Source of the DNA: Syntrophorhabdaceae bacterium | GTDB taxonomy: Bacteria; Desulfobacterota; Syntrophorhabdia; Syntrophorhabdales; Syntrophorhabdaceae | Reading direction: 5' to 3' | Length of the DNA stretch: 49,816 nt | NCBI GenBank assembly: GCA_026415675.1 | Contig: JAOAGQ010000012.1 | Span: 1 to 49,816 of the forward strand | The notes under the pieces: model-generated | Told to the model about the DNA's origin: nothing | What the model saw: the letters and a program-made list of their open reading frames with translations, nothing else | Database searches by the model: none | Position numbers and translations under genes: made by a program | Shown: one piece after another, positions 1 through 49,816 of the stretch | Layout: each line of letters opens with the position of its first letter | Position numbering within the stretch: the stretch's first letter is position 1

Positions 1-15
1 TATCTGCTCGGCCAT
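1..15 (-). CDS. Start of a leftward gene cut by the window edge
   Basis: Only the first five codons are visible, read on the minus strand from an ATG at 13-15 (M-A-E-Q-I). A strong Shine-Dalgarno sequence, AGGAGG on the minus strand at 25-30, lies nine bases before the ATG, which makes a genuine start likely. Two 16-bp direct repeats sit just upstream at 84-132. No function can be given from five residues. Confidence 0.5.
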
Positions 16-83
16 AGTGAACATCCTCCTTTTTTAGTCATAATGAAGATAATAATAACCATCTTTATGGTCACTATACAAGA

Positions 84-132
84 GTTCGGTTTTAACTTTT
101 AAATCTATCAAAATCGGTTCGGTTTTAACTTT
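84..132. repeat. Pair of 16-bp direct repeats, possible operator
   Basis: GTTCGGTTTTAACTTT occurs at 84-99 and again, identically, at 117-132. The start-to-start distance of 33 bp is about three helical turns, so both copies would face the same side of the DNA. They lie between the leftward gene starting at 15 and the rightward lipoprotein gene at 286, a usual place for regulator binding sites. The regulatory role is inferred. Confidence 0.5.
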
Positions 133-285
133 AAGATGACACAGAGTTATTTTCTCTTGACTTTTCCAATATAGATTTGTCAGAATATATAAGGTATATA
201 AACGGTAAAAAAGGACTAACTCAGGGGGAGATAATTAATATAGAAAATAGAGTAAAATATAGAATTAGTACGGGAGGGAACTAAA

Positions 286-537
286 ATGAAAAAAATTATG
301 TTATTAACTGCAGCCACTATCCTCATCTCAGGTTGTACTTCCCTTGGAACTGGAACAAAATATACTGTTATTACTCCACAGGGGAAAGAGGAGTATTACG
401 AGCGTAAAGGTAGCCCAGCAAGTGGTGTAATAAGAGGCGTCCTTAACTATGGGGCAGCTATTCTGTCAGGAAACCCCCTTGACATAGGGATAGCTGTTAT
501 GAATACGCCCCTTATAATGAATGACCTGAATAACTAA
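286..537 (+). CDS. Small lipoprotein, 83 aa, function unknown
   Basis: The protein starts with a short lipoprotein signal peptide: Lys residues at 2-3, a hydrophobic stretch, and a lipobox ending in I-S-G-C with the modified Cys at residue 17. Lipid attachment should anchor the remaining 66 residues to a membrane. A GGGAGGGAA ribosome site precedes the ATG by a normal distance. The mature part contains Y-T-V-I-T-P-Q-G-K and a later glycine/alanine-rich weakly hydrophobic segment (about residues 50-75), but I recognise no family. A hairpin follows at 565-594. It stands alone in the AT-rich accessory segment, so it may be cargo of the element that carries the replication gene. Confidence 0.75.
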   Translation: MKKIMLLTAATILISGCTSLGTGTKYTVITPQGKEEYYERKGSPASGVIRGVLNYGAAILSGNPLDIGIAVMNTPLIMNDLNN

Positions 538-564
538 TAATTCCCTATCTTGGGTTAATTACTC

Positions 565-594
565 CAGGGGCTTAAGGGAAACCTTAATCCCCTG
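565..594 (+). terminator. Strong hairpin after the lipoprotein gene
   Basis: CAGGGG-C-TTAAGG and CCTTAA-T-CCCCTG form a 13-position stem with one internal C/T mismatch, closed by a GAAA tetraloop at 578-581. It lies 27 bases after the lipoprotein stop codon. The following bases are only loosely T-rich, so it may be a weak intrinsic terminator or an mRNA-stabilising 3' structure. Confidence 0.5.
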
Positions 595-633
595 AAACTT
601 GGCATTTTATTTAAAAAATTTAAAAGGAGTTAT

Positions 634-708
634 ATGAATAAAAACGCATGCTCCCACTGCGGGCGAGTAAAGATTGACTCCCGCTTTTATAAGCAGTATT
701 CGATATAA
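634..708 (+). CDS. Possible 24-aa CxxC peptide or gene remnant
   Basis: An ATG at 634 follows a good ribosome site (AAAAGGAG at 622-629) and opens a 24-codon frame to the TAA at 706-708. The product has a C-S-H-C-G motif at residues 6-10, like half of a zinc ribbon, then a basic and aromatic tail. A lone CxxC cannot make a normal four-ligand zinc site, so this may be the surviving 5' end of a longer gene. The broken PIN gene starts only 40 bases further on. The ribosome site argues for translation; function is unknown. Confidence 0.35.
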   Translation: MNKNACSHCGRVKIDSRFYKQYSI

Positions 709-749
709 ATATCTATTAATGCAAATAGGTAAAAAATAATACCTCCTAA

Positions 750-914
750 AATGATCCCGAAACCTGTAAAGATAAAGATGATGATAATATCATTGCCTGT
801 GCTGTTGCTTCAAATGCTGATTTCATAACAGGCGATAAAGCATTAATTGATTTAAAACAATATGAACAAATAAAGATTCTATCACCAAGAGATTTTGAGT
901 TGATATTTGACTGA
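750..914 (+). pseudogene. Remnant of a PIN-domain toxin gene (C-terminal part)
   Basis: Read in frame from 750 to the TGA at 912-914, the sequence encodes about 54 residues resembling the C-terminal third of PIN-family ribonuclease toxins. It has the acidic D-D-D-N-I-I-A-C-A cluster, then A-S-N-A-D-F-I-T-G-D-K, a signature containing the last catalytic Asp residues, and an ending I-K-I-L-S-P-R-D-F. An in-frame TAA at 747-749 lies immediately upstream, and no start codon or N-terminal domain with the first catalytic Asp is present. The gene is therefore truncated and should be inactive. No antitoxin partner was recognised nearby. Such remnants are common on decaying mobile elements. Confidence 0.6.
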
Positions 915-1463
915 AGGATAATGGGAAAAGTGATATTAAAAAACATCATTTAGAATTTTTCATCCTATGAATTTATCCATTCCTTTAGAGATATAAACAG
1001 GCCATTCAGACTTTTTATCTATATCAAAAAAGTCAGTTCAGCAATTTCAAAAGATTCACATATGTTGTTGACCCAGTAAAGACAAATAATTTTAGACAAT
1101 AAAAAGCAGAACAAGATGATAAAAAGACTTTTTTGCAAAAAAATAGTAACCTTCTGTCATTTTCCTTGATAGTTGACAAAAGATTACAGACCTTTCTATT
1201 GATAATTAAACCCCTGACCCTATAGCCACTGTTCTTAGGTTTTCGTATAAATATTCAAAGCATCTTTTTTGTACCGACACCGACATCTCCACTACTTTTT
1301 AAGTCTCGTATATACAATAGAGACATATATCATCACATTCTGTTACCAGCATGTGGTACTGTAAGCACCCAAAGCAGAGGTCAATATCAAAGACTATGCA
1401 GTGGTATAGATCCCCATCTTCTTGGTTACAAATAAAACATCTTTTCTTCATCTTTATCTCCTT
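915..1463. other. Non-coding AT-rich stretch
   Basis: I find no convincing gene, RNA or terminator in these 549 bases. Short open frames on both strands are interrupted by stops every 20-30 codons and lack ribosome sites. A minus-strand frame of about 26 codons near 1215-1295 (beginning M-S-V-S-V-Q-K) looks faintly protein-like but has no identifiable family. The stretch is best read as decayed sequence inside the accessory segment. Confidence 0.4.
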
Positions 1464-2741
1464 CTATGTATCGCCCCCCATCGGATATCCATGGTGGCAT
1501 ACCCCCGGTGATGGGAAACCATGGGGTGAGGGGAAATCCCCGGTGATGACATACCCCGAGTGAGGTATACCCCGATTGATGAGAAACCCCGGATGAGGGT
1601 ATCCTCCGGGTGATGAGATACCCCAAGGTGAGGTTCGTCCCGGCCTCACCATATCCCCCTCACCGCTATTATCCTGAGTAGAGCGTTTTGCACCTTCTAT
1701 TATTCTCTTCCAGTAGTATTTGACGGTCCTTATGGAACACCCCGTATTTTCGCTTACCATTCTCTGGGTAACCCCCTCTTTGATGGTTATGAGGTTTAGA
1801 TAGGAGGCTATGAGAGTTTTAAGGGTATTTTCCTTTCTTATAGCTGCCGTCCTCTTCCCTGCGAGACCCTGTCTTCTCTTTACCTCTGCTTTATATTTTT
1901 TTGGGGATAGGTTTCTTATCTTCTCAAAACCCATTACCCCTATGGTATATTTATACCTCTTGAAGTAGTCCCGTCTCTGCCAGACCCATTTTGTTATACT
2001 TTTAGAGATATCCTTTATCTCTGCCTGGGGAAGGGGAGAGGAAAAGCATTCTGGTATATCATCAGTGTTGATTTTAGTTAGATGATCCTCTACCTTTCTA
2101 TAGAACTCTAAAAACTCTTTACACTCTGGGACTATTTCGTATGCGTAGATCCTGCCTTTATTGAAAAGGGTCACGTTCCTGCTTGAAGGGTGTATGGGAT
2201 CGATGGTCTTCCCCTTTTTCTTTCTTTTCTTATCGGGTCGAATGTATTCTGCGAGCTCACTTAATGTGTATAAGCCCCCATTACAGATCAGTTCCCAGTC
2301 TTTATGGAAGGGGTTCTTTACAAGCTGTTTCTGGGTGGTGATTGCCTTATCCGCATCGAGTAACTCCTTATAGGCCTTTATAACCCTCTTTAGTAGTTTT
2401 AAAGTCTTCTTTGATGTTGTTCCCATGAACACAGGGGGATCTATCTCGTATATGCCATGGCAGTGGGCGTTTATCCTGTTTATAACCACATAGGTAAAGG
2501 GAGGGAGTTCTTTCTTATCCCAGGCAAAGGCGCTGCCCGAATAATCGAGATCAAATGTGATATACCTAAGCATAAGGGGATGGTTCATCTGGATGTAACG
2601 GAGGGAGATCGCCTTATCCTTCGATTTTATGTATCCTATACGTTTACTATTGCTACAGTATGGCCTTTTTGGAAGGTTGTTATAGAGACGGTGAAGGGCA
2701 TGTAAGCTGTTGGGCTCTCTGATATATGCATTTCTTTCCAC
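1464..2741 (-). CDS. Plasmid-type replication protein (ColE2-like replicase with PriCT domain)
   Basis: The 425-residue protein has the order expected for ColE2-type Rep proteins: an N-terminal replicase domain (about residues 25-165) with a R-Y-I-Q-x-N-x-P segment, a T-F-D-L-D motif, V-V-I-N-x-x-N-A-H-C-H-G and K-N-P-F-H-K-D-W; a probable PriCT-type helical region (about 205-280); and a basic C-terminal helix-turn-helix around 330-350. Such proteins recognise their plasmid origin and synthesise the primer for replication. The start is GTG, with an in-frame stop just upstream. The last roughly 60 residues are Gly/Pro/Ser-rich and come from the tandem repeats at 1489-1641, so the true domain probably ends near residue 365. 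No partition or relaxase gene is in view. Confidence 0.82.
   Translation of the reverse strand: MERNAYIREPNSLHALHRLYNNLPKRPYCSNSKRIGYIKSKDKAISLRYIQMNHPLMLRYITFDLDYSGSAFAWDKKELPPFTYVVINRINAHCHGIYEIDPPVFMGTTSKKTLKLLKRVIKAYKELLDADKAITTQKQLVKNPFHKDWELICNGGLYTLSELAEYIRPDKKRKKKGKTIDPIHPSSRNVTLFNKGRIYAYEIVPECKEFLEFYRKVEDHLTKINTDDIPECFSSPLPQAEIKDISKSITKWVWQRRDYFKRYKYTIGVMGFEKIRNLSPKKYKAEVKRRQGLAGKRTAAIRKENTLKTLIASYLNLITIKEGVTQRMVSENTGCSIRTVKYYWKRIIEGAKRSTQDNSGEGDMVRPGRTSPWGISSPGGYPHPGFLINRGIPHSGYVITGDFPSPHGFPSPGVCHHGYPMGGDT
1489..1641. repeat. Tandem 16-17-bp repeats at the 3' end of the rep gene (iteron-like)
   Basis: About nine degenerate copies run head to tail with consensus close to GGGTGATGAGATACCCC. 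Clear units are 1541-1557, 1558-1573, 1574-1590, 1591-1607, 1608-1624 and 1625-1641; more diverged copies fill 1489-1540. Many units are partly self-complementary (GGGT...ACCC). The 17-base period is not a multiple of three, so the encoded tail changes reading phase along the array. Placement beside a replication gene and uniform length suggest iterons bound by Rep, though iterons usually lie upstream of rep rather than inside its 3' end. There are no spacers, so this is not a CRISPR array. Confidence 0.75.
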
Positions 2742-2997
2742 ATAGGGGTATTAATTCCTGGGAAAGGGGGGAAAGAATATTACACGATAGGGGTTTTAAA
2801 ACGGGGTAGGTATGGAACTTGCCTAAATGCTGAATATTAAGTAAGGTTAGCCTGAAATGTTAAGCTGCAGGTATAATTTACAGACTGAATATAGGGTGGC
2901 GTATCAATACTATGGTGTTTTGTAGATAAGATGATTGAGTCCTGGAGGGAGAAGGAAGTTGATGCTTTTTCTATATTCTTTTATACAAAAAATACCT
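2742..2997. other. Upstream region of the rep gene, no gene seen
   Basis: No plausible gene is seen on either strand. The rep GTG at 2739-2741 lacks a close Shine-Dalgarno sequence, and I could not place a convincing minus-strand promoter. The region could hold the rep control region or origin, but nothing here shows this directly. Confidence 0.3.
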
Positions 2998-3067
2998 GTG
3001 ATAGAACGTGATAAAATCGTGATAAAAAGTTTTCAATTTTATTCACTCCATTTCACTTTTTTTCACT
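2998..3067. repeat. Two phased triplets of short repeats beside the truncated tRNA
   Basis: GTGATA occurs at 2998, 3008 and 3019, at 10-11-bp spacing. TTCACT (AGTGAA on the other strand) occurs at 3042, 3052 and 3062, at exactly 10-bp spacing. Helical phasing points to a protein-binding array. The position 71 bp or more from the anticodon-arm palindrome of the truncated tRNA resembles integrase arm-type sites next to a core site; rep-binding sites are the alternative. The role is inferred from geometry only. Confidence 0.4.
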
Positions 3068-3137
3068 CTACTTCTCTCTATCAGATTGATTTTATTACTA
3101 TTTGTTGTAGATTATTGTGTGTCTAATATAGTGTATA

Positions 3138-3181
3138 TTGGATTCGTAGTCCAACGCTCTATCCATTTGAGCTATGGGCGC
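3138..3181 (-). tRNA. tRNA-Arg(ACG), 5' part only, truncated after the anticodon arm
   Basis: On the minus strand from 3181 the sequence gives a 7-nt acceptor strand GCGCCCA, TA, a D arm GCTC...GAGC with a nine-base loop, one linker base, and a perfect five-pair anticodon stem TTGGA/TCCAA around loop CTACGAA with anticodon ACG. The match to bacterial tRNA-Arg(ACG) ends exactly at the base of the anticodon stem (3138). No variable loop, T arm or complementary acceptor strand TGGGCGC follows. The transcript cannot fold as a complete tRNA. The break at the anticodon palindrome is typical of tyrosine-integrase target sites, and the plasmid-like DNA lies on the side where the 3' half is missing. 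Confidence 0.75.
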
Positions 3182-3319
3182 TCATAAAATCAAGGGATCT
3201 GCCTTTTAAAATGATAGAGGCCCCTGGTCTCTATTTTTGTCTTAATTATATGGCACATTTTGTGCTTTGAAATCAATAGCCTTTTTCTCTCAAAAATACT
3301 TATCGTGAAAACTCAACAT

Positions 3320-5608
3320 TCAAAATGAAAAAATACCTATTCCGGCTTGGCCTAAGGAGATACCACCGTCATTACAGGGAACCTGTCTGTGGGTAAAGCA
3401 CTCAAATCCTCCATCCTCGAGTAAGGGCAAAACGAGATGCAACAGGAGCCTGTTTTGGAAGGAACCACCGCTCAACACAACTTTTCTTATCCCTTTCTCC
3501 TCTGAGATTACCGATACAACGGTTCTAATGATTTCTGCAACAGTCCTGTGGAATCTAAAACTTATCCCCCCGATATCTTTGCCTTTTTTGATGTCCGTTA
3601 TAATCGCCTCAAACATCTCCCCCAGGGCCACCTCCCACATACTCTTTTCTTTATAAATGGTGAAGGGATAACCACAGACCTTTTCATTCTTAGATGCCAC
3701 CATCTCAAGTTTTACCGCTGCCTGAGCTTCAAGGGTAACTATCTTGCAGAGGTTGAGAAGTGCGGAGACGGCGTCAAAGAGGCGACCGCAGGAAGAAGTG
3801 ATGGGTGTATTTATACTTTTCTCTATCTGGGTCTTTATGACCTCGATCTCCTCCTGGGATATACCCTCTAAAAAAGGCATATTCGGAATGTAACCAAAGA
3901 TTTTGTAAAGGTATGCGATTCCTGTACGGTAAGGCCTTTTTATGGAAATGTCTCCCCCTGGCAATGGCATGGGTTCTATCCTGCCCATTCTTTCGAAAAA
4001 AGGGTACTCGGTAACAACGAGAAATTCCCCTCCCCAGATTGTAGTGTCTGTGCCAAAGCCAGAGCCATCAAAGGCTACACCTATAGCAGGCCCCTTTAGG
4101 CCGTTATCTATCATACAGGATACAATGTGGGCATGGTGGTGTTGTACCCCTAAGATCGGGAGGGTGTTGCCCAACTCATAGGCGTATCGCGTAGAAAGAT
4201 AATCGGGATGGAGGTCGTGTACTATAAGTTCGGGGTGGATCCTAAAAAGTCTTTTGTAAAGCTCTATGGTTTCTCTGTAATACCTGAGGGTACCTATGTG
4301 ATCCAGATCCCCTATGTGCTGACTGACAAAACCAAATCGATTTTTTGTGAGGCAGAACGTATTCTTCTCCTGTGCCCCCAAAGCAAGAAGAGGTCTTTTT
4401 GATGGAAAGGGTAAGCTGACCGGATACGGGGCATATCCCCTTGCCCTTCTTAAGGGCATCTCTTCCCCTCTGAAAACCATGTAAACACTATCATCGTACC
4501 TTGAGCAGATATCTCTGTTATGCATGAGGAAATAATCGGCAATACCGGAAAGGGAAGACCTTGCCTCCCCATTATCAATGGCTATTGGCTCCTCTGAGAT
4601 GTTTCCGCTGGTCATCACCACAGGTCTTTTTACCTCTTCCATTATAAGATGGTGGATAGGTGTGTATGGTAACATAACACCTAAATACCTGTTATCAGGG
4701 GCGACCATAGGGGAGATGGCAGCATCTTCTTTTTTAAGGAGAATTACAATAGGCGATCTATGGGAGGTAAGAAGCCTTGCCTCTGCCTCGCTTAAAAAGC
4801 AGTATTTTTTTACTTCTTCTATATCTCTCATCATAACGGCAAAGGGTTTATCAGGCCTTACCTTCCTCCGTCTCAAAAGGAGAACGACCTTTGAATCTGT
4901 CGCATCACAGGCAAGCTGGAAACCCCCTAAACCTTTTATGGCCACTATGGACCCTCCCCTCAGGATTTCCGTTACCTTCCCTATAGGGTCTTTGTCTTTA
5001 ACTCTGTTACCAAGATTATCCTCAATCCATATCTCCGGCCCGCATATATGGCAACTGTTGGGCTGGGCGTGGAAACGTCTGTTTAAAGGGTCTTTGTATT
5101 CCTCGAGACACTTTTCACACATTACGAATTTTGCCATTGTCGTATTAGGTCTGTCATAGGGTATATCCTTTATAATCGTAAAACGGGGACCACAGTAAGT
5201 ACAGTTGATAAAAGGATAAAGGTATCTCCTGTTCTTATTATCGAATAGCTCTTTTAAACATAAAGGGCAGGTGGCAATATCTGGAGATAATATCTGGTAT
5301 CCAGGGTCTCTTCTACTCTTTCTTATTTCAAAGGAGAGGTACTTTTTTGGGAGGCCGTTCTCTACCTTTATGCTGACTATGTTTGCAACGGATGGTGCCT
5401 CTAACCTTATCCTTTTTATAAATTCTGACAGGACCCCCCCTTCCCCTTCTGCCTCTATCTTGACGGAACTGCTCGTATTTGCCACCCAACCCTTGATGCC
5501 CATTTCAGTGGCCAGTCTGTATATGAAGGGTCTAAAGCCCACACCCTGAACGACACCTCTGATAGTAATCTTTTTTAGTATGTGAGCCCCTTCAACCAAT
5601 CTATCCAA
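3320..5608 (-). CDS. hypF: HypF carbamoyltransferase, [NiFe] hydrogenase maturation
   Basis: HypF converts carbamoyl phosphate to carbamoyl-adenylate and transfers the carbamoyl group to the C-terminal Cys of HypE, the source of the cyanide ligands of the hydrogenase iron. All domains are visible: acylphosphatase-like (V-Q-G-V-G-F-R-P-F near residue 20-28), a double zinc-finger region with four CxxC pairs (about 115-190), a YrdC-like domain (about 205-390), and a Kae1-like transferase domain with H-H-H-A-H and G-V-A-F-D-G-S-G-F-G. Length of about 760 residues is normal. The longest start is a TTG at 5608 overlapping hypB by 34 bases; a second TTG at 5599 is possible. It is last in the leftward hypA-hypB-hypF transcript. 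Confidence 0.95.
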   Translation of the reverse strand: MDRLVEGAHILKKITIRGVVQGVGFRPFIYRLATEMGIKGWVANTSSSVKIEAEGEGGVLSEFIKRIRLEAPSVANIVSIKVENGLPKKYLSFEIRKSRRDPGYQILSPDIATCPLCLKELFDNKNRRYLYPFINCTYCGPRFTIIKDIPYDRPNTTMAKFVMCEKCLEEYKDPLNRRFHAQPNSCHICGPEIWIEDNLGNRVKDKDPIGKVTEILRGGSIVAIKGLGGFQLACDATDSKVVLLLRRRKVRPDKPFAVMMRDIEEVKKYCFLSEAEARLLTSHRSPIVILLKKEDAAISPMVAPDNRYLGVMLPYTPIHHLIMEEVKRPVVMTSGNISEEPIAIDNGEARSSLSGIADYFLMHNRDICSRYDDSVYMVFRGEEMPLRRARGYAPYPVSLPFPSKRPLLALGAQEKNTFCLTKNRFGFVSQHIGDLDHIGTLRYYRETIELYKRLFRIHPELIVHDLHPDYLSTRYAYELGNTLPILGVQHHHAHIVSCMIDNGLKGPAIGVAFDGSGFGTDTTIWGGEFLVVTEYPFFERMGRIEPMPLPGGDISIKRPYRTGIAYLYKIFGYIPNMPFLEGISQEEIEVIKTQIEKSINTPITSSCGRLFDAVSALLNLCKIVTLEAQAAVKLEMVASKNEKVCGYPFTIYKEKSMWEVALGEMFEAIITDIKKGKDIGGISFRFHRTVAEIIRTVVSVISEEKGIRKVVLSGGSFQNRLLLHLVLPLLEDGGFECFTHRQVPCNDGGISLGQAGIGIFSF

Positions 5609-6213
5609 TCACCAAGCCCCTCTTTTGTCTTGCATGACACTCTGAACACAGGGACTTCAGGATTCACTGAGTAGATACCCCTCTTGAATCTTTCAAAATC
5701 GAAATCGAAATAAGATAATGTGTCCCATTTGTTTAGAACAACGGCCTGGGCAGTTGAGAAAATACCGGGATACTTAAAGGGTTTGTCGTCCCCTTCAGGC
5801 ACGGATGCAACAATCACACGGACATGCTCCCCGAGGTTAAATTCTGCAGGACAGATGAGATTCCCCACGTTTTCGATGAATAGATACTTAAGCCCCTTCA
5901 AATCCAGCCTTTCTAACGCCTTTTTTATCATGGCCGCATCCAGATGGCATGCACCTCCTGTGTTAATCTGTACAACGGGCACACCAAGAGTACCTATCTT
6001 TTCAGCATCAATGGTTGAGGCGATATCCCCCTCGATTACCGCGGCACAGGAACCTATAGATTCCAGAGTGCCCATTATCAGACTGGTCTTTCCAGCTCCA
6101 GGGGATGCCATAATATTTATTGAAATAAGCTTGGCTCCGTCGAAAAACCTTCTATTCTCTTTAGCCCATTCCTCGTTTGCGTCGAGTATATCTTTAACCA
6201 CCTCTATCTTCAT
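5575..6213 (-). CDS. hypB: HypB GTPase, nickel insertion into hydrogenase
   Basis: HypB hydrolyses GTP to drive nickel delivery with HypA into the hydrogenase large subunit precursor. The P-loop M-A-S-P-G-A-G-K-T-S is at residues 35-44, a conserved metal-site segment G-G-A-C-H-L-D-A near 107-114, and N-V-G-N-L-I-C-P-A-E-F further on; N-K-W-D supplies guanine recognition. At 212 residues it is the short form lacking the N-terminal high-affinity Ni motif (C-x-x-G-C-x-C) and any His-rich stretch. It begins with ATG at 6213 inside the end of hypA (20-base overlap), consistent with translational coupling. The product is cytoplasmic. Confidence 0.96.
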   Translation of the reverse strand: MKIEVVKDILDANEEWAKENRRFFDGAKLISINIMASPGAGKTSLIMGTLESIGSCAAVIEGDIASTIDAEKIGTLGVPVVQINTGGACHLDAAMIKKALERLDLKGLKYLFIENVGNLICPAEFNLGEHVRVIVASVPEGDDKPFKYPGIFSTAQAVVLNKWDTLSYFDFDFERFKRGIYSVNPEVPVFRVSCKTKEGLGDWIDWLKGLTY

Positions 6214-6547
6214 CTCTATCCTCCACCTCTATGCTTTCTATATAGAGTTCCTTTCCAGAGATGAGTTTGCCTCCAGGCCTTCTACAGGCAGGACAAAGAC
6301 CATCTCCGTCTATACCAAACTCAAAAGAGCATAATCTGCACCTCATCCTCCCCTCGATTTTTTTGATATTCAATGATGCCCCCTCCAAAAGGGTACCCTT
6401 AGAGATCACATGGAAGCAGAAGATTAACGATTCCTCGACGACTCCTGAAAGCTCACCGATAACGAGGTTTATTGTTGAGACTTTTCTGCCTTTAGCCTCT
6501 TCCGTTACTAGTCCCACCATATTTTCCGTTATCGTTAATTCATGCAT
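6194..6547 (-). CDS. hypA: HypA nickel metallochaperone
   Basis: The protein starts M-H-E, whose His2 is the nickel ligand of HypA. The zinc site is formed by Cys70, Cys73, Cys85 and Cys88 (C-R-L-C and C-P-A-C). Length, 117 residues, is normal for the family. The ATG at 6545-6547 was chosen over an upstream extension because family members start here and because a promoter ends seven bases before it. No Shine-Dalgarno sequence precedes this ATG, so the message may be leaderless. It is the first gene of hypA-hypB-hypF and diverges from hypC. Confidence 0.95.
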   Translation of the reverse strand: MHELTITENMVGLVTEEAKGRKVSTINLVIGELSGVVEESLIFCFHVISKGTLLEGASLNIKKIEGRMRCRLCSFEFGIDGDGLCPACRRPGGKLISGKELYIESIEVEDRDEDRGG

Positions 6548-6554
6548 TTTTTGT

Positions 6555-6583
6555 ATATTACAACAAGAAAAGGCCACTTTCAA
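6555..6583 (-). promoter_or_regulatory. Promoter of hypABF, start point at or near the hypA ATG
   Basis: On the minus strand, a -35 TTGAAA (6578-6583), a 17-base spacer and a -10 TAATAT (6555-6560) form a good sigma70-type promoter. Only seven bases separate the -10 from the hypA ATG, so transcription should begin at or within a base or two of the start codon. Confidence 0.65.
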
Positions 6584-6595
6584 TTTAATCGACTC

Positions 6596-6625
6596 AAGTG
6601 TTTCTCAGAAAAAACAGAAACATTT
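6596..6625. promoter_or_regulatory. 30-bp palindrome between the divergent hyp promoters, probable operator
   Basis: AAGTGTTTCT (6596-6605) and AGAAACATTT (6616-6625) are inverted repeats matching at nine of ten positions, separated by ten bases. The centre (6610.5) lies almost midway between the two -35 boxes (6583 and 6633). A dimeric regulator bound here would contact both promoters. The binding protein is unknown; the NarL-type regulator at 10633-11265 is one candidate, since it is encoded downstream of hypE. Confidence 0.55.
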
Positions 6626-6632
6626 AAATTGC

Positions 6633-6662
6633 TTGATTGAAATATTATAACTACTTTATAAT
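6633..6662 (+). promoter_or_regulatory. Promoter of hypCDE, start point at or near the hypC ATG
   Basis: TTGATT (6633-6638), an 18-base spacer and a perfect TATAAT (6657-6662) form a strong sigma70-type promoter. Seven bases separate the -10 from the hypC ATG at 6670, the same distance as on the opposite strand for hypA, and hypC also lacks a Shine-Dalgarno sequence. Confidence 0.7.
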
Positions 6663-6669
6663 ATTTTAT

Positions 6670-6897
6670 ATGTGCCTTGCAATCCCTGCCCTCATCAAGC
6701 GAATTGATGGTTTCATGGCGGATGTGGACATCAACGGCATTGAGATGAGGGCCAATATCCAGTTCACCCCTCACGCTAAAGCGGGCGATTATATTATCAT
6801 CCATGCAGGCTACGGGATAAGCGTATTGGATATTGATGAAGCGGAAGAAACCTTAAAGCTCTTGAAGGAGATAGCAGGCACCGATGGACATCAATAG
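6670..6897 (+). CDS. hypC: HypC/HybG hydrogenase maturation chaperone
   Basis: HypC carries the Fe(CN)2CO unit with HypD and delivers it to the large subunit precursor. The 75-residue protein begins M-C-L-A-I-P, whose Cys2 is the essential iron ligand after Met removal, and has the conserved G-D-Y-I-I-I-H-A-G-Y-G segment around 40-50. The ATG at 6670 places Cys2 correctly; longer starts do not fit the family. The -10 box ends seven bases upstream and there is no ribosome site. Its 3' end overlaps hypD by 14 bases. Confidence 0.95.
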   Translation: MCLAIPALIKRIDGFMADVDINGIEMRANIQFTPHAKAGDYIIIHAGYGISVLDIDEAEETLKLLKEIAGTDGHQ

Positions 6898-7963
6898 AGC
6901 CTTTGGTTCCCCTGATATCGTTGAAAAACTAAGGCTGAAGATAGCCAACCTGTCAAAAAAGCAGATAAAAATAATGGAGTTTTGTGGTACCCATACCCAT
7001 GTGATATTCAGGTACGGGATAAGGCAACTTCTCCCTGAAACAATAAGCATGTTCTCCGGCCCGGGCTGTCCTGTATGTGTAACGGACGAGGCCGATATCG
7101 ACAGGATTATAGCGATGGCCGAGATCAAAGGGGTTATGATTGCTACCTTTGGGGATCTGATGAAGGTGCCGGGGAGTTCCGGAAGCCTCATCGATGCAAG
7201 GGCAGACGGAGCAAAGGTGGAGGTCGTATATTCCCCTTTGGACGCTGTTCATCTCGCCATTGACAATTCCCATCTCAACGTAGTTTTTCTGGGGGTGGGG
7301 TTCGAAACTACAGCCCCGGCAGTGGCAGCATCCATCGTTGAAGCGGAGAAGATAGGTCTTAACAATTACTATGTATTATCCCTCCATAAATTGACACCTC
7401 CTGCGATGAAGGCGATACTCGATACCCGCGAGGTAGACCTCGACGGGATTTTGTGTCCCGGCCATGTAAGCACGATAACAGGTTATAATGCCTGGAATTT
7501 TGTGTCGGATATTTATGGTATTCCTGCTGTTGTCGCTGGCTTCGAGCCTCTGGATATCCTCTGGGGGATCGGAGAGATAGTGGTTCAATGCGAGGCAGAA
7601 GAGGCACATGTTGTAAACGCCTATCCGAGAAGTGTAACAGCAGGGGGAAACCTAAAGGCAAAGGAAATGATAGAAAGGGTGTTCAAGACAGGGAATGCCT
7701 TCTGGAGGGGGCTTGGAGAACTCCCTGAAAGCGGTCTTTATTTAAGAGATGAGTATGGTCATTTTGATGCGTCAAAGGTTTTTCCTGTTCAAGGGGGTGA
7801 AAGAAGAGAGGTAAAAGGATGCAGGTGTGCAGAGGTAATAAGGGGTAAGATAAAGCCAGATGAATGTAACCTCTTTAGAACTCACTGTAACCCTTTTAGG
7901 CCAAAAGGCCCATGTATGGTTTCCTCAGAAGGGAGCTGTGCAGCCTATTATCTGTATGGATAA
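6884..7963 (+). CDS. hypD: HypD, Fe-S protein assembling the Fe(CN)2CO unit
   Basis: HypD is the scaffold on which the iron of the [NiFe] site receives CN and CO. Conserved motifs are all present: C-G-T-H at 34-37, G-P-G-C-P-V-C at 59-65, G-F-E-T-T-A-P, and C-P-G-H-V-S, plus the C-terminal Cys set (C-R-C, C-N-L-F, H-C-N-P, G-P-C-M, G-S-C-A) that binds the [4Fe-4S] cluster. Length of 359 residues is typical. It starts inside the end of hypC and its stop overlaps hypE by eight bases, so hypC-D-E should be co-translated. Confidence 0.97.
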   Translation: MDINRAFGSPDIVEKLRLKIANLSKKQIKIMEFCGTHTHVIFRYGIRQLLPETISMFSGPGCPVCVTDEADIDRIIAMAEIKGVMIATFGDLMKVPGSSGSLIDARADGAKVEVVYSPLDAVHLAIDNSHLNVVFLGVGFETTAPAVAASIVEAEKIGLNNYYVLSLHKLTPPAMKAILDTREVDLDGILCPGHVSTITGYNAWNFVSDIYGIPAVVAGFEPLDILWGIGEIVVQCEAEEAHVVNAYPRSVTAGGNLKAKEMIERVFKTGNAFWRGLGELPESGLYLRDEYGHFDASKVFPVQGGERREVKGCRCAEVIRGKIKPDECNLFRTHCNPFRPKGPCMVSSEGSCAAYYLYG

Positions 7964-8966
7964 GAATGTTATTTCTCTCAGTCATGGAAGTGGGGGCCTG
8001 ATAAGCAGGGAATTGGTTGAAGGTCTATTCTTAAAGCGTTTTCATAATAACGCCCTTATGGATCTTGAAGATGCATCAATACTCAACCTACCTATGGAAA
8101 AGATAGCGTTCACAACGGACAGCTTTGTGGTCAACCCTATTTTTTTTCCAGGAGGAGATATAGGGAGGCTCGCTGTATGCGGCACTGTCAACGACCTGTC
8201 CATGATGGGGGCAAAACCCCTTTATTTGAGTGTAGGCTTTATAATAGAAGAAGGTTTTCTTATTGAAGATTTAAAAAAGATAGTGGACTCCATGGGAGAG
8301 GCCGCTGAAGAGGCAGAAGTCTCGATCGTTTGCGGGGATACTAAGGTTGTTGAGAGGAATGCCGCCGATAATATTTTTATAAATACTGCCGGAATCGGGG
8401 TCATCCCTGAGGATGTGGATATTTCCGTCAAGAATGCAGTGCCCGGGGATGTGATTATTGTAAACGGGAACATAGGAGACCACGGGATCGCCGTTTTAAG
8501 TCAGAGAAAGGGTTTACATTTTAAAACTTATATAAAAAGTGATGTGGCCCCTCTCAATGGACTTACCGCATTGATGATTCAGAAAACAAGAAACATACAT
8601 ACCATGCGGGATCCAACGAGAGGGGGCCTGGCCACCACCTTAAAAGAGATAGCAATAGGCTCAAATGTAGGGATCGAGATAGATGAAGAAAGAATACCTG
8701 TCTCTGAAGGGGTAAGGAAGGCATGTGAGCTTTTGGGCCTTGACTGGTTATATCTCGCAAATGAAGGAAAGGCAGTTGTCGTTGTCCCTGAAGAGGAAGG
8801 GGAACAACTAATAGAAACCATGAAAAGGCACCCATACGGAGAGGGGGCAAAAATCATTGGTCGAGTTGTACCAAACTCCCCGGGGATAGTCACGATGAGA
8901 AATGCATATGGTGTAAGGAGGGTTATCGAGATGCTCGCAGGAGAACAGTATCCGAGAATTTGTTAG
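7956..8966 (+). CDS. hypE: HypE, thiocarbamate dehydratase for CN ligand synthesis
   Basis: HypE dehydrates the carbamoyl group received from HypF into a thiocyanate on its C-terminal Cys. The 336-residue protein ends P-R-I-C with that Cys last, begins with the L-S-H-G-S-G-G motif, and contains D-P-T-R-G-G-L-A-T-T of the AIR-synthase-like ATP fold. The start is the ATG at 7956, overlapping the hypD stop; an upstream extension in the same frame lies inside hypD and does not fit the family. HypF, its partner, is on the divergent transcript. A histidine kinase gene follows after 37 bases. Confidence 0.97.
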   Translation: MDKNVISLSHGSGGLISRELVEGLFLKRFHNNALMDLEDASILNLPMEKIAFTTDSFVVNPIFFPGGDIGRLAVCGTVNDLSMMGAKPLYLSVGFIIEEGFLIEDLKKIVDSMGEAAEEAEVSIVCGDTKVVERNAADNIFINTAGIGVIPEDVDISVKNAVPGDVIIVNGNIGDHGIAVLSQRKGLHFKTYIKSDVAPLNGLTALMIQKTRNIHTMRDPTRGGLATTLKEIAIGSNVGIEIDEERIPVSEGVRKACELLGLDWLYLANEGKAVVVVPEEEGEQLIETMKRHPYGEGAKIIGRVVPNSPGIVTMRNAYGVRRVIEMLAGEQYPRIC

Positions 8967-9003
8967 TATTTTACCCATCAGAGAGATCTAATATGGGAAA
9001 ATC

Positions 9004-10626
9004 ATGATAAGGCACCTGAATAGACATAAAATGATTCTCTTGGTGTCCTCCTTTATCTTTATGGTTTGTCTGGCTGTAATAGATTATCTGATTGGCCCAT
9101 GGATCTCCCTCTCAATATTCTATTTGATACCCATCTTTGTTGTTACCTGGACTAAAGGAAAAAAGGCAGGCATAGCTGCCGCTTGTTTTGCCGCTCTCTC
9201 CTGGGGTATATCCGAAATCCTATGGCGCAAACATAATTTTCAGTATTCTTTAATACCTCTCTTCAACGGCGTCGCCCGATTAGTCCTATTCCTTGCCTTT
9301 CTCTATCTTATACTCCACTTAAAGAAAATGAATCAGGAGCTTGAGGAGACGATCGAGAGCAGAACGGCGATACTCACCGAAGAAATAAAGAGGCATAAAC
9401 AGGCCGAGGAGGCCCTACAGGCCTCCGAGACCCGTTATCGTCAGCAATTTGAAACTTCAAGGGATGGTATACTAATCCTCGAGGCGGAAACGGGACAGAT
9501 AGAAGATGTGAATCCTTTTTTCATAGAGATGACACGTTTTACAAGGGGTGAACTCATCGGAAGAAGATTGTGGAATATAGGCATGTTTAAGGATATGGAT
9601 GTGATAAGGTCCGCCTTTAAGATGATCAGAGATATGGGGTATGTACGGTACGATGATGTATCCCTTAAGACTAAGGAGGACCAGGAGATAATAGTCCAGC
9701 TCACTTGTAACGTATATGAGTTGGGTTGCAAAAAGATCGTCAACTGTAATTTTCGGGATATAACAGAGAAGAAAAGGGCAGAGGAGAAACTTAAAAAAGC
9801 ACAGGATGAACTGGAACAGAGGGTTCAGGAGAGAACGGCACAGTTACTGGAATCGAACAGACTTTTGAGACAGGAGATAGCGGAGCGGGAGATCGTGGAG
9901 CAGAAGCTTATGGAATCAAGGGAAAGGCTTAGGTTTTTAAGTGCCCATCTCCAGAACGTGAGGGAGCAGGAGAGGACTTTTCTCTCCCGGGAGTTACACG
10001 ACGAACTGGGACAGGTTTTGATGGGCATGAAGATGGATGTAAAATGGCTGGAAAAAAGGCTCCGGGAAGACGATAAGCCTGCTTTTGAAAGGATAGGGTC
10101 ACTCCTTACGAGTATCGACAATACAATCCAGACTGTACAGCAGATCTCAATGGCATTGAGGCCTGTTGTACTGGATGATTTTGGTTTGAGCGAGGCCATA
10201 AGGGTAGCAACAAGGGATTTTGAGAACAGGACAAAGATCCCCTGTGAGATCAAAATCGAACCCCAAAATATCATAGTAAATAGAGAGATATCGACCGCAG
10301 TATATAGGATCTTTCAGGAGGCCCTAACAAATATCATACGCCATGCCCATGCCCAAAAGGTCACTATTCATCTTAAGAGGAAGAGAAACAGACTAACCCT
10401 TGAAGTAAGTGATGATGGGAGGGGTATAAACAAAAGTGAGATAACGGATCCAAAGTCCATAGGTCTCACCGGGATGAGAGAGAGGGCAAGGGCCCTCGAT
10501 GGAATATTCACCATCACGGGGATACCAGGAAAAGGCACAACGGTAAATGTAAGTATTCCCCTCAAGGGGGGAACAAATAAAAATATTATTACCCATGAGG
10601 GGGAGGCAATATCTGGAAAGGAGTGA
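9004..10626 (+). CDS. Membrane sensor histidine kinase, NarX/DegS type, with PAS domain
   Basis: Hydrophobic segments in about residues 10-105 form three to four membrane spans with little external domain, followed by a coiled coil, a PAS domain (about 140-260, beginning Y-R-Q-Q-F-E-T-S-R-D-G-I-L), a second coiled coil, and a HisKA_3 dimerisation helix with E-L-H-D-E-L-G-Q whose phospho-acceptor is His332. The HATPase domain (about 420-525) has F-Q-E-A-L-T-N and D-D-G-R-G-I. The signal is unknown; PAS and membrane segments could sense redox state or a membrane-soluble molecule. It follows hypE by 37 bases and precedes its probable partner regulator by six, so the pair may control hydrogenase genes. 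Confidence 0.9.
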   Translation: MIRHLNRHKMILLVSSFIFMVCLAVIDYLIGPWISLSIFYLIPIFVVTWTKGKKAGIAAACFAALSWGISEILWRKHNFQYSLIPLFNGVARLVLFLAFLYLILHLKKMNQELEETIESRTAILTEEIKRHKQAEEALQASETRYRQQFETSRDGILILEAETGQIEDVNPFFIEMTRFTRGELIGRRLWNIGMFKDMDVIRSAFKMIRDMGYVRYDDVSLKTKEDQEIIVQLTCNVYELGCKKIVNCNFRDITEKKRAEEKLKKAQDELEQRVQERTAQLLESNRLLRQEIAEREIVEQKLMESRERLRFLSAHLQNVREQERTFLSRELHDELGQVLMGMKMDVKWLEKRLREDDKPAFERIGSLLTSIDNTIQTVQQISMALRPVVLDDFGLSEAIRVATRDFENRTKIPCEIKIEPQNIIVNREISTAVYRIFQEALTNIIRHAHAQKVTIHLKRKRNRLTLEVSDDGRGINKSEITDPKSIGLTGMRERARALDGIFTITGIPGKGTTVNVSIPLKGGTNKNIITHEGEAISGKE

Positions 10627-10632
10627 CGATAT

Positions 10633-11265
10633 ATGATAAACGTCATCATCGTTGATGACCATCCTGTGGTCATAAAGGGATTAAAGGAGATAATCCTTGA
10701 AAATTTCAGCAACCTCACCATAGATGATGCATCATCGGGGCACGAGCTTCTCGAAAAGATCCAAAAGGTAAAATATGATCTTGTGATCCTGGATATCTCT
10801 CTCCCCGATATAAATGGGCTCGAGGTATTGAAAGAAGTAAAGAAGAGGCAACCCCGACTTTCTGTCCTTATAATAAGCATGTATCCTGAAAACGATTATG
10901 CGATACGGGCTATAAAAGCAGGGGCAAAGGGTTATATAACGAAGAGAAGTGCCCCTGATGAGCTTATTCTCGCAATGCGTAAGATTCTGTCGGGAAAAAG
11001 ATACGTAAGCCCGACCTTCCTTGAACAGATGATCTTTGATTTTGAAGAGGAGCCCGAGAAGAGCCCGCACCAGAAGCTCTCCGACAGGGAATTACAGGTT
11101 ATGTGTCTCCTTGGAAAGGGCAAATGCATAAAAGAGATAGCCTACCATCTCCATCTAAGTGTCAATACGGTAAGGACATACAGGGCAAGAGTTTTAGAAA
11201 AGATAGGTTTAAAAGGCACAAACGAACTCATCCATTATGTGATAAAACATGGCTTGACCGACTGA
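10633..11265 (+). CDS. NarL/LuxR-family response regulator
   Basis: The 210-residue protein has a receiver domain with acidic pair Asp8-Asp9 and phospho-acceptor Asp54 (V-I-L-D-I-S-L-P-D), then a LuxR-type helix-turn-helix at about 145-205 (L-S-D-R-E-L-Q-V-M ... S-V-N-T-V-R-T-Y-R-A-R-V-L-E-K). Six bases separate it from the kinase, strongly indicating a cognate pair. The domain architecture, receiver plus GerE-type DNA-binding domain, implies a dimer binding inverted repeats; the palindrome at 6596-6625 is a candidate target. Confidence 0.93.
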   Translation: MINVIIVDDHPVVIKGLKEIILENFSNLTIDDASSGHELLEKIQKVKYDLVILDISLPDINGLEVLKEVKKRQPRLSVLIISMYPENDYAIRAIKAGAKGYITKRSAPDELILAMRKILSGKRYVSPTFLEQMIFDFEEEPEKSPHQKLSDRELQVMCLLGKGKCIKEIAYHLHLSVNTVRTYRARVLEKIGLKGTNELIHYVIKHGLTD

Positions 11266-11295
11266 TTGTAATCATAAATATGACACTCCTATATA
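11266..11295 (+). promoter_or_regulatory. Possible promoter of the hdr-mvh operon
   Basis: TTGTAA (11266-11271), an 18-base spacer and TATATA (11290-11295) resemble a sigma70 promoter overlapping the end of the regulator gene. It would give hdrC a leader of about 235 bases. The match is moderate and no other candidate in the gap is better. Confidence 0.35.
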
Positions 11296-11374
11296 CAAAA
11301 TGATGACAAAAAAAGTGGTAAATCAACTATAGACTTTATCATCATTAAAAAGACAATATATAGTCAGATTAGAA

Positions 11375-11401
11375 GTCCTAATTACTACAAAGTTATAGGA
11401 C
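11375..11401 (+). other. Small inverted repeat in the hdrC leader
   Basis: GTCCTA (11375-11380) pairs with TAGGAC (11396-11401), with an inner ACT/AGT pairing around ACAA. The stem is short and AT-rich. It lies in the 271-base gap between the regulator gene and hdrC and could be an RNA structure or a protein site; evidence is weak. Confidence 0.25.
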
Positions 11402-11405
11402 AATA

Positions 11406-11516
11406 ATGGAGACAAAAAAATTATCTTTTTATGATGTCAGGGTAGCAACATCTCGATTATCCTCCTCTTTTCCATTCGATAATTTTGCCGTACTAAAAAC
11501 ATTGTGGAGAGCATAA
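11406..11516 (+). CDS. Possible 36-aa leader peptide before hdrC
   Basis: An ATG at 11406, five bases after an AGGA, opens a 36-codon frame ending at TAA 11514-11516, 20 bases before the hdrC start. The peptide (M-E-T-K-K-L-S-F-Y-D-V...) is mixed in character with no membrane segment, and matches no family I know. It could be a translated leader coupling to hdrC or a chance frame. Confidence 0.25.
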   Translation: METKKLSFYDVRVATSRLSSSFPFDNFAVLKTLWRA

Positions 11517-11536
11517 AAAAATTAAAGGGGTGTTAT

Positions 11537-12124
11537 ATGGAAGAGATAAGACCAAAGATCAAGTTTGAACAACAGTTGAAAAGGGATTTTTCCTATAAGG
11601 TAGCCGAAACACTCTGGGGAAAGAACGTATTTACATGCATACAATGCGGTAACTGTAGCGGTGTATGCCCAACCTCTATATATATGGATTACACCCCGAG
11701 GAGGATTGTGGCAATGGTGAGGGAAGGGCTAAAAGAAGATGTGCTTAAAAGCACCACCATATGGCTATGTTCATCTTGTTACTCCTGTACAGCCCACTGT
11801 CCCCAGGGGATAAAGATTACGGATGTGATGTACGGACTTAAAAGGATGGCCATTGAAGAGGGGTATTACCCAAAAAATTTTCCTATACCTATACTCGCAA
11901 AGGATTTCTACGATATGGTGAGGGAGAACGGAAGGATAACGGAGTTCGTCCTCGCCACAAAACTCCTCATTAAAACAGGGATGAGAAGGGTGATGGCCTA
12001 TATGCCTGTGGGCATGAACCTGTGGCGTACAGGGAGGACTTCTCTAAAAAAGGAGCAGATAAGTAATAAAGGAAGGAAGGAACTCAAAAAGCTGATGGCA
12101 TTTCAAGGGGGGGTGGGAAGATGA
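11537..12124 (+). CDS. hdrC: Heterodisulfide reductase subunit C-like Fe-S protein
   Basis: HdrC carries two [4Fe-4S] clusters linking HdrA to HdrB. Both binding motifs are present: Cys34, 37, 40, 44 (C-I-Q-C-G-N-C-S-G-V-C-P) and Cys78, 81, 84, 88 (C-S-S-C-Y-S-C-T-A-H-C-P). The 195-residue protein starts at ATG 11537, six bases after an AAAGGGG ribosome site; an in-frame ATG 33 bases upstream lacks one. There are no membrane segments, so the complex is cytoplasmic. It overlaps hdrB by four bases and opens the hdrCBA-mvhDGA operon. Confidence 0.92.
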   Translation: MEEIRPKIKFEQQLKRDFSYKVAETLWGKNVFTCIQCGNCSGVCPTSIYMDYTPRRIVAMVREGLKEDVLKSTTIWLCSSCYSCTAHCPQGIKITDVMYGLKRMAIEEGYYPKNFPIPILAKDFYDMVRENGRITEFVLATKLLIKTGMRRVMAYMPVGMNLWRTGRTSLKKEQISNKGRKELKKLMAFQGGVGR

Positions 12125-13002
12125 AATTCGCCTATTATCCTGGTTGTTCATTGAAAGGTACCGGTCGGGCATACGAGAAATCCCTTCTAAACCTTTTTAA
12201 AGCACTCGATATCGAACTCATCGAAATACCTGACTGGAATTGCTGTGGTGCCACATTTTATATGTCTATAAACGAAGAAAAAGGGTTGTTTATGACCGCA
12301 AGAAATTTAAGCATAGCCCAGAACATGGGTCTCGATATCGTTGCCCCCTGTAGTGCCTGCTATCTGAATCTTTTAAAGGCGGTCAATGCCATTGAAGAAG
12401 GGGATGAGGTTGGACGGAAAATCCTCAAGGCCCTTGAATATGCGAACATCTCTTTTGATCCAACGTATATCCCCGAAATAAGACACCCCCTGGAGATCCT
12501 TGTCGATACTTATGGAGTAAAGAAACTCGTAAAAAAACAGGTGGTGAGTCTTGACCATCTGAACATAGTTCCCTACTACGGCTGTCTGATCGTTAGACCC
12601 TATACGAGATTTGACCACCATACGTATCCGACAAAGATGGACTTTCTTTTCGAATCATTGGGTACGAGGGTAATATCCGATTATCCCTTAAAAACAAGAT
12701 GCTGTGGGGGTACCCTTACAGGAACAATAGAGGAAATTGGTCTTGAACTCAACTACCTCCTTTTGAAGGAGGCAATCAGAAGGGGTGGAAATGTGATTGC
12801 TACCATCTGTCCTTTATGCCATTTCAACCTCGAGATGTTTCAGGATAAGATAGAGCGGGCTTATGGCAAGAGATACGGGATTCCTATACTCTATTTCACA
12901 CATATCGTAGGTAAGGCGATAGGACTTACAGACCACGAGATAGGTATCGATAATCTTCTCTACAAACCCCTCTGGGGCGAAACAAAGAGGGAGGTTGTGT
13001 AA
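12121..13002 (+). CDS. hdrB: Heterodisulfide reductase subunit B-like (two CCG domains)
   Basis: HdrB holds two noncubane [4Fe-4S] clusters where a disulfide or other terminal acceptor is reduced. The 293-residue protein has two CCG repeats: G-C-S-L-K-G-T-G ... N-C-C-G-A-T ... C-S-A-C, and Y-G-C ... R-C-C-G-G-T ... C-P-L-C. The acceptor in bacteria without coenzyme M is unknown. It begins at GAAGATG overlapping hdrC, and its TAA overlaps the hdrA ATG by one base, so the three proteins should be made in fixed ratio. Confidence 0.93.
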   Translation: MKFAYYPGCSLKGTGRAYEKSLLNLFKALDIELIEIPDWNCCGATFYMSINEEKGLFMTARNLSIAQNMGLDIVAPCSACYLNLLKAVNAIEEGDEVGRKILKALEYANISFDPTYIPEIRHPLEILVDTYGVKKLVKKQVVSLDHLNIVPYYGCLIVRPYTRFDHHTYPTKMDFLFESLGTRVISDYPLKTRCCGGTLTGTIEEIGLELNYLLLKEAIRRGGNVIATICPLCHFNLEMFQDKIERAYGKRYGIPILYFTHIVGKAIGLTDHEIGIDNLLYKPLWGETKREVV

Positions 13003-16000
13003 TGGGTGAGATTATAGAGTTGAAGGGCAAAGGGGTTCCAAAGGTAGGGGTATACATCTGCCATTGCGGGTTCAACATTGCATCGAAAGTGCGGGTGGAT
13101 GAAGTTGTCGATTTTGCAGCTACATTACCGAATGTGGTGGTGGCAAGGAGCAATAAATACACATGTTCAGATCCAGGACAGGAGGTGATAAGGAAGGACA
13201 TAAAGGAGATGGGGCTCGACAGGGTTGTTGTTGCCTCCTGTACCCCCCTCCTCCATGAACATACATTCAGGAAAACGGTGGAGACCGGGGGGCTAAACCC
13301 GTTCCTCTTCCATATGGTGAACATACGGGAAGACGTATCATGGGTGACCGATGATGGAGATAGGGCCACGGAGAAGGCAAAGGCCTTAGTGGCCGCAGGG
13401 GTAAGAAGGGTTCTCTACCAGAAGCCCCTTGAGAAGAGAAGGGCCGCAATAAAATCGGATGTACTGATCATAGGTGGCGGTATAGGTGGCATAACCGCTG
13501 CCCTCGATATAGCTGATTCGGGTAAGAAGGTAACCCTTGTTGAGAGGGAACCGACTATAGGCGGTGTTATGGCAAAGTTCGATAAGACCTTCCCCACCCT
13601 CGACTGTGCTGCCTGCATATTGACCCCAAAGATGACCGCTGTGGCCTCCCATCCAAACATAAAACTTTTGACCTTTTCCGAGGTAAAGGATGTAAGTGGA
13701 TATATAGGTGATTTTCGTGCATCGATAGTGAAGAAACCAAGGAGGGTTATCGAGAGCAAATGTACAGGCTGCGGGGAATGCGCCAATGTTTGCCCTGTGT
13801 ATATGCCCAATGCCTTCGATGAGAATCTCGGGATGAGAAAGGCAACATACAAACCTTTTGCCCAGGCCGTGCCTAATGTGCACACCATAGAGAAGACAGG
13901 GACATCCCCCTGTACCTATACATGCCCTGCTGGAATCAATGCCCACGGTTATGTGGCCCTTGCCTCTGCAGGCAAATACGATGAGGCTTTTAATCTGATC
14001 CTCGAATCCACACCCCTGGTGGCTACCCTTGGGAGGGCATGTTACGCCCCCTGTGAGGAAGAGTGTACACGAGGGGAACTGGAGGGAACGGTAAGGATCA
14101 GACGTCTCAAAAGGTTTATCGCCGACCGCTATTATGAAAACCACCCTGAGCCCGAATACGGACCACCGGATAAGGAGCTGGATAAAAAAGTTGCGATTGT
14201 CGGTTCAGGCCCTGCAGGATTAACCGCCGCCTATTTTTTAAGGAAAATGGGTTATCAGGTAACGATCTTCGAAAAGGAACCCCGTCCTGGAGGAATGTTA
14301 AGGGTTGGCATCCCCGAATATCGTCTACCTAACGATGTCCTCGATAGAGATATAAAAAATGTGCTGGCCCTTGGCGTTGGTATACAGACTTACACCGAGG
14401 TAAAAAGCCTCGATGATCTCAGAAAAAAGGGGTTCGATGCGATTTTCCTTGCAACCGGTACCCACGGGGTGAGGAAGATGGATATAGAGGGAGAGAATCT
14501 CTCAGGGGTCGTCAACTGCATGGAGTTTTTAACCTCTATAAATTACGGAAAGAAGACCGATTTGACAGGAAAGACCATACTTGTCGTTGGTGGGGGAAAC
14601 GCGGCCCTCGATTCGGCGAGGGCCGCATTGAGGCTTGGGGCAAGAAAGGTCACCATACAATACAGACGCTCGAGGGCAGAGATGCCGGCCTTTCCGGAGG
14701 AAATTGATGCAGCGGAAAAAGAGGGCATCACCATATCATACCTTACCACGCCTGTAAAATTTGAGGGGGAAGGGGGGAAGCTTAAATATGTCCAGAGCGT
14801 ACAGATGCAACTGGGAGAACCCGATGATACGGGGAGAAGAAAACCGATCCCCATCCCCGGTTCTGAATCCATTGCAAACATAGATATGGCGATCATTGCC
14901 ATAGGCCTCATGCCCACCACAAGCCCCTGGGCAGAGCAACTAAATCTGAACAGGGACGGGACAATCCAGGTAGACCCCGAGACATTACAGACAAGTCTCC
15001 CCCATGTGTTCGCCGGAGGAGATGTGGTACTTGGACCGTCCATCATAGTAAACGCCATCGGACAGGGAAGACGGGCTGCCCACTATATAGATAAATATCT
15101 AAAGGGAGAGGACCTCAAGGCAACCACTTTCGTATTCAGGTCTGCCGATATGGTCTCAAAGCATGATGTACTTACCAGAAGCATCATAACACATGCCATG
15201 AGCTTACCTAAGAAGGAGCTTCCTGTGGATGAACGTATCACGAATTTCAAGGAAGTGGAGATTGCACTGACAGAAGAGGAGGCATTGAAGGATACGAAAA
15301 GGTGTCTTAATTGTTCTGTATGTTCTGACTGCCATCTCTGTAAAACCATATGCTCTGCCGAGGCAATAGATTATGGCATGAAAGAGGAAGTAATCGACGT
15401 GGAGGCAGGGGTCATCATTGTAACTACCGGATTTAAGCCTTTTGACCCGAAGAGGATAAGCGCTTATGGCTACGGACGTTTCCCAAATGTATATACTTCC
15501 CTTGAAGTTGAAAGGCTTGTCAATTCCTCAGGGCCAACCCAAGGGGAGGTGATACTAAGGGATGGAAGGAAACCGGAACGAATAGGGATTATCCACTGCG
15601 TGGGGTCGAGGGATAAGGAATATAATCAATACTGTTCAAAGGTATGCTGCATGTATTCCCTGAAGCTCGCCCATCTATTGAAGGAAAGGACAGGGGCCGA
15701 CATTTATAACTTCTACATAGACATGAGGACACCAGGTAAGGGTTATGAAGAGTTCTACCACAAACTCCTCGAGGAAGGGGTACATTTTGTCCGGGGGAGG
15801 GTAGGCGAGGTGACAGATTGGGCCGTTACGGCCAAGGAAGAGGGAAAACTAATAATCAGGGTAGAGGACACCCTCCTCGGCATGGTAAGGAGGATACCTG
15901 TAGATATGGTTGTCCTCTCAGTGGCGTTGGAACCGCAGAAAGATGCGGATGATGTGAGGAGGCTACTTAACCTCTCCTGTTCCTCTGAAGGGTTCTTCCT

Positions 16001-16400
16001 CGAGCGCCACCCTAAACTTGCACCGGTAGCCACATTTACAGACGGTATATACATTGCCGGGGCCTGTCAGGGCCCAAAGGATATTCCAGAGACCGTGGCC
16101 CAGGCCAGTGCTGCGGCAGCCCAGGCCTTGTCCCTTGTGGATAGGGGGTATGTGGAGCTGGAGCCGAATACGGCGTATATAAACTCTGAACTCTGTTCAG
16201 GCTGTCATGTGTGTATAGCCATATGCCCTTATGGGGCGATCACATACAATTCTGAAAAGAAGGTGGCGGAATCGAACGAGGTCCTCTGCAAAGGTTGTGG
16301 AAGTTGTGTTGCAGCGTGTCCAAGCGGTGCTATAGACCAGCATCTATTCGAAAACGAGCAGATTATAAATGAACTTGAGGGGGTATTGAGCTATGTTTGA
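13002..16400 (+). CDS. hdrA: HdrA with an inserted GltD/NfnB-like flavoprotein module
   Basis: At 1132 residues this is far longer than a standard HdrA of about 650. The N-terminal HdrA part has Y-I-C-H-C-G, an FAD-binding G-G-G-I-G-G near 158-163, and a [4Fe-4S] motif at Cys254-264. From about residue 300 to 690 a glutamate-synthase-small-subunit-like module is inserted: T-C-P-A-G-I-N, a second cysteine cluster, FAD-binding G-S-G-P-A-G near 398, NAD(P)-binding G-G-G-N-A-A near 531, and A-G-G-D near 671. HdrA sequence resumes at Cys768 (C-S-V-C-S-D-C-H-L-C) and ends with two ferredoxin motifs (about 1064 and 1093). HdrA flavin bifurcates electrons; the insert implies an additional NAD(P)H connection. 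It overlaps mvhD by eight bases. Confidence 0.93.
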   Translation: MGEIIELKGKGVPKVGVYICHCGFNIASKVRVDEVVDFAATLPNVVVARSNKYTCSDPGQEVIRKDIKEMGLDRVVVASCTPLLHEHTFRKTVETGGLNPFLFHMVNIREDVSWVTDDGDRATEKAKALVAAGVRRVLYQKPLEKRRAAIKSDVLIIGGGIGGITAALDIADSGKKVTLVEREPTIGGVMAKFDKTFPTLDCAACILTPKMTAVASHPNIKLLTFSEVKDVSGYIGDFRASIVKKPRRVIESKCTGCGECANVCPVYMPNAFDENLGMRKATYKPFAQAVPNVHTIEKTGTSPCTYTCPAGINAHGYVALASAGKYDEAFNLILESTPLVATLGRACYAPCEEECTRGELEGTVRIRRLKRFIADRYYENHPEPEYGPPDKELDKKVAIVGSGPAGLTAAYFLRKMGYQVTIFEKEPRPGGMLRVGIPEYRLPNDVLDRDIKNVLALGVGIQTYTEVKSLDDLRKKGFDAIFLATGTHGVRKMDIEGENLSGVVNCMEFLTSINYGKKTDLTGKTILVVGGGNAALDSARAALRLGARKVTIQYRRSRAEMPAFPEEIDAAEKEGITISYLTTPVKFEGEGGKLKYVQSVQMQLGEPDDTGRRKPIPIPGSESIANIDMAIIAIGLMPTTSPWAEQLNLNRDGTIQVDPETLQTSLPHVFAGGDVVLGPSIIVNAIGQGRRAAHYIDKYLKGEDLKATTFVFRSADMVSKHDVLTRSIITHAMSLPKKELPVDERITNFKEVEIALTEEEALKDTKRCLNCSVCSDCHLCKTICSAEAIDYGMKEEVIDVEAGVIIVTTGFKPFDPKRISAYGYGRFPNVYTSLEVERLVNSSGPTQGEVILRDGRKPERIGIIHCVGSRDKEYNQYCSKVCCMYSLKLAHLLKERTGADIYNFYIDMRTPGKGYEEFYHKLLEEGVHFVRGRVGEVTDWAVTAKEEGKLIIRVEDTLLGMVRRIPVDMVVLSVALEPQKDADDVRRLLNLSCSSEGFFLERHPKLAPVATFTDGIYIAGACQGPKDIPETVAQASAAAAQALSLVDRGYVELEPNTAYINSELCSGCHVCIAICPYGAITYNSEKKVAESNEVLCKGCGSCVAACPSGAIDQHLFENEQIINELEGVLSYV

Positions 16401-16815
16401 GCCTAAGATAGTCGCCTTTTTCTGTAACTGGTGTACTTATACAGCGGCTGATTTGGCCGGTGTATCGAGGATGAAATATTCACCTAATGTGAGGATTATC
16501 AGGGTGATGTGTTCCGGTCGTATTGACCCCGAACTCATAGTTAAGGCCTTTGAGAAGGGGGCGGATGGTGTTATTATCGGTGGTTGCCATCCTGGAGACT
16601 GCCATTACCAGAACGGTAACCATAAGACCCTAAGGCGATACAAACTCCTCAAGGGATTGGTTGAACAATTCGATATAGAATGGGAAAGACTGAGGCTTGA
16701 ATGGATATCTGCCTCAGAGGGAGAGAAGGTGCAGAGGGTATCCAACGAGTTTACAGAGCAAATCAGGGTCTTAGGCCCTATACAGATGAAGGGAGGGAGG
16801 GTGGTCCATGGCTGA
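16393..16815 (+). CDS. mvhD: MvhD-like [2Fe-2S] electron-transfer subunit
   Basis: MvhD passes electrons from the hydrogenase to HdrA. The 140-residue protein has the family pattern F-C-N-W-C-T-Y near the N terminus, V-M-C-S-G-R-I-D-P, and G-C-H-P-G-D-C-H-Y-Q-N-G-N, containing the conserved cysteines. It overlaps hdrA upstream and mvhG downstream by eight bases each, fitting its place as the connector between the Hdr and hydrogenase modules. It is a separate protein here, not fused to HdrA as in some relatives. Confidence 0.95.
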   Translation: MFEPKIVAFFCNWCTYTAADLAGVSRMKYSPNVRIIRVMCSGRIDPELIVKAFEKGADGVIIGGCHPGDCHYQNGNHKTLRRYKLLKGLVEQFDIEWERLRLEWISASEGEKVQRVSNEFTEQIRVLGPIQMKGGRVVHG

Positions 16816-17794
16816 GAAACCAACGGTTGCTTTTTATTGGTGTGCATCCTGTGGTGGTTGCGAGGAGGCAGTGGTGGATGTGGCCCATGGGATCCTCGAT
16901 ATTGTGAATGCAGTGAACATCGGTTTCTGGCCCGTTGCCCTTGATTTCAAAAAAGGTGATGTGGAGGATGTGCCGGATGGTTTTTATGCCGCAACCTTTA
17001 TAAATGGGGCAATTAGGAACTCTGAACAGGAGGAGATGGTAAAACTGTTGAGAAAAAAGTCAGGGCTTGTGTTTGCCCTTGGCGCCTGTGCCCATCTGGG
17101 AGGGATACCTTCCCTTGCAAACCTCACATCCAAAGAGGAGATCCTCGAGTATGTGTACAGACGTTCCCCGAGTACAGAGAATGCCCAGAACACGTACCCT
17201 GCAAAAGTGTACAGGGATGCTGCAATAAAGCTCGAGTTACCTGAATTTTTTGACCGTGTATACCCTCTTAACCAGATTATCGATGTGGATTATTACATAC
17301 CTGGTTGCGCCCCACCCTCTGAGCTTGTGGCGGATGTTTTTATGAAAATCCTTAAAGGAGAGTTACCGAAAAAAGGTGCTGTCCTCTCCCCGAATAAATC
17401 TCTATGCAGTAGCTGTTTTCTCAATGATACAAAACCCGAGAAATTACTGATAAAAGAGTTAAAGAGGCCCCATCTCACAGTGATAGACCCGGATAAGTGT
17501 TTTCTCCTCCAGGGTCTGGTATGTATGGGACCTGCAACAAGGACGGGCTGTAACGAGCGATGTATACACGGAGGCATGCCCTGCAGGGGCTGTTTCGGTC
17601 CATTAGATGGGGTTCTGGATCAGGGCTTATCCATGCTTTCGGCCCTGGGTTCAATTCTTGACTTTACCCCGGAGCAGGAGAAAGAATTGGACGGTGTAAT
17701 AGGCAAAATAGGGGATCCTGCAGGAACATTCTACAGGTTTAGCCTGGGTGCTTCGATCTTTTACAGACAGGATGGAAAAAGGGGAGGTGAATGA
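16808..17794 (+). CDS. mvhG: [NiFe] hydrogenase small subunit, MvhG type
   Basis: The small subunit carries three Fe-S clusters conducting electrons from the active site. Proximal-cluster residues are visible in Y-W-C-A-S-C-G-G-C, G-A-C-A-H-L-G-G and P-G-C-A-P; further clusters use C-S-S-C-F-L-N and the C-terminal group (V-C-M-G, T-G-C-N-E-R-C, M-P-C-R-G-C-F-G). At 328 residues, with no Tat signal or membrane anchor, it fits group 3 cytoplasmic hydrogenases of the F420-non-reducing Mvh type. It overlaps mvhD by eight bases and ends one base before the mvhA ATG. Confidence 0.94.
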   Translation: MAEKPTVAFYWCASCGGCEEAVVDVAHGILDIVNAVNIGFWPVALDFKKGDVEDVPDGFYAATFINGAIRNSEQEEMVKLLRKKSGLVFALGACAHLGGIPSLANLTSKEEILEYVYRRSPSTENAQNTYPAKVYRDAAIKLELPEFFDRVYPLNQIIDVDYYIPGCAPPSELVADVFMKILKGELPKKGAVLSPNKSLCSSCFLNDTKPEKLLIKELKRPHLTVIDPDKCFLLQGLVCMGPATRTGCNERCIHGGMPCRGCFGPLDGVLDQGLSMLSALGSILDFTPEQEKELDGVIGKIGDPAGTFYRFSLGASIFYRQDGKRGGE

Positions 17795-17795
17795 T

Positions 17796-19262
17796 ATGTC
17801 CCAGAAAATTACTATCGATCCCATAACAAGGCTTGAAGGCCATGGAAAGATAGAGATTTTTTTAAATGAATCGGGGGATGTAGACAGGGCATTTTTACAG
17901 ATACCTGAATTGAGGGGGTTTGAAAAGTTCTGTGTAGGTAGGCCTGCGGAAGAGATGGCCCGCATCACCCCTAGAATATGCGGGGTATGCCCCACTGCCC
18001 ACCACATGGCTTCTACAAAGGCCTTGGACGACCTGTACAAAGTTTCCCCTACCCCTGCTGCAAAGGCGATCAGGGAACTCTTCTATAACATGTTTATGTT
18101 TGAAGATCATTTGCTCCATTTTTTTTATCTCGGCGGGCCTGATTTTGTGGTGGGACCTGAGGCACCAAAGGCTGAGAGGAATATTCTGGGGGTCATTGGA
18201 AAGGTTGGCCTTGAGGTCGCCTCTCAACTTATAACAATGCGCAAATCGGTCAGGGACTTGATGAGCGAAATGGCAGGCAAGGTGATCCATCCTGTCTTTG
18301 GTCTTCCCGGAGGGGTCTCAAAGAGGGTGACAGAGGAGCAAAGGGAAAAAATAAAAAAAGTATCCCACCAGGCCCTTGATTTCGCAGAGTTTACCCTCAA
18401 GGTGTTCGACAATGTGGTCCTTAAAAATCCAAAATATGTTGAGCTCGTCACAGGGGACACATATAAACTGAAGACATACTACATGGGTATGGTTGACAAA
18501 ACAGACAGGGTAAATTTCTATGATGGTGATATAAAGATCATTGACCCTTCCGGTAAAGAGTTCGGGAGGTTTAAGGGCATTGGCTATCTCGATTGGATAG
18601 GGGAACATGTAGAGCCATGGTCGTTTATAAAATTCCCATATCTTAAGAAACTCGGGTGGCGGGGGTTTGAAGATGGGGACAACACGTGTCTTTACAGGGT
18701 TGCCCCTATGGCGAGACTCAATGCCGCCATTGGTATGGCCACCCCAAAGGCACAGGAGGCATATGAATGGTTTTATCAAATTCTGGGGGAAAAACCTGTC
18801 CATTACACGCTTGCCTACCACTGGGCAAGGGTAATTGAGGTCATGCAGGCAGCAGAGGAGATGGTCAGGCTATCAAATATTCCCGAGTTGACAGACCAGG
18901 ATATAAGGAATATCCCGACAGAGACACCAAAGGAAGGGGTTGGGATCGTTGAGGCCCCGAGGGGAACGTTGATACACCATTACAAATCCGATGAGAATGG
19001 CATTATTACAGAGGCTAATCTCATCGTTGCCACCGTCTCCAATTCTGCCGCCATATCGCTGAACATAGAGAAGGCGGCTAAGAACCTTATTAAAAACGGG
19101 AATGTCAACGATGGCCTCCTTAATATGGTGGAGATGGCATTTAGGCCCTACGACCCCTGTTTTGGATGTGCAACCCATTCTCTCCCGGGGGAAATGCCCC
19201 TTACCATTTATCTGAGAGATCCCTCCGGTAATCTTATAAGAGAGATCAAAAGGGGCTCTTAG
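17796..19262 (+). CDS. mvhA: [NiFe] hydrogenase large subunit, MvhA type
   Basis: This is the catalytic subunit that splits or forms H2. The nickel site is made by Cys62 and Cys65 (R-I-C-G-V-C-P-T-A-H-H) and Cys455 and Cys458 (D-P-C-F-G-C-A-T-H). A 27-residue tail follows His461, the site where the maturation protease cuts once the metal centre is in place. The ATG at 17796 was chosen because an upstream extension lies inside mvhG and R-L-E-G-H-G sits at the usual distance from this start. The 488-residue length suits group 3c. The maturation protease gene follows after seven bases. Confidence 0.95.
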   Translation: MSQKITIDPITRLEGHGKIEIFLNESGDVDRAFLQIPELRGFEKFCVGRPAEEMARITPRICGVCPTAHHMASTKALDDLYKVSPTPAAKAIRELFYNMFMFEDHLLHFFYLGGPDFVVGPEAPKAERNILGVIGKVGLEVASQLITMRKSVRDLMSEMAGKVIHPVFGLPGGVSKRVTEEQREKIKKVSHQALDFAEFTLKVFDNVVLKNPKYVELVTGDTYKLKTYYMGMVDKTDRVNFYDGDIKIIDPSGKEFGRFKGIGYLDWIGEHVEPWSFIKFPYLKKLGWRGFEDGDNTCLYRVAPMARLNAAIGMATPKAQEAYEWFYQILGEKPVHYTLAYHWARVIEVMQAAEEMVRLSNIPELTDQDIRNIPTETPKEGVGIVEAPRGTLIHHYKSDENGIITEANLIVATVSNSAAISLNIEKAAKNLIKNGNVNDGLLNMVEMAFRPYDPCFGCATHSLPGEMPLTIYLRDPSGNLIREIKRGS

Positions 19263-19269
19263 ATATCCC

Positions 19270-19794
19270 ATGACCTATTCGGAAGGGGTGATAATAGGTA
19301 TAGGTAATGACCTCCTTGGGGATGACGGATGGGGCATCGAGGTCGTCAGGGAACTTAAAAGAAAGGGGATCGATACCATTTTCCCTGTGGTTGAGACCGC
19401 AGAGCATGGCCTTAAACTCCTCGACTATCTCATTGGTTACAAGAAGGCGGTCTTGGTAGACTGCATTGTGGATAGCCCTTCAGGAGAACTGATTGAGATG
19501 GACATCTTACCCCAGAGACCCCTCCATTTTGCCACCCTCCACGGTATAGGCCTATATAATGCCCTCTTTATAGGGAGAGAGGCGGGGATTCCACTCCCTG
19601 AAAGGATAAAACTATATGGGGTTACCGTGGAGGGGGTCTTCAACGTGGGGGCAAAAATGAGCGAGAAGGTTGCAGCCACAATACCATATGTAGTACAGAA
19701 GATAATCGATGACTTGCCTTTTTTCAGAGGGAGAAAGCAGATTCAACGGATTAAGAGGGTTTGCCGTATATACGAAAAGGGTAACCTTTTGTAG
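19270..19794 (+). CDS. Hydrogenase maturation protease (HyaD/HycI family)
   Basis: The enzyme removes the C-terminal tail of the hydrogenase large subunit after nickel insertion. The N-terminal I-G-I-G-N-D-L-L-G-D-D-G-W-G motif, with the first nickel-sensing Asp, and the V-D-C-I-V-D and H-G-I-G-L segments identify the family. The last 25 residues are basic and extend past the usual end. It directly follows mvhA, its probable substrate, and its 3' end overlaps the convergent oxidoreductase gene by 52 bases. Confidence 0.93.
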   Translation: MTYSEGVIIGIGNDLLGDDGWGIEVVRELKRKGIDTIFPVVETAEHGLKLLDYLIGYKKAVLVDCIVDSPSGELIEMDILPQRPLHFATLHGIGLYNALFIGREAGIPLPERIKLYGVTVEGVFNVGAKMSEKVAATIPYVVQKIIDDLPFFRGRKQIQRIKRVCRIYEKGNLL

Positions 19795-20948
19795 ATCGCC
19801 TGCCTTATCATACCTGCAAGATGGGTGGTATTTATAAGGTTTGCCCCTGAAACCACACCCTCATGAAGGACAAAAAGGTAATGGCCGTCTTTACCATCCT
19901 TTAGATATTCATAGGTTACATCGTTCCGGTATCCTTTTATCTGTCCTACCTGGGCATACATCCAGTCGAAGATGGGGCTTATATTCTCCATTACAAAATC
20001 GGCGGTGTGGACGTCCTCTCCTGCCATATTTTTCCCTGCCACGAGACCCTGCTTGCAGGCAAACCCCCATGTGCCGAACCACCTGTGCCTATTTGATAAA
20101 AAATCCATAACCTGACAGGCATCTCCTGCAGCATAGATGTTTTCTACATTCGTTGCCATACGATTATCAACGATCGCACCTTTATCTATCATGATCTGGC
20201 GGGGATCTATAAAATCTATATTTGCCCTGACCCCTGTGCATATAAGGAGAATATCGGCTATCTCCTTTTTTTCTCCAAAATCACAGATCACCCTCCCCTT
20301 CCAGGGTTTGGCCCCTTTCAAAGTTATACCGAGACGAACCTCAATGCCTTTTTCTTCGAGAAAAGATGTCAGGATCCCCGCAATGAGAGGATGGGCCCCA
20401 TAGGGGAGCACCTGCATCTCCTTTTCAACGAGTATCACCTCCATCCCCCTCTTTTTCAGAATCTCCGAGGCCTTCAATCCTACCAAGGAGGCCCCAAGGA
20501 CAACCGCCTTGCCTCCTCCACGAATAGCCCCATTTAGGTCTAAAACAGAGGCAGGGGTTCTAATGGTCTTATAAAGACTATGATCCTCCAGGCCTTCAAT
20601 AGCAGGTATAACAGGGCTTGCCCCCGTTGCAATAAGGCATCGGTCGAATGAAATTTTCTTGCCGTCTCCGAGGGTGACCTCCTGTCCTATTCCATCGAGT
20701 TCTACAACAGGCGTGCCGAAATGGCATCTTATATCGAGTTCTTTGTATATCCTGTAATCAAAGGGGAAACACCTCTCCCAGGGTACGATACCTTTTAGAT
20801 AGTAGGGGGAGAGCATCGGATTAAAGACAGGACCATCCCTCTCCGAAACCATGGCGATCTCCCCTTTAAACCCCGTCTTTCTCGCCGCAATGGCAGCATT
20901 GATCCCTGCCCCGCCGTTACCGAGTATTAGAATCCTTTCCTTTGACAC
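19743..20948 (-). CDS. FAD/NAD(P)-dependent oxidoreductase of the molybdoenzyme unit
   Basis: The 401-residue protein has two Rossmann folds of the pyridine nucleotide-disulfide oxidoreductase type: FAD-binding G-N-G-G-A-G near 11-16, A-T-G-A-S-P, a second dinucleotide fold A-V-V-L-G-A-S-L-V-G-L near 150-160, and C-T-G-V-R-A-N and A-A-G-D-A-C. It resembles the flavin subunit of nitrite reductase or NADH oxidase families, without a redox-active CxxxxC pair. It starts with GTG two bases before the ferredoxin-like gene ends and is last of four genes, so it likely moves electrons between NAD(P)H and the ferredoxin-like subunit. The 3' end overlaps the hydrogenase protease gene. Confidence 0.85.
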   Translation of the reverse strand: MSKERILILGNGGAGINAAIAARKTGFKGEIAMVSERDGPVFNPMLSPYYLKGIVPWERCFPFDYRIYKELDIRCHFGTPVVELDGIGQEVTLGDGKKISFDRCLIATGASPVIPAIEGLEDHSLYKTIRTPASVLDLNGAIRGGGKAVVLGASLVGLKASEILKKRGMEVILVEKEMQVLPYGAHPLIAGILTSFLEEKGIEVRLGITLKGAKPWKGRVICDFGEKKEIADILLICTGVRANIDFIDPRQIMIDKGAIVDNRMATNVENIYAAGDACQVMDFLSNRHRWFGTWGFACKQGLVAGKNMAGEDVHTADFVMENISPIFDWMYAQVGQIKGYRNDVTYEYLKDGKDGHYLFVLHEGVVSGANLINTTHLAGMIRQAIYKRLPFSYIRQTLLIR

Positions 20949-20950
20949 TT

Positions 20951-21472
20951 TTATCTGTGATAGTCCCCAACAAGGGATGTCAAAAAGACAAAAGAGGCCT
21001 TCTCCGCCTTTTTCTTACTCAATTCTTCGATGGGCCCGGCACCGAGTGCTCCGGTAGGGCAGATCCTAACGCAGGCAGGTTTCATATTCTTCTCAATCCT
21101 TGTGTAACACAGATCGCATTTGGCCATCCTTCCGTCCCCTTGAAATTTCGGGGCACCGAAGGGGCAGGCCATCTCACAGCTATGACACCCTATACAGAGA
21201 TCCCTGTCTATAACCACAACGCCGTCTTCATCCCTTTTTTTGATCGCCCTTACTGGGCAGACCATTATACAGGGGGCATCACCACAGTGCTGGCAGGATA
21301 TGGAGAAAAAGTATATAAGGGGATTGGTACCCTGAACCTTCTCGTATTTTATTACGTATCTAAAGGAAGGGGGATTATCCCCTTCGGAATCGTTCTGATC
21401 CTGGCAGGCAATAACGCAGGCCATACAACCGGTACATCGGGAAATATCAAAAGAGAATCCGTACTGCATCAT
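20951..21472 (-). CDS. Four-cluster ferredoxin-like subunit (DmsB/PsrB family)
   Basis: The 173-residue protein contains the four cysteine groups of DMSO-reductase-type electron-transfer subunits: C-T-G-C-M-A-C-V-I-A-C, C-Q-H-C-G-D-A-P-C-I-M-V-C-P, C-I-G-C-H-S-C-E-M-A-C-P, and C-D-L-C ... C-V-R-I-C-P. These bind four [4Fe-4S] clusters in a row. There is no signal sequence. It overlaps the stop of the catalytic-subunit gene by four bases and precedes the flavoprotein gene, so it should wire the molybdenum or tungsten site to the flavin. Confidence 0.92.
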   Translation of the reverse strand: MMQYGFSFDISRCTGCMACVIACQDQNDSEGDNPPSFRYVIKYEKVQGTNPLIYFFSISCQHCGDAPCIMVCPVRAIKKRDEDGVVVIDRDLCIGCHSCEMACPFGAPKFQGDGRMAKCDLCYTRIEKNMKPACVRICPTGALGAGPIEELSKKKAEKASFVFLTSLVGDYHR

Positions 21473-23622
21473 AGATCACCCCCATTTGATTTTCTTATAT
21501 CACAGAGTAAGGATTTATAGCCGGGGTAGCCCGATATGGGGTCTCTATAGTCAGGCTCTATCAATTCGTTTACATCGGCCCCGGGAAAACCATGATACAT
21601 ATTGACAACCCCAGGAGGGACATATTCCGTCAAATTTGCCTTTACCATGATCGAACCCCTCGGGGTCGAAAGGACCACCCTTTCATTCTGTTTTATACCC
21701 CTTTCCTCCCCGTCCTTTGGATTTATATCCACCATGGGATCAGGTCTTAACCCCCTTGTCCACGGGACACGGTACATCCTTGAGTGCATGTACATGGGGA
21801 GTCTTGCCCCGGTGGTGAGAATAAGGGGATACATGGCTGCGATATGGGGTGTTGAGATGGGGCTATATTTTGGCTCCCTGTATACAGGCAAGGGGTCGTA
21901 CCCGGCCTCCCGTAAGATCACGGAGGCAAACTCCATCTTTCCTGTGGGTGTAGAAAATCCTGTTTTTTTGTATTTCTCATAGGGGGTTCTCGGAAAACCG
22001 CCGAGAATAAGACCTCCGGGATGTTTCTTTATCTCTTCTATCCTTATGTTTGATGGCTCAAAGATGAAGTCGAGACACGCCTCATGGCCTTTTGATAGGA
22101 GGGGGTCGTTAAGGTTCAACCTCTTTGAGAGTTCTATGATAATGTCCACATCGGACCGGGAATCACCTACAGGGGGTATCACAGGTTCCGTCCATATCGC
22201 ATATCGGGAGGGAGATATGGAAAGCTCGCTTCTTTCGAGGGAACTCGATGCAGGAAGGACTATATCTGCGAATTTTGCCGTATCCGTCATGAATAGGTCT
22301 ACATCTACAAAAAATTCGAGCCTTTCGAGACTCTTTTTCATAAAGTCAGATCCAGGCCACATCCGATAGTTTACCCCAAAGCCGACCAATGCCCTTACGG
22401 GATAAGGTTTCCCGCTCATGATTTGAAAGGGTAGGGATACCGCCTGTGCCTCATGGATAAACCTCGACCATACAGGGTATTCCTCTTCCCCTATCCTTTT
22501 TGCCATCTCCTCCCAGTTTTTCGTCTGTTCAAACTCTTCCTCTCTCGTATCAAAACCTGTTGCCCTGTGGTAATAGCTTGTGGGCACCACGTGATTACCC
22601 CCGGGTCTATCAAAATTTCCTGTAAGACCTATGAGGGCTGTGATCGCCCTGTGGTTCTGTACGCCGTTTGTATGATGAACCGTAACGCTTGCACTTGTCA
22701 CTATTGTGGCAGGTTTTGTCCTGGCATAGAGCCTTGCCCCTGCGATAATCTCTTGCGGGGCAAGACCGGTGATCTTCGCCGTTACCTCCGGAGTATATTC
22801 CTTTACATAGGCCCTGTACTCCTCGAACCCGTATGTCCAGTTTGATACAAATTCCCTGTCGTATAGGTCCTCCTCTATGATTACATGGGCGATTCCCAAG
22901 GCAAGGGCCCCGGATGTGCCGGGTCTTATCCTTAGGTGAATATCCGCCTGTCTGCTCAAGGTCGTATTGAGGGGCCCCACATCGATTATCTTTACCCCCC
23001 TCTCAAGGGCCTCAACAAAATTTATCGCCTGTGGAGCCGAGGAGTAATAGGGGTTGGAACTCCAGTTAAGGATACATTTCGTGTTTTTTAAATCAGGAAC
23101 AAAACTACACCCATACGTTAGACGATTCGCCAGCACTGTGGCGAGATAACAGGTGCTCGATTCGCTCATGTAGTTGGGGGAGCCGAAATTATGGGCAAGA
23201 CGTTTGAGAAAGGGCCTCAACCATTTCGGGAACCCCGTGAAAAAGACAACCGACTCGGGACCTGACTCCTCCTTTATCTCGTTTAACCGTAAGGCAATCC
23301 TATCTAATGCCTCATCCCAGGAAATGGGGACAAATCTATCGGAACCCTTCTCTCCAACCCTCAAAAGGGGGGATCTTATCCTTTCCCTGTGGTACACATA
23401 CTGCTTATTTGAAACACCCTTTACACAGAGCCTCCCTTTGTTTACAGGGTTTTCAAGGGTTCCTTCTGTCTTTATCAATCGGCCATCTTTCACGTATACA
23501 TCTATTCCGCACTGGGCGTTACATATGGAACAGAGACCCTTTTTTATCTCGATCCCCGTTTCCTTCCCCGGTATCTTCGCCTTGATAAGCCTCCTTATAC
23601 TTGCATCCTCCCCTTTACTCAT
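21469..23622 (-). CDS. Cytoplasmic molybdopterin oxidoreductase, Cys metal ligand, substrate unknown
   Basis: The 717-residue catalytic subunit belongs to the DMSO reductase superfamily. It has an N-terminal [4Fe-4S] site (Cys31, 34, 38 and 66), three molybdopterin-binding regions and a C-terminal molydopterin dinucleotide-binding domain (from about 595). The likely metal ligand is Cys158 in E-S-S-T-C-Y-L, coded TGT, not selenocysteine. No twin-arginine signal is present, unlike periplasmic thiosulfate, polysulfide or arsenate reductases, and no membrane subunit like PsrC is encoded. Its layout recalls acetylene hydratase-like and related uncharacterised tungsten enzymes. With its ferredoxin and NAD(P)-flavin subunits it should be a soluble redox enzyme. 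A good AGGAGG site precedes the ATG. Confidence 0.88.
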   Translation of the reverse strand: MSKGEDASIRRLIKAKIPGKETGIEIKKGLCSICNAQCGIDVYVKDGRLIKTEGTLENPVNKGRLCVKGVSNKQYVYHRERIRSPLLRVGEKGSDRFVPISWDEALDRIALRLNEIKEESGPESVVFFTGFPKWLRPFLKRLAHNFGSPNYMSESSTCYLATVLANRLTYGCSFVPDLKNTKCILNWSSNPYYSSAPQAINFVEALERGVKIIDVGPLNTTLSRQADIHLRIRPGTSGALALGIAHVIIEEDLYDREFVSNWTYGFEEYRAYVKEYTPEVTAKITGLAPQEIIAGARLYARTKPATIVTSASVTVHHTNGVQNHRAITALIGLTGNFDRPGGNHVVPTSYYHRATGFDTREEEFEQTKNWEEMAKRIGEEEYPVWSRFIHEAQAVSLPFQIMSGKPYPVRALVGFGVNYRMWPGSDFMKKSLERLEFFVDVDLFMTDTAKFADIVLPASSSLERSELSISPSRYAIWTEPVIPPVGDSRSDVDIIIELSKRLNLNDPLLSKGHEACLDFIFEPSNIRIEEIKKHPGGLILGGFPRTPYEKYKKTGFSTPTGKMEFASVILREAGYDPLPVYREPKYSPISTPHIAAMYPLILTTGARLPMYMHSRMYRVPWTRGLRPDPMVDINPKDGEERGIKQNERVVLSTPRGSIMVKANLTEYVPPGVVNMYHGFPGADVNELIEPDYRDPISGYPGYKSLLCDIRKSNGGDL

Positions 23623-23656
23623 ATGCCGGACCCTCCTTTTCGCGTAAATTCCCCTG

Positions 23657-23956
23657 TCAGATGTCCCTCCCCACCATCTCCGTCAAATCCTTTTCTCTTA
23701 GAATGTTTCTCTTCCATACCTCTATCCCGGGGACGATATAGGGGAGGATTCTCAAAGCGTAATATGTAGGAAAAAGGGGAAGGCCTACGAGATCCCCAAA
23801 GACGATAAGCATCAATAGATTGTTCAGATGCCCCTTCTCTTTTTTTAGCTCAAGCTCGAGCTCGTACGCCGTTAAGCCGTAGAATACCTCTTTTATGGCC
23901 TTCCCTATGTGGTTGAGCCTTTCCTGGATCATTGAGGTGATATCCGTTCCTTTCAC
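23657..23956 (-). CDS. Small hydrophobic protein ahead of the molybdoenzyme genes
   Basis: The 99-residue protein has a charged helical N-terminal half (about 1-44) followed by two hydrophobic stretches (about 45-62 and 63-80) broken by Pro, then a charged tail. It may touch or cross the membrane and could anchor the otherwise soluble enzyme. I do not recognise the family. The start is GTG at 23956; an in-frame ATG at 23932 is possible. It is first in a four-gene unit, 34 bases before the catalytic subunit, with a well-formed promoter upstream. Confidence 0.6.
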   Translation of the reverse strand: MKGTDITSMIQERLNHIGKAIKEVFYGLTAYELELELKKEKGHLNNLLMLIVFGDLVGLPLFPTYYALRILPYIVPGIEVWKRNILREKDLTEMVGRDI

Positions 23957-24013
23957 AGGGTATACCCCGGAGAAACCCTTTTTCCTCTACAGCGTCCTAT
24001 GCCCACAAAGCCT

Positions 24014-24042
24014 ATTTTACATCTATAATCCACGAATTTCAA
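24014..24042 (-). promoter_or_regulatory. Promoter of the leftward molybdoenzyme unit
   Basis: On the minus strand TTGAAA (24037-24042), a 17-base spacer and TAAAAT (24014-24019) form a good sigma70-type promoter. The expected start lies near 24007, giving a leader of about 50 bases before the GTG at 23956. It is back-to-back with the phoU promoter. Confidence 0.6.
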
Positions 24043-24069
24043 TTATCATATGCCAAAGAGAACATTCAG

Positions 24070-24098
24070 TTGTATTACTCGAAAAAAATCACTATAAT
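24070..24098 (+). promoter_or_regulatory. Promoter of the phoU-pst operon
   Basis: TTGTAT (24070-24075), a 17-base spacer and a perfect TATAAT (24093-24098) precede phoU, with an expected start near 24105. I could not identify clear PhoB-box repeats upstream of the -35. Confidence 0.65.
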
Positions 24099-24125
24099 TT
24101 TAGGGCGGACAAAAATGGAGGGCCT

Positions 24126-24818
24126 ATGACAGATATGACAGAAGGACACATTTACAAGGCATTCGATACAGAATTGAGGGAACTTAAAGAAAAACTCTTA
24201 TATGAAGGAGGACTTGTTGAAAAGGCGATACATAATGCGATCGATGCCCTCCTTGAAAGACGTTCGGAGATTGCGGAGAAGGTGATAGAGGAGGATGACA
24301 TAATAAACGCAAAAGAGGTGGAGATAGACGAGTTCTGCCTCAAACTCCTCGCTTTAAGGCAGCCCGCTGCCCGAGACTTAAGGTTTATCACAACGGCTAT
24401 AAAGATCAACTACGACCTTGAGAGGATTGGGGATCTTGCGGTGAATGTATGTGAGCGGGTGATAGAGCTAAACAGGGAACCCCAGTTAAAACCGTACATA
24501 GATATCCCCACAATGGCAGGCCACGTAAAGCTCATGTTAAAAGAATCCCTCGATGCCTTTGTTAAGGAAGATGTAGACCTCGCCCTTAAAGTTACAAGGC
24601 AGGATGAGCACGTGGATCAACTCCTCGACCAGATTTTTAGAGAACTTCTCACCTATATGGTGCAGGATATGAAGACAATAGCAAGGGCAACAAGGCTCTT
24701 ATTTATTTCTAAATATCTCGAAAGGATGGCAGACCATGCGGTGAATATCGCAGAGCTTGTGATATTCATGGTAGAGGGGAAGATTATAAGACATCTTAAG
24801 GCGCCTCGCGAGGAATAG
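24126..24818 (+). CDS. phoU: PhoU-type phosphate uptake regulator
   Basis: The 230-residue protein is all-helical with the twofold PhoU repeat: E-L-R-E-L-K-E-K-L-L-Y-E-G-G at the start, R-Q-P-A-A-R-D-L-R-F near 77, E-R-I-G-D-L-A-V-N near 98, and the repeat signature Y-L-E-R-M-A-D-H-A-V-N-I near 198, carrying metal-binding acidic residues. PhoU restrains phosphate transport and Pho signalling. The ATG at 24126 follows GGAGGG by a short spacer; a second ATG nine bases later is less well placed. It lies before pstS, whereas in many bacteria phoU ends the operon. Confidence 0.93.
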   Translation: MTDMTEGHIYKAFDTELRELKEKLLYEGGLVEKAIHNAIDALLERRSEIAEKVIEEDDIINAKEVEIDEFCLKLLALRQPAARDLRFITTAIKINYDLERIGDLAVNVCERVIELNREPQLKPYIDIPTMAGHVKLMLKESLDAFVKEDVDLALKVTRQDEHVDQLLDQIFRELLTYMVQDMKTIARATRLLFISKYLERMADHAVNIAELVIFMVEGKIIRHLKAPREE

Positions 24819-24825
24819 CACTTAC

Positions 24826-25638
24826 ATGTCTAAAGCTGCCTTTTTTATCTTTCTGTCTTTTGTAACCCTTCTTTCGTCATGCAGCATAAATGATAATTCA
24901 GAAATCGCGAAAAAGAAGCATACGATTACAATCGCGGGTTCCACATCGGTTATGCCTTTTGTGGAAAAACTGTCGGAGCATTTCATGGTAGATAACCCCA
25001 ATATCATAGTGAATGTTCAGAGCGGTGGCTCAACGGCAGGTATACAGGCCTGTTTTAATAAAACCATAGACATAGGTATGTCGTCTCGGGAGCTGAAGGA
25101 AGAGGAGAGGGCCCTGAAAGAGATATTGATCTGCTACGATGGTATATCGATCGTGGTACACCCGAAAAATCCGATAAAGGATTTACCCCTTACCAAGATA
25201 AGGGCGATCTTCAGCGGAAAGATAAAAAACTGGAAAGAACTGGGATGGATAGATAGAAAGATAGATGCCATAACAAGGGAGGAGGGTTCCGGAACAAGAG
25301 GGGCCTTTGAAGAACTCGTTATGAAGAACGAAGAGATAGACGATGCGATCATGGTACAGGACTCGAATGGTTCTGTAAAGGAGATAGTGGCTACGGATCC
25401 CTATGCGATCGGCTATATCTCTTTGGGCCTTGTCGATGAGAGGGTGAAGGGGCTTGCCATAGATGGTATCCATGCGAACATCCAAAATATAACGTCGAGG
25501 AGATACAAGATCGTCAGGCCCTTTCTCTTCTTAACAAACGGTGCGCCTAAAGAACATGTCCAGACGTTCATCGATTTTGTTCTATCAAAACAGGGTCAGG
25601 ACATACTTAGAAAGGAAGGTTTGGTGGGGGTAAGATGA
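24826..25638 (+). CDS. pstS: PstS phosphate-binding lipoprotein
   Basis: The protein starts with a lipoprotein signal peptide ending L-S-S-C (Cys19), placing it outside the cytoplasmic membrane. Phosphate-binding segments are clear: A-G-S-T-S-V near 37-42, S-G-G-S-T-A-G near 66-72, and R-E-E-G-S-G-T-R-G near 145-153. At 270 residues it is a compact PstS. It begins eight bases after phoU and ends four bases inside pstC, so it is part of the same transcript. Confidence 0.95.
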   Translation: MSKAAFFIFLSFVTLLSSCSINDNSEIAKKKHTITIAGSTSVMPFVEKLSEHFMVDNPNIIVNVQSGGSTAGIQACFNKTIDIGMSSRELKEEERALKEILICYDGISIVVHPKNPIKDLPLTKIRAIFSGKIKNWKELGWIDRKIDAITREEGSGTRGAFEELVMKNEEIDDAIMVQDSNGSVKEIVATDPYAIGYISLGLVDERVKGLAIDGIHANIQNITSRRYKIVRPFLFLTNGAPKEHVQTFIDFVLSKQGQDILRKEGLVGVR

Positions 25639-26492
25639 AGAAGGGCAATCCTATGAAAGAATATTTCGTAAAGTATATGCTGATGGCCTTTGCCCTCTCC
25701 TCCCTCTTTTTCCTCTTCCTGATCTTCATTTTTATCCTATTCGAAGGCCTGCCCCTCTTCCACAAAGCAGGTTTAAAACATATCATCCTCGGGTCAAAAT
25801 GGGCTCCCACCAAAGGTTCTTTCGGGATCTTTCCTATGATCATATCCTCCTTTCTTGTAACCTTCGGGGCATTGATCATAGGGGGACCTATGGGCCTCTC
25901 CTGTGCGATCTACCTCTCAGAATATTCAGGCAAAAGGATGAAGATGTTTCTGAAGCCTGCCCTTGAACTCCTCGCAGGTATCCCCTCTGTGGTGTACGGT
26001 TTTCTGGGGGTTGTCTATATAGTCCCCCTGGTTAGAGACTATTTTGGGGGACCAGGTTTTTCCCTTCTGTCCACATCCCTGATCCTCGGGGTGATGATAC
26101 TCCCAACGGTGATAAGCATCTCCTTCGATGCCCTGATGAGTGTTCCGAAAACTTACAGGGAGGGTTCCCTTGCGATGGGGGCAACGAAATGGCAGACGAT
26201 CTATAAGGTCGTCGTTCCTTCTGCAAAATCCGGTATCCTTGCAAGTTTTATACTCGGTATGGGAAGGGCGATAGGGGAGACCATGGCCGTTATCATGGTT
26301 GCAGGGAATGCTTTGCGTACCCCCTTGAGTATATTAGACCCTTTAAGGACGTTAACAAGCAACATAGCCTTAGAGCTCGCATATGCATCGGGAGACCATA
26401 GGCTCGGGCTTTTCTCCACAGGGGTTGTACTCCTTATCATCATCATGATACTAAACTATATCGCCAATTTCGGAATAAAAAAGGGTAGTTAG
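25635..26492 (+). CDS. pstC: PstC phosphate permease subunit
   Basis: The 285-residue membrane protein has about six transmembrane spans and the coupling motif of ABC permeases around G-A-T-K-W-Q-T-I-Y-K-V-V-V-P near 180-193, which contacts the PstB subunits. A-G-I-P-S-V-V-Y-G near 113-121 and G-R-A-I-G-E-T-M-A near 211-219 are typical of PstC/PstA. It overlaps pstS by four bases, and the pstA ATG directly follows its stop codon. Confidence 0.94.
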   Translation: MKKGNPMKEYFVKYMLMAFALSSLFFLFLIFIFILFEGLPLFHKAGLKHIILGSKWAPTKGSFGIFPMIISSFLVTFGALIIGGPMGLSCAIYLSEYSGKRMKMFLKPALELLAGIPSVVYGFLGVVYIVPLVRDYFGGPGFSLLSTSLILGVMILPTVISISFDALMSVPKTYREGSLAMGATKWQTIYKVVVPSAKSGILASFILGMGRAIGETMAVIMVAGNALRTPLSILDPLRTLTSNIALELAYASGDHRLGLFSTGVVLLIIIMILNYIANFGIKKGS

Positions 26493-27329
26493 ATGCGGAT
26501 AAAACCGAGAATCGTAGATGTCTTTGTCAGGATAAGCCTTAACCTTCAGGCCTTTTTCACGGTAGGTATCCTTGCGGTTATCGTTGCGATCATATTCATA
26601 AAAGGTTCCCCCTATATAAACCTCGAATTTATCATCTCCTCCCCCCAGGACATGGGTAGACACGGAGGGATATTTTCAACCATTGTAGGGACCATACTCC
26701 TAGTTCTCCTTTCTATATTTCTCGCCACACCCCTGGGGGTGGGAACCGCTATCTTTCTCACCGAATATACAAAGGAGTCTGTCTTTACAAAGGTGATAAG
26801 ATTCGGTGTTGAATCCCTCGCAGGCATACCCTCCATCCTCTTCGGTCTTTTCGGGTTTATCTTCTTCGTGACAAAGTTGAAGATGGGCTGGTCCTTGCTT
26901 GCAGGGGTTCTAACGACCACAATCATGATCCTGCCTACTATCATAAGGACGAGCGAAGAGGCGATCAAAGCCGTCCCGAGGAGCCTTAGGATTGTAAGTT
27001 ACTCTTTGAGCGCAACAAAATGGGAGACGGTGAAAAAGGTTGTCCTGCCCTCTGCCGCCCCGGGGATCTTGACAGGGGTGATGTTGAGTGTAGGAAGGGC
27101 GGTAGGTGAAACGGCCGCTATAATTTTTACAATGGGGAGTTCCCTCAGAATGCCGTTATCCCTTATGGATTCCGGCAGAACCATGGCCGTCCATTTCTAT
27201 ATACTTGCGAGAGAGGGTATCTCTATGGAGAATGCCTACGCAACGGCACTCATACTCGTGCTCAGCATACTCTCCATCAATATCCTTGCCTATTATATAA
27301 TGAACAGGGTAATCTCTAAATTCTCGTGA
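26493..27329 (+). CDS. pstA: PstA phosphate permease subunit
   Basis: The 278-residue protein has about six membrane spans, A-G-I-P-S-I-L-F-G near 110-118, a coupling segment S-A-T-K-W-E-T-V-K-K-V-V-L-P and G-R-A-V-G-E-T-A-A-I. It pairs with PstC to form the phosphate channel. The coupling loop differs from that of PstC, so each permease half may prefer a different one of the two ATPases encoded next. The ATG immediately follows the pstC stop. Confidence 0.94.
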   Translation: MRIKPRIVDVFVRISLNLQAFFTVGILAVIVAIIFIKGSPYINLEFIISSPQDMGRHGGIFSTIVGTILLVLLSIFLATPLGVGTAIFLTEYTKESVFTKVIRFGVESLAGIPSILFGLFGFIFFVTKLKMGWSLLAGVLTTTIMILPTIIRTSEEAIKAVPRSLRIVSYSLSATKWETVKKVVLPSAAPGILTGVMLSVGRAVGETAAIIFTMGSSLRMPLSLMDSGRTMAVHFYILAREGISMENAYATALILVLSILSINILAYYIMNRVISKFS

Positions 27330-27335
27330 GGGGAT

Positions 27336-28091
27336 ATGAAGGCGAAGATCACCGTTAAAGACCTCGAGGTCTTTTTCGATAAAAATCAGGTGCTAAGAGG
27401 GATAAACCTCTCTATAAACAAGAATATGATCACAGGTATCATGGGTCCTGCGGGGAGCGGAAAATCGACCTTTATCTCCATTTTAAATAAGATGCTCGAA
27501 TTTGAGGACAATGTGACCATAAAAGGGAATGTCTATATAGACGGGGTCGATATAATAAATAGTGATGTGGACCAGGTGGAACTTAGAAGGAAGGTGGGAA
27601 CGGTCTTTGCGGTACCCATCCCCCTGCCCCGCTCTGTATTCGAAAATATCGCCTATGGTCCGAGGCTCAAGGGGATAAAGGACAGGGATGAACTCTTTAC
27701 GATCGTTAAAGAGAGTCTTGAGAAGGCTTTTCTCTGGGACGAGATGAAGGATAGGTTAAACACATCGGCATTGAAGCTCTCAGGGGGACAGCAGCAGAGG
27801 CTGTGCCTCGCAAGGACCCTCGCTTTAAAACCGGAAATCATACTGCTCGATGAACCCTGTTCCGGGCTCGACCCTATCTCTACAGCAAAGATAGAGGACG
27901 CGTTGAGTGATTTAAAAAAGGAATATACGATAATCCTTGTTTCAAATAATACAAAACAGATAGCCCGCATCACGGACTACTCCGCCTTTTTCTATATGGG
28001 CAATCTCATAGAATACGGACCAACGGAAAAGGTATTCACATACCCCGCCAACAAAAAGACAGAAGACTATATTTCGGGGAAATTCGGATGA
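27336..28091 (+). CDS. PstB-type ATPase 1: intact signature, Q-loop Gln and switch His lost
   Basis: A 251-residue ABC ATPase in the pst operon. Walker [10 protein letters not shown] (37-45), signature L-S-G-G-Q (148-152) and Walker B L-L-D-E-P (170-174) are intact. The Q-loop, normally V-F-Q, reads V-F-A (Ala92), and the switch histidine of the usual T-H-N is Asn204 (V-S-N-N). Both changes should cripple hydrolysis at its own nucleotide site, while its signature can still complete the partner's site. It aligns with the next gene without gaps over the motif region and overlaps it by four bases, which fits a heterodimer rather than PstB's usual homodimer. Whether phosphate is the substrate rests on context. 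Confidence 0.9.
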
Positions 28092-28843
28092 TAAAAGACT
28101 ATGCCCTCTCAACCTCAAAATTAAACCTGTACTACGGTAAATTTTACGCCTTAAAAGAGGTGAATTTTCATGTACCGAAAAAGGCGATCACAGCCCTTAT
28201 AGGCCCCTCCGGTTGCGGTAAATCCACGCTCCTTAGGTGTTTCAACAGGATGAATGACCTCATCGAAGATGTGAGAATAGAAGGGGATATTTTCGTAAAC
28301 AGACAGAGGATAGAGGAGATAGACATAATAGAATTGAGGAAAAAGATAGGTATGGTCTTTCAGAGACCGAACCCCTTCCCCTTCTCTGTTTATGAAAACA
28401 TGGTCTATGGACTTCAAATCCACGGCATGAACAACAGAAAGAAGAACCATGAGATTGTTGAGAGGTCATTGAGGGCCGTTGGTCTCTGGGATGAACTGAA
28501 GGATAGGCTGTCTGCCCCGGCGTTGAGCCTATCGGAAGAGATGAAGCAGAGGCTCTGCATTGCGAGAGTCCTGACGGTTGAGCCTGAGATTATACTCCTC
28601 GATGAACCCTGCTCTGCCCTCGATCCCATAGCAACGATGAGGGTAGAAGAACTGATGATAGAACTTAAAAGGGATTATACGATACTCATTGTGACCCACA
28701 ATATGCAGCAGGCGGCAAGGGTCTCTGATTATACGGGCTTTATGCTTCTCGGTGAACTTGTAGAATTCGGAGAGACATCCCAGATTTTCACTTCTCCAAA
28801 GGATAGTAGAACAGAAGGTTATATCACAGGAAGATTCGGCTGA
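28088..28843 (+). CDS. pstB: PstB-type ATPase 2: intact catalytic residues, degenerate signature
   Basis: A second 251-residue ATPase. Walker [10 protein letters not shown] (39-47), Q-loop Gln92 (V-F-Q-R-P-N), Walker B L-L-D-E-P and switch His204 (V-T-H-N) are all present, but the signature reads L-S-E-E-M (148-152) instead of L-S-G-G-Q. It therefore needs the signature of the neighbouring ATPase to hydrolyse ATP. A PstB homodimer of this protein alone would have no normal signature at either site. It is closer to classical PstB (Q-R-P-N-P-F-P) than the first copy. It overlaps that gene by four bases. Confidence 0.92.
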
Positions 28844-28856
28844 TTAAGGGAAGCCT

Positions 28857-29834
28857 GTGGACATTGAGTTCCATTTTTATATCACCTATTACCTTGCAAG
28901 AAATGCCGGTTTCAATTCCGATGAAGCCTTCATAGTCGCCTACTCATCCCAGTACACCGACGACAACGATACGATATACAGGATAGAGGGAGGAAAGGAA
29001 GGGGAATACTCGAACTACATAAGCCAGACAAAAGACATTTTTAAACCCCAAGAAGAGTTCATGAGGATCTATCCGGTCTTCCATTTCATGCCCGGAACTC
29101 AGGAAGAGATACTCCATGATTCCGCCTGCCGGAGGGACGGAAAACTCCATCTTTTGAATACGATAGTGGATAGTTCAAATAGCAGGAAAATCCTCGATGA
29201 GGCCTTTAAGACCGGTAACCTCTACAGAATTGGTATCGCCACCCACATGTATGCCGATACCTTTGCCCACCAGAATTTCGTCGGATTCAAAGATACCTTT
29301 AACGATATGAAGGGCTTCCTTGAAACGTTTATACCGAGTATAGGCCATGGGGATGCCAAATTACAGCCCGATACAGTCGGTCTTCTCTGGAAGGATGAAC
29401 GCCTTGTTTCAAGCCACGCTATTGTCGATAACAGGAGCCGTTTTTTAGATGCGGCCCGATCCATTTACGGGAAATTTACATCCCATTTAGGGGTTAAAGG
29501 CGATACAGAGACGATCCTTAAAGAGATAGAATACGCCATGAATATAAGGGAAAAGGATCAAAGGGTTAAAAAATACATGAAATTGATAAGGGAAGATGTT
29601 ACATACGATGAGACCCGGTGGATAGAGGATGCCCTTCAAATTGTTGACAGAAAACGTTCTATTGGCAGCATAGACGGGAGTATAGAGGCCGATGAAGTCT
29701 TATACACATGGAAGAAAGGATACAAAAATAGCCACTGGTATCAGTTTCAGGAGGCTATAAAGGCCCACCAGCGCCTTGTCATGGACATGGTGTTAAGAGA
29801 GATTTTTACAAAAATCGAGTACACAGGCAAATAA
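28857..29834 (+). CDS. DUF6765-like protein, possibly metal-dependent, function unknown
   Basis: The 325-residue protein begins D-I-E-F-H-F-Y-I-T-Y-Y-L-A and has A-Y-S-S-Q-Y-T-D-D-N near 29-38, H-F-M-P-G-T near 76-81, H-M-Y-A-D-T-F-A-H-Q-N-F near 131-142 and G-H-G-D near 163-166. The His and Asp clusters resemble zinc-dependent phospholipase C or S1/P1-type folds, and I believe the family is DUF6765, but this is from memory. There is no signal peptide, so it is probably cytoplasmic. The GTG start lies 13 bases after the second ATPase gene, and the next gene overlaps its stop, so it appears to be in the pst transcript. Confidence 0.6.
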   Translation: MDIEFHFYITYYLARNAGFNSDEAFIVAYSSQYTDDNDTIYRIEGGKEGEYSNYISQTKDIFKPQEEFMRIYPVFHFMPGTQEEILHDSACRRDGKLHLLNTIVDSSNSRKILDEAFKTGNLYRIGIATHMYADTFAHQNFVGFKDTFNDMKGFLETFIPSIGHGDAKLQPDTVGLLWKDERLVSSHAIVDNRSRFLDAARSIYGKFTSHLGVKGDTETILKEIEYAMNIREKDQRVKKYMKLIREDVTYDETRWIEDALQIVDRKRSIGSIDGSIEADEVLYTWKKGYKNSHWYQFQEAIKAHQRLVMDMVLREIFTKIEYTGK

Positions 29835-30628
29835 TGGTTCTATTTATCTCTCTCATCCTCCTTTTTGCCCTTCCTTCCCCATCTTCATCGATTACGGTTT
29901 CAGAGGGAGGGCTCTCTATGGACTTTGTCTTTGTAAAAGGGGGTTGTTTTGAGATGGGGGATACCTTCGGGGATGGGTATTTTGCGGAGCATCCCGTCCA
30001 TAACGTCTGTCTCGACAGTTTCTATATAGGGAGATTCGAGGTGACAGAAGGCCAATGGATGATGATTATGGAGGAAAAACCTGTTCATAGTAACGGATTC
30101 GAAAATAGACCTGTGGTAAACGTAAACTACCATGATATTCAGGAGTTTATATCAAGATTGAATAGGATAACGGGGAAAAAATTTCGACTCCCAACAGAGG
30201 CGGAATGGGAATACGCATGCAGGAGCAAAGGGAAAAAGGAGAGATATGCAGGGTTTTCGAGGGAAGAGGAGGTCTTTAAATATGCAAATTTCTGTGATGT
30301 CCATTGCCCTCATGGGTGGATGAACGGCACCCAGGACGATGGCTACGAAGGGCTGGCCCCTGTGGGTTCGTACAGGGCAAACGGCCTTGGTATACACGAT
30401 ATGTCAGGAAATGTATGGGAATGGGTAGGGGACTGGTTTGATGTGTCATATTATAATCATGGTGTGATATATAACCCCAGAGGACCCGCAGTAGGCATAG
30501 AGAAGGTGATCAGAGGGGGATGCCATCTAAATAGCCCGTTCTATCTCCGCTGCTCGTATCGAACAGGGCTATCCCCTGAATGGAGGGAGAAAGACATCGG
30601 ATTTCGTCTTGTCTTTACTGAGGATTAG
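29834..30628 (+). CDS. Exported formylglycine-generating-enzyme-like (SUMF1) protein
   Basis: A signal peptide (about residues 1-20) precedes a single FGE-sulfatase fold: G-G-C-F-E-M-G-D near 36-43, F-Y-I-G-R-F-E-V-T near 64-72, R-L-P-T-E-A-E-W-E-Y-A-C near 118-129, D-M-S-G-N-V-W-E-W near 193-201, R-G-G-C and G-F-R-L at the end. Many bacterial family members are not sulfatase activators but ligand-binding or other modifying proteins, and no sulfatase gene is in this window. The start overlaps the DUF6765-like stop by one base and it ends the phoU-pst transcript. A hairpin spans its stop codon. Confidence 0.8.
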   Translation: MVLFISLILLFALPSPSSSITVSEGGLSMDFVFVKGGCFEMGDTFGDGYFAEHPVHNVCLDSFYIGRFEVTEGQWMMIMEEKPVHSNGFENRPVVNVNYHDIQEFISRLNRITGKKFRLPTEAEWEYACRSKGKKERYAGFSREEEVFKYANFCDVHCPHGWMNGTQDDGYEGLAPVGSYRANGLGIHDMSGNVWEWVGDWFDVSYYNHGVIYNPRGPAVGIEKVIRGGCHLNSPFYLRCSYRTGLSPEWREKDIGFRLVFTED

Positions 30629-30639
30629 CCCGTAATCCT
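30621..30639. terminator. Hairpin across the stop of the SUMF1-like gene
   Basis: AGGATTA (30621-30627) and TAATCCT (30633-30639) form a perfect seven-pair stem with a GCCCG loop. It lies between convergent genes and includes the TAG stop codon. There is no clear T run, so termination is uncertain. Confidence 0.35.
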
Positions 30640-30640
30640 G

Positions 30641-30991
30641 TTATACGGTAACCTCAATAAATCGCCCTTTGCCTATCAGGCGATGGTATGTGCTCGCCTC
30701 AACATATTTGCTTACATTAAAATCTATGCTCTCTCTTAAACTGATGTGCCCTTTCGGTTCCAGCAATAGATGTTCCATATCCACTTTTTGGATAGGTTGA
30801 TAGTAAATGTTCCAGTCTACCCCTTGTTCCTTTAAGGGGGTTATATTAAGGAAAGGGTCCCAAGCCTTCGGTGACCCGCCCTTAACACTCCCTCTTTTTT
30901 TCCCAGAAACGGTGAGGGCTAAAGGAATCTCAATAGCTCTGGCAGGTTTTCCTGACCTATGTAATGATACGTTTTCTATTACATCCCCCAA
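30641..30991 (-). CDS. Hypothetical protein, 116 aa, possibly 5'-truncated
   Basis: This frame ends just after the convergent SUMF1-like gene. It starts with TTG at 30991 with no close ribosome site; the frame stays open seven codons further up to a TGA. The C-terminal half (D-W-N-I-Y-Y-Q-P, H-I-S-L-R-E-S-I, Y-H-R-L-I-G-K-G-R-F-I-E-V) reads like real protein, while the first half is low in hydrophobic pattern. No family is recognised. A TTGACA-containing promoter-like sequence lies upstream at 31021-31047. It could be a small cytoplasmic protein or the remnant of a longer gene. Confidence 0.4.
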   Translation of the reverse strand: MGDVIENVSLHRSGKPARAIEIPLALTVSGKKRGSVKGGSPKAWDPFLNITPLKEQGVDWNIYYQPIQKVDMEHLLLEPKGHISLRESIDFNVSKYVEASTYHRLIGKGRFIEVTV

Positions 30992-31020
30992 TAAATATTT
31001 TATCCAACCCTTTCATTAAC

Positions 31021-31047
31021 AGTATAATATTGTTCGTTTTCTGTCAA
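31021..31047 (-). promoter_or_regulatory. Possible promoter before the 116-aa hypothetical gene
   Basis: On the minus strand a consensus TTGACA (31042-31047) is followed by TATACT (31021-31026), but the spacer is 15 bases, shorter than ideal. It would start transcription about 20-30 bases before the TTG start. Confidence 0.35.
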
Positions 31048-31121
31048 TAAAAAGATAACATTTTGCAGGTTGAGATCGATGTTTCTCTACCTGTCCGTAG
31101 CTTTAGAATTAATAACAGGTT

Positions 31122-31571
31122 CTACTTAATGAAGGCAAGTACCTCCTCTACGTCGGGGACCTCCCTTATCGGGTAGACCTTTACAAATACCACCTTTCCA
31201 CTCTCATCCACTATCACATTCGCCCTTTCAGAAAAACCCTCGACAGGCCTGAAAAGCCCGAGCCTCCCGGCAAACCCGCCGTGTGGCCAAAAATCACAAA
31301 GTAGACTCACTCTTTTTATCCCTATGGCTTCGGCCCATGCCTTTTTGCAGAAGACGCTGTCAACACTTATGCCGAGGGGTATCGTATTCTTTTCCAGAAA
31401 CTTATCGTATGTACCCTCAAGGGATAACATTTGATCTCTGCAGACCGGTGTCCATGCCAGCGGATGGAAGGAAAGAAGGAGCTTCTTCCCCCTGTGGCCT
31501 GAACTCTTGAAGATCTCATCCCTTTGGTCTTTAAGTTCAAAGTCGCCTAAAATCTGTCCTATTTCGATCAT
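31122..31571 (-). CDS. Peroxiredoxin (AhpC/TSA family)
   Basis: The 149-residue protein reduces hydroperoxides at Cys44 in the motif P-L-A-W-T-P-V-C, where Pro37, Thr41 and Cys44 match the catalytic P-x-x-x-T-x-x-C. Other cysteines (F-C-K-K-A-W and L-L-C-D-F-W) could serve as resolving residues. The ATG at 31571 is preceded by GGAGGGGGAAGG, which decides the start; a longer frame overlaps the neighbouring gene. It follows an FMN reductase gene on the same strand, so the two probably form an oxidative-stress pair in this anaerobe. Confidence 0.9.
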   Translation of the reverse strand: MIEIGQILGDFELKDQRDEIFKSSGHRGKKLLLSFHPLAWTPVCRDQMLSLEGTYDKFLEKNTIPLGISVDSVFCKKAWAEAIGIKRVSLLCDFWPHGGFAGRLGLFRPVEGFSERANVIVDESGKVVFVKVYPIREVPDVEEVLAFIK

Positions 31572-31588
31572 CCTTCCCCCTCCTCTTA

Positions 31589-32149
31589 TTAACCTTTTAT
31601 TTTTCTTGTCCAATTACAAAGGGCAATCAAAAGTTCTTTTAGTTTCCCTTTCGTAAAATCATCCACGAGATTTCCCTCCTTGTCGAACTTGCCCTCTGCA
31701 AAGGGCACCATGATTTCAGGCTGGTTGAGAATGTATGCATTCAGGAAGACGAAAACCTGTCTTAGGTGATACTGGGCCCTCGCGGTACCCAGCATTCCGA
31801 TTGAAGCACCCATTATAGCGGCAGGTTTTCCTGAAAAAGGGTTGTCCCCGTAAGGTCTTGAGGCCCAGTCTATCGCATTTTTTAAGACCCCCGGAATCGA
31901 ATAATTGTATTCAGGGGTTGCGATAAGAATAGCATCGGATGCCCTTATTCTTTCTTTGAAAACCTTAACCCTATCGGGCAGAGTAGACTCCATATCCTGA
32001 TTGAAAGGGGGAATGCCTTCGAGGTCAAAGATTTCTAAGGTCGTATTCTCCGGGAGCAGTTGAAGACAGGCCCTAAGGAGGGACTTGTTGTAAGAACCCT
32101 TTCTTAGACTTCCCGCAAAACCGAGCATTGAAATCTCATTTTTTTCCAT
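31589..32149 (-). CDS. NAD(P)H-dependent FMN reductase (flavodoxin-like)
   Basis: The 186-residue protein has the FMN phosphate-binding loop G-S-L-R-K-G-S-Y-N-K (14-23), P-E-Y-N-Y-S-I-P-G near 84-92 and G-A-S-I-G-M-L-G near 116, the signature of the NADPH-dependent FMN reductase/quinone reductase family. It could reduce quinones, chromate-like oxidants or free flavin. The ATG lies 14 bases inside the end of the upstream binding-protein gene, suggesting coupling, and the peroxiredoxin follows 17 bases later. Confidence 0.9.
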   Translation of the reverse strand: MEKNEISMLGFAGSLRKGSYNKSLLRACLQLLPENTTLEIFDLEGIPPFNQDMESTLPDRVKVFKERIRASDAILIATPEYNYSIPGVLKNAIDWASRPYGDNPFSGKPAAIMGASIGMLGTARAQYHLRQVFVFLNAYILNQPEIMVPFAEGKFDKEGNLVDDFTKGKLKELLIALCNWTRKIKG

Positions 32150-33398
32150 CTTCCATCCTCCTTTTATCGTATGTATCTCTAACTGCCTTTAATTCTTCCG
32201 GGGTCCTGCATATCTGTTCTGCCTGGATCGATTCCATATTCTTTAAAATAGCGAAGCCGTATTTTTCACTGTAGACCGTCTCTCCCCAGACCACATCCTC
32301 AACTACGGCATGGTCTTCCTTTCTCATTATCTTCCATCCTTCAGGAGTCTCCCATGCCAAAGGTTCTCTCTCTACTGCATCGATGATCTTTTCCGTATCC
32401 AGTGTTCCTGCCCTTTCGACCATCGCCTTGATAAAATATACACCGGCATAAGTCTCCGCTGCCATATAATCGGGATACTCTTTAAAACGCTCCATATATG
32501 TCTTTACGAAATTTCTATTCATCGCGGTATCGGGGGTCAGGAAGAAGTACCTTGCTGCAACATATATCCCATCCGGCATATCTTTACCGAGGGGGATTAA
32601 TGTTTCAAGGGCGGCACCATCGGGGAACGCAAACTTGATGTTTTTGAAGAGCCCAAGGGAAAGCCCCTGTTTAATAAAATTCACCGCATCCATCCCCCAA
32701 AGGGGCGACCACACCGCATCGGGCTTTGCCTCCAGTATCTTTTTAATAAACGGGGTATAATCCTTCTCCATCAGTTTTGGCCATAACTCCCCTAAAAACT
32801 CCGCATCGGGCTTTAATTCCTTAAGTTTTGTCTTGAATTGCGCCCACGAATCCCAACCGTAGTTGTAATTTGGCCCTATACACATCCACTTTTTGTAAGG
32901 TTTGGATGCCATATAGTATGCCCCAGCCCTCGAGTGCATCATCGCACTGCTTAATGTGGCGAATTGATATCGGCTGAACTGTTCTCCTGTTAGGGAATCG
33001 GCGGCAGCCTGGGTGAAAATCAATATCTTTTTATGCTCCGTTGCGATCTTTGAGAGGGCAACGGCGACCCCACTCGATGTGGGACCTATAATAAAATCCA
33101 CTTTATCTTCGAGGATAAATTTTTTTGCCTTCTCCGTTGCAACCGGTACCTGTAGCTTTGTGTCTTCGAAGATGGCCTCCAGTTTTCTCCCGAGGATACC
33201 CCCCTTTGCATTTATCTCATCTATCGCCATCTGAACGGCCTGCATACCGTGCTTTCCATAGCCCCCCATTGGCCCGGACATAACAAACATAACGCCAATT
33301 TTTATCGGTTTTTCAGAAGAAAGTGCAGGCTGTGTAAAAAAAATCGATACGATGAAAAGCCCTAAGATAAACCCCATATAGTACAATCTCTTCTCCAT
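32136..33398 (-). CDS. Branched-chain-amino-acid-type ABC substrate-binding protein
   Basis: The 420-residue protein has a cleavable signal peptide (about 1-27, ending A-L-S-S) and the LivJ-type periplasmic binding fold: I-K-I-G-V-M-F-V-M-S-G-P-M-G near 32-45, A-I-D-E-I-N-A-K-G-G-I-L-G-R, I-I-G-P-T-S-S-G-V near 103-111. It captures an amino acid or other organic acid. No permease genes adjoin it; it is followed by FMN reductase and peroxiredoxin genes. It may share the Liv permease at 44264-47482 or serve another system. An AGGAGG site and a clear promoter lie upstream. Confidence 0.9.
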   Translation of the reverse strand: MEKRLYYMGFILGLFIVSIFFTQPALSSEKPIKIGVMFVMSGPMGGYGKHGMQAVQMAIDEINAKGGILGRKLEAIFEDTKLQVPVATEKAKKFILEDKVDFIIGPTSSGVAVALSKIATEHKKILIFTQAAADSLTGEQFSRYQFATLSSAMMHSRAGAYYMASKPYKKWMCIGPNYNYGWDSWAQFKTKLKELKPDAEFLGELWPKLMEKDYTPFIKKILEAKPDAVWSPLWGMDAVNFIKQGLSLGLFKNIKFAFPDGAALETLIPLGKDMPDGIYVAARYFFLTPDTAMNRNFVKTYMERFKEYPDYMAAETYAGVYFIKAMVERAGTLDTEKIIDAVEREPLAWETPEGWKIMRKEDHAVVEDVVWGETVYSEKYGFAILKNMESIQAEQICRTPEELKAVRDTYDKRRMEDGKK

Positions 33399-33431
33399 AT
33401 AATAACCTCCTCCCTCTTTTTAATTAAACCA

Positions 33432-33459
33432 ATTATAACCTTTATTCAAAAAGTTACAA
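33432..33459 (-). promoter_or_regulatory. Promoter of the binding protein-FMN reductase-peroxiredoxin unit
   Basis: On the minus strand TTGTAA (33454-33459), a 16-base spacer and a perfect TATAAT (33432-33437) lie 34 bases before the ATG at 33398, with the ribosome site GGAGGAGG between them. Confidence 0.6.
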
Positions 33460-33550
33460 GAAATAATTTCCTGCAATTCATCTTTGGCCTTTAGTAAATT
33501 CAAAGGAAAGCATATTCCCTGCCTTTATAAGGCCTTCAACCCAAAACGAA

Positions 33551-34780
33551 CTAAGATCCTTTTTTCTTATAAAAAACCCCGCCGGCAAAACTGACAGAGG
33601 AGGTACCATCCGTCCATTGCCTATAATCAACTATCCTGCCGGTACACCCTTCGAGAAGTTTTAATTGAAAATAGATAGGGGCAAGCCCGCAGATCCTCCT
33701 TTTGTCCATCTCTTCCTTTACGGCCCTAAAAAAGCCATCCCCATCCACCTGAGAGATAAATCTCAACAACTCTTCATCTTTTCTCTTGGAACCCAACAAG
33801 GTAAAACTATCGAGGCTCCCCCTGTCGCCAAACTGGGCCCCTATGTGGGCAAGATCTGCCCCTGAAACGATAAGGTACGGTTCTCCATAGGCGGAAAGGA
33901 CTCCTTTTAAGGCCTCTAAAATCGACCTAATCTCATCGTCCTTCTCTATATCCTTTTCCCCTTCAATGTACTCGTGCATGGAGCCTGTCAAAATGGGAAG
34001 TATCTCAAAATCGTCTTGAATCATAAATTGCAAGAGGGGGAGTTGTAGTTCTATCGAGTGTTCAATCCGATGGGGCCATTCGTCTATGTATTCCTTAAGT
34101 ATTACATCTTCCCTCACAAGCCTCGAAATGGTGGAGGAGCTGGGTACAACATCTAGTGGGGTGGAGAAGTCTTTTGTTGAGATGCTCAATATTTTTTCCA
34201 TATGATTATGGCAGGTTCCAAGGATCACAACGAGGGGTTTTCGGTGATTATGGAGATAACGATAAACCTTTCTGTATGTGTCAATGCCTCTGTTATAGTC
34301 TATATGGGGGGCCAGTAACCCTGCAATCTCCCCTTCCGCTTCGCCATCCAACCCCTCACCGTTCGTTTTCTCTCCCTTACAGAACATCTCGTCAAGATAC
34401 ACTATGAGTTCCATCCTGTTCTCGGGATAACTCTTCCCGGCGAGATAAGGTCTCCTTATCCCCTCTTCTTCATATCTTTTTTTCAATTCCGCCTTTCTTC
34501 TCTCATAGTTTTCACTGAACAGGAAATAGTTCTTATCCATCATATCGACGAGTTGCTCGATCTGCTCCATATAGAGGAGATGGCCGAATTCCCTCATATA
34601 GTCCACCTGAATATCCCTAAGAGACCTCTTTCCGTCCATGAGGGATATCAAAAATAGGGCATCCTTCGATACAACAAGGGAATGTTCCCCTATGCCCTCC
34701 CTGTCAACTAAGATAACCATCTCCTTTCCTTCCTGGATAATCGGATGGACCTCAATGTACCTTACCTTTGGTTTTTCCAT
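33551..34780 (-). CDS. MEMO1-family protein (AmmeMemoRadiSam system protein B)
   Basis: The 409-residue protein has an N-terminal domain of about 110 residues, with a winged-helix-like region near 25-90, followed by a MEMO domain: G-L-L-A-P-H-I-D-Y near 153-161, G-T-C-H-N-H near 188, E-H-S-I-E-L-Q-L-P-L near 241-250 and G-A-D-L-A-H-I-G near 318. The His, Asp and Cys residues in these motifs form a metal-binding pocket related to extradiol dioxygenases. The AMMECR1 and radical SAM partners are not adjacent, so the pathway is unknown. A -10 box ends six bases before the ATG and no ribosome site is visible, suggesting a leaderless message. Confidence 0.88.
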   Translation of the reverse strand: MEKPKVRYIEVHPIIQEGKEMVILVDREGIGEHSLVVSKDALFLISLMDGKRSLRDIQVDYMREFGHLLYMEQIEQLVDMMDKNYFLFSENYERRKAELKKRYEEEGIRRPYLAGKSYPENRMELIVYLDEMFCKGEKTNGEGLDGEAEGEIAGLLAPHIDYNRGIDTYRKVYRYLHNHRKPLVVILGTCHNHMEKILSISTKDFSTPLDVVPSSSTISRLVREDVILKEYIDEWPHRIEHSIELQLPLLQFMIQDDFEILPILTGSMHEYIEGEKDIEKDDEIRSILEALKGVLSAYGEPYLIVSGADLAHIGAQFGDRGSLDSFTLLGSKRKDEELLRFISQVDGDGFFRAVKEEMDKRRICGLAPIYFQLKLLEGCTGRIVDYRQWTDGTSSVSFAGGVFYKKKGS

Positions 34781-34786
34781 AATTTT

Positions 34787-34816
34787 TTTATATCATAAGA
34801 TATTAAGAGATGACAA
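34787..34816 (-). promoter_or_regulatory. Promoter of the MEMO gene, start close to the ATG
   Basis: On the minus strand TTGTCA (34811-34816), an 18-base spacer and TATAAA (34787-34792) leave six bases before the ATG at 34780. The predicted start coincides with the start codon within about one base. Confidence 0.5.
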
Positions 34817-34845
34817 GGTCACAAAAATATTATCCCACATACAGG

Positions 34846-34874
34846 TTGACAAAATTTTGCGCATAAACTATTCT
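34846..34874 (+). promoter_or_regulatory. Promoter of the diguanylate cyclase operon
   Basis: TTGACA (34846-34851), a 17-base spacer and TATTCT (34869-34874) form a good promoter with start near 34881, giving a leader of about 100 bases that contains the hairpin at 34955-34973. Confidence 0.6.
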
Positions 34875-34954
34875 TTCTAATAAAAGCATATAAAAAGATA
34901 ACTTTTAGAATTTAAAGTATCTTCTATAAAGAGAAAGAGATGGTTGGGACATAA

Positions 34955-34973
34955 AAGGGGCTATAAACCCCTT
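34955..34973 (+). promoter_or_regulatory. Hairpin holding the only ribosome-binding-like sequence of the cyclase gene
   Basis: AAGGGG (34955-34960) and CCCCTT (34968-34973) pair perfectly around a seven-base loop. The GGGG is the only Shine-Dalgarno-like sequence ahead of the ATG at 34981, and the 3' strand includes the first bases of an alternative TTG start at 34972. Folding would hide both, so translation may be controlled. Confidence 0.4.
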
Positions 34974-34980
34974 GTTTCTT

Positions 34981-36324
34981 ATGAAAGAAAAGAAGATCCT
35001 CATAATCGATGATAGCAAAGAGGTAAACGAGATCCTAAGAGACTATTTTATGAGCGTAGGGGCCATAACCTACACATACACAGAACCCCCCAATTTAAGG
35101 GAGGTGTTGAAAGAGAAAGACCCCCATCTTATTCTCCTCGATTTCGTACTCCCAAACATTTCTGGGATAGAACTTCTAAAAGAGATAAAGGATATCAACC
35201 CCCACATACCGGTTATAATAATGACAGGTTATGCCGATATGGAGAAGAATATAGAATCTCTGAGGATGGGGGCCTATGCCTTTTTCCCGAAGCCTTTTAA
35301 AAATTTTGATGAAATCTACTTTACAGCAAAGAATGCGATTACCTACTACGAGACATACAACAGGACGTTGAGGCTATCGGAAGAGATACGCCAGAAACTC
35401 GAACAGGAGAAGCTAAACCTCATCGAATTAGAATTTCTAAAAACCCTCCAACAATTAATCGGTGAAGAGGAAGATACAGATGCCCTCTTCGGGACATTTT
35501 TTAAAATTTTAAAAAAATTTATCCCCTTCGATATACTCTATGTTACTTTTACTTCAGAGGGAGGGACAAATTTCAGGATTTTCCCTCAGGAAAAATCCTA
35601 TATATACAGCAAAAATTTAGAAAACGGGGCAGAAGAAGGGATCCGCTTTTTTGAAAAAGAGGGATTTCATTTCTTAGAATCGAGCCTCTCGACAAAATTA
35701 AAGAGCTACGGTAAGGCCTATATACTAAAAAAAATCACATTCACCCAATACGAAACGGCAGAGTTTAATCGATTCTGTTCCCATCTCTCCCTTGCCCTTG
35801 AAAAAATCCTCCTCTTCAATGAAATTAAAAACCTCTCCATCCATGATGGTTTAACAGGTATCTATAACCACTCCTTTCTCATTAAATCCCTCGATGAGGA
35901 GATCATCCGTTCTGAGAGATACGGCTCCCCTTTATCCATTATACTCTTCGACATAGATGATTTCAAAAGGGTGAACGATACATACGGCCATCTTGCCGGA
36001 GATGCTGTACTCAAGGGGGTAGCCGAGATATTCAAAGGTAACCTTAGAAATATCGATATTATTGGCCGATACGGAGGTGAGGAGTTTCTCGCAATTCTCC
36101 CCGAGACCGATGATAAAAAGGGTATTACGGTAGGGGAGAGGCTAAGAAGAGAGGTTGCACATAAGGAATTTCTGGATGAATACCGGATAAAGATAACTCT
36201 AAGCGGCGGTCTTGCCCATTACGAGAAAGGGTTCGATAGTAGAAAACTTCTCCAGACTGCCGATGATTATCTCTACCAGGCCAAAAGAAAGGGTAAAAAC
36301 AGGATATGCCATGGAAAATATTGA
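34981..36324 (+). CDS. Response regulator with GGDEF diguanylate cyclase output
   Basis: The 447-residue protein has a receiver domain (about 1-120) with Asp10-Asp11 and phospho-acceptor Asp54 (L-L-D-F-V-L-P), a coiled-coil linker, a GAF-like middle region (about 155-275), and a GGDEF domain (about 285-445) with active motif R-Y-G-G-E-E-F. The I-site R-N-I-D four residues before that Arg is intact, so c-di-GMP product inhibition is expected. It should make c-di-GMP in response to a kinase not in this window. The start could also be TTG at 34972. Its end overlaps the M20 peptidase start by 14 bases, tying signalling to a catabolic operon. Confidence 0.92.
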   Translation: MKEKKILIIDDSKEVNEILRDYFMSVGAITYTYTEPPNLREVLKEKDPHLILLDFVLPNISGIELLKEIKDINPHIPVIIMTGYADMEKNIESLRMGAYAFFPKPFKNFDEIYFTAKNAITYYETYNRTLRLSEEIRQKLEQEKLNLIELEFLKTLQQLIGEEEDTDALFGTFFKILKKFIPFDILYVTFTSEGGTNFRIFPQEKSYIYSKNLENGAEEGIRFFEKEGFHFLESSLSTKLKSYGKAYILKKITFTQYETAEFNRFCSHLSLALEKILLFNEIKNLSIHDGLTGIYNHSFLIKSLDEEIIRSERYGSPLSIILFDIDDFKRVNDTYGHLAGDAVLKGVAEIFKGNLRNIDIIGRYGGEEFLAILPETDDKKGITVGERLRREVAHKEFLDEYRIKITLSGGLAHYEKGFDSRKLLQTADDYLYQAKRKGKNRICHGKY

Positions 36325-37624
36325 CGATGTCGTTCAACTCTTGAGCAATTTTATACGGATAAACACAACAAACCCTCCAGGAAACGAGGAAGAGGGGGTG
36401 CTCTTCCTTGAGGACATTCTCCTTAAGGCCGGACTCCCAACAGAGGTCTACTCTCCTGCCCCGAAGAGGGCAAACCTCCTATCGAGGATTAAAGGAAAGA
36501 AGAGAGGAAAGGCCATGGTGCTTCTGGGACACATAGATGTGGTACCAGCCAGGGCCGAAGAATGGGATGTGGATCCTTTTGGAGGAGAGATAAAAGACGG
36601 ATACATCTACGGCAGGGGCACAATAGATATGAAGGGTCAGGTAATCTGCCAGCTTATCGCCTTCATAGACCTTTTTAGAAGAGGGGTTGAACCGGAGCGG
36701 GATATCATCTTCCTCGCCACATGTGACGAAGAGACCGGGGGCAAAAACGGTGTAGAGTTCATGCTCAACGAAGTGAAGGAACTGAAGGACGTCTCCTTTG
36801 TGTTGAGCGAGGGTGGATTTATCATAAAGGAGGGGGAATCGATACACGGACAGGTCTCCGTATCGGAGAAAATGCTAAGCCAGTTTATGATAAGGGCAAC
36901 GGGGACCGGAGGCCACGGTTCAAAACCCCATAAGGATAATGCCAACGAAAAGGTGGTTGAAGCTGCCCACAGGATACTAAACCATAAGTGGCCTATCAAG
37001 AATACGGCTATAGTCAATGCCTATATGAACGGTATATTCAGGGATAAAACCGTGGCCGGTATGAAATACAAAACCCTGAAAGAGGCAATGGGGAACAAAA
37101 AATTCGTTGAATTCATAGATGGAGATCCTCTATACAATGCCCTTTTGAGGAATACCGTCACATTGACCGTGATAAGGGGTGGGGAAAAGGTGAACGTTAT
37201 TCCCACAGAGGCCCAGGCCTACTTCGATGCAAGGCTACTCCCCGGGGAGAAACACGAAACCTTTTTTAAAAGGATCAGAAGTCTTGCAGGAAAAGGGGTG
37301 GAGGTATTGCCCCTTAAGGAAGGACTAAGCCATACAGCCCTTTCCGGTTACAACTCAAAGCCTTTTAAAGGTATAAAGGATGCGGTGATCAAAACATGGG
37401 GGAGAATCCCCGTCCTACCCTTTATCACAACAGGGGCAACGGATTTAAGGTATTTCAGAAAACACGGGATTACCGCATACGGCTTCTTTCCCATCGTAGT
37501 CACAAATGATGACCTGATGAGGATGCACGGAAAAAACGAGCGTATATCCATAGAAAATTTAAGAGAAGGGGTGGAGGGTATAAAGGGGATACTCGATTTT
37601 CTCGCATCCTATGACCCCCTTTAA
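36311..37624 (+). CDS. M20-family metallopeptidase/deacylase (ArgE/DapE/ACY1 type)
   Basis: The 437-residue protein carries the two-zinc M20 catalytic site: His74 and Asp76 in L-G-H-I-D-V-V-P, the bridging Asp in G-T-I-D-M-K-G near 106, the catalytic Glu in C-D-E-E-T-G-G near 138-144, and a late His (M-H-G-K-N-E). A dimerisation lid domain occupies about 190-300. Members remove N-acyl groups from amino acids or cleave dipeptides; the exact substrate is unknown. The ATG at 36311 lies in the end of the cyclase gene; a longer frame would run inside it. It overlaps the next gene by 14 bases. Confidence 0.9.
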   Translation: MENIDDVVQLLSNFIRINTTNPPGNEEEGVLFLEDILLKAGLPTEVYSPAPKRANLLSRIKGKKRGKAMVLLGHIDVVPARAEEWDVDPFGGEIKDGYIYGRGTIDMKGQVICQLIAFIDLFRRGVEPERDIIFLATCDEETGGKNGVEFMLNEVKELKDVSFVLSEGGFIIKEGESIHGQVSVSEKMLSQFMIRATGTGGHGSKPHKDNANEKVVEAAHRILNHKWPIKNTAIVNAYMNGIFRDKTVAGMKYKTLKEAMGNKKFVEFIDGDPLYNALLRNTVTLTVIRGGEKVNVIPTEAQAYFDARLLPGEKHETFFKRIRSLAGKGVEVLPLKEGLSHTALSGYNSKPFKGIKDAVIKTWGRIPVLPFITTGATDLRYFRKHGITAYGFFPIVVTNDDLMRMHGKNERISIENLREGVEGIKGILDFLASYDPL

Positions 37625-37919
37625 ACCTTTAAGTGTCATGAAAAAGGGGAAAGCGGTAATCATAGACGAGAGGGATAATGTGGCCACCGCCGTTACGACT
37701 CTGGAGAAGGGGAGCGTCGTTTCTGTAAATGTAGGAGGGAAAGAGGAGATAATCACCATAAAGGAGAGGATACCGGGGGGACATAAATTCGCCATATACG
37801 ATATAGATTGGGGCCAACCTTTAATAAAATACGGGGAAATTATGGGTTTAAGTAAAACCTCCATCAAGAGAGGGGAGCATGTCCATGTCCACAATGTCAC
37901 CAGTCCCTCAAAAAGATGA
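37611..37919 (+). CDS. UxaA-type dehydratase small subunit (SAF domain)
   Basis: The 102-residue protein is the N-terminal SAF domain of altronate/galactarate dehydratases as a separate chain: K-A-V-I-I-D-E-R-D-N-V-A-T-A near 14-27, I-P-x-G-H-K-F-A near 55-62 and G-E-H-V-H-V-H-N near 88-95. In the fused enzymes this part helps bind the active-site metal. A second ATG at 37638 is equally plausible as a start. It lies between the M20 gene and the large-subunit gene and overlaps both, so the pair forms a split dehydratase. Confidence 0.85.
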   Translation: MTPFKPLSVMKKGKAVIIDERDNVATAVTTLEKGSVVSVNVGGKEEIITIKERIPGGHKFAIYDIDWGQPLIKYGEIMGLSKTSIKRGEHVHVHNVTSPSKR

Positions 37920-39084
37920 GGGAGGAGCATCTTTTTATGGGTATATAAGACCGGATGGAAAAATAGGAACGAGAAACTACGTCCTTGTGATACCCAGTGT
38001 CGGGTGCTCCCAAGGTGCGGCCTCTGCCATCGTAAGGGGGATTAAGAATGCCGTCTATTTACCCAACGTATTAGGCTGCGGTCAGGTAGGTGAAGACCGC
38101 CTGATCGTAAAAAAGACCCTTGCCGGATTTGGGATAAACCCAAATGTATATGGGGTCCTCGTTGTGGGGAATGGTTGCGAACACCTCTCCGCAGAAGAGC
38201 TCGCCAATGAGATAAGATCAAGTGGAAAGCCCGTTGAGGTTCTTGTCATACAGGAGGTAGGGGGTACGAGAAAGACCATAAGAGAGGGGAGAAGGCTAAT
38301 AAAAGAGATGGTGGATAGGGCGTCAAAACAGAGAAGGGAGCCCGCCCCTCTCGAAGCGCTAATTGTAGGTACCGAATGTGGAGGTTCCGATTATACGTCT
38401 GGTCTCGCCTCTAACCCTGCCGTTGGGGTGGCCTCGAATATGCTCATCGACAGGGGAGCAACGGTGATACTCTCTGAGACCCCCGAACTTATAGGGGCAG
38501 AGCATATCCTTGCTGCAAGGGCAAAGACTCCCCATGTGGCAAAACGTATCTTTGAGGTTGTGGAATGGTGGGAAAGAAAGGCATTGGAGGCAGGACAGAA
38601 TATAAGGGAATCAAATCCTTCTCCGGGTAACATCGAGGGGGGAATAACGACCCTCGAAGAAAAATCCCTCGGCTGTATATATAAAGGGGGAACCGGGACG
38701 GTGGAGGAAGTGATACCGTACGCCTCCATACCGTCGAAAAAGGGGCTTGTTTATATGGATACTCCGGCCCATGACATAGAACAGCTAACCGGTATGGCTG
38801 CAGGGGGGGCACAGGTGATACTATTCACTACAGGAAGGGGAACACCTGTGGGGTCTCCCATCGTTCCGGTGATAAAAATTACGGGGAATAAAGACCTTTT
38901 TCGAAAGATGAGGGACAATATCGACCTTGATGTAAGCACCATTCTATCGGGAAAAGAGTCTGTGACGGAGGCAGGGGAGAGGATTTTTAAAGAGGTTATA
39001 GCGGTTGCCTCCGGAAAACCCACAAAGGCGGAGAGGTTGAACCAGAGGGATTTTTGCATATTCAAAATGTACATGAATATATAA
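37885..39084 (+). CDS. UxaA-type dehydratase large subunit (altronate/galactarate dehydratase family)
   Basis: The 399-residue chain matches the large domain of UxaA/GarD sugar-acid dehydratases: G-Y-I-R-P-D-G-K-I-G-T-R-N near 13-25, S-V-G-C-S-Q-G, G-C-G-Q-V-G-E-D-R, G-N-G-C-E-H near 93-98, G-T-E-C-G-G-S-D near 160-167 and T-T-G-R-G-T-P-V-G. The cysteines likely hold an iron or Fe-S site. The ATG at 37885 is seven bases after GGGGAG; one at 37879 is too close. Family members of this split type may act on sulfolactate-like or other 2-hydroxy acids rather than altronate, so the substrate is open. Confidence 0.87.
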   Translation: MSTMSPVPQKDEGGASFYGYIRPDGKIGTRNYVLVIPSVGCSQGAASAIVRGIKNAVYLPNVLGCGQVGEDRLIVKKTLAGFGINPNVYGVLVVGNGCEHLSAEELANEIRSSGKPVEVLVIQEVGGTRKTIREGRRLIKEMVDRASKQRREPAPLEALIVGTECGGSDYTSGLASNPAVGVASNMLIDRGATVILSETPELIGAEHILAARAKTPHVAKRIFEVVEWWERKALEAGQNIRESNPSPGNIEGGITTLEEKSLGCIYKGGTGTVEEVIPYASIPSKKGLVYMDTPAHDIEQLTGMAAGGAQVILFTTGRGTPVGSPIVPVIKITGNKDLFRKMRDNIDLDVSTILSGKESVTEAGERIFKEVIAVASGKPTKAERLNQRDFCIFKMYMNI

Positions 39085-39088
39085 TCGT

Positions 39089-39103
39089 ATACAATTTTTG
39101 TAT
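39089..39103. promoter_or_regulatory. Short inverted repeat before iorA
   Basis: ATACAA and TTGTAT flank a TTT centre in the 179-base region between the dehydratase gene and iorA. It may be a regulator site or a weak 3' structure. A consensus -35 TTGACA sits at 39123-39128, but no -10 box lies at normal spacing. Confidence 0.25.
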
Positions 39104-39263
39104 CCTTTTCGAGTTAATTTTCTTGACAAATAAAGCCTTTTCTGAAAAAAATATATGTGCTTTTTTGAACAAAGTACAAAATTTTGATAAATAAAAAATA
39201 GCGAAGGAGGTGAAAAAAATCTCATTTAAAAAAAATAAGGCTGAAATGCCGATTGGGGGAAAT

Positions 39264-41075
39264 ATGAAGAAAGAGATTAAGGTAATGCAGGGTAACAGTG
39301 CAATTGCGAGAGGTGCATGGGAGGCAGGGGTAAGATTGGCTGCGGCTTACCCGGGTACACCGAGTAGTGAAATCTTAAAGGAAATAGCCGATAACTACCC
39401 GGAGATTTACGCAGAGTGGGCACCCAACGAAAAGGTGGCGGTTGAAGTGGCAAGCGGTGCCTCAATCGCCGGGGCCAGGGCCATGGCATCGATGAAACAC
39501 GTGGGGATGAACGTGGCGTCCGATCCGGTGATGACATTGAGCTACACAGGTGTGAAGGGCGGTCTTCTCATCGTGGTGGCCGATGACCCGAATGTCCACA
39601 GTTCCCAGAACGAACAGGACAGCAGAAACTGGGCCCGGTTTGGAAAAATGCCCATGCTTGAGCCGAGTGATGCCCAGGAATGCAAGGATTTTACAAAGAT
39701 CGCCTTTGAGATGAGCGAAGAATTTGACACCCCTGTTTTTTTAAGAACGGAGACAAGGGTAGGACATTCCGACTCTCCTGTAGTTCTTGAAAACAGGGTG
39801 GAGTCGAAAATACCCACGAAGGTGGATCAGAAAGAGGCACAGAAATATACGATGGTGCCGATAAACGTAAGGGTAAGACGTAAAGTGGTCGAAGAGAGGA
39901 TGAAAAGACTCGAGGCCTACGCCGATGAATTCAAATTCAACAAGATGGAGATAAACGACACAAGAATCGGGGTTATAACGAGCGGCGTATCCTATCTTTA
40001 CACGAAAGATGTCTTCCCCGAATATTCCTATCTGAAGCTCGGTATGGTCTGGCCCCTTCCGAAAAAGATGATCGATGAGTTTTATAAAAAGGTAAAAAAG
40101 GTGATAATAGTGGAAGAACTCGACCCCTTCCTTGAGACAGAGATCAAAGCCATGGGTTATAAGGTCTTCCACGGGAAGGATGTGATACCTAACATGTACG
40201 AACTTTCCCCTGAGATCATCGAAAAGGCATTGAAGGGGAAGAAGTATAAAGAACCGGAGATCAGGGTAAAGACCGATGAGCTCCCGAGAAGACCACCAAA
40301 CCTCTGCGCAGGATGCTCCCATCGGCCCCTGTTCTATGCCCTGAAAAAACTGGGGGCATTCGTATTCGGTGACATAGGGTGTTACACCCTCGCCACAGCC
40401 CCACCTCTCCAGGCAATACACACAACCGTATGCATGGGGGCAGGGATCGGAGAGGCCCACGGTGCCATGAAGGTTATGGGGAATGAGGGGCTTGGAAAGG
40501 TCTGTGCGGTAATAGGGGATTCCACTTTTCTCCACTCAGGGGTCACACCCCTTATGGATATTGCTTACAACAAAGGGAATTCTACCACGATCATCCTTGA
40601 CAACAGGATCACCGGGATGACAGGCCACCAGGAACACCCAGGGACCGGTTTCACCGTAAGACAGGAGCCTACCTATGCCGTCGATTATGCCGAACTGGGA
40701 AAGACACTGGGGATACAGAGTATTAGGAAGATCGACCCCTACAATATCAAAGAGTCTATGGAAGTGATCAAGGAGGAGATGGAGAAGGACTGTTCATCCC
40801 TGATTGTATGCACGAATAGCCCCTGTATAATGTTGAGGAGAGAGAAGAGGAAGTTCGAGCACCCCACATATACCATAGACGAGGAGAAGTGCAGGGGTTG
40901 CAAGGCCTGCCTCGAGATAGGCTGTCCCCCTATCACCTGGATAGAAAAGGAAGGAACAACAAAAGACGGGCACAAGAGGAAAGGTATGGTCTCTATAAAT
41001 AAGGATACCTGCGTAGGATGTGGCGTTTGTGTTCAGATATGCAAATTCGATGCAATCGTACCAGCGGTAAAATAA
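39264..41075 (+). CDS. iorA: Indolepyruvate/arylpyruvate:ferredoxin oxidoreductase alpha subunit
   Basis: IorA oxidises arylpyruvates from aromatic amino acids to acyl-CoA plus CO2, reducing ferredoxin. The 603-residue protein has the pyrimidine-binding TPP domain at the N terminus (A-Y-P-G-T-P-S-S-E), the TPP pyrophosphate domain in the second half (G-D-I-G-C-Y-T-L near 375, G-D-S-T-F-L-H-S-G near 425-433), and two C-terminal ferredoxin motifs (C-R-G-C-K-A-C and C-V-G-C-G-V-C). The ATG at 39264 follows TTGGGGGA; a GTG at 39210 would add 18 residues but overlaps its own ribosome-like sequence. It is followed by iorB. Confidence 0.94.
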   Translation: MKKEIKVMQGNSAIARGAWEAGVRLAAAYPGTPSSEILKEIADNYPEIYAEWAPNEKVAVEVASGASIAGARAMASMKHVGMNVASDPVMTLSYTGVKGGLLIVVADDPNVHSSQNEQDSRNWARFGKMPMLEPSDAQECKDFTKIAFEMSEEFDTPVFLRTETRVGHSDSPVVLENRVESKIPTKVDQKEAQKYTMVPINVRVRRKVVEERMKRLEAYADEFKFNKMEINDTRIGVITSGVSYLYTKDVFPEYSYLKLGMVWPLPKKMIDEFYKKVKKVIIVEELDPFLETEIKAMGYKVFHGKDVIPNMYELSPEIIEKALKGKKYKEPEIRVKTDELPRRPPNLCAGCSHRPLFYALKKLGAFVFGDIGCYTLATAPPLQAIHTTVCMGAGIGEAHGAMKVMGNEGLGKVCAVIGDSTFLHSGVTPLMDIAYNKGNSTTIILDNRITGMTGHQEHPGTGFTVRQEPTYAVDYAELGKTLGIQSIRKIDPYNIKESMEVIKEEMEKDCSSLIVCTNSPCIMLRREKRKFEHPTYTIDEEKCRGCKACLEIGCPPITWIEKEGTTKDGHKRKGMVSINKDTCVGCGVCVQICKFDAIVPAVK

Positions 41076-41086
41076 GGAGGTGGGGT

Positions 41087-41680
41087 ATGAAAGAAAATGG
41101 AAAGGTAACGAACATATTTCTCTCAGGAGTCGGTGGCCAAGGCACGATCCTAGCAAGCAATATCCTTGCCGAGGTCTTTCTGAAGGCTGGATACGATGTT
41201 AAAAAGAGCGAGATTCACGGTATGGCCCAGAGGGGTGGTGATGTAACCACCCATTTCCGTTTCGGTAAGAAGGTATATTCACCCCTTATCAAATACGGAG
41301 ATGCAGATTTTTTACTCTCCTTTGAGCTCCTTGAAGCCCTCCGGTATATAAACTGGGTAAAACCCGACGGAAAGGTAGTATTGAACAGACAGAAGATATA
41401 CCCCCCTTCTGTAAACCTCGGTCTCGCTAAATATCCTGAAAATGTAGAGGAGACATTCAAGAAGTTTTTTAAGGATAATGTCTATGTGGTCGATGGTCAG
41501 GAGATAGCGAGAAAGATAGGTAATATCCAGGCGGCAAACGTGGTGCTCATCGGTGCGTTTTCCAACTTCTTCCCCAAGATAAAAGAATCCCAGTGGGTGG
41601 ACGCCATAAAGACCCTTATGCCTCAAAAATTACACGATTTAAACATCAAAGCTTTCCAGGAAGGGAGAAAGGCCCTGTAA
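41087..41680 (+). CDS. iorB: Indolepyruvate oxidoreductase beta subunit
   Basis: IorB is the gamma-domain partner of IorA. The 197-residue protein begins with F-L-S-G-V-G-G-Q-G-T-I-L-A near 10-22, typical of the 2-oxoacid:ferredoxin oxidoreductase gamma fold, and has S-E-I-H-G-M-A-Q-R-G-G near 43-53. The ATG at 41087 follows AAGGAGG; an upstream in-frame start would lie inside iorA. The stop codon is in the loop of a strong terminator hairpin, so the iorAB transcript ends here. Confidence 0.95.
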   Translation: MKENGKVTNIFLSGVGGQGTILASNILAEVFLKAGYDVKKSEIHGMAQRGGDVTTHFRFGKKVYSPLIKYGDADFLLSFELLEALRYINWVKPDGKVVLNRQKIYPPSVNLGLAKYPENVEETFKKFFKDNVYVVDGQEIARKIGNIQAANVVLIGAFSNFFPKIKESQWVDAIKTLMPQKLHDLNIKAFQEGRKAL

Positions 41681-41693
41681 TAGGGCCTTTCCC
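41663..41693. terminator. Bidirectional terminator between iorB and the radical SAM gene
   Basis: GAAAGGCCCT (41667-41676) and AGGGCCTTTC (41682-41691) form a perfect ten-pair stem with a five-base loop, extended by GGG/CCC pairing past one bulged A. The iorB TAA (41678-41680) lies in the loop. It stands between convergent genes and could end transcription from both sides; the T run on either side is modest. Confidence 0.75.
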
Positions 41694-41695
41694 TT

Positions 41696-42745
41696 TCAGT
41701 TCCAGTTATCTGTCTGGGGCTGGGGTAACTGATATGTCATAAGGTGAGCTATATACCGATTAAACCCATCCTTACCCTGTCTTTCGAGCCTTTCGATCTC
41801 AGGCCTTATCTTCTTCATCAGGGATTCATCCTTTACGATGCTCAACGGATAGACACCGTATGAGCTTCTCCTTAAAAGGGAATACGCCTTTTTCTCCTCA
41901 TCCGTTAGGGATAGGTATTCATCGAGTTCTTTTAGCATGAATTCCTTTTTTTCGTCGAGATACCCATCGACCTGCATAAGGAGGTTGAGGCCAAAATCTC
42001 CGGATGAGAAATAGCTATGCATCTCCTTCAGGTGGGAGACGAGGAGTCTGATCTCCGCCACTATCTCTTCATCGGTCATCGGTATAAAGGTACCTTCCTC
42101 AACCATCTTGACCATCGGCGATTTTGGGTGCATCGCAAATGTCCTTACCCTTATAAAATCAGGTTCTATCTGATTTAAGAGCCTTGCGGTCTCAGTGGCG
42201 TGCTCTTCGCTTAACCCTTTCCCCCCTATCCCTGGCATGATATACTCGGAGAGTTCTATCCCTGCCCCCTTTACATTAAGGCCGCCCTCAACGATATCCC
42301 TCTCTGTGATCCCTTTTTTTATCATCTTAAGTACTTTTTCAGAGCCACTCTCGAGTCCTACGTGTATCCTTGTTAGACCTGCCTCCTTCAGTCTTTTCAG
42401 GTCGTCTACGCCCTTCCTCCTCAGTGTGGGGGCCCTTGCATACGATGTAATCCTCTCTATACGGGGGAACTTTTTCTTTAGATAGGCAAGTATCTCCAGG
42501 AGATCCTCTGTTTTTATCAATAGACTATCCGCATCCTGAAGAAAGGCGGTGCGGACAGGATAGTCCCCGAATTCTTCATACATACTGTCGATATCTCTTT
42601 TAACTTCCTCTACACTCCTTCTTGAAAACTTCACACCCTTATAAGCAGGGCAGAATAGACACTGGTTCCAGGGACAGTTCCTGGTAACCCTCAATAGGAG
42701 ACTCTGTGCCTCACTGGGAGGCCTGATAACACCCTGTTCGTACAT
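41696..42745 (-). CDS. Radical SAM protein, function unknown
   Basis: The 349-residue protein binds a [4Fe-4S] cluster through Cys24, Cys29 and Cys32 (C-P-W-N-Q-C-L-F-C), a C-x4-C-x2-C spacing rather than the common C-x3-C. Later elements fit the Elp3/MiaB-like radical SAM barrel: F-L-Q-D-A-D-S near 68, R-I-H-V-G-L-E-S-G-S-E near 135-145 and P-G-I-G-G near 171. A C-terminal helical extension of about 120 residues follows. No substrate can be named. It has an AAGGAG site and its own promoter, and converges on iorB across a shared terminator. Confidence 0.85.
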   Translation of the reverse strand: MYEQGVIRPPSEAQSLLLRVTRNCPWNQCLFCPAYKGVKFSRRSVEEVKRDIDSMYEEFGDYPVRTAFLQDADSLLIKTEDLLEILAYLKKKFPRIERITSYARAPTLRRKGVDDLKRLKEAGLTRIHVGLESGSEKVLKMIKKGITERDIVEGGLNVKGAGIELSEYIMPGIGGKGLSEEHATETARLLNQIEPDFIRVRTFAMHPKSPMVKMVEEGTFIPMTDEEIVAEIRLLVSHLKEMHSYFSSGDFGLNLLMQVDGYLDEKKEFMLKELDEYLSLTDEEKKAYSLLRRSSYGVYPLSIVKDESLMKKIRPEIERLERQGKDGFNRYIAHLMTYQLPQPQTDNWN

Positions 42746-42782
42746 ATTTTTACTCCTTTAAATTCCTCTTTCGGCATATGAC

Positions 42783-42810
42783 AATATAAATCTTTTTCGA
42801 CAAAAATCAA
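42783..42810 (-). promoter_or_regulatory. Promoter of the radical SAM gene
   Basis: On the minus strand TTGATT (42805-42810), a 16-base spacer and TATATT (42783-42788) lie 37 bases before the ATG at 42745, with AAGGAG between. Confidence 0.5.
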
Positions 42811-42853
42811 GGGTATAAAAATTTTTATCCTCCTCCATTTCTATGTCCACATA

Positions 42854-42862
42854 TGGTATACT
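42854..42862 (+). promoter_or_regulatory. Extended -10 element before the EndoQ-like gene
   Basis: TGG-TATACT at 42854-42862 fits an extended -10 promoter, with expected start near 42869, about eight bases before the chosen ATG at 42877. No -35 of good quality is seen. Confidence 0.35.
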
Positions 42863-42876
42863 TCCATACCTTAAAG

Positions 42877-44154
42877 ATGGGCACAACGTTTATAGCCGAT
42901 TTACACATACACTCAAAATACTCTCGGGCAACAAGCAGAGATATGGTACCAGAAGAAATCTGGAGATGGGCCCAGTTAAAAGGGATATCCGTCATAGGTA
43001 CCGGTGATTTTACCCATACTGGGTGGATGAAAGAGCTTACCGAAAAGCTCGAAAAGGAGGATTCGGGGTTATATAGCCTTAAAAAGGAGTTTCGTCCCAA
43101 AGACATACCCGATACGTGTAAGGGTGAGGTATACTTTCTCCTCTCCTCTGAGGTAAGCTCTATATATAAAAAACATGGAAAAACAAGGAAAGTTCATTCC
43201 CTTGTCCTCGTACCTGATATCAGCTTTGCAAAAAAGATAAGTAACTCCCTCTCGATGATCGGCAACATCAATTCCGACGGTCGTCCCATTCTCGGGATAG
43301 ATACAAAAGAGCTTTACAAAATCGTAATGGATATATGTCCGGATGCCCTCTTTATCCCTGCCCATGCGTGGACCCCCCATTTTTCCGTATTCGGGGCTGA
43401 ATCGGGATTTGATTCACTGGAGGAATGCTTCGAAGAGATAGCCCCTCACATTTGTGCGATTGAGACAGGGCTCTCCTCAGATCCACCGATGAACAGGAGA
43501 CTATCTTCCCTTGACAGGATCAACCTGATCTCAAACTCTGATGCCCACTCCCCTCTAAAGATAGGCAGGGAGGCAAATATATTTGAGGGTCCTTTATCGT
43601 ATAAAAACATAGCCGATGCAATAAAGACAGGCGAAGGCCTATCCGGAACCATCGAGTTTTTTCCGGAGGAGGGAAAATACCATTACGATGGCCATCGGCT
43701 ATGTCATGTACGCCTCTCTCCGAGGGAAACGAAGGAAAAGGATTATAGATGTCCTGTATGCGGCAGGAGATTGACAATCGGTGTGATGCACAGGGTTGAG
43801 AAACTCGCGGACAGACCCGATAGTTCTTTCCCTCTATGGGCAAAACCCTATTACTCAGTGATACCCCTACAGGAAATTATCGCAGAGACACTCAAAAACA
43901 GTCCCTCAAGTAAGGCCGTAGAGACTGAATACAAAAGGTTACTTAATCGTTTGGGGTGTGAATTCAAGATACTCCTCGAGCTGCCCCTTGATGAAATTGA
44001 AAAAGAAGCCCCCTCCCTTCTAAAAGAGGCGATCTCGAGGGTGAGAAATGGTCGAGTCTATATCACCCCCGGTTTCGATGGAGAATACGGCAAAATAAGT
44101 ATCTTCAGTAATGAAGAGAGAAAATCTATATTAGGTCAGGGTAGTCTTTTCTGA
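42877..44154 (+). CDS. Endonuclease Q-like PHP-domain DNA repair nuclease
   Basis: The 425-residue protein begins with a PHP metal site (A-D-L-H-I-H-S-K-Y-S near 7-16), continues with G-T-G-D-F-T-H near 42, P-A-H-A-W-T-P near 160 and S-N-S-D-A-H-S near 213, and has a C-terminal Cys-containing segment C-P-V-C-G-R-R-L-T near 288 and later helix-hairpin-like region. This is the layout of EndoQ, which nicks DNA 5' of deaminated bases (uracil, hypoxanthine) and abasic sites. EndoQ is best known from Thermococcales and some bacteria. The ATG at 42877 is the family-like start; one 24 bases upstream is possible. It stands alone between divergent and downstream promoters. Confidence 0.85.
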   Translation: MGTTFIADLHIHSKYSRATSRDMVPEEIWRWAQLKGISVIGTGDFTHTGWMKELTEKLEKEDSGLYSLKKEFRPKDIPDTCKGEVYFLLSSEVSSIYKKHGKTRKVHSLVLVPDISFAKKISNSLSMIGNINSDGRPILGIDTKELYKIVMDICPDALFIPAHAWTPHFSVFGAESGFDSLEECFEEIAPHICAIETGLSSDPPMNRRLSSLDRINLISNSDAHSPLKIGREANIFEGPLSYKNIADAIKTGEGLSGTIEFFPEEGKYHYDGHRLCHVRLSPRETKEKDYRCPVCGRRLTIGVMHRVEKLADRPDSSFPLWAKPYYSVIPLQEIIAETLKNSPSSKAVETEYKRLLNRLGCEFKILLELPLDEIEKEAPSLLKEAISRVRNGRVYITPGFDGEYGKISIFSNEERKSILGQGSLF

Positions 44155-44167
44155 CGATAAAATTTTC

Positions 44168-44196
44168 TTGACAACCCGGTATAGTAAATGTATATT
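44168..44196 (+). promoter_or_regulatory. Promoter of the liv operon
   Basis: A consensus TTGACA (44168-44173), a 17-base spacer and TATATT (44191-44196) precede livG. The expected start near 44203 gives a leader of about 60 bases. Confidence 0.75.
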
Positions 44197-44263
44197 CACC
44201 TTATGATATACCGTTTCATTGTGTGCAACCAATGAATCGGGTATCTCCTTTGTGTGGGGTATT

Positions 44264-44995
44264 ATGCGATTATTGGAAGGGGAAGGGCTCTTTAAATCTT
44301 TCGGCGGTTTACAGGTGATACAGGGCATCTCCTTTTCTCTCGATGAAAGAGAGACCCTCGGCATAATAGGTCCTAACGGTTCGGGAAAGACGACCCTCTT
44401 CAATCTGATTTCGGGTTATCTAAAGCCCGATTCGGGAAATATCATCTTTTCAGGGAAGAATATTACAGGGAAAGGTCCTTCTGATATCTGTAAGGCAGGG
44501 ATAGCGAGAACCTTCCAAATAGTAAGGCCCTTTGTCCAACTCACAGCCCTTGACAACGTCGCCGCAGGAAGGTCCTACGGGAGAGAACCTGCAAAAACCC
44601 TGAAGGAGGCCCAAGAAGAAGCATCTGAATTACTCCGCATGGTAGGGCTCGGTAATAAAGAACACATCTATGCCGGCGATCTCACCCTCCTTGAGAGAAA
44701 AAAGCTTGAAATAGCAAGGGCCCTCGCAACAAGGCCTAAACTCCTTCTTCTCGATGAAGTCTTTGCAGGCCTAAACCCTGTTGAGGTCGACGAAGCGTTA
44801 AGGCTTATCTCAAAGATAAAATCTATGGGTATCACCATGATGGTTGTAGAGCATGTGATAAAGGTCATACTGAACATATCTGACAGGGTGGTGGTGATCA
44901 GTTCGGGGAGTAAAATCTTTGAAGGCCCCCCTGAAGATGCCATAGAAGATAAAAAGGTGTGCGAGGCCTATCTGGGAGAAAAATACTATGCTTAG
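44264..44995 (+). CDS. livG: LivG-type ABC ATPase
   Basis: The 243-residue ATPase of a branched-chain-amino-acid-type uptake system has Walker A G-P-N-G-S-G-K-T-T (36-44), Walker B L-L-L-L-D-E-V near 163 and switch His in V-E-H. The signature region reads L-T-L-L-E-R-K-K-L-E-I-A-R-A, a variant common in this subfamily. The ATG at 44264 was chosen because R-L-L-E-G-E-G-L-F-K-S-F is the usual LivG beginning; a longer frame has no family support. It overlaps livF by eight bases. Confidence 0.93.
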   Translation: MRLLEGEGLFKSFGGLQVIQGISFSLDERETLGIIGPNGSGKTTLFNLISGYLKPDSGNIIFSGKNITGKGPSDICKAGIARTFQIVRPFVQLTALDNVAAGRSYGREPAKTLKEAQEEASELLRMVGLGNKEHIYAGDLTLLERKKLEIARALATRPKLLLLDEVFAGLNPVEVDEALRLISKIKSMGITMMVVEHVIKVILNISDRVVVISSGSKIFEGPPEDAIEDKKVCEAYLGEKYYA

Positions 44996-45698
44996 CCTTG
45001 AGAACATCGATGCCTATTATATGGATTTTCAGGCGTTATGGGATGTATCCATGTACGTGGAAAAAGGGGAGATGGTCGCCATCATAGGGTCAAATGGGGC
45101 AGGAAAGAGTAGTCTGTTGAAGATAATTTCGGGTTTCCTTAAACCCACAAAGGGCAAGGTGATCTTTAACGGTATCGAGATACAGCATGCAGAACCACAG
45201 GACCGGGTTGAAATGGGTATTTCCCTAATCCCCGAGGGGAGGAGGCTCTTTTCTGATATGACCGTCCTTGAAAACCTTGAACTGGGGGCATATACGAAAA
45301 AGGCGCGGAAAGAGAAAGACATAACCCTCGAATGGGTCTTCCAGGTTTTTCCGAGAATCAAGGAAAGGATCAACCAGACCGCCCGTACCTTAAGTGGAGG
45401 GGAACAGCAGATGCTCGCCATCGCAAGGGCCCTTATGTCAAGACCTAAGGTGCTCCTTGTGGATGAAGCATCTTTAGGGCTTGCCCCGATCATCATACAG
45501 ACCATATACAAAACCATACAGGAGATAAACAGGTCCCTCCAGATGACGATTATTATCGTCGAACAGAACGTGCGACTCGCCCTCGAAGTTGTAAACAGGG
45601 GATATATCATCGAAAACGGACGGATTGTAGGGACAGATACCGCCGATGCCTTGCTGAACAGCGAAGATGTAAAAAAGGCATACCTTGCCCTCGGTTAA
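44988..45698 (+). CDS. livF: LivF-type ABC ATPase
   Basis: The 236-residue partner ATPase has Walker A G-S-N-G-A-G-K-S-S (34-42), an intact signature L-S-G-G-E-Q-Q-M, Walker B L-L-V-D-E-A-S-L-G-L and I-V-E-Q-N in the switch position, which is the usual LivF form. It pairs with LivG to power the LivH-LivM permease. It overlaps livG by eight bases and precedes livH by six. Confidence 0.94.
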   Translation: MLSLENIDAYYMDFQALWDVSMYVEKGEMVAIIGSNGAGKSSLLKIISGFLKPTKGKVIFNGIEIQHAEPQDRVEMGISLIPEGRRLFSDMTVLENLELGAYTKKARKEKDITLEWVFQVFPRIKERINQTARTLSGGEQQMLAIARALMSRPKVLLVDEASLGLAPIIIQTIYKTIQEINRSLQMTIIIVEQNVRLALEVVNRGYIIENGRIVGTDTADALLNSEDVKKAYLALG

Positions 45699-45704
45699 CG
45701 AAAT

Positions 45705-46580
45705 ATGGTGACTGCATATATACAGATTCTAATCTATGGTTTGATAAACGGTGCGTTATACGGGTTGGTGGGCTTAGGTCTCGCCCTTGTCTTCGGGGTT
45801 ATGAGCTATCTCAATGTCGCCCACGGGGCACTGATAATGATAGCATCATACGCATGCTTCTGGCTCTTCCATCTCCTGAAGGTCGATCCCTTTTTATCGT
45901 CACTACTTATTGTTCCCTGTTTCTTTCTCCTCGGTGTCATTATATACAAAATCCTCTTCGACTCATTAAAAAGATTTCCCGAAGGGCAGAAGACCAAAAA
46001 TTCCCTGCTTATCTCCTTTGGCCTATTGCTGATACTCTCCAATCTCGTAACAATCCTATGGACGGCAGACGAGAGGGCCGTAACACCCCATTACGCCGGT
46101 TTTGTCATACAGTTTTTTGGGTTAAGGATACCTTACATCGGTATCGGTGCGGTCCTTTTTGCGGTGGTAGTTTCGATACTCCTCGATTTATTTCTATCGA
46201 AGACATATTTTGGAAAGGGGATCAGGGCAGCCTCCCAGGACCATGAGGCAGCGGCCATGATGGGGATAAACGTGGGGACTACCTATCTTATCTCTTTTGG
46301 TATAGGGGTTGCCCTTGCGGGAATACCGGGGATCATCGTCTCCCTCTCCTCTTTCAACCCGAGTCTATCCTTCGAGCTTACAAATAAGGCCCTTGTGGTG
46401 ATCATCCTTGCAGGGGTCGGAAGTGTTTACGGGGTCCTCTTAGGGGGATTCGCTCTAGGTCTAGCCGAGGCGATAGGGGTATTGTTCATAGGTGCCACAT
46501 ACAGAGAGGTAATTGGCCTTGTACTCTTTGTCCTGTTTTTACTGTTAAGACCGCAAGGGTTGATGGGGAAGAGATCGTGA
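45705..46580 (+). CDS. livH: LivH-type permease
   Basis: The 291-residue protein has about eight membrane spans, the N-terminal I-N-G-A-L-Y-G-L-V-G-L-G-L-A-L-V-F-G motif (about 14-31) and the conserved coupling region with A-A-S-Q-D-H-E-A-A-A-M-M-G-I near 172-185, which contacts the ATPases. Substrates of such systems range over amino acids, amides, urea and aromatic acids. Its TGA overlaps the GTG start of livM. Confidence 0.94.
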   Translation: MVTAYIQILIYGLINGALYGLVGLGLALVFGVMSYLNVAHGALIMIASYACFWLFHLLKVDPFLSSLLIVPCFFLLGVIIYKILFDSLKRFPEGQKTKNSLLISFGLLLILSNLVTILWTADERAVTPHYAGFVIQFFGLRIPYIGIGAVLFAVVVSILLDLFLSKTYFGKGIRAASQDHEAAAMMGINVGTTYLISFGIGVALAGIPGIIVSLSSFNPSLSFELTNKALVVIILAGVGSVYGVLLGGFALGLAEAIGVLFIGATYREVIGLVLFVLFLLLRPQGLMGKRS

Positions 46581-47482
46581 AGGCGAGAAGGGATATAAAA
46601 ACCATCCTCATTTTGGTGATTTCGATCGTTTTTGTGGGTTTGATCCCTCTGTTCATAAAGGGTGAGTATGTTTTGAATATGCTTTTTCTCCTCTGTCTGT
46701 ACACGATTCTGTCCCATAGCTGGAATATAATGGGGGGATACTGCGGACAGATAAATTTGGGACAGGCCGCTTTTTTCGGGATCGGGGCCTTGACAACACG
46801 TTATATATGGGTTGCCGGTTATCCCTTTCCGGTAGCGTTAATCGCAGGTTCTTTCTCATCCTTAATCCTCGCCTGTCTTATAGGGATCCCCACCCTCCGC
46901 TTGAGGGCCCATTATTTTGCAATCGGGACCCTCGGCGTTGCAATGATAGCCCTTATAACGATCCAGAACGCCCTGCCCGGGGTTGACTTTCTCCCTGCCT
47001 CCCTTATGTCAGATTATAACCCCACAATAAGGTTCTACACCGCCCTTATCGTCGCCGCATTAACAATTTTTGCCGTATATTGTATCAACAACTCAAGACT
47101 TGGCCTCGCCATGAAATGCATAAGGGACGATGAGGAGGCCGCATCAGCCACAGGTATCAATGTGGTACGTTATAAAATCATAACCCTCATGCTCAGCACC
47201 TTTTTTGCAGGTCTTGCCGGAGGTCTCTTCGCCTATTACTATGTGAGCTACTATTACTACGTCCCCTTTGAGTTGATGTGGTCTTTTGACCCTGTCCTTA
47301 TAGTCTTTATTGGAGGGGCAGGAACGGTGGTTGGCCCTTTGATCGGGGCATTATGCTATGTGATCCTAAAGGAGATCTTTGCCATCAGCATGGGACAGGT
47401 AAATGTGCTCATCTTCGGCGTGGTATTTATCCTTATCGTACTTTTTCTACCAAAAGGTCTAATAGGAATCAAAAAAAGATAG
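46577..47482 (+). CDS. livM: LivM-type permease
   Basis: The 301-residue protein has about eight membrane spans, G-G-Y-C-G-Q-I-N-L-G-Q-A-A-F-F-G-I-G-A near 52-70 typical of LivM, and the coupling segment A-M-K-C-I-R-D-D-E-E-A-A-S-A-T-G-I near 180-196. It starts with GTG, sharing four bases with the end of livH, and forms the transport channel with LivH. The binding-protein gene follows after 34 bases with its own strong ribosome site. Confidence 0.94.
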   Translation: MKARRDIKTILILVISIVFVGLIPLFIKGEYVLNMLFLLCLYTILSHSWNIMGGYCGQINLGQAAFFGIGALTTRYIWVAGYPFPVALIAGSFSSLILACLIGIPTLRLRAHYFAIGTLGVAMIALITIQNALPGVDFLPASLMSDYNPTIRFYTALIVAALTIFAVYCINNSRLGLAMKCIRDDEEAASATGINVVRYKIITLMLSTFFAGLAGGLFAYYYVSYYYYVPFELMWSFDPVLIVFIGGAGTVVGPLIGALCYVILKEIFAISMGQVNVLIFGVVFILIVLFLPKGLIGIKKR

Positions 47483-47516
47483 AGGGAAGCAAAGAAACAA
47501 AAATAAGGAGGTTGAT

Positions 47517-48749
47517 ATGGAAAAAGATCGGTCTTTCAGAAAAAGGGGGCTTTTTCTCGGGGTTTTTATCGTTCTCATGCTCTTCTTTTCCACCTCTCTT
47601 TTTGCCCAGACTGCACCTAAAACGGTAAAAATCGGTACGGTCGTCCCTCTGACAGGAAGGATGGCTTCAGGGGGAAAAGATGTGAAGGTGGGATACGAAA
47701 TTGCGATAAAGCATATAAACGATAACGGCGGGGTGATGGTTAAAGAGTTTGGTAGAAAACTCCCTATAGAATTAATCATGCTTGATGATGAATCTGACCC
47801 CGTTAAGACAACGGCGAGACTCGACAAACTCTATTCCGTTGACAAGGTTGTCGCCTATCTCGGTGGGTATTCTTCTCTTCTAAACGTCGCAGGCATGTCT
47901 GCCGGTGAAAAAAATAAGGTCCCCTGGGTGGGTGTCACCATTGCCGTAGAAGGTCCCTTTAAGAGGGGCTTCAAGTATATTTTTGCCCCTTTCTCCATGT
48001 CGAGTGACCAGGTAAGGGCTTTTTACGACATCCTCGATTCCATCCCGAAGCCCGATAGACCTACAAAAATCGCCCATTTCGAAGAGCAGAGCGACTGGGG
48101 TGTAGAATGTGGAAGGTATATAAGGGAGTTCGCTAAAAAGAGGGGTTATACCGTCGTTACAGACCAGAAGTATGCAACCGCTGCAAACGATTTCTCCTCC
48201 CTTATTCTTGCCGCTAAATCTGCCGGGGCCGATGCCCTCTTTTCCGTTCCATCACCGCCCCAGAGCATGGTGATTGTCCGTCAGATGAAGCAACTCGATT
48301 ATGCCCCAAAAGTTACGACTTTGATCAGGGGTCCCGACCTTACCACTTACTGGGATGCGATGGGGGCCGATGCGAATTATATACTCTCAGACGGCAACTG
48401 GCATGAAACCATGAAATACCCCAATAACGATAAGCTCGTGAAGGATTTTTATGCCCTCTTCCCGAAAGAAAAGAGTATAGGCCTTCCGGTGGGGGCAGCG
48501 TATGCAGCGGTACAGATCCTCGCCGATGCCATTGAAAGGGCCGGAAGTCTCGATAGAGATAAAATAAGGGATGCCCTATCCACAACAAACCTCGTAACGG
48601 TAAGGGGGCCTGTCAAATTTAGACCGGATGGAACAGGTATTATAAGTTACGGTTTACGCCAGTGGCAGAATGGCAAACTCGAACTCGTCTCCCCTCCTGA
48701 GGCGGCAACGGCAAAACTTCTTATTGCACCACCGTGGAATAAGAGGTAA
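47517..48749 (+). CDS. Liv-type ABC substrate-binding protein
   Basis: The 410-residue protein has a signal peptide (about 1-34, with basic start, hydrophobic core and a likely cut after L-F-A) and the LivJ/amide-binding fold: V-K-I-G-T-V-V-P-L-T-G near 41-51, I-N-D-N-G-G-V near 75, and D-D-E-S-D-P near 96-101. It delivers substrate to LivHMGF. A strong AAGGAGG site gives it high expression, usual for binding proteins. It differs clearly in sequence from the other binding protein at 32136-33398, so their ligands probably differ. Confidence 0.93.
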   Translation: MEKDRSFRKRGLFLGVFIVLMLFFSTSLFAQTAPKTVKIGTVVPLTGRMASGGKDVKVGYEIAIKHINDNGGVMVKEFGRKLPIELIMLDDESDPVKTTARLDKLYSVDKVVAYLGGYSSLLNVAGMSAGEKNKVPWVGVTIAVEGPFKRGFKYIFAPFSMSSDQVRAFYDILDSIPKPDRPTKIAHFEEQSDWGVECGRYIREFAKKRGYTVVTDQKYATAANDFSSLILAAKSAGADALFSVPSPPQSMVIVRQMKQLDYAPKVTTLIRGPDLTTYWDAMGADANYILSDGNWHETMKYPNNDKLVKDFYALFPKEKSIGLPVGAAYAAVQILADAIERAGSLDRDKIRDALSTTNLVTVRGPVKFRPDGTGIISYGLRQWQNGKLELVSPPEAATAKLLIAPPWNKR

Positions 48750-48764
48750 ATATATTGCCAGGAT

Positions 48765-49816
48765 ATGGGTATAGAAAAAGATGACCTCTTGGAGGAGATC
48801 GGACACCTCCGGAGGAAGTTAGAAGAAAAAGAAAGGGAAGCCCGGTTCTGGAAGAGCGAAGTGGAGAACGCCCGTAAAGAAGGGGATAAATTCAGAATGC
48901 TCTTTGACAGCATGGGGGATGCGGCGTACTTCAGGAAGGATGGGGGCAAATTCATTGAGGTGAACAGGGCTGCCTGCGATAGACTGGGTTATACAAGGGA
49001 AGAGTTGCTCAATATGGGTATTGAAGACGTATTGAGCAACGATTCTCTTGCCCGACACCAAAGCGTGATAGAAGAGATAAAGAGCAAAGGGGCCTGTACC
49101 TTCTTCTCTGCCCATAAAACAAAAGACGGGAGGATCCTTCCCACCGAAGTCCATTCCTGTCTTGTCCACTTCGAAAACTACGATGCAATCTTAAGTATCT
49201 CAAGGGATATATCGGAAAAGATAGAGGCGGAGAGAAGGATTAAAAAAAGCGAAGAGAAATATAGAAACCTCTTTGAAAACGCCTTAGAGGGCATATTTCA
49301 GGCAGATACGGAAGGGCACATCCTCGATGCTAATCCTGCCCTTGCTAAGATGTACGGGTATGATTCTCCGGAAGAGTTGATCTCGACGGTAACCGATGTA
49401 GAAAAGCAACTCTATGTAGACCCGGAGGATAGGAAAAGACTCCTCTCACAACTCAAAGAGAATGGATTTGTCTCCGGTTTTGAGGTGAGAAGGTTGAGGA
49501 AGGATGGATCCGTTATATGGGTCTCTCTATACATCAAGGCAAAAAAGGATGAAGATGGCGCTATAAAGATGTATGAAGGGAGGGTTGTAGACATTACGGA
49601 TAAGAAAAAAACAGAGGAGGCCTTGAGGGAGATAAATAGGAGTCTTGAGATAAAAAAGGCAAGCCTTGAAGAGGTGAATACGACCCTTCAAGTACTCATA
49701 AGGCAGAGTGAACAGGACAAAAAAGAGATGGAGGAAAGGTTTGCCTCAAATATCATGACCCTGGTCCTCCCTTATGTGGAAAAAATTAAAAAAGGGCAAC
49801 TCGATTCTATACAAAG
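48765..49816 (+). CDS. PAS-domain sensor/regulator, cut by the right edge
   Basis: The visible 350 residues contain a short coiled coil, one PAS domain (about 45-155, F-R-M-L-F-D-S-M-G-D-A), a second PAS domain with PAC motif (about 160-285, Y-R-N-L-F-E-N-A-L-E-G-I-F-Q), and a helical segment L-Q-V-L-I-R-Q-S-E-Q-D-K-K-E-M-E. In many anaerobic proteobacteria this last segment leads into a LuxR-type DNA-binding domain, which I infer lies beyond the edge. No membrane segment is present, so it senses a cytoplasmic signal. The ATG is 15 bases after the binding-protein gene, placing the regulator in the liv transcript. Confidence 0.82.
   Translation, partial: MGIEKDDLLEEIGHLRRKLEEKEREARFWKSEVENARKEGDKFRMLFDSMGDAAYFRKDGGKFIEVNRAACDRLGYTREELLNMGIEDVLSNDSLARHQSVIEEIKSKGACTFFSAHKTKDGRILPTEVHSCLVHFENYDAILSISRDISEKIEAERRIKKSEEKYRNLFENALEGIFQADTEGHILDANPALAKMYGYDSPEELISTVTDVEKQLYVDPEDRKRLLSQLKENGFVSGFEVRRLRKDGSVIWVSLYIKAKKDEDGAIKMYEGRVVDITDKKKTEEALREINRSLEIKKASLEEVNTTLQVLIRQSEQDKKEMEERFASNIMTLVLPYVEKIKKGQLDSIQ

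Follow-up and report, generated by a model that had tools for sequence, protein, structure and literature searches.

Divergent hypA and hypC starts with closely spaced -10 boxes suggest a leaderless promoter pair in a Syntrophorhabdaceae bacterium

The closest described counterparts of the locus analysed here are the TA-led genes of Zheng et al. 2011 (PMC3160421), whose TANNNT box precedes the start codon by about 12 bp (roughly 10-13 bp), and, for the palindrome at its centre, the operators of deltaproteobacterial NikR, which have the form GTGTTAC-N13/14-GTAACAC (PMC545781). The hypA and hypC genes of a Syntrophorhabdaceae bacterium, located in a window of 49,816 nt (the whole stretch of DNA that was analysed), share with the TA-led class a TANNNT -10 box about 12-13 bp 5' of an AUG start and the lack of a Shine-Dalgarno (SD) site, and, like that class, they belong to a minority within a mainly SD-using genome. 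The mechanism would be that of the class; what differs is the arrangement, with two such starts back to back over 122 bp. Matching the class in box position, SD absence and genome-wide positional enrichment, hypA and hypC are mostly ordinary and probably add two further members to the known TA-led leaderless genes. The sole paper that we found to contain both 'leaderless' and 'hypC' concerns AUGUG start sites in E. coli.

The features of the locus, in window coordinates, are as follows.

6194..6547, minus strand: hypA, lead gene of hypA-hypB-hypF; Pfam PF01155, E 4.8e-30, match from residue 1; start MHEL
6560-6555, minus strand: hypA -10 box TAATAT, ending 7 nt before the ATG; promoter score 9/12
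6583-6578, minus strand: hypA -35 box TTGAAA, spacer of 17 to the -10 box
6596..6625, no strand: imperfect palindrome AAGTGTTTCT-N10-AGAAACATTT between the -35 boxes, 9/10 arm pairs; a candidate operator, unproven
6633-6638, plus strand: hypC -35 box TTGATT, spacer of 18 to the -10 box
6640..6666, no strand: second inverted repeat AAATATTATA-N7-TATAATATTT, perfect 10-bp arms, spacer 7, overlapping the hypC -10 box
6657-6662, plus strand: hypC -10 box TATAAT, ending 7 nt before the ATG; promoter score 10/12
6670..6897, plus strand: hypC, lead gene of hypC-hypD-hypE; Pfam PF01455, E 7.1e-22, match from residue 1; start MCLAIP

An earlier, sequence-only reading had described the two genes as divergent across 122 bp, with exactly seven bases between -10 box and ATG on both strands and no SD site before either start, and all three statements held on re-examination. 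The hypA ATG occupies 6547-6545 on the minus strand (N-terminus MHELTI) and the hypC ATG 6670-6672 on the plus strand (N-terminus MCLAIPA); the first T of both -10 boxes falls at -13 relative to the start codon, and no match of at least 3 nt to the anti-SD complement precedes either start. Both start codons are secure because the proteins match their Pfam families from the first residue, and His2 of HypA and Cys2 of HypC are residues that we take to pin the starts on grounds of protein chemistry, so that the spacing is no artefact of start annotation. The same reading had called each -35/-10 pair 'good'; the pairs are indeed present, but the word is generous for hypA, since its -10 box is weak, with 4/6 consensus positions.

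The two elements are the best sigma-70-like promoters on their respective strands of the 122-bp region, and their joint placement is rarely reproduced by chance. In 3000 dinucleotide shuffles of the region, both strands carried a promoter scoring 9/12 or better with its end 5-10 nt away from the start codon in 0.07% of cases; for one or the other start taken singly, the figures were 3.3% and 2.6%. The second inverted repeat (6640-6666), which the sequence-only reading had missed, is AT-rich, carries little significance and is probably driven by composition.

The same spacing recurs across the genome. We took operon-leading genes from sampled stretches totalling 1.34 Mb of the 2.56-Mb genome, using a simple in-house gene caller whose hexamer coding model is blind to SD and promoter information, and counted promoters that score 9/12 or better and stop 5-10 nt short of the start codon, in comparison with seven control windows. 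Of the 147 SD-less leader genes, 20 had such a promoter, where a control window averaged 2.1; 18 remained once the hyp pair was removed. The exploratory half yielded 8/68 (hypA and hypC among the 8), with 0.7 per control window. The first held-out batch, a small one of 34 SD-less leaders, contained no excess (1 found where 0.6 was expected), and the full held-out set gave 12/79 against 1.4 in the control (Poisson p 4e-8). SD-led leaders displayed no excess (5/203, against 4-13 in the controls), and the two groups differed in close-promoter frequency (Fisher p 8e-5). On these counts, predicted leaderless starts form a real minority class in this genome. Two unrelated divergent pairs carry leaderless-type promoters on both sides, namely an SBP_bac_5/radical-SAM pair (C3 9294/9411, gap L036 9295-9410), in which a marginal SD match of 4 nt precedes the plus-strand gene, and an amylase-like/T2SSE pair (L163 6471/6564 on C61, gap 6472-6563). 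The hyp genes are therefore not alone in having the mirror-image layout, and the leaderless mode, as read from promoter position, would not be special to them either.

Comparison with related genomes separates the hypC start from the divergent layout. The nearest hyp sets were found in two genomes, G037 and G039, from another family of the same order; their cluster proteins include the closest Hyp proteins, with HypD identities of 64% and 59%, and in the window's own family, hypC genes show 33-40% identity and for the most part have SD sites. The Hyp proteins of the window (3320-8966) resemble those of another family in the order more closely than those of their own, which suggests transfer or differential loss. 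Both related clusters lie on one strand, in the order hypA-B-F-C-D-E in G037 and hypA-F-C-D-E in G039, where hypB is missing at the locus, and hypC begins 231 bp and 91 bp past hypF, respectively. Their hypC starts, like the one described here, have leaderless-type spacing and are not preceded by an SD match of 4 nt or more: TTGTAC-17-TATAGT-8-ATG in G037, with a weak -35 box (read from the sequence; the scan gave 8/12 in another register), and TTGAGC-17-TATACT-5-ATG in G039, scoring 9/12. They differ in their single-strand arrangement, in the lack of the palindrome and at hypA, where a TATAAT, read from the printed sequences, lies further from the start.

Among 54 hypC loci from this genome and its phylum relatives, a close -10 box without an SD site before hypC occurred in three, those of this genome, G037 and G039, and a divergent hypA/hypC pair occurred in this genome only. 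A further 67 hypC genes, drawn from a wider named collection, included none with the leaderless combination or with a divergent hypA. A first HypD scan for named relatives confirmed none; a second, with best segments of at most 56% identity, returned relatives with neither a divergent hypA nor a leaderless hypC.

The palindrome, 30 bp at 6596-6625 between the -35 boxes, is nearly central, as the sequence-only reading had stated, with a centre (6610.5) 2 bp from that of the intergenic region (6608.5). Some inverted repeat of this quality arose in 25% of the shuffles; 2.2% had a central one and 2.8% one whose arms contain 3 or more G/C, so the departure from chance is marginal (2-3%) and was judged after the fact. 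The same reading had proposed that one dimeric regulator switches both halves of the maturation set, and had pointed to a genome search for the palindrome. That search returned one exact site for the core TGTTTCT-N10-AGAAACA and no like sites above control: with up to 3 mismatches, 185 sites were found where the reversed control gave 224, and the only copy with 1 mismatch falls inside an ispH-like coding sequence. The palindrome was also absent, within 2 mismatches, near hypA and hypC of G037 and G039, in a search whose positive control, the window, worked. With a site that is unique in the genome, not enriched, missing from the two relatives and marginal against shuffles, the proposed common switch gained no positive support. 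Given genome uniqueness and near matches below control, we rejected a palindrome regulon, and a single-strand hairpin gave no signal (z -0.6). We consider a chance or lineage-specific sequence most likely, and an operator role for some regulator rather unlikely.

If a dimeric repressor or activator governed both promoters through the palindrome, NikR would be the best-placed candidate. Besides the almost central position between the -35 boxes, the genome encodes a NikR (PF08753, C73, E 1.9e-31), and G037 and G039 lack both NikR and the palindrome. The palindrome's half-site, GTGTTTC, is similar to the GTGTTAC of deltaproteobacterial NikR, the total length is close to that of NikR operators, and a hydrogenase operon has been predicted to be under NikR control (PMC545781). 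However, the site here, GTGTTTC-N12-GAAACAT, has a shorter spacing and 3 half-site mismatches and does not qualify as a NikR box; two NikR-box scans of the genome found fewer sites than the reversed controls (63 vs 101 and 63 vs 93), leaving no regulon of like sites, and the palindrome core itself is unique, with near matches under control. A CbiM-type nickel transporter, considered as a second NikR target, was not found in the genome. We rejected the palindrome as a NikR box, and regard a dimeric operator over both promoters as unlikely.

The nikR gene (L116, G000:C73) lies downstream of a small CooT-like protein, named by reading its sequence, and a short unidentified ORF. In the window, a PAS histidine kinase and a LuxR-type response regulator (9004-11265, with the response regulator at 10633-11265), a possible local regulator, lie between hypE and the Hdr/Mvh operon; shared control with that operon was rejected, as no palindrome-like site occurs in 11266-11503 within 3 mismatches. 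At 13002-16400, the window encodes an HdrA-like protein of 1132 aa, into which, judged by eye, a GltD-like NAD(P)H oxidoreductase part is inserted, and at 1464-2741, close to the contig end in lower-G+C DNA, a plasmid-type Replicase/PriCT_1 protein.

Ordinary leaders, short or long, would offer another account of the two starts, with transcripts beginning further upstream, an AT-rich region mimicking -10 boxes, and an unstructured leader permitting SD-independent translation. The intergenic region has 23% G+C, AT-rich short unstructured leaders can be translated without an SD site as well, a promoter outside the searched consensus may exist at hypA or hypC, and, next to the 4/6 match of the hypA -10 box, a generic scan across 5500-8000 yielded 6 promoter-like sites where 4.2 were expected, a non-significant difference. 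Yet neither strand of the 122 bp holds a further promoter of at least 9/12, save two overlapping 9/12 registers of the hypC element itself, the position-specific enrichment across the genome is confined to SD-less genes, and the hypC spacing recurs in G037 and G039. We judge this account improbable. Still more improbable is a local regulator with a single target that would recognise the palindrome and switch the two leaderless hyp transcripts jointly, tying nickel- or hydrogenase-dependent control to a translation of the maturation set that needs no SD site.

We consider it likely that the locus combines two separate leaderless promoters, an older hypC start, a later rearrangement and a palindrome without a proven role. 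That hypA and hypC are leaderless, as the sequence-only reading had proposed, is well supported because the positional enrichment extends to the held-out set and like spacing precedes hypC in two relatives. Under this explanation, hypA-hypB-hypF and hypC-hypD-hypE would be served by two separate sigma-70-type promoters with -10 boxes 7 nt from the start codons, transcription would begin at the AUG or within a few bases of it, and translation would follow the leaderless, TA-led route used by a minority of operon-leading genes here. The sequence features, the enrichment across the genome and the positions in relatives are observed; the transcript starts, leaderless initiation by 70S ribosomes and the direction of the rearrangement are what we infer. 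The leaderless hypC promoter, which in G037 and G039 sits before hypC and downstream of hypF, probably predates the divergent layout; as that layout is seen only in this genome, a rearrangement probably set existing starts back to back. The parsimonious order is probably the leaderless hypC promoter first, followed by a rearrangement in this lineage that would have inverted the hypA-side block and brought its start alongside.

On this reading, hypA and hypC would form a clean leaderless pair with start codons that protein chemistry pins down, in a lineage where leaderless initiation emerges as a quantified minority class, and the locus would provide an example of how rearrangement can build a divergent promoter pair out of pre-existing parts.
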